From an uncultured Pelagibacteraceae bacterium (GTDB taxonomy: Bacteria; Pseudomonadota; Alphaproteobacteria; Pelagibacterales; Pelagibacteraceae), in NCBI GenBank assembly GCA_902526115.1, contig CABZJV010000006.1:1-48302 (forward strand): a stretch of DNA of 48,302 bases. The letters run 5' to 3'. The translations under genes and the position numbers were made by a program. How positions within the stretch are numbered: the first letter of the stretch is position 1; the number at the start of each line of letters is the position of its first letter. Below are positions 1 to 48,302 of this stretch, in pieces. The notes beneath the pieces were generated by a model that worked only from the letters and a program-made list of their open reading frames with translations, searched no databases and was not told the DNA's origin.

Positions 1-1
1 A

Positions 2-844
2 TTTAGATACCGAAAAAATAGATTTAAAAAAGATACCTTATACGTGTTTGTCTCACAATCTGGAGAAACTGCTGATACTTATGCGGCGCTAGATTTATGC
101 AATAAAAATAAAATGAAAACATGCTCTGTTGTTAATGTTATTGAAAGTTCAATTGCGAGAGATTCTAATTTTGTTTTACCAATACATTGTGGTCCCGAAA
201 TTGGTGTTGCTTCCACTAAAGCTTTTTTAGGGCAAATTCTTATTCTTTATATTTTAACTTTAAAACTTGGATATTTAAGAAATGAAATTAATGAGGAAAT
301 TTATAAGGAAAAGATTAAAGACTTACAAAATTTACCAAGTTTGATTGAAAAATCACTATTAATAGATAATGAAATTCAAGCAATATCTTCAACATTTAAT
401 GAAGCAAAAGGTTCGATGTTTTTAGGGAGAGGTTTTTCATTTCCAATAGCACTTGAGGGTGCTTTAAAGTTAAAAGAATTATCATATGTTCACGCTGAAG
501 GCTACCCAGCAGGTGAAATGAAGCATGGTCCTCTTGCATTGATAGAAGATGGAATGCCAGTAGTAGTTTTGGCACCGAGAGATAATTATTATAAAAAAAC
601 TATTTCAAATATGCAGGAAGTGATAGCAAGAGGAGCAAAAGTTTTGCTGATCACAAATAAGAGTAAAGATGAAATTGTATCTGAAAATATTTGGGAAACT
701 CTTGAGGTTGAAAATACTAACGAAGATCTTCTCCCTTTCCTTTTGACAATACCTCTTCAAAAATTAGCGTACTATTCTGCCCTTGAAAAAGGATATGATA
801 TAGATAAGCCTAGAAATTTGGCTAAATCTGTCACTGTTGAATAA
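2..844 (+). CDS. glmS: Glutamine--fructose-6-phosphate aminotransferase, C-terminal SIS domains (5' end outside window)
   Basis: Open frame continues to the window edge; FRYR...VFVSQSGETADTYAAL, GRGFSFPIALEGALKLKELSYVHAEGYPAGEMKHGPLALI and C-terminal DKPRNLAKSVTVE are GlmS hallmarks. Confidence 0.95.
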   Translation, partial: FRYRKNRFKKDTLYVFVSQSGETADTYAALDLCNKNKMKTCSVVNVIESSIARDSNFVLPIHCGPEIGVASTKAFLGQILILYILTLKLGYLRNEINEEIYKEKIKDLQNLPSLIEKSLLIDNEIQAISSTFNEAKGSMFLGRGFSFPIALEGALKLKELSYVHAEGYPAGEMKHGPLALIEDGMPVVVLAPRDNYYKKTISNMQEVIARGAKVLLITNKSKDEIVSENIWETLEVENTNEDLLPFLLTIPLQKLAYYSALEKGYDIDKPRNLAKSVTVE

Positions 845-873
845 TGTTAAAACTCTGTTAAAACACTTTCAAG

Positions 874-2259
874 TTGAATATGAAAAATTGGAAAATTAAT
901 AGTTGGCGCAAATATCCTGTTAAGCACATACCTACTTATGATGACGAACAGGAGTTAAGCACTGTATTAAACAAATTAAAAACTTTTCCTCCACTAGTAT
1001 TTGCTGGAGAGACGAGACATCTCAAAGATCAACTTGCTAAAGTCTCAGAAGGTAAAGCTTTTCTTCTTCAAGGAGGAGATTGTGCTGAGAGTTTTGCAGA
1101 ATTCCATCCTGACAACATAAGAGATACGTTTAAAGTAATACTTCAAATGTCACTAATCCTTACGTACTCTGCATCGTTACCTGTTGTAAAGCTTGGAAGA
1201 ATTGCAGGTCAGTTCTCAAAACCTAGAAGTGCGCCTACAGAGAAACAAGGAGAAAAAGAATTACCAAGTTATTTAGGTGATAATATTAATGCAATAGATT
1301 TTACAGAAAAAGCAAGAAGACCAGATCCAAAAAGAATGTTTAAAGCCTACTCACAGTCGGCATCAACATTAAATTTATTAAGAGCATTCTCTAAAGGAGG
1401 TTTTGCTGATTTAAATAAAGTGCATTTATGGAATCTTGATTATATCAAAAAAAGTCCTCAAGCTAAAAAATTTAAAGATTTAGAAGATAAAATAGCTGAT
1501 GCTTTAGCATTTATGGAAGCATGTGGAATTACCTCAGATTTTAATAATAGATTATATACAGTAAATTTTTGGACATCTCACGAAGCTTTACATTTACCAT
1601 TTGAAGAAAGCATGACAAGAGTTGACTCAACAACTGGTGAGTACCATGATACTTCAGCTCATTTTGTTTGGATTGGAGATAGAACGAGACAATTAGATGG
1701 TGGTCACATTGAATTTTGTAAAGGAATTGAAAATCCAATAGGAATTAAATGTGGACCAACTTCAAAACCTGATGAAATTGCAAAAATCTGTGAGGTGTTA
1801 AATCCAAAAAATGAAAAAGGAAAAATAACTTTAATATCAAGGTTTGGGCATCAAAATGTTGAAAAATTTTTACCGAAGTTGATTAGAGGAATTAAAAAAG
1901 AGGGACTTAATGTTATTTGGTCATGTGATCCAATGCATGGAAACACCATTGTATCAACTACTGGCTTTAAAACTAGACCCTTCAACAATGTGGTCAAAGA
2001 GGTCAAAAATGTTTTTGGCATACATCAATCAGAGGGAACGTATGCAGGTGGTCTTCATGTTGAAATGACCGGACAAGATGTGACAGAATGTACAGGTGGT
2101 GCAAGAAAAATTTCAGATGCAGATTTATCTAGCAGATATCATACTCATTGCGATCCAAGATTGAACTCGGATCAAGCTTTGGAATTAGCCTTTTTAATTT
2201 CAGATGAGATTAAAAAGAATAGCACTTATTCCAAAAATACAATTCAAGCGGCATCTTAA
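874..2259 (+). CDS. Class II 3-deoxy-D-arabino-heptulosonate-7-phosphate (DAHP) synthase; start could be ATG at 880
   Basis: LLQGGDCAESFAEF, GRIAGQFSKPRS, WIGDRTRQLDGGHIEF, WSCDPMHGNT, GGLHVEMTGQDVTECTGG motifs of plant-type AroG. Confidence 0.95.
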   Translation: MNMKNWKINSWRKYPVKHIPTYDDEQELSTVLNKLKTFPPLVFAGETRHLKDQLAKVSEGKAFLLQGGDCAESFAEFHPDNIRDTFKVILQMSLILTYSASLPVVKLGRIAGQFSKPRSAPTEKQGEKELPSYLGDNINAIDFTEKARRPDPKRMFKAYSQSASTLNLLRAFSKGGFADLNKVHLWNLDYIKKSPQAKKFKDLEDKIADALAFMEACGITSDFNNRLYTVNFWTSHEALHLPFEESMTRVDSTTGEYHDTSAHFVWIGDRTRQLDGGHIEFCKGIENPIGIKCGPTSKPDEIAKICEVLNPKNEKGKITLISRFGHQNVEKFLPKLIRGIKKEGLNVIWSCDPMHGNTIVSTTGFKTRPFNNVVKEVKNVFGIHQSEGTYAGGLHVEMTGQDVTECTGGARKISDADLSSRYHTHCDPRLNSDQALELAFLISDEIKKNSTYSKNTIQAAS

Positions 2260-2296
2260 AACTTGTTTTAATACAAATTTTAATTAAAAGAAAATT

Positions 2297-3034
2297 ATGA
2301 ATACATCGGAAAAAGTAAAATTTATCTCAAATTGGATAAAAGATTATGCTCACAACATGCCTAAGAGAGCAGAGGCTTTAGTTATTGGAATTTCAGGAGG
2401 AATTGATTCTTCTGTTTCTAGCACTTTAAGTGCAATGACAGGACTAAAAACAATTGTTCTATCAATGCCCATAAGACAAAAATCACATCAACATGATTTA
2501 AGCCTTAAACATCAGGAATGGCTTACAAAGAACTTCAAGAATGTAGAGGCTCATACAATTAATTTAGATGAGTTGTTTTTAGCATTTAATGCAAGCTTAT
2601 CAAAATTTGGTGATGAGCATGGAATGGCTAATTCTAGAGCAAGATTAAGAATGACAACTCTTTATCAAGTTGCAGCAGCGAATAAAGGAATTGTTGTTGG
2701 AACAGGTAACAAAGTAGAAGATTTTGGAGTTGGTTTTTATACAAAATATGGTGACGGTGGAGTTGATATTTCACCAATAGCAGATTGTAATAAGACGCAA
2801 ATTTGGGAACTTGGTAAAGAACTTGGAATTTTAAAAGAAATCATCGATGCAGCTCCTACTGATGGATTGTGGGACGATGGAAGAACAGACGAAGGTCAGT
2901 TAGGTTTAAAATACGAAGAATTAGAGGAAGCGATGACCAATCCAAATTCTGCGAATCGATCGAAATACGAAACAATTAGAAAACAAAACATGCATAAAAT
3001 GGAGCCAATTCCTGTATGCATAATTCCAAATTAA
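2297..3034 (+). CDS. nadE: NH3-dependent NAD+ synthetase
   Basis: ISGGIDSSV PP-loop, GTGNKVEDFGVGFYTKYGDGGVDISPIADCNKTQ. Confidence 0.93.
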   Translation: MNTSEKVKFISNWIKDYAHNMPKRAEALVIGISGGIDSSVSSTLSAMTGLKTIVLSMPIRQKSHQHDLSLKHQEWLTKNFKNVEAHTINLDELFLAFNASLSKFGDEHGMANSRARLRMTTLYQVAAANKGIVVGTGNKVEDFGVGFYTKYGDGGVDISPIADCNKTQIWELGKELGILKEIIDAAPTDGLWDDGRTDEGQLGLKYEELEEAMTNPNSANRSKYETIRKQNMHKMEPIPVCIIPN

Positions 3035-3036
3035 TC

Positions 3037-3061
3037 AAATAGATTCACAAATCTATTTTTT
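3037..3061 (+). terminator. Putative intrinsic terminator after nadE
   Basis: AAATAGATT-caca-AATCTATTT followed by T-run. Confidence 0.55.
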
Positions 3062-3079
3062 AGGTATATTCCTAAATTC

Positions 3080-4435
3080 ATGAGTTATGATATTTTTTTA
3101 ACCAATAATTTAAATAACAAAAAAGAAAAGTTTATTCCTATTGATGAAAAAAATATCAGAATGTACGTTTGTGGTCCAACAGTCTACGATGATCCACATA
3201 TTGGCAATGCAAGACCTATTGTAGTTTTTGATGTCCTTTATAAAATTTTTAAAAAAAAATATTCTAAAGTTACCTATGTAAGAAATATAACTGATGTTGA
3301 TGACAAAATAATAAATTTTTCAAAAGAAAATAATATTTCAATATCTGAATTAACCAACACAGTTATTAAGAGTTTCGAGATGGATTGTGAATATTTAAAT
3401 TGCGATAACCCTACATACCAACCAAAAGCTACAGAACATATTGATTTAATGGTAGAAATGATTTCTGATTTGATACAAAAGGGTTTTGCTTATGAGATTA
3501 ATAAACATGTTTATTTTGAAGTAAATAAATTCAAAGATTATGGAAAACTTTCCAATAAAAATTTAAAAGAATTAATTGCTGGATCAAGAGTTGAAATAAG
3601 TGATAATAAAAAAAATTCAGAAGATTTTGTATTATGGAAACCATCTGAAAATGACGAACCTTCTTGGGAATCCCCTTGGGGCAAGGGTAGACCTGGTTGG
3701 CATTTAGAGTGTTCTGCAATGTCAAAAAAATTTCTCGGAAACGAATTTGATATTCATGGTGGTGGTATAGACTTATTATTTCCACATCATGAAAACGAAA
3801 TTGCTCAATCAAGATGTGCAAATGATACAAAAGTTTTTGCAAACTACTGGTTACATAATGCGTTTATAACTATGTCGAATGAAAAAATGGCTAAATCTCA
3901 AGGTAATATTTTAAAAATTAAGAATTTTAGAAACATGATAAGTGGTCAAGTAATGAGATTAGCTTTAATGAGTGCCCATTATAAACAGCCGTTAGACTGG
4001 AATGACAAACTTTTAAGTGATTGTCAAAATACAATTAACAAATGGTATAATGTCTATTTATCTGATCATCAAGCAGTAGAAATTGATGAAGAAATTTTAA
4101 AACCACTGTATGATGATTTAAATACACCAGGATATATTGCTAATCTTCATAAATTGTATGAAAAAGCTCATAAAGGAAATTCATCTGATAAAATATTATT
4201 TAATTCTGCATGTAATTTTATTGGATTATTAAATGAAACAGAAAATCAATGGCTTAAATTTAAGAAAAATAAAATTTTGATAACCGAAGCTGAAATTTTA
4301 AATAAAATTAAACTTAGAGACAAAGCTAGAGAAGATAAAAACTATGAAGAAGCAGATAAAATAAGAGATCATCTTTTAGACAAAGGTGTTTTAATAGAGG
4401 ATAAAGATGGTAAAACGACGTGGAAATTTAAATGA
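3080..4435 (+). CDS. cysS: Cysteinyl-tRNA synthetase
   Basis: CGPTVYDDPHIGNARPIVVFD, GWHLECSAMS, KMAKSQGN signature. Confidence 0.96.
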   Translation: MSYDIFLTNNLNNKKEKFIPIDEKNIRMYVCGPTVYDDPHIGNARPIVVFDVLYKIFKKKYSKVTYVRNITDVDDKIINFSKENNISISELTNTVIKSFEMDCEYLNCDNPTYQPKATEHIDLMVEMISDLIQKGFAYEINKHVYFEVNKFKDYGKLSNKNLKELIAGSRVEISDNKKNSEDFVLWKPSENDEPSWESPWGKGRPGWHLECSAMSKKFLGNEFDIHGGGIDLLFPHHENEIAQSRCANDTKVFANYWLHNAFITMSNEKMAKSQGNILKIKNFRNMISGQVMRLALMSAHYKQPLDWNDKLLSDCQNTINKWYNVYLSDHQAVEIDEEILKPLYDDLNTPGYIANLHKLYEKAHKGNSSDKILFNSACNFIGLLNETENQWLKFKKNKILITEAEILNKIKLRDKAREDKNYEEADKIRDHLLDKGVLIEDKDGKTTWKFK

Positions 4436-6033
4436 GTAAAGAACAATTATATATATTTGACACAACACTTCGAGATGGGGCACAAACTCAAGGTGTTGAT
4501 TTTTCATTAGATGACAAAGAAAAAATTTCTACTACGTTAGATCAATTAGGTGTTGATTATATAGAGGGAGGTTGGCCAGGAGCAAATCCAACTGATACAG
4601 AATTTTTTAATAAAGATCATAATTTCAAATCATCTAAACTAACAGCATTCGGTATGACTAAAAAGTCTGAGCACAGTGCTGAAAACGACCCTATGTTATC
4701 CTCATTAATTAATTCAAAAAGTACATCTGTTTGTTTATTTGGTAAATCATGGGATTTTCAAGTTGATGTTGCACTCGGTATTTCGAATGAAGAAAATCTC
4801 AGTAATATTAGTGAAAGTACAAAGCATGTTGTTAAATCGGGAAAAGAATTTATGTTTGATGCGGAACATTTTTTTGACGGGTATAAATCTAATGCCGATT
4901 ATGCTCTAGCTTGTTTAAAATCTGCTTACGATAATGGTGCAAGATGGATTATATTATGTGATACAAATGGAGGAACACTTCCTCATGAAGTAGAAAAAAT
5001 TGTCTCAGATGTTACAAAACATATACCTGGAAAAAACTTAGGAATTCATGCTCACAACGACACTGAAAATGCTGTTGCGAATAGTTTAATGGCAGTTCAA
5101 GCAGGTGTAAGGCAGGTTCAAGGAACTATAAATGGACTAGGAGAAAGATGTGGCAATGCAAATTTAACATCACTAATTCCTACCTTTTTTTTAAAAAAAG
5201 ATTTTTATGAAAAATACCGGATAAATATCAAACCTGAAAACTTAAAAAATTTAACACAATGTTCCAGATTGTTAGATGAATTACTTAATCGTAAACCAAA
5301 TAAGCATTTACCTTATGTTGGAGCATCTGCATTTTCACACAAAGGTGGAATGCATGTATCTGCAGTTCAAAAAGATCCAAAAACCTATGAGCATATAAAT
5401 CCTGAAGAAGTAGGTAATACTAGAAATATAGTTGTTTCAGATCAATCGGGTCAATCAAATATTATGTCTAGACTTAATTCTATTGGAATTAAAATAAAAA
5501 AAAATGATCCTAAAATTAAAAAACTTTTAGAAGAAGTAAAAGACAGGGAGTTTACTGGCTTTAGTTATGATGGAGCCGACGCATCATTTGAGTTATTAGC
5601 AAGAAGACTTATGGGTGAAATACCAAGATATATTTCAATCAATGAGTATGATGTTTCTGTCAAAAAAGATTCTATTGGAAATATAATTTCTGTTGCTAAA
5701 GCTCAGTTAGAAGTTGACGGTCAAAAAATTTTATGTGAGGGAGAGGGTAATGGTCCAGTCAATGCATTAGATAATGCAATCAGAAAAAATGTGAATAAAC
5801 TTGCGAAATATTCAGAATATTTAAAAGATCTTAAGTTGTTAGACTATAAAGTAAGAATTTTAAACACAGGAACAGAAGCCGTAACTAGAGTTAGCATTGA
5901 AAGTACAGACTCTAAAGGGTTAAACTGGTTTACTATAGGTGTTTCTCCGAATATTATTGATGCTTCATTTAAAGCACTTATCGATAGCTTAGATTATAAA
6001 CTTTTTAAAGATAACGCTCCTGCTAGTCTTTAG
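4432..6033 (+). CDS. cimA: (R)-citramalate synthase / 2-isopropylmalate synthase family
   Basis: FDTTLRDGAQTQGVDFSLDDKEKI, CDTNGGTLPHEV, GIHAHNDTENAVANSLMAVQAGVRQVQGTINGLGERCGNANL; overlaps the cysS stop by 4 nt (ATGA). Confidence 0.88.
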   Translation: MSKEQLYIFDTTLRDGAQTQGVDFSLDDKEKISTTLDQLGVDYIEGGWPGANPTDTEFFNKDHNFKSSKLTAFGMTKKSEHSAENDPMLSSLINSKSTSVCLFGKSWDFQVDVALGISNEENLSNISESTKHVVKSGKEFMFDAEHFFDGYKSNADYALACLKSAYDNGARWIILCDTNGGTLPHEVEKIVSDVTKHIPGKNLGIHAHNDTENAVANSLMAVQAGVRQVQGTINGLGERCGNANLTSLIPTFFLKKDFYEKYRINIKPENLKNLTQCSRLLDELLNRKPNKHLPYVGASAFSHKGGMHVSAVQKDPKTYEHINPEEVGNTRNIVVSDQSGQSNIMSRLNSIGIKIKKNDPKIKKLLEEVKDREFTGFSYDGADASFELLARRLMGEIPRYISINEYDVSVKKDSIGNIISVAKAQLEVDGQKILCEGEGNGPVNALDNAIRKNVNKLAKYSEYLKDLKLLDYKVRILNTGTEAVTRVSIESTDSKGLNWFTIGVSPNIIDASFKALIDSLDYKLFKDNAPASL

Positions 6034-6035
6034 AC

Positions 6036-6899
6036 ATGAAGATCAAAAAGTTTTCAATTAAACCAACAGATATTAATGAGAGAATTGGTGCGAAACCAGT
6101 TGTCTGCTACCCAAACAATAATATTGATGAAAAAAATTTAAATATTTTACATTTGGCAAGAAAAGATATTACTAAAAAAAATGAAATTATAATTCCCCCT
6201 AGAGATGCCAAAACTTTCGAAGTAAAAAAAGGTGAATTTTTTAGAATTGAAAGCATAGAAGGTCCACAAGTTGGTGACTTAAATCTTTTTAATCTCAGTA
6301 ATTTAAATGAAAAATTTTATTCTGGAAAAACAAGAGCTCTTTATGGAACACATCTTTCCGTAGGCGATAAAATGTTTAGTAACTTTCCTTATCTAAGATC
6401 TTTAGCAACTATTACATGGGACTCACTAGATTGGTATGATTATGATGAAGATGGAGGATCAGTACACGATGTAATTGGAACTCGGTGTGACCCATATACC
6501 TCTAAGCTTCTTTCAGGCAATGATTATCATTATTGTTGTCATTCAAATTTAACCAGAGCTTTAGTAAATGAAAAACAACTTAAAATTGATGAGGCTGAAA
6601 AAATAGTTCATGACGTTTTGAATGTTTTTATGCTAACAGGATTTACCAATGATACTAAACAATACTTTATGAAAGCAAGTCCAGTAAGACCAGGTGATTA
6701 TCTAGAATTTTTTGCAGAAACAGATTTATTAGGAGTTCTTTCAGCTTGTCCAGGAGGAGATTGTGGATCAGAGCATTCCTCTGATGTTGCAAAATGTTAT
6801 CCACTTAAAGTAAGTTTATGGCAAGCAGAAAAAAAATATTTAAAAGATTTAGATAAATCTGAAATTTCAAATTATAATAGAAGTCACGGCATTGAATAA
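6036..6899 (+). CDS. DUF1989 / urea-carboxylase-associated family protein
   Basis: Family-like segments VGDLNLFN, GTHLSVGDKMFSNFPYLRSLATIT, RCDPYTSKLL, CHSNLTRAL, CPGGDCG. Confidence 0.75.
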   Translation: MKIKKFSIKPTDINERIGAKPVVCYPNNNIDEKNLNILHLARKDITKKNEIIIPPRDAKTFEVKKGEFFRIESIEGPQVGDLNLFNLSNLNEKFYSGKTRALYGTHLSVGDKMFSNFPYLRSLATITWDSLDWYDYDEDGGSVHDVIGTRCDPYTSKLLSGNDYHYCCHSNLTRALVNEKQLKIDEAEKIVHDVLNVFMLTGFTNDTKQYFMKASPVRPGDYLEFFAETDLLGVLSACPGGDCGSEHSSDVAKCYPLKVSLWQAEKKYLKDLDKSEISNYNRSHGIE

Positions 6900-6901
6900 T
6901 T

Positions 6902-7615
6902 ATGTCAAACAATAATATTTCATTTATTTTACACAAACCTCAGCTGTCAGAAAATATAGGTGCTTGCGCAAGGGCAATGAAAAATTTTAATTTTCAAAAA
7001 TTGATTGTAATAGATCCTAAACCAATTTTTCCAAATGATAAAATTTTAGCTACATCTGTTGGAGCAAAAAATATTGTTAGTAAAAGTAAAAATTTTGATA
7101 ATTTAGAACCTGCTTTAAAAAATATAGATATTGTAATCGCTACCTCTGCCAGATTTAGAAATAAAAATACTAAACATATTCAATTAGAAGATTTAAAAAA
7201 AATTGATTATAAAAAAAAAGTAGCTTTTTTATTTGGATCTGAAGCATCTGGTTTGTCTAATAATGAAATAAGTTATGCAAATTATACACTTCAAATTCCA
7301 ACAAATCCTGATTTTAAATCTCTTAATTTATCTCATAGTCTTATAATAATTGCTAATACAGTGTATGGCAGCATTAATTCAAAAACTTCTAGTTTTAAAA
7401 AATCTAAAAAAGTAAAAGAAGCCTCTAAAAAAGACATTTTATCAATGACTAATTTATGTATTCAAAATTTAGAGGACATAGGGTTCTTCAAACCTAAAGA
7501 AAAGAAACCTATAATGCTCGAGAACTTGAGAAATATTTTTTATAGGATGGAATTATCTTCAAAGGAAACACGTATTTTATCAGGTGTATTTGCTAGTTTA
7601 GCAAAAAAACGTTGA
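6902..7615 (+). CDS. SpoU/TrmH-superfamily RNA methyltransferase (TrmJ-like)
   Basis: FILHKPQLSENIGACARAMKNF, VAFLFGSEASGLSNNEI, QIPTNPDFKSLNLSHS. Confidence 0.88.
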   Translation: MSNNNISFILHKPQLSENIGACARAMKNFNFQKLIVIDPKPIFPNDKILATSVGAKNIVSKSKNFDNLEPALKNIDIVIATSARFRNKNTKHIQLEDLKKIDYKKKVAFLFGSEASGLSNNEISYANYTLQIPTNPDFKSLNLSHSLIIIANTVYGSINSKTSSFKKSKKVKEASKKDILSMTNLCIQNLEDIGFFKPKEKKPIMLENLRNIFYRMELSSKETRILSGVFASLAKKR

Positions 7616-7655
7616 TTGACAAAAGAATGTGTAGGTTTATAAACCCCATTATTAA

Positions 7656-8273
7656 ATGACAAAAAGATTAAACTCTAAACATAAAGTAGATAGAAGACTA
7701 AAGGTTAACCTTTGGGGGAGACCAAAAAGTCCATTTAATACTAGAGCTTATGGACCAGGACAGCACGGTCAAACTAGATCATCTAAACCTTCAGACTATG
7801 GAATTCAGTTACAAGCTAAGCAAAAACTAAAAGCTTACTACGGTAACATTAATGAGAGACAATTTAGAAATATTTATAAAAAAGCTGTAATGCTTAAAGG
7901 CGATACAGGTGAAAATTTAATCGGTTTACTTGAAAGAAGATTGGATGCAGTGATTTACAGAGCAAAATTTTCAACAACAATATTTTCAGCTAGACAATTA
8001 ATTAACCATGGACATGTTAAAGTTAATGGTAAAAAAGTTAACATCGGAAGTTATTTAGTTAAAGAAGAAGATTCTATAGAGATCAGAGATAAGTCTAAAC
8101 AATTAGCAATTATTGATATCGCCCTAGCAAATAAGGAGAGAGAAACTCCAGAATATATTCAAATGGATGAAAAAAATAAAAAATTTAAATTTGTTAGAAC
8201 TCCAAAATTCGATGAAGTTCCTTATCCAATAGTTATGGAACCCAATCTAGTTATTGAATATTATTCAAGATAA
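7656..8273 (+). CDS. rpsD: 30S ribosomal protein S4
   Basis: [45 protein letters not shown]4 domain. Confidence 0.98.
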
Positions 8274-8612
8274 TTAGTTTTTAGCTTTAAAATTAATATT
8301 TTTACTTTCAAGCAACTTCGTAAGCTCACCATTCTCAAACATCTCTTTTATGATGTCACAACCACCAATAAATTCATTTTTAATATATAGTTGAGGGATA
8401 GTAGGCCAATCACTAAACACTTTGATACCTTCTCTAAGTTTTTGATCCTCTAAAACATTTATACCTTTAAAATTTACTTCTAGAACTTTTAAAATATTAG
8501 ATGTAGCCATTGAGAAACCACATTGTGGCGCATCTGGTGTGCCTTTCATAAATAAGCAAACTTCATTATTTTCGATTTCATTTTTAATTAAATCATTTAT
8601 TTGTTGGTCCAT
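8274..8612 (-). CDS. grxD: Monothiol (CGFS) glutaredoxin, Grx4 family
   Basis: [16 protein letters not shown]...[19 protein letters not shown]. Confidence 0.95.
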
Positions 8613-8613
8613 T

Positions 8614-8844
8614 TTAATTTTCCTTTGTTTTGATTGCTAGAGCATGTAATTCATTTCCCATTCTTCCTTTTAATGAATTATAAACCATTTTATGTTGTTC
8701 GATCTTACTTTTTCCAGAAAACTTTGAAGAAGTAACTGTAGCGGAATAGTGATTACCATCTCCTGCTAAATCTTGTATCTCAACTATCGCATCTGGTAGA
8801 CTTTCTTTTATCATTTTTTCAATTTCTTTTAAATTCATTGCCAT
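8614..8844 (-). CDS. BolA family protein
   Basis: Short BolA fold sequence ([46 protein letters not shown]) adjacent to Grx4 partner. Confidence 0.92.
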
Positions 8845-11036
8845 TATTTGCTCATATATTCAATTAACCAATTTGTATTTGAACTTTTTAATTCGTCAAT
8901 TGTAACTTTTGACTTTTGACTTAAAAATAGCATATTTTCATTAATTGTTCCTAGTTCATCATAATGTACAGCATTTTTGTTTAATATATCTAGGACTTTT
9001 TTTTGGTCTTTTTTATTGATTTCAATGATGTACCTTCCTTGATCTTCTGCAAAAAAATATTCTATTTCATTAATTAAATATTTTGGTTTTTTAAGATTAA
9101 TACCTTTGTTACCCTTGATACACATTTTTGAGACTGCAGTAATTATTCCACCTAGAGAAACATCATGTGCGCTTTTTATTAAATTATCATCAATTAATTT
9201 TAATAATGTTTCACCATTATTTTTTTCATTAAACAAATTTATTTCTGGAGGAGGACCATTTTTTTCATTCAATATAACTCTTGCAAATAAACTTTGATCA
9301 ATGTGTCCCTCAGTTTTACCAATTACTATAACAATATTATTAATCTCTTTAAAATCCATAGTAACCATTTTTGTATAATCTTTTATAAGTCCAACACCGC
9401 CTATAGATGGAGTGGGTTTGATACCTTGATCTTTTGTTTGATTGTAAAAAGAAACATTTCCAGATACTACAGGAAATTTTAAATAAGAACTTGCTTCCCC
9501 AATTCCTTGAACACATTCAACAAACTCTCCCATATTTTCTTCATTTTCAGGACTACCAAAATTTAGACAATTAGTAATAGCAATTGGTTTTGCTCCAACA
9601 GAAATTAAATTTCTAAAACTTTCACATACAACTTGTTTTCCTCCAGAAAGAGGATGAGCCCAACAATAAACTGCTGATGAATCTACTGAAGCAGCAACTG
9701 CTTTGTTAGTACCATGAACTCTGACTACACCAGAGTCTCCTCCAGGTTTTTGAATAGTATCTCCCATCACTGTATGATCATACTGACTCCAAATCCATTC
9801 TTTACTACAAATATTTGGATTAGCTAAAATTTTTTTTAGAATATCTATTATTTTTAAATTATTTATATCTTCTTTTTTAATTTTATTTTTTTTTGGGAGT
9901 TTTGCTTTTTTCCATTTACGATCATACATAGGTGAATTTTCAACAAGGGTATTTACAGGTATGTCTGCAACTCTTTTATCATCAAAATATAGTTCAATTT
10001 TTTTAGATTTTGTTGTTTTTCCAATGACAGCAAAATCTAAGTTCCATTTATCAAATATTTTTTTGGCTATTTCTTCTTTTCCATTTTCTAAAACAATCAA
10101 CATTCTTTCTTGACTTTCTGAAAGCATAATCTCGTAGGGAGTCATTTTTGACTCTCTGCAAGGTACCCTGTTTAAATTAATTTCTATTCCAAGATTCCCT
10201 TTTGAAGCCATTTCAATACTTGACGAAGTAAGACCTGCTGCCCCCATATCTTGGATGGCAATGATTGAATCTCCCTCCATTAGTTCTAAACATGCCTCAA
10301 GTAAAAGTTTTTCTGTAAATGGATCACCGACTTGTACTGTTGGTTTTTTTTCCTCAATTTTTTCATCAAAACTAGCTGAAGCCATGCTTGCCCCGTGGAT
10401 ACCATCTCGACCTGTTTTAGATCCCACATATATTACTGGTTTGTTTAATCCTGCTGCTTTTGAGTAAAAAATCTTATCTTTCTTTACCAACCCTAATGTC
10501 ATTGCGTTAACTAGAATATTTCCGTTATATGAGCTGTCAAAACTGGTTTGTCCTGCAATAGTTGGAACACCCATGCAGTTTCCATAACCTCCTATTCCAT
10601 GTACTACTCCTCTTAAAAGATTTTTCGTTTTTTTATGTTGTGTTGAACCAAAGTGTATTGAGTTTAAATTAGCTATTGGTCTTGCACCCATTGTAAATAC
10701 ATCTCTCATTATTCCACCTACACCCGTAGCAGCACCTTGATAAGGTTCAATGAAAGAGGGGTGGTTATGACTTTCAATTTTAAAGACTATTGCATCATTA
10801 TCACCAATATCTACTACTCCAGCATTTTCACCTGGTCCTTGAATTACTTGTTTACCTTTGGTTGGTAATTTTTTTAGATGAAGTCTTGAAGATTTGTAGG
10901 AACAATGTTCATTCCACATTGCTGAAAAAATTCCAAGTTCAGTAATATTGGGAGTTCTTTTTAAAAGTTCACAGATTTTTTGATATTCTTCTTTTTTCAA
11001 TCCATGATCGATAGCTATTTTTTCGTTTACAATCAT
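8844..11036 (-). CDS. purL: Phosphoribosylformylglycinamidine synthase, large subunit
   Basis: [61 protein letters not shown]. Confidence 0.98.
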
Positions 11037-11716
11037 TTTAAATTATTAATTAGGTTTTTAAAAAAAATAGATCCATCGTCACCCGATAAAGAAGGGTCAA
11101 TCATTCTTTCAGGATGAGGCATCATACCCAAAACATTTTTCTCTTTATTAAAAATTCCAGCAATATTTTTTATTGAACCATTTGGATTGAATGGTTCTTC
11201 AATTTTACCTTCTCGATCACAGTAATTGATTGCAATTTGAGCGTTATCCTCAATTTCCTTTAATTGATCTTTTGTACAAAAGTAATTTCCCTCATTATGA
11301 GCAATATGAAGTTCTAATATGTTGTTACTAATATTTTTAAAATAAGAATTATCTTTATTACTAATTTTAACATAGACATTTTTACAAATAAACTCCAAGT
11401 ATTTATTTCTCAACAAAACTCCGGGCACCAATCCTGATTCAACTAAAATTTGAAAACCATTACAAATACCCATTACCATTCCACCAGAATTTGCAAAATT
11501 GATAACTGATTGCATAATTTTTGATTTAGAGGCCATACTTCCACATCTAAGATAATCTCCATAAGAAAAACCACCAGGCAAAACTACCAGATCACTTTTT
11601 GGTAATTCGACATCTTGATGCCAAACCATTTTATTATTGAAGCCAAATTTTTTTAAAGCAACATCCATATCTCTATCACAATTAGATCCTGGAAATGTGA
11701 TGACTGCTGATTTCAT
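11033..11716 (-). CDS. purQ: Phosphoribosylformylglycinamidine synthase, glutaminase subunit
   Basis: [44 protein letters not shown]. Confidence 0.97.
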
Positions 11717-11719
11717 TAA

Positions 11720-11962
11720 TTATTGTGCATCGATAATTTTGTAATTTTCAATTACAAGATTAGCTAGAAGTTTTTTGCACATTTCTTCAACTTTATCTTT
11801 CGCTTTTTTAGGATTAGTTTCTTTAGTATCGATTTCGAAATATTTACCTTGTCTTACTTCATTAACATCATTAAAGCCCATTCCATCAAGAGCTTGATGA
11901 ATAACTTTACCCTGAGGATCCAATACATCTTTTTTTAATGTAATAATTACCGATATTTTCAT
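11720..11962 (-). CDS. purS: Phosphoribosylformylglycinamidine synthase subunit PurS
   Basis: 80 aa, [35 protein letters not shown], between purQ and purC. Confidence 0.95.
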
Positions 11963-12744
11963 TTACGTTTTCTTTTAACTGAGGATAGTTTTGTTACGTT
12001 AACTACACTTAAGTTGGATTGTTCGTGAAGGATACCAAGTCTTTTAGCAACTTCTGTATAAGCCGGGATTAAGTCTCCCAGATCCTTTCTAAACCTATCT
12101 TTGTCTAATTTTTTATCTGTAATACTATCCCATAATCTACAAGTATCTGGACTAATTTCATCAGCTAAAATCACCTCTTTCTTTCCATTAGAGGTTAGTC
12201 TTCCAAATTCTAACTTAAAGTCTATTAGTTTAATTCCAACACCACCAAACATACCGATCATAAAATCATTAATTCTTAAAATCATTTTTTTAACTTTTTC
12301 TATTTCTGTTTTAGAAGCCCAATCAAACGCAAGAATATGTTCTTCAGCAATTAGTGGATCACCAAGCTTGTCATCTTTAAGGCAATATTCAATTAACGGT
12401 TCCTTTAATATGCTACCATCTTCAATTCCAAGTCTTTTTGTTAACGATCCTGTTGCAACATTTCGCACAATAAATTCGATTGGTATAATCTCAACAAGTT
12501 TAACTACTTGTTCCCGCATATTTAGTCTTTTAACTAAGTGATTTTTGATACCAATTTCTGAGAGCTTTGAAAGTATGTGTTCAGAAATTCTATTGTTTAA
12601 AACGCCTTTTCCCTCAATAGTAGATTTTTTTTGATTATTAAATGCGGTTGCATCGTCTTTAAAATATTGAATTACTAAATCTTTATCACTTGTTGAATAA
12701 ATAATTTTAGCCTTTCCTTCGTATATTTTTTTCCCTTTTTTCAT
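11959..12744 (-). CDS. purC: SAICAR synthetase
   Basis: [60 protein letters not shown]. Confidence 0.97.
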
Positions 12745-14036
12745 TATTTAAAAACTCTTCTAAAGATTAAATTTACGTTTTTAAAATGCTTGGAATAACT
12801 AAAAATAGATTTTAGTTTTCTTGGTGAAATTTTATTCATAATTAATTTATCCTCTAAAAGAACATCATATAAATTTAAATTTTCTGCAAAACATCTTTTT
12901 GCATAGTTTTGCACCATTTTATAGGATTTCTCTCTGCTCAACCCAGATTTTGTTAGTTCTAACATAACTTCTTGTGAAAAAATTAATCCTTTAGTTATGT
13001 TTAAATTTTCGAGCATTCTTTTTGGATATACAATCATATTATCTAAAATGTTCGTAAGTCTTGTTAAAGCAAAATCTGTTGTGATATTAGCATCTGGACC
13101 AATATTTCTCTCTACACTTGAATGAGAAATATCCCTTTCATGCCAAAGAGCAATATTTTCTAAAGCTGGTATCACTGCACTTCTTACCATCCTTGAAAGT
13201 CCAGTTAAGTTTTCACTTAAAATAGGATTTTTTTTGTGAGGCATAGCTGATGAGCCTTTTTGATTTTTAGAAAAATATTCCTGCAATTCATAAACTTCTG
13301 TTCGCTGAAGGTGTCTAATTTCAATTGCAACTCTTTCTATTGAACCAGCAATAATTCCTAGTACTGAAAAATAGAATGCATGTCTATCCCTTGGTATTAC
13401 TTGAGATGAAATTGGCTCTACTTTTAAACCTAGTTTTTTTGCTACATGCTTTTCAACTTTTGGATTAACATTGGCAAATGTCCCAACAGCTCCAGAAATT
13501 GCACAAGTTGATACTTCATCAATTGCATCCTTTAATCTTTTTCTATTTCTTTTAAACTCCTCATAAAAAGAGGCCAATTTTAACCCAAAGGTTACTGGCT
13601 CAGCGTGAATTCCATGGCTTCGACCCATGCAAGGAGTTAGTTTATATTTTTTAGCCTGTCTTTTTAAAACTTTTAAAATTTGATCAATATCATTTAAAAT
13701 AATTTTTCCCGATTGAACTAGTTGAATATTGAAAGATGTATCTAACACATCAGAAGATGTCATTCCCAGGTGAAGATATCTAGCTTTAATTCCAGCTTTT
13801 TCTGTAACAGAGGTTAAAAATGCTATTACATCATGTTTAACCTCAGACTCTATTTTATGAATTCTTGAAACATTAATTTTAGCTTTTTTTCTAACAGTTG
13901 AAGCAACTCCTCTTGGAATTTGGCCAAGTTTTTCCATCGCTTCTGCTGCAGCAATTTCAACATCTAACCAAATTTTATATTTATTTTCCTCTGACCAAAT
14001 GTCAATTAATTGTTTACGCGAATATCTTTTAATCAT
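12744..14036 (-). CDS. purB: Adenylosuccinate lyase
   Basis: [45 protein letters not shown] signature. Confidence 0.97.
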
Positions 14037-14039
14037 TAA

Positions 14040-14813
14040 TTATAAGTATGGAGGCTTTGAATAACCTTTAGCAGATTCTGTAAAGATTTCATAACCATTT
14101 TCAGTAATTCCTAACGTATGTTCAAATTGTGCAGATAAAGATTTATCTTTTGTAACAGCTGTCCAACCATCATTTAACATCTTTACATCATATTTTCCTG
14201 AGTTGATCATAGGCTCAATAGTAAATGTCATTCCAGGCCTAAGTTCCATACCTGTATTTTTACTTCCGTAATGTAATATATTAGGAGATTCATGGAATGT
14301 TGTGCTAATACCATGACCACAAAAATCTCTAACTACAGAAAAACCTTTCTCCTCAACAAATGATTGAATTGTATATCCAATATCTCCTAATTTAATTCCC
14401 GGTTTTAATATTTTAATAGCTCTCATCATTGACTCGTAGGTAGTATCTATAAGATTATTTAACTTAACTGGTGTTTTACCAATGCAAAACATTCTGCTCG
14501 TATCACCGTAATGTTCATCGACTATTGCAGTTACATCTACATTTACTGCATCGCCTTCTTGTAAAATTCTATCTGAAGGTATTCCATGACAAACAACATG
14601 ATTTAAAGAGGTACATAAAGATTTTGTAAACCCTCGATAGTAAAGTGGAGCAGAATGACCACCATTATCTTTTATGTATTCATAACCTAATTTGTCAATG
14701 TAGTCTGTAGAAATTCCTTCTTTTATATTTTCAGTTAACATATCCAAAGTTCTTGCTGCAAGGTTTCCAGCAATTCTCATTTTTTCAAATTTTTCTTTAT
14801 AATTATTCATCAA
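14040..14813 (-). CDS. map: Methionine aminopeptidase type I
   Basis: LNHVVCHGIPSDRILQEGDAVNVDVTAIVDEHYGDTSRMF, CGHGIST, GMTFTIEPM. Confidence 0.97.
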   Translation of the reverse strand: MMNNYKEKFEKMRIAGNLAARTLDMLTENIKEGISTDYIDKLGYEYIKDNGGHSAPLYYRGFTKSLCTSLNHVVCHGIPSDRILQEGDAVNVDVTAIVDEHYGDTSRMFCIGKTPVKLNNLIDTTYESMMRAIKILKPGIKLGDIGYTIQSFVEEKGFSVVRDFCGHGISTTFHESPNILHYGSKNTGMELRPGMTFTIEPMINSGKYDVKMLNDGWTAVTKDKSLSAQFEHTLGITENGYEIFTESAKGYSKPPYL

Positions 14814-15501
14814 TTATTTTTAGTTTTTTATCTATAAAAATTTTTTTTGAACTAATATCACAGCTGTAAGCTAAAAAATTTACTCCAGCTTTTTTAGCTA
14901 AAATGTAGTTTTTGTAATACTGTTCATCTATATCTTTAGCTATTTTAAAATATTTCATATTTTGAATTTGAACTAAAAATAATAGATATGTTTTATAGCC
15001 TTTTTTTATGGCATCAATAAGGGTTAATAAATGTTTTGATCCGCGTGATGTGACAGCATCTGGAAATTCAGAGGTGTCCATATTCCTGAATAAAGTCACA
15101 TTTTTAACTTCAACAAAGCTTTTTTGGTCATCTTTCTCAAGTAAAAAGTCAAAACGCGTTTCCTTATTAAAAAATACCTCTGGCTTTATTAAATCTAGAT
15201 TCTTAAGTTCATTTATCAGGTTATTTTCTAGACCATGTTTAGCAATTTTGTTTGCCATGTGGGTATTTACACCAACTAAATTTTTCCGTGACCTTATTAT
15301 TTCAAGACCATACTTAAGCTTCCTTTTAGGATCATTATTTGGAAGTAAATAAACATCATTACCTTCTTCTAATAATCCTTTCATAGATCCTGTATTTGGA
15401 CAATGCGCTGTCACAGTTTCTTTTTGCAACTTTACATCAGTAAAAAATCTTTTATATCGTCTGATTAATTTGCCTTTTACTAAAGACTTGGTAAATTCCA
15501 T
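14803..15501 (-). CDS. sfsA: SfsA family protein (start trimmed to MEFTKS; ORF track extends to 15537)
   Basis: VTAHCPNTGSMKGLL, TRFDFLLE, FVEVKNVTLF, FPDAVTSRGSKHL. Confidence 0.92.
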   Translation of the reverse strand: MEFTKSLVKGKLIRRYKRFFTDVKLQKETVTAHCPNTGSMKGLLEEGNDVYLLPNNDPKRKLKYGLEIIRSRKNLVGVNTHMANKIAKHGLENNLINELKNLDLIKPEVFFNKETRFDFLLEKDDQKSFVEVKNVTLFRNMDTSEFPDAVTSRGSKHLLTLIDAIKKGYKTYLLFLVQIQNMKYFKIAKDIDEQYYKNYILAKKAGVNFLAYSCDISSKKIFIDKKLKIIDE

Positions 15502-15521
15502 CTCTAAATTATATATATAAT

Positions 15522-16271
15522 ATGAGCAAAAAAACAAAAGTTAATGCCGCTATACTAATAATCGGTAACGAAATATTGTCAGGCAGAACACAAGACACCA
15601 ACACGTCAACAATAGCAGTTTGGCTTAATTCAATTGGTGTAAAAGTAGAGGAGGTTAGAGTAATACCAGATATTGAAAAAACAATTGTAGATACATTATC
15701 TTTCTTGAAAACAACTTATGATTATGTTTTTACAACTGGAGGTATAGGTCCTACGCATGATGATATCACTGCTCAATCTGTTTCAAAAACCTTTGGAATA
15801 AAATACGAAATCCACAAACAAGCATTTAAAATTTTAGAAGCATACTACAAACCAGGCGAATTTAATGAAGGGCGACAGAAAATGTGTTGGATGCCCGAAA
15901 ACGCAAATTTAATTTTAAACCCAACAAGTGGTGCTCCAGGATTTAATATTGAAAATGTGTTTTGTTTGCCAGGTGTACCATCTATTTTAAAATCGATGTT
16001 AGGAGGTTTGACTAACACTATAGTTGGAGGTGAACCAATTAAAAGTCATACAATAAGTTTAAGAACAGTTGAAAGTGAAATTGCAAACTCATTAACTAAA
16101 GTACAAAATGATAATCAAGATGTTGAGATAGGAAGTTATCCTTTTTTTCATGCAGGAAAATTAGGTGTTTCAATTGTAATTAGATCTGAGGATCAATCAA
16201 AAATAGATTTTTGCAATTCTCAAATTTTAAAATTTGTTAATGAAAAAAAAATTGAAGTAGTAGAGCGATAA
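15522..16271 (+). CDS. Molybdopterin-binding / CinA N-terminal-like domain protein
   Basis: IIGNEILSGRTQDTNTSTIAVWL, FTTGGIGPTHDDITAQSVSK, NPTSGAPGF, CLPGVPSI. Confidence 0.9.
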   Translation: MSKKTKVNAAILIIGNEILSGRTQDTNTSTIAVWLNSIGVKVEEVRVIPDIEKTIVDTLSFLKTTYDYVFTTGGIGPTHDDITAQSVSKTFGIKYEIHKQAFKILEAYYKPGEFNEGRQKMCWMPENANLILNPTSGAPGFNIENVFCLPGVPSILKSMLGGLTNTIVGGEPIKSHTISLRTVESEIANSLTKVQNDNQDVEIGSYPFFHAGKLGVSIVIRSEDQSKIDFCNSQILKFVNEKKIEVVER

Positions 16272-16672
16272 TGCTTTATTTTGCTTACGGTAGTAACCTT
16301 CATCATTTTCAAATGAAGCGAAGATGTAAAGATAGCAATTTTATAAAAAAAATTAATTTAAAAGGCTTTAAACTAACATTTAGAAGTAAATATAGAGCTG
16401 CAGATATTGAAATTAAGAAAAACTCAATTGTTCCTGGAGGTTTATTTGAGATTTCAAAAAGTGATGAAAAAAAATTGGATCTATATGAGGATTATCCAAT
16501 ACTTTATAAGAAATATTATTTTTATTATTATGGAAAAAAAGTAATGACTTACACAATGGTTAACAAATCACCATTTAAGTTTCCAACTGAAAGATATCTA
16601 AATGTTGTGAAAAAAGGATATAAAGATTGTAAACTTGATAAAAATTATCTTAATAACGCTTTGAAACCTTAA
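16271..16672 (+). CDS. Gamma-glutamylcyclotransferase (AIG2)-like protein
   Basis: LYFAYGSNLHHFQMKRRC, PGGLFEIS, LDLYEDYPILYKK; start overlaps upstream stop. Confidence 0.8.
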   Translation: MLYFAYGSNLHHFQMKRRCKDSNFIKKINLKGFKLTFRSKYRAADIEIKKNSIVPGGLFEISKSDEKKLDLYEDYPILYKKYYFYYYGKKVMTYTMVNKSPFKFPTERYLNVVKKGYKDCKLDKNYLNNALKP

Positions 16673-16680
16673 AATTTATA

Positions 16681-17976
16681 ATGTTTTTACATACTAAATT
16701 AGAAAATAGAAAAGAACCTATAAAAATTTGTTTTATTGGATGTGGTAAGTTTGTAAGTATGTTTTTAGCTCAATACAACCATCTAGATAAAATTCAAATA
16801 GATACCATAGTTGATATTAATGTTGATCAAGCAAAGAAAAATTGTTTGAAAAGTGGATTAAATGAGCAAGTAGTTAAACAAATAAATTTTTCAAATTCGT
16901 TAGAGAAAGTTTTGGAAAGAGATATTGAAATTTTTATTGAGGCAACAGGCAATCCAATATTCGGAACTGTCCATGCAACAAAGATAATAAAAAATATGAA
17001 ACATGTAATATTAGTCAATGTTGAAGCGGACATAACTTGTGGTAAATATTTATCTGATCTTGCAAAAGAAAAAGGTGTTATCTGTTCGATGGCATATGGA
17101 GATCAACCATCTTTAATTCTCGAACAAATAGAGTGGGCAAGACTAAACGGATTTTCAATAGTTTGTGCTGGTAAAGGAACTAAATATCATCCAACTTTTG
17201 AATATTCTACACCTGATACTGTTTGGGGTCACTATGGCCTTACTAAAGAGCGAGCTGAGTTAGAATCTGGAATGAACCCAAAAATGTTTAATAGTTTTTT
17301 ATGTGGAGACAAGTCTGCCATTGAAATGTGTGCAGTGAGTAATGCAGCTAACTTAAAATGCCCTAGTAATGGATTAACTTTTCCTCCAGTTGGTGTTTAT
17401 GATATTGCAAAAAAAATGATCCCAAAAAATGATGGTGGTCTAATTGAATTTGATGGTCAAGTAGAAGTTGTTTCAAGTATAGATTTAGAAAAAAAAGATA
17501 TTCCAAATGATTTAAGGTGGGGTGTTTATGTTGTTATTAAAGCACAGAACGAATATGTAAAAAATTGTTTTAAAGATTATGGCATGATTACAGACGCATC
17601 TGGAAATTATTCTGCAATTTGGAGGCCCTATCATTATATTGGACTGGAGCTTGCACAATCTATTTACTCAATAGCACTAGACAATAGAGCAACAGGCTAT
17701 ACAAAAAATTATAATGCTGATGTTGCAAGTTTAGCTAAGAAAGATTTAAGAGTAGGTGAAAAACTGGATGGAGAAGGAGGCTTCTGTGCAAGAGGGCAAT
17801 TAATAACGTCTCAAAAATCTAAAAAAGAAATGATTTTACCTCTAGGCCTCACTGATAATGCTGTATTAAAAAGAAATATAAGTAAAGATGAAGTTATTAG
17901 ACTTGATGATGTCAAGTTAAATCTTCCAACTGAAGTAACCGAAGCAAGAAACTACCAATATAATTTATTAAATTAG
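16681..17976 (+). CDS. NAD(P)-binding homoserine-dehydrogenase-like oxidoreductase with C-terminal SAF-like region
   Basis: Rossmann start IKICFIGCGKFVSMFL, IEATGNPIFGTVHA, C-terminal SAF-like NAVLKRNISKDEVIRLDDVKL. Confidence 0.75.
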   Translation: MFLHTKLENRKEPIKICFIGCGKFVSMFLAQYNHLDKIQIDTIVDINVDQAKKNCLKSGLNEQVVKQINFSNSLEKVLERDIEIFIEATGNPIFGTVHATKIIKNMKHVILVNVEADITCGKYLSDLAKEKGVICSMAYGDQPSLILEQIEWARLNGFSIVCAGKGTKYHPTFEYSTPDTVWGHYGLTKERAELESGMNPKMFNSFLCGDKSAIEMCAVSNAANLKCPSNGLTFPPVGVYDIAKKMIPKNDGGLIEFDGQVEVVSSIDLEKKDIPNDLRWGVYVVIKAQNEYVKNCFKDYGMITDASGNYSAIWRPYHYIGLELAQSIYSIALDNRATGYTKNYNADVASLAKKDLRVGEKLDGEGGFCARGQLITSQKSKKEMILPLGLTDNAVLKRNISKDEVIRLDDVKLNLPTEVTEARNYQYNLLN

Positions 17977-19244
17977 TTATATTTCTTTTCCATTACCAAA
18001 TCTAAAAATAAAGATGCGGTCCAAGAAAAGTTACTTGCTCCATATGCTTTTCCAGTTTTAAAACTGTAGTATTCAAAAAAGCCATTTTTTTTAACAAGAT
18101 TAATTGTTTTTTCCTTAATTTTATTAGCAAAGTTTTTATCCTTATTTTTCAACCCTTGATAGATAATCCAATTACAATTTATCCAAACAGGACCTCTCCA
18201 GTAACGCTTTTCCTCAAACTTTTTATAATTAGGCTTAATACTAGAGAAAATATATTTTTTTGTTTGATTATGATTTTTTAAGTTTTTAATTATTTTTTTG
18301 TTAATAGTTTGATTTTTTAAGTCAGCAAATAAAATAAAATAATTTGTTATTGAGGGCACAATAATTTTTTTTTTATTTCTTATATCATAATTTGTAAAAA
18401 CCCCTTTTTTTTCATTATATAATTTTTCAATTTGATTTTCTGATTTTAAAATAAATTTTTTTAATTTATTGTGCTCTAAATTGAATGATTTAAGAAGCTC
18501 TAATAAATCTTTATTTGCTCTTAAAAATATAGAATTAAAACCTACATCAACAACATTAAACATTGATTTATTATAAAGTTTTTTTGGATTATATTTATTC
18601 TTTCTTAAATGATTTTTGATTGTCACATATCTATCATAATCTGAATCTAAAGGCCTGTATTCTGGATTTATAACTTTATTATCTCCTCTTTTATATTTCA
18701 AATTTTTTTCAACTTTAACTTCATTCATAGAATAGTCCCAAAGTGGTGAATTATCATATCCACTTTCCCAAGGATGTAATATAGAGACCAACCCTGTTTT
18801 CCTAGGATCTCTATATTTAATTAACCATTCATGATATTTTTTTAATTTTTGAACTATTGATTTAATTTTTGATTTATCTGAAATTTTGATTTTATTTTTG
18901 TCTAAAATTTTTTTTAAAATTATTGCAAGAACTGGTGGTTGAGTTATACCAGATGAATGTATTTTGTTTCCACAATTCCATACAGAATGGTTTGGGTAAT
19001 AATTTGTTTTTAAATCATGGAACAAAATATGAGGTATCATACCGTCTCTCCATTGACCTTTCAAAAGTGTCGTTATTTCATCAAGAGCATACCTAAGGTT
19101 AAAATGTGAGTATCCTAAAGCAATAAAGCCCGAGTCCCATTTCCATTGAGCGGGATATAATTTATTATTTGTAGGTAACGTGAAACCTTTTTTTTTATTT
19201 CCTAATAAAACTTTTTTTGCTTTTTCTACTAAATTATTTCTCAA
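17973..19244 (-). CDS. Glycoside hydrolase, GH63/trehalase-like (alpha/alpha)6 barrel; candidate glucosylglycerate/mannosylglycerate hydrolase
   Basis: PAQWKWDSGFIALGYSHFNLRYALDEITTLLKGQWRDGMIPHILF, HPWESGYDNSPLWD, RYWRGPVWINCNWIIYQGL, YGASNFSWTASLFLDL. Confidence 0.8.
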   Translation of the reverse strand: MRNNLVEKAKKVLLGNKKKGFTLPTNNKLYPAQWKWDSGFIALGYSHFNLRYALDEITTLLKGQWRDGMIPHILFHDLKTNYYPNHSVWNCGNKIHSSGITQPPVLAIILKKILDKNKIKISDKSKIKSIVQKLKKYHEWLIKYRDPRKTGLVSILHPWESGYDNSPLWDYSMNEVKVEKNLKYKRGDNKVINPEYRPLDSDYDRYVTIKNHLRKNKYNPKKLYNKSMFNVVDVGFNSIFLRANKDLLELLKSFNLEHNKLKKFILKSENQIEKLYNEKKGVFTNYDIRNKKKIIVPSITNYFILFADLKNQTINKKIIKNLKNHNQTKKYIFSSIKPNYKKFEEKRYWRGPVWINCNWIIYQGLKNKDKNFANKIKEKTINLVKKNGFFEYYSFKTGKAYGASNFSWTASLFLDLVMEKKYN

Positions 19245-20434
19245 CCTTTTACACTCCCTGCAGTAAGACCACTAACTAGATATTTCTCAAAATAAACAAA
19301 AATAAACAAAACAGGTAAAGTCACAATAACTGAACCAGCCATTAAATATTGTCTAGGCGTTTCTGCATCACCACTTAAATATTGTATGGCTCTTGAAAGA
19401 GTAAAAGAATTTGGGTTATCTAGAAACATTAAAGAAAATAAGAACTCATTCCAAGCTATCATAAAAACATATAAAGCCACAGAAGATATTGCAGGAATAC
19501 TTAATGGAATTATTATTTTAGTAATTATTCCAAACCAACTAAGCTTATCCAATATTGCTGCTTCCTCTAATTCTTTAGGGATGCTCTTAAAATATCCTTG
19601 TAGCATATAAATTGCTACCGGTAGAGTTGTGGCTGTATAAACAATTAACAAACCCTCTATAGAATTTCTAAGGCCTAATTGACTAAAAATAGTGTACAGA
19701 GGAATTACCAAGACAATTGCAGGAAACATATAAATTATCAATATTGATGTTGACATAAATGTTTTTCCAAAAAAATTTAATCGAGCAATTGCATATGCTG
19801 CTGGAATAGCAAAAATAAGAGTTATTATCACTGTGCCCACAGAGACAATAGTACTAGTTAAAATATATTGACCAAATTTATAAGATTTAAAAATTACAAA
19901 ATAAGATTTAAATAGATCTTTAAAATCCTGACCAAAATTTATACTGAAATCTAAAGGGTTAACTAATAAAGCTATTTGAGTTTTAAAACTTGTAATTAAC
20001 ATCATATAAAAAGGAAAAAGTATTACGAATGAAAAAAATAAAATACCAAACAATGTTAAAAAATCAAAAAAAATTACTTGAGTTGAGTGTTGTTCCTTTA
20101 AATCTTTAAAACTATATTTATTTATTTTATTAACAAAAAAATACAAAATTAGAAAAATTCCAATATTATACCACAGTGGTAATTTTTGAATAATATAACC
20201 ATCACATATTACAAAAATTAGAGAAAAAATAATTGATTTATAAAAAATTTTGATTTTGCTGCCTATTCTTAAATTAGCAAATGATATTAGGAGACCAAAA
20301 ATAAAAATTATTTGTAAATTAAAGTTTTGAATATTTAATCCCTGTAACGTTGCTAATATTTTCCATATAGAAACTATGAAAATCAAAAAAAAAGATGATA
20401 TCAAAGTAAATAAAATTGAATTTTTAGTTCTCAT
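19241..20434 (-). CDS. Carbohydrate ABC transporter permease (MalG/AglG-like) with N-terminal TM extension
   Basis: EAA-like loop EELEEAAILDKLSWFGIITKIIIPLSIPAI; multiple TM helices. Confidence 0.9.
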   Translation of the reverse strand: MRTKNSILFTLISSFFLIFIVSIWKILATLQGLNIQNFNLQIIFIFGLLISFANLRIGSKIKIFYKSIIFSLIFVICDGYIIQKLPLWYNIGIFLILYFFVNKINKYSFKDLKEQHSTQVIFFDFLTLFGILFFSFVILFPFYMMLITSFKTQIALLVNPLDFSINFGQDFKDLFKSYFVIFKSYKFGQYILTSTIVSVGTVIITLIFAIPAAYAIARLNFFGKTFMSTSILIIYMFPAIVLVIPLYTIFSQLGLRNSIEGLLIVYTATTLPVAIYMLQGYFKSIPKELEEAAILDKLSWFGIITKIIIPLSIPAISSVALYVFMIAWNEFLFSLMFLDNPNSFTLSRAIQYLSGDAETPRQYLMAGSVIVTLPVLFIFVYFEKYLVSGLTAGSVKG

Positions 20435-21683
20435 CCACTCTCTTTCCTAAAAGCTTAAAGTAAAAAAACATAAATAATAAAAGTAAAACGACTATTACTA
20501 TTGAAACAGCCGATCCCATTCCAATATCAGATATTGCAAAACCTTGTTGATAAACATTTATAGGTAAAGTTCTTGTACCTGAAGCACCACCTGTAAGTAA
20601 GAAAACATCTTCAAACTTATTAAAATTCCAAATAAATCTAATCATAAATAAAATCGATATAACTGCAGTAATTTGAGGGAGAGTTATATTAAAAAACTTC
20701 TGAAACGGGCTAGCTCCATCAACATCAGCTGCCTCATATAATTCTTTTGGAATAGCCTGAAGCCTTGCAAGAATAAATAAAAAAGCTAAAGGAAAATATC
20801 TCCAAATTTCAAACATAATTACTGTTGTAAGAGCTAGTCTTAATTTAAAATCAAACCCTAATATATTAATATCAATGTATTTTTGTCCGAGTAAATTTAT
20901 GGGAGTTTCAATAACTTGGTAGTTGATTAGCAAACTATTTAAAGTCCCGCTATTTGGATCCAATAGAAGTTCCCATGTATAAGCTAAAGCGACAACTGGA
21001 GCAACATAGGGAAAAAGTAAAACGCTTCGCATAAATGTTCTACCATAAAATTTTTGATTAACCATTTGCGCTGTTAAAATACCAAATATAATTGAGCCAA
21101 CTGTACCAAAAAATGTGTAGTAAAAAGTTGTGAGTAGTAGGTCTACAAATTCATTATCAAATAAAACTTTCTTGAAATTTTTTAAAGTAAAATTAGTGTT
21201 AAGTAATATATTATCTGATGTACCATTTAATTTAGGTTTTGTTGATTTGAGAACTTTTTTATCAATATTTGTACCATCATTCGTTCCAAATACTATTTGA
21301 AAATTTTCTCTATATTTTGCTGGCCAATTACCAAATTTACATTTTAAAGTATTTTTTTTGTAATCACAACGTGGGTCTAATTCTTCAATTTCAAAATTTT
21401 TTGGAAATTTATCTTGAAATGTAATATCTCTAATTTCTTGAAGTAAGGAGCTATTTCTTAATTTATATAAAATTTTTATTTTTGAGGGATCTTCAGATAT
21501 GGATTTGATAATCTTTTTGGCTCTTGGCTCAGGTATTCTTATATCTTTAAGCTTAACTTCTTTAAAACTTATCCAAACATTGGCAAAAATTGGAAATAAA
21601 ATTATTGCAAAAACTAAAGCAACTGCGGGTAAAGTTAAAATATATGCAGTTTTCTTTTCAGTATTTGCTAAAGTGTCTTTCAT
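20424..21683 (-). CDS. Carbohydrate ABC transporter permease (MalF/AglF-like) with periplasmic insert
   Basis: PKELYEAADVDGASPFQKFFNITLPQI EAA loop; TM helices; roughly 110-aa soluble segment after first TM. Confidence 0.9.
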   Translation of the reverse strand: MKDTLANTEKKTAYILTLPAVALVFAIILFPIFANVWISFKEVKLKDIRIPEPRAKKIIKSISEDPSKIKILYKLRNSSLLQEIRDITFQDKFPKNFEIEELDPRCDYKKNTLKCKFGNWPAKYRENFQIVFGTNDGTNIDKKVLKSTKPKLNGTSDNILLNTNFTLKNFKKVLFDNEFVDLLLTTFYYTFFGTVGSIIFGILTAQMVNQKFYGRTFMRSVLLFPYVAPVVALAYTWELLLDPNSGTLNSLLINYQVIETPINLLGQKYIDINILGFDFKLRLALTTVIMFEIWRYFPLAFLFILARLQAIPKELYEAADVDGASPFQKFFNITLPQITAVISILFMIRFIWNFNKFEDVFLLTGGASGTRTLPINVYQQGFAISDIGMGSAVSIVIVVLLLLFMFFYFKLLGKRVDEN

Positions 21684-21685
21684 AA

Positions 21686-21719
21686 AAAAAAGCGGATAAG
21701 TAATCTTATCCGCTTTTTT
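21686..21719 (-). terminator. Perfect 15-bp stem hairpin with U-tract between binding-protein and permease genes
   Basis: AAAAAAGCGGATAAG-TAAT-CTTATCCGCTTTTTT. Confidence 0.8.
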
Positions 21720-21734
21720 AATTAATTTAAATTA

Positions 21735-23063
21735 TTAGAAGCTAGCTAATCCAGCATTTATTTTATCAACAGCTTCATCAACAGAAATTTCATCATCGAT
21801 ATATTCTCTTGTGATTCTGTTTATGAATTGAGAATTAATAATTTTAGATGCTCTAGATAGCTCACCTTCTTTAACTCCCCATCTATTTGCAGTATCTAAA
21901 CCTGCAACAATGTTATTTATAACATCTGGGTCATAAAGATCTGACAAAGGAGCTTTTCTATCAACTCCAACTGGCAATTTACTCCAAGCTTTTGTAAATG
22001 CTTCAGGATCACTCGAATTTCCTCTTCTTACTGGAAATTTACCCTCTGGAGCAATAGATAAGGTACTTGTATAGCCTTCATCCATTGAGTACATGATAAA
22101 TTGCTTCGCTTCATCAGTATCAGCGTCAGCTGTTATACCAAAGTATCTAATATCTGCCCACGCAGCACCTTTCTTATTACTCGGACCACTAAAATTAGTT
22201 ATAAAACCAGTTTTAGAGGCTAATTCAGGTGATGTTGGATCACTATTTATTGTTGGCGGAGCAGAGTCTCTTAAACCTGCAAGCTCATCCATAATAAAGG
22301 GAGACCAAATAATCATTGGTGTCTTTCCAGCAAAATAAAGTGCTCTTGATTGTTTCCAATAAAGTTCACCAGGAGGACTTGCTTTTGCGATGACCTTATA
22401 AAACTCCAATGCTTCTTTTAATTTTTTACCTTGTTTCTTGATACCACCTTTTTTAACAATGTTTACTCCATTCGCTAAAAGAACATGTTCTAAAACTTGG
22501 CTCATAAAATTTTCATCAGTTTTAGTTGCAGCTACAAAACCAAATACGCCATTTACCTTTGATAATTTCTCAACAGCTTTGACAATGTTAGCATAACTTG
22601 TAGGTGGTTCTAAATCAGCGTTCTCGAAAAGATCTTTTCTGTAAACAACCATCTGTGTCCAACCATCAACTGGAACTGCAGCAATTTTTGATCCTGACTT
22701 AGCCATATTTAGAGCACCTGGAGCAAAAGTATTTTTACCAAGCGCTTTAACGACAGCGTTATTAGCATCAACATCTAATATACCTGCCTCTGCCCAAGGC
22801 AACACATATTGTAGAGTATGATAAATCACATCTGGCAAATCTCCTGCTGCTGCTGCAGCTGTTGCTCTAGTTCCCAACTCTTTTTCTTCAATTGGAATTA
22901 CATCTACTTTTATTCCTGTTTTAGCCTCAAAAGCTTTAGCCATTTCTTCTTGCTTAGCCATTCGAGCAGGTTGGACTTCTGTAGTCCAAAATTTAATATC
23001 TGCATAAACAATATTTGTAATGAACAATGAAATTATGCAAAATATTTTTATTATATTTTTCAT
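21735..23063 (-). CDS. Extracellular sugar-binding protein (ABC, family 1)
   Basis: Signal peptide MKNIIKIFCIISLFITNIVYA with strong SD (GGAGG) just upstream; FEAKTGIKVDVIPIEEKELGTRATAAAAAGDLPDVI. Start trimmed from ORF-track 23117. Confidence 0.92.
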   Translation of the reverse strand: MKNIIKIFCIISLFITNIVYADIKFWTTEVQPARMAKQEEMAKAFEAKTGIKVDVIPIEEKELGTRATAAAAAGDLPDVIYHTLQYVLPWAEAGILDVDANNAVVKALGKNTFAPGALNMAKSGSKIAAVPVDGWTQMVVYRKDLFENADLEPPTSYANIVKAVEKLSKVNGVFGFVAATKTDENFMSQVLEHVLLANGVNIVKKGGIKKQGKKLKEALEFYKVIAKASPPGELYWKQSRALYFAGKTPMIIWSPFIMDELAGLRDSAPPTINSDPTSPELASKTGFITNFSGPSNKKGAAWADIRYFGITADADTDEAKQFIMYSMDEGYTSTLSIAPEGKFPVRRGNSSDPEAFTKAWSKLPVGVDRKAPLSDLYDPDVINNIVAGLDTANRWGVKEGELSRASKIINSQFINRITREYIDDEISVDEAVDKINAGLASF

Positions 23064-23208
23064 TTCTCCTCCTAGGATTTTTTTAAAAAAAATACTATAT
23101 TTGACAAGATGTCGCAAATATTTGATTACAAATAAATAGTAAAAAAATTATTTAATTTTTTTAGCTGTTTTATTTGAAAAAAATTGGTCTTAACAATTAA
23201 AAGTTGTA

Positions 23209-24264
23209 TTACAATTTTACTCTTTTTCCATTTTTATCGAAAATATAAATATCCTTTAAATCAAAACCAATTTTATTTGAGACTTCTTCTTTACTTGAAA
23301 TTTTTGCACTTAGCTGGTCTGGTCCATTTTTAATATACGCTATTTTCTCATTACCGAGATTTTCAACTAACTCAACTTCAGGAATAAAAGTAAAATCACT
23401 TTCCTGACTAACCTTCAAATGTTCAGGCCTAATTCCAATATAGTGATTAGTTTTTTTAAATTTAATATTATTAAATTTAATCTCTAGACCTAAAAATTTA
23501 ATTGTAGATTCAGATATAATATTTTCCTCACTAATTTCTAATATATTCATTTTTGGTGTTCCGATAAACTGAGCTACAAAAACATTTGCAGGATTAGTAT
23601 AAATTTCTTCTGGAGTTCCAACTTGCTCGATATTTCCTTGATTAAGTATTACTATTCTGTCAGCTAAGGTCATTGCCTCAACTTGATCATGTGTAACATA
23701 AATCATATTAGTCTTAATTTGATTGTGTAACTTTGATATTTCTACTCTCATCTCTGATCTTAATGCTGCATCTAAATTAGACAAAGGTTCATCGAAAAGA
23801 AATATTTTTGGATTTCTGGTTATAGCTCTTCCAATCGCAACCCTTTGTCTTTGTCCTCCAGACAATTCTTTTGGTCTTCTATCTAAAAGTTCCTCTATTT
23901 TTAAAATTTTTGCTGCTTCGGTTACTTTAGACAGAATTTCTTCTTTGGGTCTTTTTTCTATTTTTAGCCCAAAAGACATGTTTTCAAAAACATTCATATG
24001 GGGGTATAGAGCATAGGATTGAAATACCATTGCGGTTTGACGTTTTGAGGGATGAAGTTCATTTATTTTTATATCGTTAATAAAAATTTCTCCATCATCA
24101 ATTTTTTCAAGTCCTGCAATCATTCTTAATAACGTTGATTTCCCACACCCTGATGGTCCTACTAAAACAAGAAATTCATCCTCATTACCTTTTAAATTAA
24201 AATCTGTAATTATTTTATTTGAACCAAATGACTTGTGAATTCCTTTAAATTGTATGTTAGCCAC
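23209..24264 (-). CDS. ABC transporter ATP-binding protein, UgpC/MalK type
   Basis: GPSGCGKSTLLRMIAGLE, LSGGQRQRVAIGRAI, FDEPLSNLDA, C-terminal regulatory TOBE-like domain. Confidence 0.97.
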   Translation of the reverse strand: MANIQFKGIHKSFGSNKIITDFNLKGNEDEFLVLVGPSGCGKSTLLRMIAGLEKIDDGEIFINDIKINELHPSKRQTAMVFQSYALYPHMNVFENMSFGLKIEKRPKEEILSKVTEAAKILKIEELLDRRPKELSGGQRQRVAIGRAITRNPKIFLFDEPLSNLDAALRSEMRVEISKLHNQIKTNMIYVTHDQVEAMTLADRIVILNQGNIEQVGTPEEIYTNPANVFVAQFIGTPKMNILEISEENIISESTIKFLGLEIKFNNIKFKKTNHYIGIRPEHLKVSQESDFTFIPEVELVENLGNEKIAYIKNGPDQLSAKISSKEEVSNKIGFDLKDIYIFDKNGKRVKL

Positions 24265-24382
24265 GTCTAATATCTAATTAATATTGAGTATAGAAAAACT
24301 TTATTAGTATTAGATAAAAATTTTTTAAATAGCTTTACAAAAATCATAATTATTAAATAATTAAAATTTTATTAAATTAAAA

Positions 24383-25624
24383 CTAATTTTCAATAGCTTT
24401 ATGGTTTGGTTTGCTCCATTCTTTTCCTTTAAACATTACATTCCATTGTAACCAAGGAAAAAGTTTTGATTTCATTTGCCAATATAAGGAACTCGGCTTA
24501 GTTGGATCAAAGGGCAGACTCGGAGTAACTTTTCCGCCATAACAAAACTCTGCTAACATTACTTTACCATAAGCAACTGTTAGTGGACAAGCACCATATC
24601 CGTCATAAAGTCTGTATGCTTGAGATGACTTTTTAATATCCTTTACTATGTTATGTGCAACTATTGGAGCTTGCTTTCTAACAGCTGCTCCTGTTTTTGC
24701 GTTAGGTGCATTCATTACATCACCTAAGCTATAAATATTTTCATATTTAGTATGTCTTAATGTTCCTTCTTTATGGTCAACATCTACCCATCCTCCAGCA
24801 TCAGCTAATGGACTATTTTTAATAAAGTCAGGAGATGTTTGCGGAGGTGTTACATGAATAAAATCAAATCTTTTGGTAACTTCTTTTGTATTGCCATCTT
24901 TATCCGATTGTTTGAAAACAGCTTCTTTAGCCTCTCCATTTACTGAAATTAAATTGTGTTGAAAGCTTCTTTTAATTCCATAAGAGTCACAAATTTCATT
25001 AAGGGGGCCTTGAAAATGAGGTACTCCAAAAATTACAGGTTTCGCACATAAAAATTCTAAATTACTATCTTTAAGAGCTCCTTTTTTTTTCAAATGATCA
25101 GCTGCTAAATATGCTATTTTTTGTGGAGCTCCTGCACATTTAATTGGCATAGGTGGTTCAGTAAATAATAAATTACCACCACTTAAATTCTTTAAAGATT
25201 CCCATGTATATACTGCCATATCTGCACTATAATTTGTGCAAACATTATTCTTTCCTAACGATTCTTTTAATCCTTCAACACCATCAAAGTTGAGTTTAAG
25301 ACCAGGGCAAACTACTAAATAATCATATGAATATTCACCACTTGATGTTTTTACAGAATTTGATTCAGGTTTAAAACTTTCAGCATATTCTTTTATCCAA
25401 TTTACGAAACTTGGCATTACAGAAGACATTGGTTTAATTGTACTATCAACATCGTAGGCACCCGCACCAACTAAGGTCCAAGCAGCTTGATATAAAGATT
25501 TTTCTGAAGGTTCAATAATAGAAATTGTTAAGTCAGATTTTAAACTTTTTAGTCTTGTAGCAACTGATATACCAGCGCATCCGCCACCGATTATCAAAAT
25601 ATTTGAGTGATTTGAGTTATTCAT
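24383..25624 (-). CDS. FAD/NAD(P)-binding oxidoreductase, sulfide:quinone oxidoreductase-like
   Basis: IIGGGCAGISVATRL, EPSEKSLYQAAWTLVGAG, PIKCAGAPQKI, YSLGDVMNAPNAKTGAAVRKQAPIVAHNI. Confidence 0.85.
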   Translation of the reverse strand: MNNSNHSNILIIGGGCAGISVATRLKSLKSDLTISIIEPSEKSLYQAAWTLVGAGAYDVDSTIKPMSSVMPSFVNWIKEYAESFKPESNSVKTSSGEYSYDYLVVCPGLKLNFDGVEGLKESLGKNNVCTNYSADMAVYTWESLKNLSGGNLLFTEPPMPIKCAGAPQKIAYLAADHLKKKGALKDSNLEFLCAKPVIFGVPHFQGPLNEICDSYGIKRSFQHNLISVNGEAKEAVFKQSDKDGNTKEVTKRFDFIHVTPPQTSPDFIKNSPLADAGGWVDVDHKEGTLRHTKYENIYSLGDVMNAPNAKTGAAVRKQAPIVAHNIVKDIKKSSQAYRLYDGYGACPLTVAYGKVMLAEFCYGGKVTPSLPFDPTKPSSLYWQMKSKLFPWLQWNVMFKGKEWSKPNHKAIEN

Positions 25625-25649
25625 ATTAAAAAACTAACACTATTAAACA

Positions 25650-25671
25650 TTATAAGATACACGTCTTATAA
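25650..25671. promoter_or_regulatory. Perfect inverted repeat in the divergent SQR-like/peroxiredoxin intergenic region
   Basis: TTATAAGA-tacacg-TCTTATAA. Confidence 0.5.
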
Positions 25672-25753
25672 GTTGTTTTCTTAATTTTAAATAACGTTGA
25701 TAAACCTCATCAATAACTTATAATGGTTCTAAACAATTAAAGGAGAGTTAAGC

Positions 25754-26413
25754 ATGTTAAAAATAAATAGTATGTGCCCTGATTTTCAATGTAAAACAAC
25801 AGAAGGAGATATTTCTTTTCACGAATGGCTAGGTGACAGTTGGGGAGTTATATTTTCACATCCAAAAGATTTTACACCAGTATGCACAACAGAACTTGGA
25901 GCTTTAGGGTTGATGAAAGCTGATTTTGATAAGAGAAACGTCAAAGTTATAGGTTTAAGTGTTGATGGAGTAGAAGATCATAAAAAGTGGCTAGAAGATA
26001 TTAAAGATGTATCTGGCAGTAAACCTGATTATCCAATTATCGCTGACGAAGATTTAAAAGTTGCAAAATTATTTAATATGTTAGAAGGCGACGCAGGAAC
26101 TACATCAATGGGAAGAACTGCAGTTGATAATGAAACTGTTAGAACTATTTTTGTTATTAGACCTGATAAAAGAATTGGTCTTTACTTAACTTATCCAATG
26201 GCAACAGGAAGAAATTTTTCAGAAATTTTAAGAGCAATAGACTCTATGCAACTTACAGCGAAGCACAAGGTTGCAACCCCTGCCAATTGGAAAAAAGGTG
26301 AAGATGTCGTTATTTTGCCAGCTATAAAAGATGAAGAAGCAAAAAAAATATATCCTGATGGATGGGAAACTGTGAAACCTTATCTAAGAAAGGTTCCAGA
26401 TCCGTCTAAATAA
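25754..26413 (+). CDS. Peroxiredoxin (1-Cys/Prx6 type)
   Basis: SHPKDFTPVCTTELGALG, GLSVDGVEDHKKWLEDI, PANWKKGEDVVILPAIKDEEAKKIYPDGWETVKPYLR. Confidence 0.95.
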   Translation: MLKINSMCPDFQCKTTEGDISFHEWLGDSWGVIFSHPKDFTPVCTTELGALGLMKADFDKRNVKVIGLSVDGVEDHKKWLEDIKDVSGSKPDYPIIADEDLKVAKLFNMLEGDAGTTSMGRTAVDNETVRTIFVIRPDKRIGLYLTYPMATGRNFSEILRAIDSMQLTAKHKVATPANWKKGEDVVILPAIKDEEAKKIYPDGWETVKPYLRKVPDPSK

Positions 26414-26414
26414 A

Positions 26415-27068
26415 TTGGATAAAGATATTTTAAACCAACAATCTCAGCATTGGGAAACTAATTTCTCAAATAAGCCTGAGATGTTTGGTTTAGAACCAAG
26501 CTACCCAGCAAAAAAAGCACTAGATATTTTTAAAGAAAATAAATTATCAAATGTTATCGAGTTAGGTGCGGGTTTAGGAAGAGATAGTATTTACCTAGGA
26601 AAAAATTCAATAAACTTAACAGCTTTAGACTACAGTGAAAATGGCCTTAAAATTCTTGATCAGAAAATAAAAAATGAAAATTTATCTTCATCAATTTCAA
26701 CATTAAAATTTGATATAAGAGATAATTTACCTTTTGAAAATAATTCCATTGATGCATGCTATTCTCACATGCTTTATTGTATGGCATTTACATTTGATGA
26801 ACTAATTAAGCTTAACAACGAAATCAAAAGAGTTTTAAAACCTGGTGGACTGAATATTTATACAGCAAGAAATACTGAAGATGGAGATTATAAAAAAGGA
26901 ACTCATAGAGGTGAAGATCTTTATGAAATAGATGGTTTTATAATTCATTTTTTTTCCAAAAAAACAATTCACAATTTAATGAAGGGATACACAAATTTAT
27001 CAATTGAATATTTTGAGGAAGGATCATTTCCTAGAAAACTATTTTTTGTTTGTAATAAAAAAAATTGA
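26415..27068 (+). CDS. Class I SAM-dependent methyltransferase (TTG start)
   Basis: VIELGAGLGRDSIYLGKNSINLTALDYSENGL, LKPGGLNIYTARN. Confidence 0.85.
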   Translation: MDKDILNQQSQHWETNFSNKPEMFGLEPSYPAKKALDIFKENKLSNVIELGAGLGRDSIYLGKNSINLTALDYSENGLKILDQKIKNENLSSSISTLKFDIRDNLPFENNSIDACYSHMLYCMAFTFDELIKLNNEIKRVLKPGGLNIYTARNTEDGDYKKGTHRGEDLYEIDGFIIHFFSKKTIHNLMKGYTNLSIEYFEEGSFPRKLFFVCNKKN

Positions 27069-28289
27069 TTAGAGATAATGACTATTATCTTCATTTACCG
27101 CTTTTTCAAGTCTAACTAAAAAATCAGGAATTGCACTTTTTACTCTACTCCAAGTTGGTATAAAAGGTGCGTCCATAGGATTTAAATAAAAATCTTCTCC
27201 AGCTTTAATGATATTCATTGAAAAAAGTTCAACTGCTTTTTCTTCAGTATGAGAGTCAAATTTTAAACCATTCATTTCTGCATCACTTCTATAGGCGTCT
27301 ATTAAATCTAAAGCAGCTCTATAATAAGTTGCTTTTAGTGATCTTAATTGTTCTCTGCTAAAAGAATGGCCTTGGGTAGCCAATTTTTTAATAAAAGTTT
27401 TAATTATATCTATAGACATTCTAGATAGGCCTTTTTTTTCATCATCTAGGGATAATTCTTGATGTTTGTGATCATAAGTATCAGCTAAGTCTACCTGACA
27501 TATATTTTGTGGAGAAAAGTTTCTTTGCATTTCCGATAAAATTCCAATTTCAATTCCCCAGTCAGATGAAATTCTTAACTCAGGTAAAATGTTTCTTCTA
27601 AACGAAAATTCACCTGCTAAAGGATATTTAAAAGATTTCATAAAATCTAAATAGTCACTTTTGCCAATAGTTTTTTCTAAAGCATTTAATAAGGGAAAAA
27701 CCAACAGTCTTGCTACTCTTCCATTCATTTTGTTATCAGCTACTCTTGGATAATAACCTTTACAAAACTCAAAGTTAAATAGAGGATTTACAACAGGATA
27801 AAATAATTTAGCCAACATTCTTCGGTCATAAGTTTTTATATCACAATCATGCAGTGCTACAGATCTAGCACTGTTTCTTGCTATGGACATTCCAATGCAG
27901 TACCAAACATTTCTACCTTTACCATGTTCATTCGGTGCAAGTTCTTTTTTTTGTAATTCTTTATCTAATTTTTTTAAATTTGGACCATCATTCCATAGAA
28001 TAGTGAATGGGGTTTCTAATTTTTCAAAAAAAGTCCATGCTTTTCTTGCTTCTGATTCAGTGGCTTTATCGAGGCCTATTATTATATGATCGATATAATT
28101 AGTCTTGCTAATTTCAGATACTATCTTTGGAAGAGCATCACCTTTTAATTCAGAATAAAGACACGGCAAGATTAGTTCCATCTTTCTCTCTTTAGAGAAA
28201 TTTAAAAGTTCTTTTTCTATTTGCTCAATTGATTTTGTTCCAAAATCATGAAGTGTTGAAATTATTCCATTTTGAGAGAAATCACTCAT
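27069..28289 (-). CDS. gpgS: Glucosyl-3-phosphoglycerate synthase (GpgS-like, GT81)
   Basis: ILPCLYSEL, IIIGLDKATESEARKAWTFFE, NEHGKGRNVWYCIGMSIARN, ALHDCDIKTYDRRMLAKLFYPV, FKYPLAGEFSFRR, SDWGIEIGILSEM. Confidence 0.88.
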   Translation of the reverse strand: MSDFSQNGIISTLHDFGTKSIEQIEKELLNFSKERKMELILPCLYSELKGDALPKIVSEISKTNYIDHIIIGLDKATESEARKAWTFFEKLETPFTILWNDGPNLKKLDKELQKKELAPNEHGKGRNVWYCIGMSIARNSARSVALHDCDIKTYDRRMLAKLFYPVVNPLFNFEFCKGYYPRVADNKMNGRVARLLVFPLLNALEKTIGKSDYLDFMKSFKYPLAGEFSFRRNILPELRISSDWGIEIGILSEMQRNFSPQNICQVDLADTYDHKHQELSLDDEKKGLSRMSIDIIKTFIKKLATQGHSFSREQLRSLKATYYRAALDLIDAYRSDAEMNGLKFDSHTEEKAVELFSMNIIKAGEDFYLNPMDAPFIPTWSRVKSAIPDFLVRLEKAVNEDNSHYL

Positions 28290-28301
28290 AAAAATATATT
28301 A

Positions 28302-29105
28302 TTAATTTTTATTTATTTTAGCCAGAGCCATTTTGATCACATCAGCCCAGCCTTCAGGAGATGGCTTATTTGTTGTTATTAAATCATTTATTGGAATTTG
28401 ATCTAATGTAAATTTATCATTAAACACCAAACAAGGGAAATCACTTGTTTTAAGCATATCTAAATCATTATAATTATCACCAACTGCTATTGTTTTTATA
28501 TTTTGATTTTTTTTCTTAAAAAATCTGACAAATACTTGAAGCGCTTTAGCTTTATTCACTTTATCAGTTAAATTAATAACTCTACCGCCTTCTTGTAAAG
28601 CTAACCCCTTTTTTTTTACAATTTTAGATAATTCTTTTTTTTCATTTTTATTTCCTTCAAATACAAATGGAATAGTGTATTTTCGATCTAAAGCCATTTT
28701 AAGTTTTTCATCTTTTAAACCAAAAATTACACTTTGTTTCTTCTTATCCATCCTAGATAACCATTTACATTTATTTTGTAAATTATCTGGAACTGAATTT
28801 TCAAAAATTTTTGCTAGATTGTCTTTTTCTTTACTTAGGATTAGTTCTTTAGGTAAATTAGAATTTAGTAGTTCTAAACCTTTAATAGCTGCTCCATTTT
28901 CACAAATATAAGGTAAACTTGAACCTAGCTCATTATTAAAATCTAAAATTTCTTTCTCCGTTTTACTTGTGTTAGGTATTATAAAAACACCTTTAGACAG
29001 TAACTTTTTGAGATAATCTTTTATAAGATCAAATTCAAATGTGTCTCTATGAAGAAGAGAGCCATCAAGATCAGTAAATATTAATATCTTATAAATTTTT
29101 TTCAT
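28302..29105 (-). CDS. HAD-family glucosyl/mannosyl-3-phosphoglycerate phosphatase
   Basis: FTDLDGSLLHRDTF, PNTSKTEKEI, CENGAAI, GDNYNDLDMLKTSDFPCLVFN; adjacent to gpgS. Confidence 0.85.
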   Translation of the reverse strand: MKKIYKILIFTDLDGSLLHRDTFEFDLIKDYLKKLLSKGVFIIPNTSKTEKEILDFNNELGSSLPYICENGAAIKGLELLNSNLPKELILSKEKDNLAKIFENSVPDNLQNKCKWLSRMDKKKQSVIFGLKDEKLKMALDRKYTIPFVFEGNKNEKKELSKIVKKKGLALQEGGRVINLTDKVNKAKALQVFVRFFKKKNQNIKTIAVGDNYNDLDMLKTSDFPCLVFNDKFTLDQIPINDLITTNKPSPEGWADVIKMALAKINKN

Positions 29106-29145
29106 TTTTCAATCAATTAATGTGAATTAGAACGTACAAAAAATT

Positions 29146-29292
29146 TTAACGAGTAATCAGCAAAGTTTTTTTATCTTTTTTACTTTTTAATTTATTTTTT
29201 TGTTCACAATATTTCTTAAAAACATAAGCTGTTGATACACTACCAATCAGTATAAATTTTAACATCTTTAATTTAATGAGTGTTTTAATCAT
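29146..29292 (-). CDS. Small hypothetical protein (48 aa, one TM-like segment), not in ORF track
   Basis: Manual translation MIKTLIKLKMLKFILIGSVSTAYVFKKYCEQKNKLKSKKDKKTLLITR*; start 2 nt after the upstream ORF stop. Confidence 0.4.
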   Translation of the reverse strand: MIKTLIKLKMLKFILIGSVSTAYVFKKYCEQKNKLKSKKDKKTLLITR

Positions 29293-29294
29293 GA

Positions 29295-29498
29295 TTAAAT
29301 ATCAAATTTTTCTAATAAGAAGTGGATTACTAAATTGTAGATAAACACAAAACAAGAAATATAGAATAAAAAAATTATTCCTTTTGAATTAAAAATGTAT
29401 CCAGTTGAGGTTAAAAGTGCAATAAATAAGCTAATTGATAAAGCGAGCTTTGATTGTGCTTTCTTTTTTAAGTGAGATTTAACAATATCTTTTTTCAT
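29295..29498 (-). CDS. Small membrane protein, unknown
   Basis: 67 aa, two TM-like stretches (LALSISLFIALLTSTGYIF, IIFLFYISCFVFIYNLVIHFLL). Confidence 0.55.
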   Translation of the reverse strand: MKKDIVKSHLKKKAQSKLALSISLFIALLTSTGYIFNSKGIIFLFYISCFVFIYNLVIHFLLEKFDI

Positions 29499-29513
29499 TA
29501 ATCATAATATTAA

Positions 29514-29903
29514 TTAAACTAACACAAATACCAAACAAATCATTTGAACAAAATTAATAAGAACAGATAGAAAATGTGAGTATTTAAATTTTTTTTCCTG
29601 TTTTTCATCTCTATATTTGTTAATTAATGGCATTAACAAATAGTTTGAAGTAGCAAATAAAACTGTAATTGCTAATATTATATAAAAATCTACTCCAATC
29701 TTGCTCGACAATATAAATGTTATGAGAACAATAAAACTTACCCCTAAATTAACATTATAATAAAATGGGAATATTCTTCTTATAAACTTTCGAGCATTAT
29801 TCTCATCTAGTGTGGTAAAGACAACAGGAGCTATTACAAATGAGAAAAATAGCATTATTCCTAAAATCATTGATGTCAAATAAACGCTAAGTTGTTCAAT
29901 CAT
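29514..29903 (-). CDS. DUF4149/TMEM205-like membrane protein
   Basis: Four-helix pattern, FSFVIAPVVFTTLDENNARKFIRRIFPFYYNVNL. Confidence 0.7.
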   Translation of the reverse strand: MIEQLSVYLTSMILGIMLFFSFVIAPVVFTTLDENNARKFIRRIFPFYYNVNLGVSFIVLITFILSSKIGVDFYIILAITVLFATSNYLLMPLINKYRDEKQEKKFKYSHFLSVLINFVQMICLVFVLV

Positions 29904-29906
29904 AAT

Positions 29907-30092
29907 TTAGTTTTCTATAGAATTTTCTTCTTTCATTAATATGGGTCTACCATCATGAGCTGTATTTAAAGGTATAATTTTTCCTTTATATTTTGCACAT
30001 AAAGTTGGAGCACTTCTAACTTCTTCTCCTAATCTAACCTCTAGTTCAACAATAACTAATTTTGCATCATCTAACTCTTTTAATATTCTCAT
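29907..30092 (-). CDS. Small hypothetical protein
   Basis: 61-aa ORF in tight same-strand gene string. Confidence 0.5.
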   Translation of the reverse strand: MRILKELDDAKLVIVELEVRLGEEVRSAPTLCAKYKGKIIPLNTAHDGRPILMKEENSIEN

Positions 30093-30124
30093 TTTTATTT
30101 CCTATTATTAAATTTAAAATATAT

Positions 30125-30427
30125 TTAAAGCACTACTTCAAAGCCCTCAAAGTTTGGTGCTCCAAGATATAGGTTTTTATGTTGTCCAGCATTTTTATGA
30201 GCTAATTTAAATGCCTCTGATTTGGTCCAATTAATAAAATCCTCTTTAGAATTCCATATACTATGAGAAGCGTATAGTGAAAATTTTTCATTTTTTTCAC
30301 CTTTTACTAAATGAAATTCTTTAAAACCATTAACACCATTAAGATGAGTATCTCTTTCTTTCCAAACTTTTTCAAATTCAGATTCTTTACCTGGTACAAT
30401 TTTAAATCTATTCATTGCTATAAACAT
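30125..30427 (-). CDS. Antibiotic biosynthesis monooxygenase / HmoA-type ferredoxin-like domain protein
   Basis: MFIAMNRFKIVPGKESEFEKVWKERDTHLNGVNGFKEFHLVKG...YASHSIWNSKEDFINWTKSEAF. Confidence 0.85.
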   Translation of the reverse strand: MFIAMNRFKIVPGKESEFEKVWKERDTHLNGVNGFKEFHLVKGEKNEKFSLYASHSIWNSKEDFINWTKSEAFKLAHKNAGQHKNLYLGAPNFEGFEVVL

Positions 30428-30440
30428 TATATGCTTTTAT

Positions 30441-30458
30441 TATAATCATTTGATTATA
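30441..30458. promoter_or_regulatory. 18-nt palindrome upstream of the monooxygenase gene
   Basis: TATAATCA-tt-TGATTATA. Confidence 0.4.
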
Positions 30459-30550
30459 TATAAAATATCATTGTCGCAGAATTATTAAAAATTAATCTAA
30501 GATGAAGAAAATATTTACTAGAGTAATTAATAACAAACAGGATTTTATAG

Positions 30551-30696
30551 GATAACTTGCACCAAACCTGCGCACAGAGAGATAAAATCAAAAAAATTTA
30601 CTTATTCATCTTGTTCAATTATAAATATTAGCATAAATACTCATGAAATTCACAAATGCCCTCGTGGTGAAATTGGTAGACACAAAGGACTTAAAA
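30551..30696 (+). repeat. Left copy of roughly 146-bp direct repeat: tRNA-Leu upstream region plus 5' half
   Basis: Aligns without net indel (constant offset 781) to 31332..31477; about 9 mismatches by eye, almost all in the first half. Confidence 0.95.
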
Positions 30697-30706
30697 GCCG
30701 AGGGAT
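30658..30706 (+). pseudogene. Internally truncated tRNA-Leu copy (5' half through anticodon loop, then GCCGAGGG resembling the acceptor 3' strand)
   Basis: GCCCTCGTGGTGAAATTGGTAGACACAAAGGACTTAAAA|GCCGAGGGATT compared with the intact tRNA at 31439. Confidence 0.85.
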
Positions 30707-30718
30707 TCACATTTGAGT

Positions 30719-30743
30719 CAGTCCATAGTAGTCCAAGGTAGTC
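30719..30743 (+). repeat. Three AGTC(C/T) repeats at exact 10-nt spacing
   Basis: cAGTCCATAGTAGTCCAAGGTAGTCT. Confidence 0.6.
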
Positions 30744-30822
30744 TAAAAATCCCTCAAAATTTCATAATTATAAATTACCCTTAAATTAATATAAGAAAAT
30801 ATGGCTTAATTAATTTGTGTAG

Positions 30823-30857
30823 ACTTGCACCATACTTGCGCATAGAGAGATAAAATA
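30823..30857 (+). repeat. Third copy of ACTTGCACCANACTTGCGCANAGAGAGATAAAATA motif, upstream of islet cargo gene
   Basis: acttgcaccatacttgcgcatagagagataaaata, near-identical to 30554.. and 31335.. Confidence 0.8.
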
Positions 30858-30871
30858 ATAGAATTTTTAAG

Positions 30872-31300
30872 GTGAAAAGAATATTAATTATTTTTGTTTT
30901 TGGATTGTTTGTGACTGGATGCGAAACAACAACAATTGGTTATCATGAGCATTATAGCAATTGCATGACGATTTCAAGTGGAGCAAGTATTGAAGAAATT
31001 TCAAAATGTGGAAAAGAAAAAAGGTTAACTTATTTAAGTGATACTGATCAAAAGGGAAGTCTAGAAGGAGATACTTACATGCTTTGGGTAGATCTTTTAG
31101 CAAAAAGTGTCAAAGATGGAGAAATATCTGAAACGCAAGCTAAAATGACGTTGCTTGAGAAACAACAGGTGCTTGCATCAAATCAAAGAGACAGAGAATT
31201 ACAAGCACTTCAAAACACAATTAATACAATGCCAAAAACTTACAATTGCTCCAGCACTGGTTACGGAAGCACTGTTTATACTAATTGCACAGGCTACTAA
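30872..31300 (+). CDS. Putative small lipoprotein (GTG start), unknown function
   Basis: MKRILIIFVFGLFVTGCETTT lipobox (FVTG|C); good 142-aa frame. Confidence 0.7.
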   Translation: MKRILIIFVFGLFVTGCETTTIGYHEHYSNCMTISSGASIEEISKCGKEKRLTYLSDTDQKGSLEGDTYMLWVDLLAKSVKDGEISETQAKMTLLEKQQVLASNQRDRELQALQNTINTMPKTYNCSSTGYGSTVYTNCTGY

Positions 31301-31331
31301 TTATATTTTAAAAACTTCTAGGATATTAAAG

Positions 31332-31477
31332 GATAACTTGCACCAGACTTGCGCAAGAGGAGATAAAATAAAAAAATTTTACTTATTCATCTTGTTCAAT
31401 TATAAATATTAGCATAAACACTCATGAAATTCACAAATGCCCTCGTGGTGAAATTGGTAGACACAAAGGACTTAAAA
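31332..31477 (+). repeat. Right copy of direct repeat, continuing into intact tRNA-Leu
   Basis: See 30551..30696. Confidence 0.95.
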
Positions 31478-31524
31478 TCCTTGCCGCTTGCGGAGTGCCA
31501 GTTCGAGTCTGGCCGAGGGCACCA
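31439..31524 (+). tRNA. tRNA-Leu(UAA), CCA encoded
   Basis: Acceptor GCCCTCG/CGAGGGC, anticodon stem AAGGA-CTTAAAA-TCCTT, long variable arm, GTTCGAGTC T loop. Confidence 0.96.
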
Positions 31525-31528
31525 TTAA

Positions 31529-32299
31529 ATGAGTAAACTTCAAATCATTTCAGATAAAAATATAAAATCTCTCCGAATTAAAAAGATACTCACAAAAAAG
31601 ATTGAAACTAATCAATTTAAAAAATCTAATCTGGTAATTGTTATAGGAGGTGATGGCTTCATGCTTCAAACGCTTAAAAAAAACAAAAATGCAAAAAAAC
31701 AATTCTATGGAATCAATTCTGGAAATTATGGATTTTTGATGAATATATTTTCTTCAAAAAATATTATTAAAAATTTAACTAAAGCCAATATGATCTCAAT
31801 TTTTCCTTTAGAAATGACTGTTAAAAATAAGAATAATAAAACAAAGAAATCAATAGCTATTAATGAAGTGTCTGTTCTAAGACAAAGCAGACAGGCAGCA
31901 TCATTATCAATTAGACAAGGTTCAAGGAAAATAATTAAAAACTTAGTTTCTGATGGAGTTTTAGTATCAACGCCCGCTGGAAGTACTGCTTATAATTTAT
32001 CAGTTCATGGTCCAATATTAAGTTTAAATTCTAAAAAATTATCTATTTCACCAATTAGCCCTTTTAGACCAAGAAGATGGAAAGGGAAAATTGTTAATGA
32101 TAAATCTAAGATAACTATCACTAACTTAAATCCATTAAAAAGACCTATAAGCGCAGTTGCTGATAATCTAGAAGTAAGAAATGCAAAGTCGATTACAATT
32201 AAAACTAACACCAAAATCAAGTTTAATCTTCTTTATGATAAAAACCGAAGTTTACAAAAAAAAATTAAAATTGAGCAATTGAGAGGTGAAATAAATTAA
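31529..32299 (+). CDS. nadK: NAD kinase
   Basis: IGGDGFMLQTL, GINSGNYGFLMN, NEVSVLR, DGVLVSTPAGSTAYNLSVHGPI. Confidence 0.95.
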   Translation: MSKLQIISDKNIKSLRIKKILTKKIETNQFKKSNLVIVIGGDGFMLQTLKKNKNAKKQFYGINSGNYGFLMNIFSSKNIIKNLTKANMISIFPLEMTVKNKNNKTKKSIAINEVSVLRQSRQAASLSIRQGSRKIIKNLVSDGVLVSTPAGSTAYNLSVHGPILSLNSKKLSISPISPFRPRRWKGKIVNDKSKITITNLNPLKRPISAVADNLEVRNAKSITIKTNTKIKFNLLYDKNRSLQKKIKIEQLRGEIN

Positions 32300-32301
32300 A
32301 T

Positions 32302-32439
32302 ATGAAAAAAATTAATCCGATTATATTAATAGCAATAGTTTTAATAGGTGGTTTTTTTGCATTTAAAATAATGTCTTTTTTGGGTTGCTATGTTCGTCTT
32401 GAAGATGCAGATAAGTGCTGGAAGTTGACTATTTGGTAA
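32302..32439 (+). CDS. Small hypothetical single-TM protein (45 aa), not in ORF track
   Basis: Manual translation MKKINPIILIAIVLIGGFFAFKIMSFLGCYVRLEDADKCWKLTIW*; packed between nadK and the next gene. Confidence 0.5.
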   Translation: MKKINPIILIAIVLIGGFFAFKIMSFLGCYVRLEDADKCWKLTIW

Positions 32440-32445
32440 GAGATT

Positions 32446-33027
32446 ATGAAAAAACTTTTAGGGATCGTAGTTCTGAGCTTGTTATGGATAATTCCAGTAT
32501 CAGCTGATGAAAGATTTATTCCTTTAGAGCTCTTTACTGGTGGTGAAATAAGAGAAGATACAGAAATTAAATTTACAAATGCTAATTTAGTATTTGGTGA
32601 AAAGAAAAGAAAAAAAATAGTTGGACCTGAAGATTGGAAAAATCCTCAAACCGGAAAAACAACTAAGGTTTATAAAAGAACAAGAAAAAGTCAAAGCGGA
32701 TTAAAAACACAGTTATTTACAGTCACTAATGATGGACAGTGTATTGGTAGAGTTTGGGATAGTAGACGTGGAGGAAGAGTAATAAAAAATGGATGTAAAT
32801 TTCCTTTAGGGATTTGGAAAGAAGGTGAGACCAGATCATTTACAGGTGCTTCTGGTGGTAAGCCAAGAAAAATAGAATTGACTATTTTAAAATTAGGAAA
32901 GAAGAATAAAGATAAAGTAAAATTTAATTGGAAACTTTATGATGGAAGTGGAAAATTAATGGATGACAATGATTATACTTTTTCACCTGGGAAAGCTATG
33001 ACTAAGCTAAATGATAAAAAATTATAA
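32446..33027 (+). CDS. Exported protein of unknown function with MKKLLGIVVL-type signal peptide
   Basis: 193 aa with signal peptide MKKLLGIVVLSLLWIIPVSA. Confidence 0.75.
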   Translation: MKKLLGIVVLSLLWIIPVSADERFIPLELFTGGEIREDTEIKFTNANLVFGEKKRKKIVGPEDWKNPQTGKTTKVYKRTRKSQSGLKTQLFTVTNDGQCIGRVWDSRRGGRVIKNGCKFPLGIWKEGETRSFTGASGGKPRKIELTILKLGKKNKDKVKFNWKLYDGSGKLMDDNDYTFSPGKAMTKLNDKKL

Positions 33028-33056
33028 TTAATCCTGACACACTCAAAATCAGAATT

Positions 33057-33156
33057 TAGTTAAAATTTAACTTTGCAAAAATAAAAAGCGTTGATTTTAT
33101 TAAGTGAAGTGGTGCCCCCGCACGGATTCGAACCGCGGACCTATTGATTACAAATC
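33057..33156 (-). repeat. Left copy of tRNA-Thr 3' half plus its 3' flank
   Basis: 33110..33156 identical over 47 nt to 34460..34506; the adjacent roughly 53 bp is alignable but diverged. Confidence 0.95.
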
Positions 33157-33216
33157 TTGTATCACCAATTAAATAAATATGTTTTAGCAATACTTATAAA
33201 CAATCATCAGTAATCT

Positions 33217-33238
33217 CGACACACGTACGACACAATGC
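33217..33238. repeat. Two CGACACA repeats, 11-nt period
   Basis: CGACACACGTA CGACACAATGC. Confidence 0.7.
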
Positions 33239-33251
33239 TAATCTTATCATA

Positions 33252-34361
33252 ATGAAAAAACTTTTAGGGATCGTGGTTCTGGTATTTTTGAACCTTAATA
33301 TAGCTCAAGCAAATCAAATTGCCGATCTATCAAATTCAAAATGGGAAATTTATAAATCTAAAGGAATAAAAAAAATATGGGTTGAGTTTCATAATGGTGG
33401 CAGCTGCACATGGTCATGGAAAGATTTATGGATGCTAAAGACATATGAAAATGAGTGTGAATGGACACAGGATAAGGACAAAGTAAGGTTTTCAATAAAT
33501 AATAATTTTACAAAATTTTATGGATCAGTGACTGATAATTCAATGAGAGGAACTTCAGATAGCAAGCAATATCCTACATCAAATTTTAATGCTACACCGA
33601 TTTACATAAATAAATATATAGCTCTAAAACCAAAGGAAATTGATCAACCTAAAAAAAAGAAACCTATAGCAAGTCCTGATGACGATAAAATTGTTCCAGC
33701 CGGTTCAGGTTCAGGGTTCTTTGTTTCAAAAGACGGACATGCAATAACAAATTATCATGTGATAGAAGGTTGTGACATTAATAAATTATCATTCAAGGGT
33801 TCACAAACAGAAGTCAAAGTTTTAGCAGTTGATAAAGTAAATGATATTGCAATATTAAAATCTAATGCAAAACCAGATGTAATATTTCCAGTCTCAAACG
33901 AAGATGTTTCATTACTAGAAGATGTAATCGTAGCAGGTTTTCCATTAGGTAAACAAATTAGTTCAGCAATTAAAACTCACAAAGGAGTTGTTACTGCATT
34001 AGCTGGAGCAGGGGATAACTACTCATTTTTTCAAACTGATGCAGCAATCAATCAAGGAAATAGTGGTGGACCTATAATCAATCAAAAAGGTAATGTGGTT
34101 GGTATTGCTGTTGCAACATGGGTTGAAGAAGGTGTTCAAGGAGTTCACTTTGGCATTAAATCATCAACGTTAAAAACTTTTGCTAGTGCAAATGGATTAA
34201 GCTTTGTTTCCCCAAATTACAGAGATCTTTCTAATAAAGATTTAGGAAAATTAATTACTAAAGGCACAGTTTACGTTGAGTGTCATATGACAGTTGCAAA
34301 GATTAAAAAGATGATTGCTCAAGCAGAAAACAGAAAAGCATTTTTCAAAGAACACAAATAG
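33252..34361 (+). CDS. Exported trypsin-like (S1C/HtrA-type) serine protease without PDZ, with N-terminal extension
   Basis: Signal peptide MKKLLGIVVLVFLNLNIAQA; GSGFFVSKDGHAITNYHVIEGC (His), DIAILK (Asp), QGNSGGPIINQKGNVVGI (Ser). Confidence 0.88.
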   Translation: MKKLLGIVVLVFLNLNIAQANQIADLSNSKWEIYKSKGIKKIWVEFHNGGSCTWSWKDLWMLKTYENECEWTQDKDKVRFSINNNFTKFYGSVTDNSMRGTSDSKQYPTSNFNATPIYINKYIALKPKEIDQPKKKKPIASPDDDKIVPAGSGSGFFVSKDGHAITNYHVIEGCDINKLSFKGSQTEVKVLAVDKVNDIAILKSNAKPDVIFPVSNEDVSLLEDVIVAGFPLGKQISSAIKTHKGVVTALAGAGDNYSFFQTDAAINQGNSGGPIINQKGNVVGIAVATWVEEGVQGVHFGIKSSTLKTFASANGLSFVSPNYRDLSNKDLGKLITKGTVYVECHMTVAKIKKMIAQAENRKAFFKEHK

Positions 34362-34374
34362 GACTACTTGACCA

Positions 34375-34407
34375 CGACACTAGTTCGACACACCCTCGAC
34401 ACAATAG
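34375..34407. repeat. Three CGACAC repeats, exact 11-nt period
   Basis: CGACACTAGTT CGACACACCCT CGACACAATAG. Confidence 0.75.
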
Positions 34408-34459
34408 TTAAAAGTTTTTAAATTTAGCAAAAATAATTAATGTTGGATTTATTGAGTAA

Positions 34460-34535
34460 TGGTGCCCCCGCACGGATTCGAACCGCGGACCTATTGATTA
34501 CAAATCAATTGCTCTACCAACTGAGCTACAAGGGC
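34460..34535 (-). tRNA. tRNA-Thr(UGU), CCA encoded
   Basis: Minus strand GCCCTTGTAGCTCAGTTGGTAGAGCAATTGATTTGTAATCAATAGGTCCGCGGTTCGAATCCGTGCGGGGGCACCA. Confidence 0.96.
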
Positions 34536-34568
34536 ATGCGCAATAATTATTAACTATTTAATAAATAA

Positions 34569-35312
34569 TCAACTCTTTTTTTTGATATAGCTTAAATGAT
34601 GAAATACTATTGAGGCACTATTGGATATATTTAAACTTTCTATCTTCTCATTAATATTAATTTTAACAAAAAAGTCAGCATATTTACCAGTATGTTGCCT
34701 CATACCAAAACCTTCAGATCCAAACAATAAAATATTATTTCCTTCCCATTTAATATCTGTAAAATCTTTTTCACCTCTAGCATCAAAACCATAAACCCAA
34801 AAATTTTTTTCTTTTAAATTTTTTAGTGTCGAGTTTATGTTAGAAACTTCAAAAATATTTATATGCTCCATACATCCACTAGCAGATTTGTACATTAGTT
34901 TACTATCTCTTGGAAAATGTCGTTCTTTTATAATCAAACCATCTATTTCAAAGGAAGCAGCACTTCTAATTAAAGAACCAATATTTCTAGGGTCTGTCAC
35001 CCCATCTAAACAAATAAATGTTAGATTAATTTTGTCTTTTATAAATTGTTTTAGATCGGGTTGATTTAAATGTTCTAGTTCTGCAACATAACCATTATGC
35101 ATTAACAGATCTTTAGATGAATATTTATCTAATTCTTTTTTTGATTTAAAATAAACTTTAACATCTTCTAAAAGATTTTTATCTTGATTTTTTCTGTGAA
35201 TATTTTTTTTGGCTTCCTCAGTCAAAAAAACTCTTAAAACCTTTCTTCGAGGGTTTCTTAGAGCTTCAATAACTGCATGTTGACCAACTATAAAAAAAGA
35301 TGGTTTATTCAT
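34569..35312 (-). CDS. rlmB: 23S rRNA 2'-O-methyltransferase, TrmH/RlmB family
   Basis: GQHAVIEALRNPRRKV, LDGVTDPRNIGSLIRSAASFEIDGLII, SASGCMEHI, LFGSEGFGMR, LNISNSASIVFHHL. Confidence 0.92.
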   Translation of the reverse strand: MNKPSFFIVGQHAVIEALRNPRRKVLRVFLTEEAKKNIHRKNQDKNLLEDVKVYFKSKKELDKYSSKDLLMHNGYVAELEHLNQPDLKQFIKDKINLTFICLDGVTDPRNIGSLIRSAASFEIDGLIIKERHFPRDSKLMYKSASGCMEHINIFEVSNINSTLKNLKEKNFWVYGFDARGEKDFTDIKWEGNNILLFGSEGFGMRQHTGKYADFFVKININEKIESLNISNSASIVFHHLSYIKKKS

Positions 35313-35441
35313 AAATTATCAACAGTTTTACACATTTTTTTGAATATTTGCCTAATAAATCACGTGTTGCATTTGCAAGAATAAAATATATAAAACGCAT
35401 GTTGTTTAAAGCTTTATTGAACAGAGGACACTTTCCTAAAA

Positions 35442-35527
35442 GGAGGGGTTCCAGAGCGGTCAAATGGGGCGGGCTGTAAACCCGTTGACTTCGGTCTTCG
35501 AAAGTTCGAATCTTTCCCCCTCCACCA
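35442..35527 (+). tRNA. tRNA-Tyr(GUA), CCA encoded
   Basis: GGAGGGG...CGGG-CTGTAAA-CCCG...CCCCTCCACCA, long variable arm. Confidence 0.96.
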
Positions 35528-35573
35528 TTCAGTAGAATTTTAAATGGCAATGGAGTGTTACTCTTGGGGTTGT

Positions 35574-35647
35574 GCGGGTGTAGTTCAATGGTAGAACGCT
35601 AGCCTTCCAAGCTGGATGTAAGGGTTCGATTCCCTTTACCCGCTCCA
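35574..35647 (+). tRNA. tRNA-Gly(UCC), CCA encoded
   Basis: GCGGGTGTAGTTCAATGGTAGAACGCTAGCCTTCCAAGCTGGATGTAAGGGTTCGATTCCCTTTACCCGCTCCA. Confidence 0.96.
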
Positions 35648-35692
35648 AGAAAAAATTAGTAATGAAACAAATAAAACTGAGGTAAAAAAGTA

Positions 35693-36883
35693 ATGTCGAA
35701 AGAAAAATTTGTAAGAAATAAACCCCACTGTAACATTGGGACTATTGGTCATGTCGACCATGGTAAAACAACTCTTACTGCTGCAATCACAAATGTGTTA
35801 GCACAAGCAGGTGGTGGAACTGCGGTTGCTTATGATCAAATTGATAAAGCGCCAGAGGAAAAAGAAAGAGGAATAACAATTTCAACTGCTCACGTTGAGT
35901 ATGAAACTGAAAAGAGACACTATGCTCACGTAGATTGTCCAGGCCACGCCGATTATGTAAAAAACATGATTACTGGTGCTGCACAAATGGACGGAGCAAT
36001 TTTAGTTGTAAATGCAGCAGACGGTCCAATGCCACAAACAAGAGAGCATATTCTTTTAGGTAGACAAGTCGGCATACCAGCAATTGTTGTTTATTTAAAT
36101 AAAGTTGATCAAGTTGATGATAAAGAAATGATCGAACTTGTAGAAGAAGAAATTAAAGAGCTTTTAACATCATATAAGTACCCTGGTGATAAAACACCAA
36201 TAGTAAAAGGTTCTGCTTTAGCAGCTGTTGAGGGAAGAGATGATGAAATTGGAAAAAACTCAATTTTAGAATTAATGAAAGCTGTTGATGAGCATATTCC
36301 GCAACCAACTAGGGAGGTAGATAAACCTTTTTTGATGCCTGTTGAGGACGTTTTTTCAATTTCTGGTAGGGGAACAGTTGCAACTGGTAGAGTTGAGTCA
36401 GGAATGATTAAAACTGGTGAGGAAGTTGAAATTGTTGGTATTAGAGAAACAAAAAAATCGGTTTGTACTGGTGTTGAAATGTTCAGAAAGCTCTTAGACT
36501 CTGGTGAAGCTGGTGATAATGTAGGAATATTGTTGAGAGGTATTGAAAGAACTGATATTGAAAGAGGTCAAGTTCTTTGTAAACCAGGATCAATTACTCC
36601 ACATACTAAATTTGAAGCTCAAGCGTATGTACTTAAAAAGGATGAAGGCGGAAGACACACTCCTTTCTTTACTAAATACAGACCACAGTTTTATTTTAGG
36701 ACAACAGACGTAACAGGTGAAGTAGAATTACCAGCTGGAACTGAAATGGTTATGCCAGGTGATGATGCTAAATTTACTGTAAAATTAATCACACCAATTG
36801 CGATGGCAGAAAAATTGAACTTTGCTATTCGAGAAGGTGGAAGAACTGTTGGAGCAGGAGTAGTAACTAAAATTATAGAGTAA
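35693..36883 (+). CDS. tuf: Elongation factor Tu
   Basis: [46 protein letters not shown]. Confidence 0.99.
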
Positions 36884-36893
36884 CTCTATAAAT

Positions 36894-36969
36894 AGGAGTG
36901 TAGCTCAATTGGTAGAGCGCCGGTCTCCAAAACCGGAGGCTGAGGGTTCGAGTCCCTCCGCTCCTGCCA
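36894..36969 (+). tRNA. tRNA-Trp(CCA), CCA encoded
   Basis: AGGAGTGTAGCTCAATTGGTAGAGCGCCGGTCTCCAAAACCGGAGGCTGAGGGTTCGAGTCCCTCCGCTCCTGCCA. Confidence 0.97.
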
Positions 36970-36986
36970 ATTAGAGCCAAGAAAGT

Positions 36987-37178
36987 ATGAGAAACCCGAT
37001 TAAATTTATTCAAGAAGTCAAACAAGAAGCTTTCAAGGTTACTTGGCCAACTTGGAAAGAGACTTTACAAGGAGCCTTGATGGTTTTTGCGATGGCAGTT
37101 GTAATGTCTTTGTTTTTTCTGCTTTTAGATCAGGGTTTAAAGTTTTTCTTAGAAATTTTACTTAAGGTTAGTATTTAA
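36987..37178 (+). CDS. secE: Preprotein translocase subunit SecE
   Basis: FIQEVKQEAFKVTWPTWKETLQGALMV, upstream of nusG. Confidence 0.95.
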   Translation: MRNPIKFIQEVKQEAFKVTWPTWKETLQGALMVFAMAVVMSLFFLLLDQGLKFFLEILLKVSI

Positions 37179-37708
37179 TGAAAAATTGGTACATTGTTCA
37201 ATCTCATTCTAGCTTTGAAAATAAAGTTGCTTCTTTAATTAAAGAGGAAGCAGATAAAGCCAAAATTAGCGAAAAGTTTGAAGAAATTGTTGTCCCGACA
37301 CATGATGTTACTGAAGTAAAAAGAGGAAAAAGAATTCAAAGAAAAAAGAAATATTTCCCTGGGTATGTACTAATTAAGAGTGAGATGGATAACAATATTT
37401 ATCATATGATAAAGAACATTAAAAGAGTGAGTGGTTTTCTTGGTTCCAAAGGCATTCCTGTGCCAGTTTCTGATAAAGAAGTTGAAAAAATTTTGGGTCA
37501 AATAAAAGATGGTGTAGCTCAGCCAAAATCTGGTATAGAGTACAGCGTTGGTGAAAAAGTTCAAGTTGTTGATGGACCTTTTGCTTCATTCAGTGGAATG
37601 ATTGAAGAAATAGATGAAGAAAAGTCTAGACTTAAAGTGTCAGTATCAATATTTGGACGTCCAACACCAGTAGATTTAGAATACAATCAAGTTGAGAAAG
37701 CAAGTTAA
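37178..37708 (+). CDS. nusG: Transcription antitermination factor NusG
   Basis: [50 protein letters not shown]. Confidence 0.98.
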
Positions 37709-38133
37709 TGGCAAAAGAAGTTAGTGGATTTATAAAATTACAAATTAAAGGTGGTCAAGCTAATCCAGCACCTCCTGTAGGACCTGCATTAGGTCAAAGA
37801 GGAGTTAATATCATGGAGTTTTGTAAAGCTTTTAATGATAAGACAAAATCAATGGCAGGCAAACCTGTTCCTGTTGAAATTACAGTATATAAAGATAAAA
37901 AATTTGACTTTAAGATTAAATCACCTCCTGCGTCATACTATATTAAAGAAGCAGTTAAACTCAAAGGTGGATCCAAAGAACCTGGAAGAAATATTGTAGC
38001 ATCAATTTCTAAAAAACAACTAGAGGATATTGCTAAAGAAAAAATGAATGATTTAAACGCTCATGACATTAATGAGGCAGTAAAAATTATTGCAGGATCT
38101 GCAAGATCTATGGGTATAGAGGTAAAAGAATAA
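37708..38133 (+). CDS. rplK: 50S ribosomal protein L11
   Basis: [35 protein letters not shown]. Confidence 0.99.
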
Positions 38134-38822
38134 TGTCTTCTAAAAGATTTAAAAAGTTACCACAAAAAACTAAGAATCTTGGTGTAGAATTTTTTGAAAA
38201 ACTGTTACCACAACTTAAAAAAAATTGTACGACAAAGTTCGATGAGTCTTTAGATTTAAGTTTTCAAATAAATAATAAACAAAAAAAAAGCGAACTTAAT
38301 ATTAGAACAGTAGTTAATTTACCAGGAGGAACAGGTAAAAAAGTAAAGGTTGCTGTTATTTGTGAAGACAATAAAGTTCAAGAAGCTAAAGATGCAGGAG
38401 CAGATATTGTAGGTAGTGATGAATTTATTGAAAAAATTAAAGGTGGAGCATTAAATTTCGAGAAATTAATATGCACACCTGGAATGATGGTTAAGCTTTC
38501 AAAATTAGGAAAAGTTTTAGGACCAAAGGGTTTAATGCCAAATCCGAAACTTGGTACTGTCTCTGATAATATTAAAAACGCTGTAACAAATGCAAAATCA
38601 GGTCAGGTTGAAATTAGGAATGATAAAGATGGTAATATTGGTGTAAGCATTGGTAAGAAGTCTTTCAGCGATGATCAATTAATAAAAAATTATAATGCTA
38701 TTTTAGAAACTTTAGAAAAAGAAAAATCAAATAATACTTTAAAGGGAGACCTGATTAAAAATGTTTTTGCCACTTCCACTATGGGTGTTTCTTACAAAGT
38801 TAAATTAGGTAAGTCGATATAG
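38133..38822 (+). CDS. rplA: 50S ribosomal protein L1
   Basis: VVNLPGGTGKKVKVAVI, CTPGMMVKLSKLGKVLGPKGLMPNPKLGTV. Confidence 0.99.
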   Translation: MSSKRFKKLPQKTKNLGVEFFEKLLPQLKKNCTTKFDESLDLSFQINNKQKKSELNIRTVVNLPGGTGKKVKVAVICEDNKVQEAKDAGADIVGSDEFIEKIKGGALNFEKLICTPGMMVKLSKLGKVLGPKGLMPNPKLGTVSDNIKNAVTNAKSGQVEIRNDKDGNIGVSIGKKSFSDDQLIKNYNAILETLEKEKSNNTLKGDLIKNVFATSTMGVSYKVKLGKSI

Positions 38823-38824
38823 TT

Positions 38825-39346
38825 ATGATGAATAAAGAACAAAAGAAAAATTATATTGAGGAAATGACTTCAAAATTTGAGAACAGTAAAGCTGTAATGG
38901 TTACTCACTATCAAGGTTTAACGATGTCTCAGTTAGATGATTTGAGATCAAAAATGAGAGAGCATGGAATTGTTTTTAAAATCACTAAAAATAAAATTAC
39001 AAAGTTGGCGTTAGAAAAAACTAAATGTAAAGATTTGACTAATTTATTTACTGGCCCAACAGCGGTTGCTTTTAGTGAAGATGCAATTATGTCTGCAAGG
39101 ATTCTCTCAAAATTTGCAAAAGATCACGAAAATTTAAAGTTAATTGGTGGCATAATGGATAATGAAGTCTTAGATCAGGCTGGAGTCCAAAATGTAGCAA
39201 GTTTACCGACATTAGACGAAGCAAGAGCTAATATTGTGGGCATTTTAAACGCACCTGCATCTAAATTAATTAGCATTTTACTTGCACATTCGGAAAAAAT
39301 GAGTAGTTTGACCGCAGAAAATTCTGAAACACAACCCAAAGAGTAA
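38825..39346 (+). CDS. rplJ: 50S ribosomal protein L10
   Basis: [39 protein letters not shown]. Confidence 0.97.
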
Positions 39347-39351
39347 TTAAT

Positions 39352-39717
39352 ATGCCTGACCTTAATAAAATTATTGAAGACCTTTCAAGTTTAACTGTCG
39401 CTGAGGCAGCTGAACTTTCAAAACAATTAGAAGAAAAATGGGGTGTAACTCCAATGGCCGCAGCAGCTCCAGCAGCAGCAGGGGGTGCAGCACCGGCAGA
39501 AGAAAAAGATGATTTCACTATCATGCTAGTTGCTGCAGGTGATAAAAAAATTAATGTCATTAAAGAAGTAAGAGCAGCTACTTCTTTAGGATTAAAAGAA
39601 GCTAAAGATTTAGTAGAGGGAGCACCTAAAGAAGTTAAATCAGGTGTTAACAAAAAAGAAGCTGAAGAGATCAAAGCTAAGTTAGAAGCTGCAGGCGCTA
39701 AAGTAGAACTTAAATAA
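39352..39717 (+). CDS. rplL: 50S ribosomal protein L7/L12
   Basis: Ala-rich hinge and [44 protein letters not shown]. Confidence 0.99.
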
Positions 39718-39736
39718 ATTAATAAGAAAGAATTCA

Positions 39737-39762
39737 AATACTGATTATTTTTAGTCAGTATT
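39737..39762 (+). terminator. Hairpin between rplL and rpoB (attenuator/processing site candidate)
   Basis: AATACTGATTA-TTTT-TAGTCAGTATT (11 bp with one G-U). Confidence 0.6.
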
Positions 39763-39773
39763 AATAAACATAA

Positions 39774-42700
39774 ATGCAATTATCTTTTACTGAGAAGAAA
39801 AATATTAGAAAGAGTTTTGGAAAACTAAAAGAAAGTTTATCAATACCAAATCTAATAGAAGTTCAAAAAAATTCATACAAAGAACTAACAGAATTTAATT
39901 CTGAGGCAGCTGAATTGACTAAAGGTTTTGATAGAGTTTTTAAAAGTATATTTCCTATTGAAGATCTAAATGATAAGGCAACTTTAGAATATGTTTCTTA
40001 TCGATTAGAAAAACCAAAATTTGATGTTGATGAATGTATTACACGAGGGTTAACATACTCTTCTGCACTAAAATGCACCTTAAGATTAGTTGTTTACGAA
40101 ATAGATCAAGACAATAATACAAAAGATATTTTATCTGCCAAGGAACAAGAGGTTTACATGGGTGAAGTTCCAATGATGACAAATAGTGGAACATTTATCA
40201 CTAATGGAGTTCAACGTGTTGTTGTTAACCAAATGCACAGAAGTCCAGGTGTTTTTTTTGATCATGATAAAGGCAAAACACATGCTAGTGGAAAGCTTTT
40301 ATTTAACTGTAGAGTAATACCAAATAGAGGATCTTGGTTAGACTTTGAATATGATGTTAAAGATTTTTTATATTTTAAAATAGATAGAAAAAAGAAGATT
40401 TTTGCATCGACTTTACTTTTAGCTCTTGGTTATACTAAAGCTGAGATCGCTGATGAGTTTTATGAAAGTGAATTATATACATTTGATTCAAAATCTGAAA
40501 AATGGAAAACAAAATTTAATCCCGAAAATTATAAAACTAAAAATTTTTCTGAAGAAGTGATTGATGCAAAAACTGGAGAAGTTGTAATAAAATTAGGGGA
40601 AAAAATTAATTTTTTAAATGCAAAAAAATTAGCAAATGATGGGCTTAAGGACATTTTAGTTTCAAGAGAGTCTCTATTTGGTAAAATTTTACACAGGGAC
40701 ATAAAAGTAAATGAAGAGGATGAAGGTACATTTAAAATTGGAACTGAATTAAATGATACAATAATCCAACAATTTTTAGACGCAAACATTCATTCAATAC
40801 AGATTTCAGTTACCAACTCGATTAATAAAGGTCCTTATTTATTATCTACAATTTTGAATGATAAAAATAATTCTAAAGACGAAGCAATAACCGAGGTGTA
40901 TAAAATGTTAAGACCTGGAGAACCACCAACAATAGAAATAGCTACACAAATATTTAATAATCTATTTTTCAGCTCGGATAGATATGACCTTTCTGATGTT
41001 GGAAGAGTTAAAATGAATTCTAGATTAAACCAGGAATGTTCAGATAAAATCACGATACTAAGAAATGATGACATTATTGCAATTGTTCATAAAATGTTAG
41101 ACTTAAGAGATGGTAAAGATGACGTTGATGATATCGATCACTTAGGAAATAGAAGAGTTCGTTCTGTAGGCGAGTTGGTTGAAAACCAAGCTCGTATAGG
41201 TGTCTACAGAATGGAAAGAGCAATCAAGGAGAAGATGACTACTTTAGATGTAGAGTCTGCTATGCCACAGGATTTAATTAACGCAAAACCATTAACTGTT
41301 TCCTTGAAAGATTTTTTTGCAAGTTCCCAACTCTCACAGTTTATGGATCAAACAAATCCACTTTCTGAAATAACTCACAAAAGAAGAGTATCAGCATTAG
41401 GTCCTGGTGGTTTAACAAGAGAAAGAGCTGGATTTGAAGTTCGTGACGTTCACCCAACTCATTACGGCAGAATCTGTCCGATTGAAACACCAGAAGGACC
41501 TAATATTGGATTGATTAACAGCTTATCAACCTATGCAAAAATTAATAAATATGGTTTTATTGAAAGTCCATATAAAAAAGTCAAAGATGGAGTAGTTCAA
41601 GATAAAGTAGAATATCTTTCAGCTATGGAAGAAACTAAATATACCATTGCACAAGCTAATACAAAACTTGATAAAAATGGAAAAATAATTGAAGACCTTG
41701 TTTCGTGTAGACAAAATTTAAATTTTCTTTTATCAAAACCGGAAATAATTGATTATATTGATGTGTCACCTAAACAACTTGTTTCAGTTGCAGCATCACT
41801 GATTCCATTTTTAGAAAATGATGATGCTAATAGAGCTCTCATGGGTTCAAATATGATGAGACAGGCTGTTCCATTATTAAAACCTGAATCACCACTTGTT
41901 GGCACTGGTATAGAAAGTGACGTTGCCTTAGACTCCGGTGTAACAATTGTTGCAAAAAGAGATGGAGTTGTTGATAAAATTGACGGAAAGAGAATTGTTA
42001 TTAAAGTAACCGAAGAAACTGATTTTAGCGAGTCTGGAGTTGATATTTATAATCTACAAAAATTTAAAAGATCAAATCAAAATACTTGTATTAATCAAAG
42101 ACCACTAGTTAGAGTTGGAGACAAAGTAAAATCTGGAGATATAATTGCAGACGGGCCTTCAACTAAATTAGGTGAACTAGCATTAGGAAAAAATGTGACA
42201 GTAGCTTTTATGCCTTGGCAAGGATATAATTTTGAGGACTCAATTTTAATTTCAGAAAGATGTGTAACTGATGATGTATTTACGTCTGTTCATATTGAAG
42301 AATATGAAATTATGGCAAGAGATACTAAACTTGGTGAAGAAGAGATTACAAGAGATATTCCAAACGTTAATGAAGAAGCATTAAAAAACCTTGATGAGTC
42401 CGGTGTAGTTTATATTGGTGCTGAGGTAAATGCAGGAGATATTCTGGTCGGAAAAGTAACTCCAAAAGGTGATTCTGCATCAGGTCCTGAAGAAAAATTA
42501 TTGAGATCAATATTTGGTGAAAAAGCTATAGATGTTACCGATACATCGTTAAGGATGTCTAGAGGAAGCAGTGGAACAGTTGTAGATGTTAGAGTTTTTA
42601 ACAGACACGGTATTGAAAAAGATGAGAGATCAATTACCATTGAAAGAGCTGAAATTGATGAAGTTCAGCAAGATAAAATAGTTGAAGAAGAAATTTTAGA

Positions 42701-43862
42701 GAGAAGCATAAAACAAAGAGCAGCTCAGATTTTGTCTGGAACGTCATTAAATAAAAAAATTAAAGACTTAGCTGAAGGCACCAAGCTTGATTTTGATGTA
42801 ATAAATAATCTTACAATTAATGATATTTTTAAAATTTCAAATGGAAACACTGCAAATGAAACAACTCTTTCCCAATTAAAAGAACAATACAATAAAGCGA
42901 AACAGGATATTACTGAAAGATTTGAGGATAAAGTTCTTAAAATAAGAAGTGGTGATGATTTACTTCCAAGTGTAATGAAAATGGTAAAAGTTTTTGTTGC
43001 TATCAAGAGAAGACTAAGACCAGGTGATAAAATGTCTGGAAGACATGGTAACAAGGGTGTAGTTAGTAAAATTGTACCAGTCGAAGATATGCCTTACCGA
43101 CAAGATGGTAGGCCAGTTGATATAGTGCTTAATCCACTCGGTGTACCCAGCAGGATGAATGTTGGTCAAATTTTGGAAACCCATTTAGGTTGGGCATGTA
43201 AAGAGTTTGGTGAAGAAGTTAAAAAATTAGTTAATGAAAATAGTAAAAAAATTGAAAAAACAGAAAAAATAGGAAATTTTTTAAAATCTGTATATGGCGA
43301 GGAAATTTTTAACGATAAAGTCGACAAATTAAGTAAAAATGAATTTAAAGACCTATGTGAAAATTTACAAAACGGAATAGCTATCTCAACACCAGTATTT
43401 GATGGAGCAAAGGAAAAAAATGTAACTGAAATGCTTGAATTAGCAAAATTACCAGGTTCTGGACAAACATATCTTTGGGATGGGAGAACAGGTGAGCAAT
43501 TTGATAGACCAGTAACTGTAGGAATTATCTACATGTTAAAACTTCATCACTTAGTAGAAGATAAAATTCACGCAAGATCTACAGGACCTTATAGTTTAGT
43601 TACACAACAACCACTAGGAGGTAAAGCTCAGCTTGGCGGTCAAAGATTTGGTGAAATGGAAGTTTGGGCTTTAGAAGCGTATGGCGCTTCATACACCCTT
43701 CAAGAAATTTTAACTGTAAAATCAGATGATGTTGCAGGAAGAGTAAAAGTCTACGAGACAATTGTTAAAGGTGAGGAGAATTTTGAGTCAGGTATTCCGG
43801 AGTCTTTCAACGTATTGGTTAAAGAAATTAAATCATTAGCATTAAATGTGGAGCTTAATTAA
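39774..43862 (+). CDS. rpoB: RNA polymerase beta subunit
   Basis: Full-length; [45 protein letters not shown]. Confidence 0.99.
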
Positions 43863-46800
43863 ATGAAAAAAGAACTAACAGATCTATTTAAAAATACTGA
43901 AATTTCAGAAGCTCAAAATTTTAATAGCATTAAAATTTCACTAGCCAGCCCTGAAAAAATTAAATCATGGACATATGGAGAAATTAAAAAACCTGAGACA
44001 ATAAATTATAGAACTTTTAGGCCAGAAAAAGACGGCTTGTTTTGTGCGAGAATCTTTGGTCCGATTAAAGATTACGAATGTTTATGTGGTAAATACAAAC
44101 GAATGAAATTTAGAGGGATAATTTGTGAGAAGTGTGGTGTTGAAGTTACAAAATCAAATGTAAGAAGAGAAAGAATGGGTCACATTAATCTTGCTACACC
44201 TGTTGCACATATATGGTTTTTAAAATCTCTACCTAGTAGAATTGCATTAGCTGTAGATATGAAGCTTAAAGAAATAGAGAGAGTTCTTTATTTCGAGAAT
44301 TTTATTGTAATTGAACCTGGTTTAACAGGTCTACAAAAAAATCAATTATTAAATGAAGAAGAATTAGCAAAATATCAAGATGAATTTGGTGAAGAGTCAT
44401 TTACAGCGGGAATAGGTGCAGAGGCGGTTCTTGAAATGCTTAAAAATTTAGATTTAGAATTTGAAAGAAAAAATTTAGTTAATTTTATTAAAGAAACAAA
44501 ATCAAAAGTTAACGAGGAAAGAGCGATTAAAAGGTTAAAACTTGTAGAGTCTTTTATTGAAACTGGTCAAAAACCAGAGTGGATGATACTAACAGTTGTT
44601 CCTGTTATTCCACCTGAATTGAGACCACTTGTTCCACTAGATGGGGGTAGATTTGCTACATCTGATTTAAATGACCTTTATAGAAGAGTCATTAACCGAA
44701 ATAATAGATTAAAAAGATTAATGGATCTTAAAGCTCCAGATATTATTGTTCGTAACGAAAAAAGAATGCTGCAAGAGTCAGTTGATGCATTATTTGATAA
44801 CGGAAGAAGAGGAAGAGTAATTACAGGCACAGGAAAAAGACCACTTAAATCACTAGCTGAAATGCTTAAAGGTAAACAGGGTAGATTTAGACAAAACTTA
44901 TTAGGAAAACGTGTAGATTACTCTGGTAGATCAGTAATCGTTGTTGGTCCTGATTTAAAACTACATGAATGTGGTTTACCAAAAAAAATGGCTTTAGAAT
45001 TATTTAAGCCGTTTTTATACGCAAGATTAAATAAATTAGGCTTAGCTTCAACAATTAAACAGGCTAAAAAACTTGTTGAAAAGGAGACCAATGCAGTTTG
45101 GGATGCTCTTGAGTTAATTGTAAGAGAACACCCAGTATTATTAAACAGAGCACCAACACTTCATAGACTTGGTGTTCAAGCGTTTGAACCAAAATTAATT
45201 GAGGGAGACGCAATTGAACTTCATCCCCTAACATGTGCAGCATTTAACGCTGATTTTGATGGTGACCAGATGGCGGTACACGTTCCTTTAAGTTTAGAGG
45301 CTCAGTTAGAGGCAAGGATTTTAATGCTATCGACTAATAACATTCTTTCACCTTCAAATGGTAAACCTATTATTGTTCCAAGTCAGGATATGATCTTAGG
45401 AATCTATTACCTTTCGCAGGAACCAGTAAGTGAAAAGCCTGCTGGTTATTTTGTAAATTCCGATCAAATTGAATTTGCATTATCTACTGGTCAGATAAAA
45501 GTACATAGCACAATTATTTCTAGATTTGAAACTGTTGATGATAAAGGAAACATGAAATTCGAAAAATATACTTCAACTGCTGGAAGATTTTTACTAGCTA
45601 ATTTATTACCAAAAAATAGTAATATTAAATTTTCTCTAATAGATAGATTGTTACCTAAAAAAGTAGTTTCTGAAATTATTGATATTGTCTTTAGATTTTG
45701 TGGACAAAAAACTACAGTTATATTTTGTGACAAATTAAAAGATTTAGGATTTAAACATGCATTTAAAGCTGGAATATCATTTGGAAAAGACGATTTAGTA
45801 ATTCCAGATAATAAAACTCAACTAATTGATGATACTAAGAAATTAATTGCTGATTATGAAACTCAATATGCAGAGGGATTAATCACGAGAGGCGAAAAGT
45901 ACAACAAGGTTGTTGATGCTTGGTCTAAGTGTACTGATAAAGTAGCTGGTGAAATGATGAAGGGAATATCTGCAACTGAAAAAACATCAGAGGGATTAAA
46001 AATTAACTCTGTATTTATGATGGCTGATAGTGGTGCAAGGGGTTCCGCAGCCCAAATGAAACAATTAGCTGGAATGCGTGGACTAATTGCAAAACCATCT
46101 GGTGAAATTATTGAAAGTCCTATTACTTCAAATTTTAAAGAGGGTTTAACAGCACTAGAGTATTTCAATTCAACTCACGGTGCAAGAAAAGGTCTTGCTG
46201 ACACTGCACTTAAGACTGCGAGTTCTGGTTATTTAACAAGAAGACTTTGTGATGTTGCACAGGATTTAACCATTACAAAAGTTAAATGTGAAAATCCCGG
46301 ATTTATTGAACTTTCAGAGATTTTGGAGGGGGGAAATGTTGTTGTCAGTTTATCCGAAAGAGCATTGGGAAGAGTTACAGCCGCAGATGTTAAAAATCCT
46401 CTAAGTGGTGAAGTAATAATTAAAAAAGAAGAAATGATAGATGAAGCTGGCTGTGATAAAATTGATGCTGCTGGAGTAAAATCAATCAAAGTTTATTCAG
46501 TCATGACTTGTAGTTCAAAAGAGGGTGTTTGCGCAACTTGTTATGGTAGAGATTTATCTAGAGGCAAGATGGTTCATGTTGGTGAAGCTATTGGTATGAT
46601 CTCTGCACAATCTATTGGTGAGCCAGGAACTCAATTAACAATGAGAACTTTCCACGTTGGTGGTACCGCATCTGTAAAACAAGACTCTCAAATTGTAACT
46701 AAAAATGAAGGAACCTTAAGGATTTTAAACTCAAATATTTTAGAAGACTCTAAGAAAAATTTAATTGTTATGGGAAGAAATACTCAACTCTCTATAGAGG

Positions 46801-48035
46801 ATGATAAAGGAGTTCAAATTGCAGTCTATAAAGTGGCTTATGGTTCAAAATTATTTTTTAACAACGGCGATAAAGTTAAAGCAAATACAAAAATTTGTGA
46901 ATGGGATCCATACACAACACCAGTTATAGCTGAGAAAAGTGGAGAAGCTAGTTTTGTTGATTTAATTGATGGTGTGTCTATTCAAGAAACAACTGATGAT
47001 GCAACCGGCATATCCTCTAAATCTGTAATTGACTGGAGAGGTCAATCAAAAAGTACAGATTTAAAACCAAGAATTACTTTAAGAGATGAAAAAGGAAATG
47101 TAATTAAAAAAGCTGATGATAATGAAGCTAGATATTATCTAGTTCCAGATTCAATTTTATCTATAAAAGATGGACAAAAGGTTTTTGCAGGAGATGTTAT
47201 TGCAAGATTACCTAAAGAAACTACTAAAACAAAAGACATCACTGGTGGTCTACCAAGAGTTGCTGAACTATTTGAGGCAAGAAAAGCAAAAGACAGTGCA
47301 ATTATAGCAGAAAATGATGGTCAAGTAGTTTTTGGTAAAGAAGTGAGAGGAAAACAAAGAGTTTCAATTGTACCAGAAGATGGAGCAGAACCATCAAATT
47401 ATTTAATACCAAAAGGTAAGCATATTAACTTTAATCCAGGTGAGAGAATTCAAAAAGGTGAATATCTTCTTGATGGTCAGCCATTGCCACACGATATTTT
47501 AAGAATTTTAGGCATTAAAGAATTAACAGAATATTTTGTCAACCAAGTTCAAGAAGTTTACAGATTACAAGGTGTAATCATTAACGATAAACACATTGAA
47601 ACTATTTTAAGACAGATGTTGAAAAAAGTTGAAGTTAAAGTTTCTGGAGATTCTTCTTATCTACCTGGTGAAATTGTGGATAGAATTAAATTTGAAAATA
47701 CAAATGAAAAATTAGTTGCTGAAGGTAAAGACCCAGCTGTTGGAGAAAGAGTATTAATGGGAATTACTAAAGCATCATTACAAACTGAGTCGTTTATTTC
47801 TGCAGCATCTTTCCAAGAAACTACAAGAGTATTAACAGATGCAGCTATTAAAGGTAAAGTTGATCCATTAAACGGCCTTAAAGAGAATGTTATTGTTGGT
47901 AGATTGGTACCTGCTGGAACTGGAAATATTAAAAATAAATGGAACAAAAAAGCTCTTGAAGACGATAATAACTTCTTATCTGAGCAAGAAAAAATTGAAA
48001 GCTCAGAACCTTCCGAAACACAGGCAAATCAGTAA
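43863..48035 (+). CDS. rpoC: RNA polymerase beta' subunit
   Basis: [27 protein letters not shown]; zinc motif [23 protein letters not shown]. Confidence 0.99.
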
Positions 48036-48200
48036 AAAAATCGCTTAATACTTGAACTTTTAGTTTGACAATAGTCAATTAATAAGTAATTTGGCGATGT
48101 TTTTGGTTGGAATGTAGTGCTTCTAACAGTACTAAACGCTGCCACAAAATAACCTGTCAGTTATTTTCATCTAAAAATAAATTAATTAATTTAAAAATTT

Positions 48201-48302
48201 ATGCCAACAATTAACCAATTGTTAAGAAAAAAAAGAGTAAAACAATTATCGAGGAACAAAGTTCCTGCTTTGCAAAAACAACCTTTGAAGAGAGGTGTTT
48301 GT
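48201..48302 (+). CDS. rpsL: 30S ribosomal protein S12, N-terminal part (truncated by window end)
   Basis: [34 protein letters not shown]. Confidence 0.95.

Follow-up and report, generated by a model that had tools for sequence, protein, structure and literature searches.

Tyrosine integrases normally cross over in the anticodon loop of tRNA genes, and in bacteria a recombinant tRNA gene nearly always retains its original promoter (PMC8371274). The CIMEs of streptococcal ICEs and IMEs keep att sites whilst lacking recombination genes, hold 1.2–13 kb of cargo, and form tandem composites beside an integrase-bearing element that they outnumber (PMC7563491). Tycheposons of Prochlorococcus are given as elements of 4–200 kb with an encoded tyrosine recombinase (PMC10872708), and marine phage satellites, or VEIMEs, are named in PMC10803314. 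In Dehalococcoides, ssrA islands place tandem cargo at one RNA gene and some of them are without an integration module (PMC3146451). SAR11 bacteria, the most abundant of the ocean, are streamlined and have few known mobile elements, yet their nutrient, osmolyte and defence genes vary. Their hypervariable regions are reported to hold no attC, and tRNA genes flank HVR4 (PMC2217521).

The window, i.e. the whole 48,302-nt stretch of Pelagibacteraceae DNA analysed here, carries an intact tRNA-Leu(UAA) gene (called as Leu(TAA), 31439–31524, plus strand) and an intact tRNA-Thr(UGU) gene (called as Thr(TGT), 34460–34535, minus strand), each with a partial copy 0.8–1.35 kb away. It is likely, in our view, that these are two tRNA att sites holding two small non-autonomous integrative cassettes together with older remnants, and that the cassettes are moved in trans by satellite integrases. 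A repeat search of the window paired 30527–30699 with 31308–31480 (D1; 173 nt at 90%), comprising the tRNA-Leu upstream region and 5′ half, and 33110–33156 with 34460–34506 (D3; 47 nt at 100%), which is the tRNA-Thr 3′ half; in a further repeat (D7; 40 nt, 75%) diverged homology continues past the tRNA-Thr 3′ end. The preliminary description had reported two partial tRNAs broken at the anticodon loop, at the loop end for Leu and within 2 nt for Thr, and the tRNA calls and repeat search agree with it: the shared Leu sequence stops at the 3′ edge of the loop (index 39, with chance matches to 42), and the first position of the Thr half, index 30, falls two nt short of the loop (32–38). The promoter region in the Leu repeat, the paired words at the cassette ends and the older insertions at both sites had escaped that description.

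The Leu cassette (0.74 kb, plus strand) has as its left boundary the partial tRNA-Leu(UAA), a 39-nt 5′ half (30658–30696; index 1–39) with ~130 nt of upstream region. This is followed by a left arm with three AGTCY direct repeats of 10-bp period (30717–30744), the left word pair ACTTGCAC-cat-ACTTGCGC with an 11-bp period at +126 from the half (30823–30841), and a cargo ORF of 142 aa with a signal-peptide/lipobox start and no Pfam family (30872–31300). The right arm, which includes the tRNA promoter region (31308–31438), bears the word pair ACTTGCAC-cag-ACTTGCGC at 31336–31354 and runs into the intact tRNA-Leu. Since the Leu repeat spans the whole promoter region, the tRNA promoter is carried by the element, and we read the intact tRNA-Leu as having an element-borne 5′ half and a chromosomal 3′ half, an unusual polarity given that recombinant bacterial tRNA genes so rarely part with their own promoter. 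Immediately upstream of the partial copy, 30527–30657 (plus strand) is the right arm of an older Leu insertion, identified by the D1 repeat and by a layout like that of other Leu cassettes' right arms, with the tRNA-Leu promoter region and a word pair at 30555–30573.

The two sites are separated by a fixed NAD kinase gene (31529–32299, plus strand) with a 45-aa ORF alongside (32302–32439). Older cargo was already present at the Thr site too (32446–33050, plus strand), consisting of the H193 gene for a 193-aa secreted protein (32446–33027), seen elsewhere at both Leu and Thr sites, and a decayed right arm (33035–33050). The Thr cassette (1.3 kb) begins at the partial tRNA-Thr(UGU), a 47-nt 3′ half (33110–33156, minus strand; index 30–76), and continues on the plus strand with the left word pair CGACACA of 11-bp period (33217–33234), a 369-aa cargo ORF for a trypsin-like serine protease with a portable signal word at its start (33252–34361), and three CGACAC copies, also of 11-bp period (34375–34403), before the intact tRNA-Thr. 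Paired 8-bp words are found at both ends of both window cassettes.

A set of 80 Pelagibacteraceae loci (GTDB), all retrieved in a single scan that used the NAD kinase lying between the two sites, was surveyed together with the window. Partial copies were found at 44 of the 80 intact Leu sites and at 26 of the 59 intact Thr sites, whilst neighbouring tRNAs at the same loci had none (Tyr 0/49, Gly 0/48, Trp 0/47); as had been proposed for the window, tRNA-Leu and tRNA-Thr at this SAR11 locus are hotspots for cassettes. Nearly all Leu partials were 5′ halves (49/52), ending at index 39–44 bar one at 33, and nearly all Thr partials were 3′ halves (41/43), starting at index 22–31. The breakpoints therefore cluster at the anticodon loop, as the preliminary description had anticipated, with no uniform spread; such a breakpoint is by itself no new mechanism, since tyrosine integrases ordinarily cross over there. 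The insertions have an intact tRNA at one end and a displaced fragment at the other. Across the 80 loci and the window, Leu cassettes numbered 50, with a median length of 2.1 kb, and Thr cassettes 31, with a median of 1.5 kb; both kinds occurred in 15 loci, and arrays at eleven site-locus pairs. Clean empty sites occurred at both tRNAs (a HAD-family hydrolase gene, then 98 bp, then tRNA-Leu; NAD kinase and the 45-aa ORF, then tRNA-Thr), so that presence/absence polymorphism of the enclosed genes was also borne out. By table count in an unbiased family sample, at least two copies of the Leu pattern were present in 33 of the 85 same-genus genomes having it, and at least two of the Thr pattern in 19 of 88 same-genus genomes; reversed-pattern controls in that sample gave zero. 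An assembly artefact is unlikely because several of the multi-copy genomes are closed, single-contig sequences.

The Leu cassettes share the order seen in the window: the tRNA 5′ half comes first, followed by three AGTCY repeats with a period of 10 bp and, near +125, a word pair; then come the cargo, for the most part on the strand of the tRNA, a second word pair, the promoter region and the intact tRNA. At each cassette end two 8-bp words stand 11 bp apart, and Thr cassettes have words of 11-bp period in both arms, such that arm-type repeats flank the core on both sides. The repeats are strongly period-specific: the 11-bp period was detected in 34 of 50 Leu right arms (0.5 expected) and 21 of 31 Thr right arms (0.3 expected), and the 10-bp AGTC period in 17 of 50 Leu left arms (0.3 expected). 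The words vary among cassettes and agree at both ends of any one cassette: the left–right match of Leu words was 15.05 (of 16) versus 11.16 ± 0.26 after permutation (n = 42, p < 1e-4), and for the 23 non-redundant words 14.7 versus 10.6 ± 0.35 (0 of 20000 permutations), with a Thr match of 7.04 versus 6.11 ± 0.14 (p < 1e-4). Some of the Leu cassettes whose ends do not match are composites that contain an internal word pair, e.g. L020 and L042.

A 2.6-kb Leu cassette, with a cargo of 2.4 kb, is 99.4–99.8% identical across loci L015, L042, L048 and L063, four genomes whose neighbouring NAD kinase genes share 80–87% identity. Between L048 and L063 the block of identity opens inside the tRNA half and closes at the tRNA gene, and the upstream flank is unrelated. 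L015 and L063 differ by one mismatch in the 2373-bp interior, and both arms differ, starting at the inner edges of the word pairs and continuing outward; one cargo thus occupies two shells, the left and right ends having changed jointly. This shell exchange does not prove a circle, since a double crossover at the conserved inner edges would look identical; homologous recombination there could also produce the exchange without a circle. Cargo families, and genes of 92–94% identity, are common to Leu and Thr sites.

Cargo genes encode restriction-modification systems, transporters, glucosyl-3-phosphoglycerate synthase, a carbamoyltransferase, pilin-like proteins and many unknown proteins. The cassettes had been described as lacking a recombinase, and in keeping with this ten integrase queries gave no match among the ORFs of all surveyed cassettes, PF00589 gave none in the window's own genome (59% complete), and no primase was seen among the cassette genes. 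In the IMG/VR elements L081, L096, L100 and L102/L118, a ~545-aa tyrosine recombinase is immediately preceded by the cassette attP layout; these elements also encode a primase-helicase. Their second word pair falls within the first part of the integrase gene, and several with the layout (e.g. L081, L096, L100) have terminal repeats of 81–127 bp, as expected of circular sequences. Satellites of this family, which are small autonomous elements of 7.7–10 kb, are integrated at the same tRNA-Leu in two SAR11 genomes (L125, L126), and in L126 a cargo-only cassette stands in tandem with the satellite; an integrase and a replication gene are present in L081, L125 and L126 and both are absent from the cassettes. 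Some cargo-only cassettes have the L125 word, ACTAGAAAC, as their own; just two cassette words resemble a known Leu satellite word, either that of L125 or that of L100 (ACTAGTAAT). The ~545-aa integrase is rare in genomes (4/397) and none was found in isolated phages. A pattern scan of viral contigs gave no match to the commonest left-arm text, GCCGAGGGAT, so a helper for that arm was not found.

For Thr, a candidate helper comes from L105, the one viral contig found with a Thr att site: its 328-aa integrase adjoins the Thr 3′ half, and a word pair of similar kind is present. Genomic relatives of this integrase are placed at Asn, Arg and Met tRNAs or have no tRNA nearby. The preliminary description had suggested one mechanism acting twice. 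Leu and Thr instead use different att systems, alike in their general build: one involves a 5′ half with promoter and the other a 3′ half, their arms differ, and the ~545-aa and 328-aa integrases are only marginally alike.

Taken at the level of sequence, the comparisons bear out the site, the polarity and the matched ends. They also show that cassettes bounded by att sites passed recently from genome to genome, that shells have exchanged cargo, and that satellites occupy this place with an attP like that of the cassettes. We propose that each cassette would be cargo held between both arms of a lambda-like attP, with the anticodon loop as att core and at least two copies of a short recognition word in each arm. 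Leu cassettes would bring the tRNA-Leu 5′ half and promoter, Thr cassettes the tRNA-Thr 3′ half, and insertion would rebuild an intact tRNA and displace the other copy. Tyrosine integrases encoded by small satellites, which have their tRNA and attP layout in common with the cassettes, would catalyse excision and insertion in trans; rare satellites with the same end tags probably move the cassettes. The words may be arm sites of the integrase, or of a directionality factor, and would specify which member of the integrase family acts. The intermediate would be circular, and passage between cells may occur in phage particles, membership of IMG/VR being by itself no proof of packaging.

That the cassettes are instead dead satellite or prophage remnants, decayed in place, moved by nothing at present and spread by homologous recombination between cells, would fit the degraded partial tRNAs of L038, L054 and L056 (84–93%), the homology-like joining seen in the composite cassettes of L006, L020, L042 and L070, and the rarity of the satellite integrases. 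We consider this unlikely, however, since decay would erase the match between the words at both ends, the cargo is of host-type metabolism and defence and not satellite genes, and homologous recombination driven by the flanks gives no block like that of L048 and L063, which begins in the tRNA half beside an unrelated flank. Ordinary segmental tandem duplication of the tRNA region followed by divergence would account for direct repeats that include flanking sequence, but the survey led us to reject it as hardly credible: the genes between the repeats are foreign, unrelated and different in each genome, and each tRNA shows one breakpoint class and one polarity whilst the control tRNAs show none.

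Two further sources of a recombinase were weighed against the satellites. Pelagiphages, previously suggested as mobilisers, might use tRNA-Leu as their own attB: in the phage-like IMG/VR contigs L082, L085, L087, L093 and L098 the exact Leu 5′ half does follow closely on an integrase C-terminus, a related integrase gene adjoins tRNA-Leu in L023, and an HTVC019P-like phage with a tRNA-Leu att has been published (PMC3861242). Those contigs, however, have neither the 11-bp word pairs, which are present in the satellites, nor the AGTC repeats, and with the arms not shared we rejected an identity between pelagiphage attP and the cassettes and hold mobilisation by pelagiphage integrases to be quite unlikely. 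The other source is a conserved SAR11 tyrosine recombinase of ~320 aa acting in trans in the manner of an integron integrase; this family is present in 33 of 40 SAR11 genomes, nearly always as one copy away from the cassettes, and hypervariable region 2 of HTCC1062 contains what is probably a phage integrase (PMC2217521). Such a role seems very unlikely to us, as one constant enzyme leaves the variation in words unexplained and the family is not significantly similar to the integrases of the satellites. Among curated families it comes closest to XerC/XerD/XerA-like ones, a type without an arm-binding domain, whereas the arm sites of the cassettes are elaborate and match those of satellites. 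It was also rejected as a relative of the Thr helper, there being no similarity.

Cassettes of the kind preferred here, needing no resident recombinase, would explain a trade in small gene sets in a lineage such as SAR11, and their end words would offer a link from cargo cassette to mobiliser that can be read from sequence and tested in metagenomes and in vitro. More tentatively, SAR11 may have a decentralised form of gene capture, with exchangeable shells, duplicated words as the address and rare satellites of matching word as mobile integrases for a shared metabolic and defence pool at fixed twin tRNA docks; this would add a third design to those of integrons and classical genomic islands. 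Integrons likewise exchange small units of cargo that bear recombination sites but do not themselves encode a recombinase. The cassette locus differs in having no local integrase and a tRNA as its site. The Dehalococcoides ssrA islands resemble the cassettes in tandem cargo at one RNA gene and in the absence of an integration module from some, and differ in their serine recombinase, 3′ T-loop site and an integrase in many islands. The preliminary description had called the window tycheposon-like. Both are tRNA-bounded marine cargo elements, yet judged by the features given in PMC10872708 the assignment fails on two defining ones, the encoded recombinase and the size of 4–200 kb, the window cassettes being 0.74 and 1.3 kb (survey medians 2.1 and 1.5 kb) and without a recombinase. 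Compared with VEIMEs, L081, L100, L125 and L126 look satellite-like (integrase and primase, 7.7–10 kb, several circular-type), whilst the cassettes, with neither integrase nor primase, would be at most dependents of such satellites. We found no description of such cassettes in the open-access literature, and the Leu cassettes are members of a rare class carrying a tRNA 5′ half and promoter. Among the closest known systems are the CIMEs, which the cassettes resemble in att sites retained without recombination genes, small cargo, tandem composites and being commoner than the integrase-bearing element; they differ in the tRNA-Leu 5′ half and promoter, in matched variable words and cargo exchanged between shells, and in relatives that are phage-satellite-like, not ICEs or IMEs. 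The cassettes thus work like CIMEs, while their relatives by sequence are satellites.

Many cargo proteins that are otherwise unrelated open with the same 30-nt DNA word, ATGAAAAAACTTTTAGGGATCGTGGTTCTG, which encodes the signal peptide MKKLLGIVVL and of which 56 copies were found across the loci. Two lie in the window (32446-32475 and 33252-33281), at the starts of the tRNA-Thr cargo genes for the 193-aa secreted protein and the 369-aa trypsin-like serine protease, and truncated remnants abut cassette arms in other compared sequences (L008:7751, L030:7756, L080:6633 and L029:9079). The 24-nt core of this word is rare, with 0-5 copies genome-wide, and is frequently located at the tRNA-Leu/tRNA-Thr islands. 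The word is possibly a portable signal-peptide module or a recombination module.

Composite cassettes (in L042, L020, L006, L070 and L126, the last a genome with a satellite in tandem with a cargo-only cassette) hold internal copies of the word pair, the two 8-bp words 11 bp apart found in both cassette arms, which suggests that entire attachment modules were deleted between neighbouring cassettes, fusing their cargos. In several genomes (L054, L055, L056, L059 and L079) tRNA-Leu halves, now degraded, also flank the osmolyte-synthesis pair of glucosyl-3-phosphoglycerate synthase and HAD genes (27069-29105 in the window), which hence may be an ancient cassette that has become fixed.

In satellites the left word pair falls within the first codons of the integrase (L081:143-260, L163, L164 and L168), and the DNA address therefore doubles as coding sequence. 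In SAR11 genomes (L108-L117) PF00589 is typically represented by one recombinase, about 320 aa long, and a separate pair of XerC and XerD with full scores did not turn up. A pelagiphage-type integrase gene (L023:6796-7839) adjoins a tRNA-Leu in which no 5' part can be recognised.

Satellites at tRNAs are a broader SAR11 theme, extending beyond the Leu and Thr sites, since related small elements (L157, L158, L159, L161, L165 and L168) have 3' copies of tRNA-Asn, -Arg and -Met as their sites and, judging from the sequence, a 5' half of tRNA-Cys; their breakpoints fall close to the anticodon loop.
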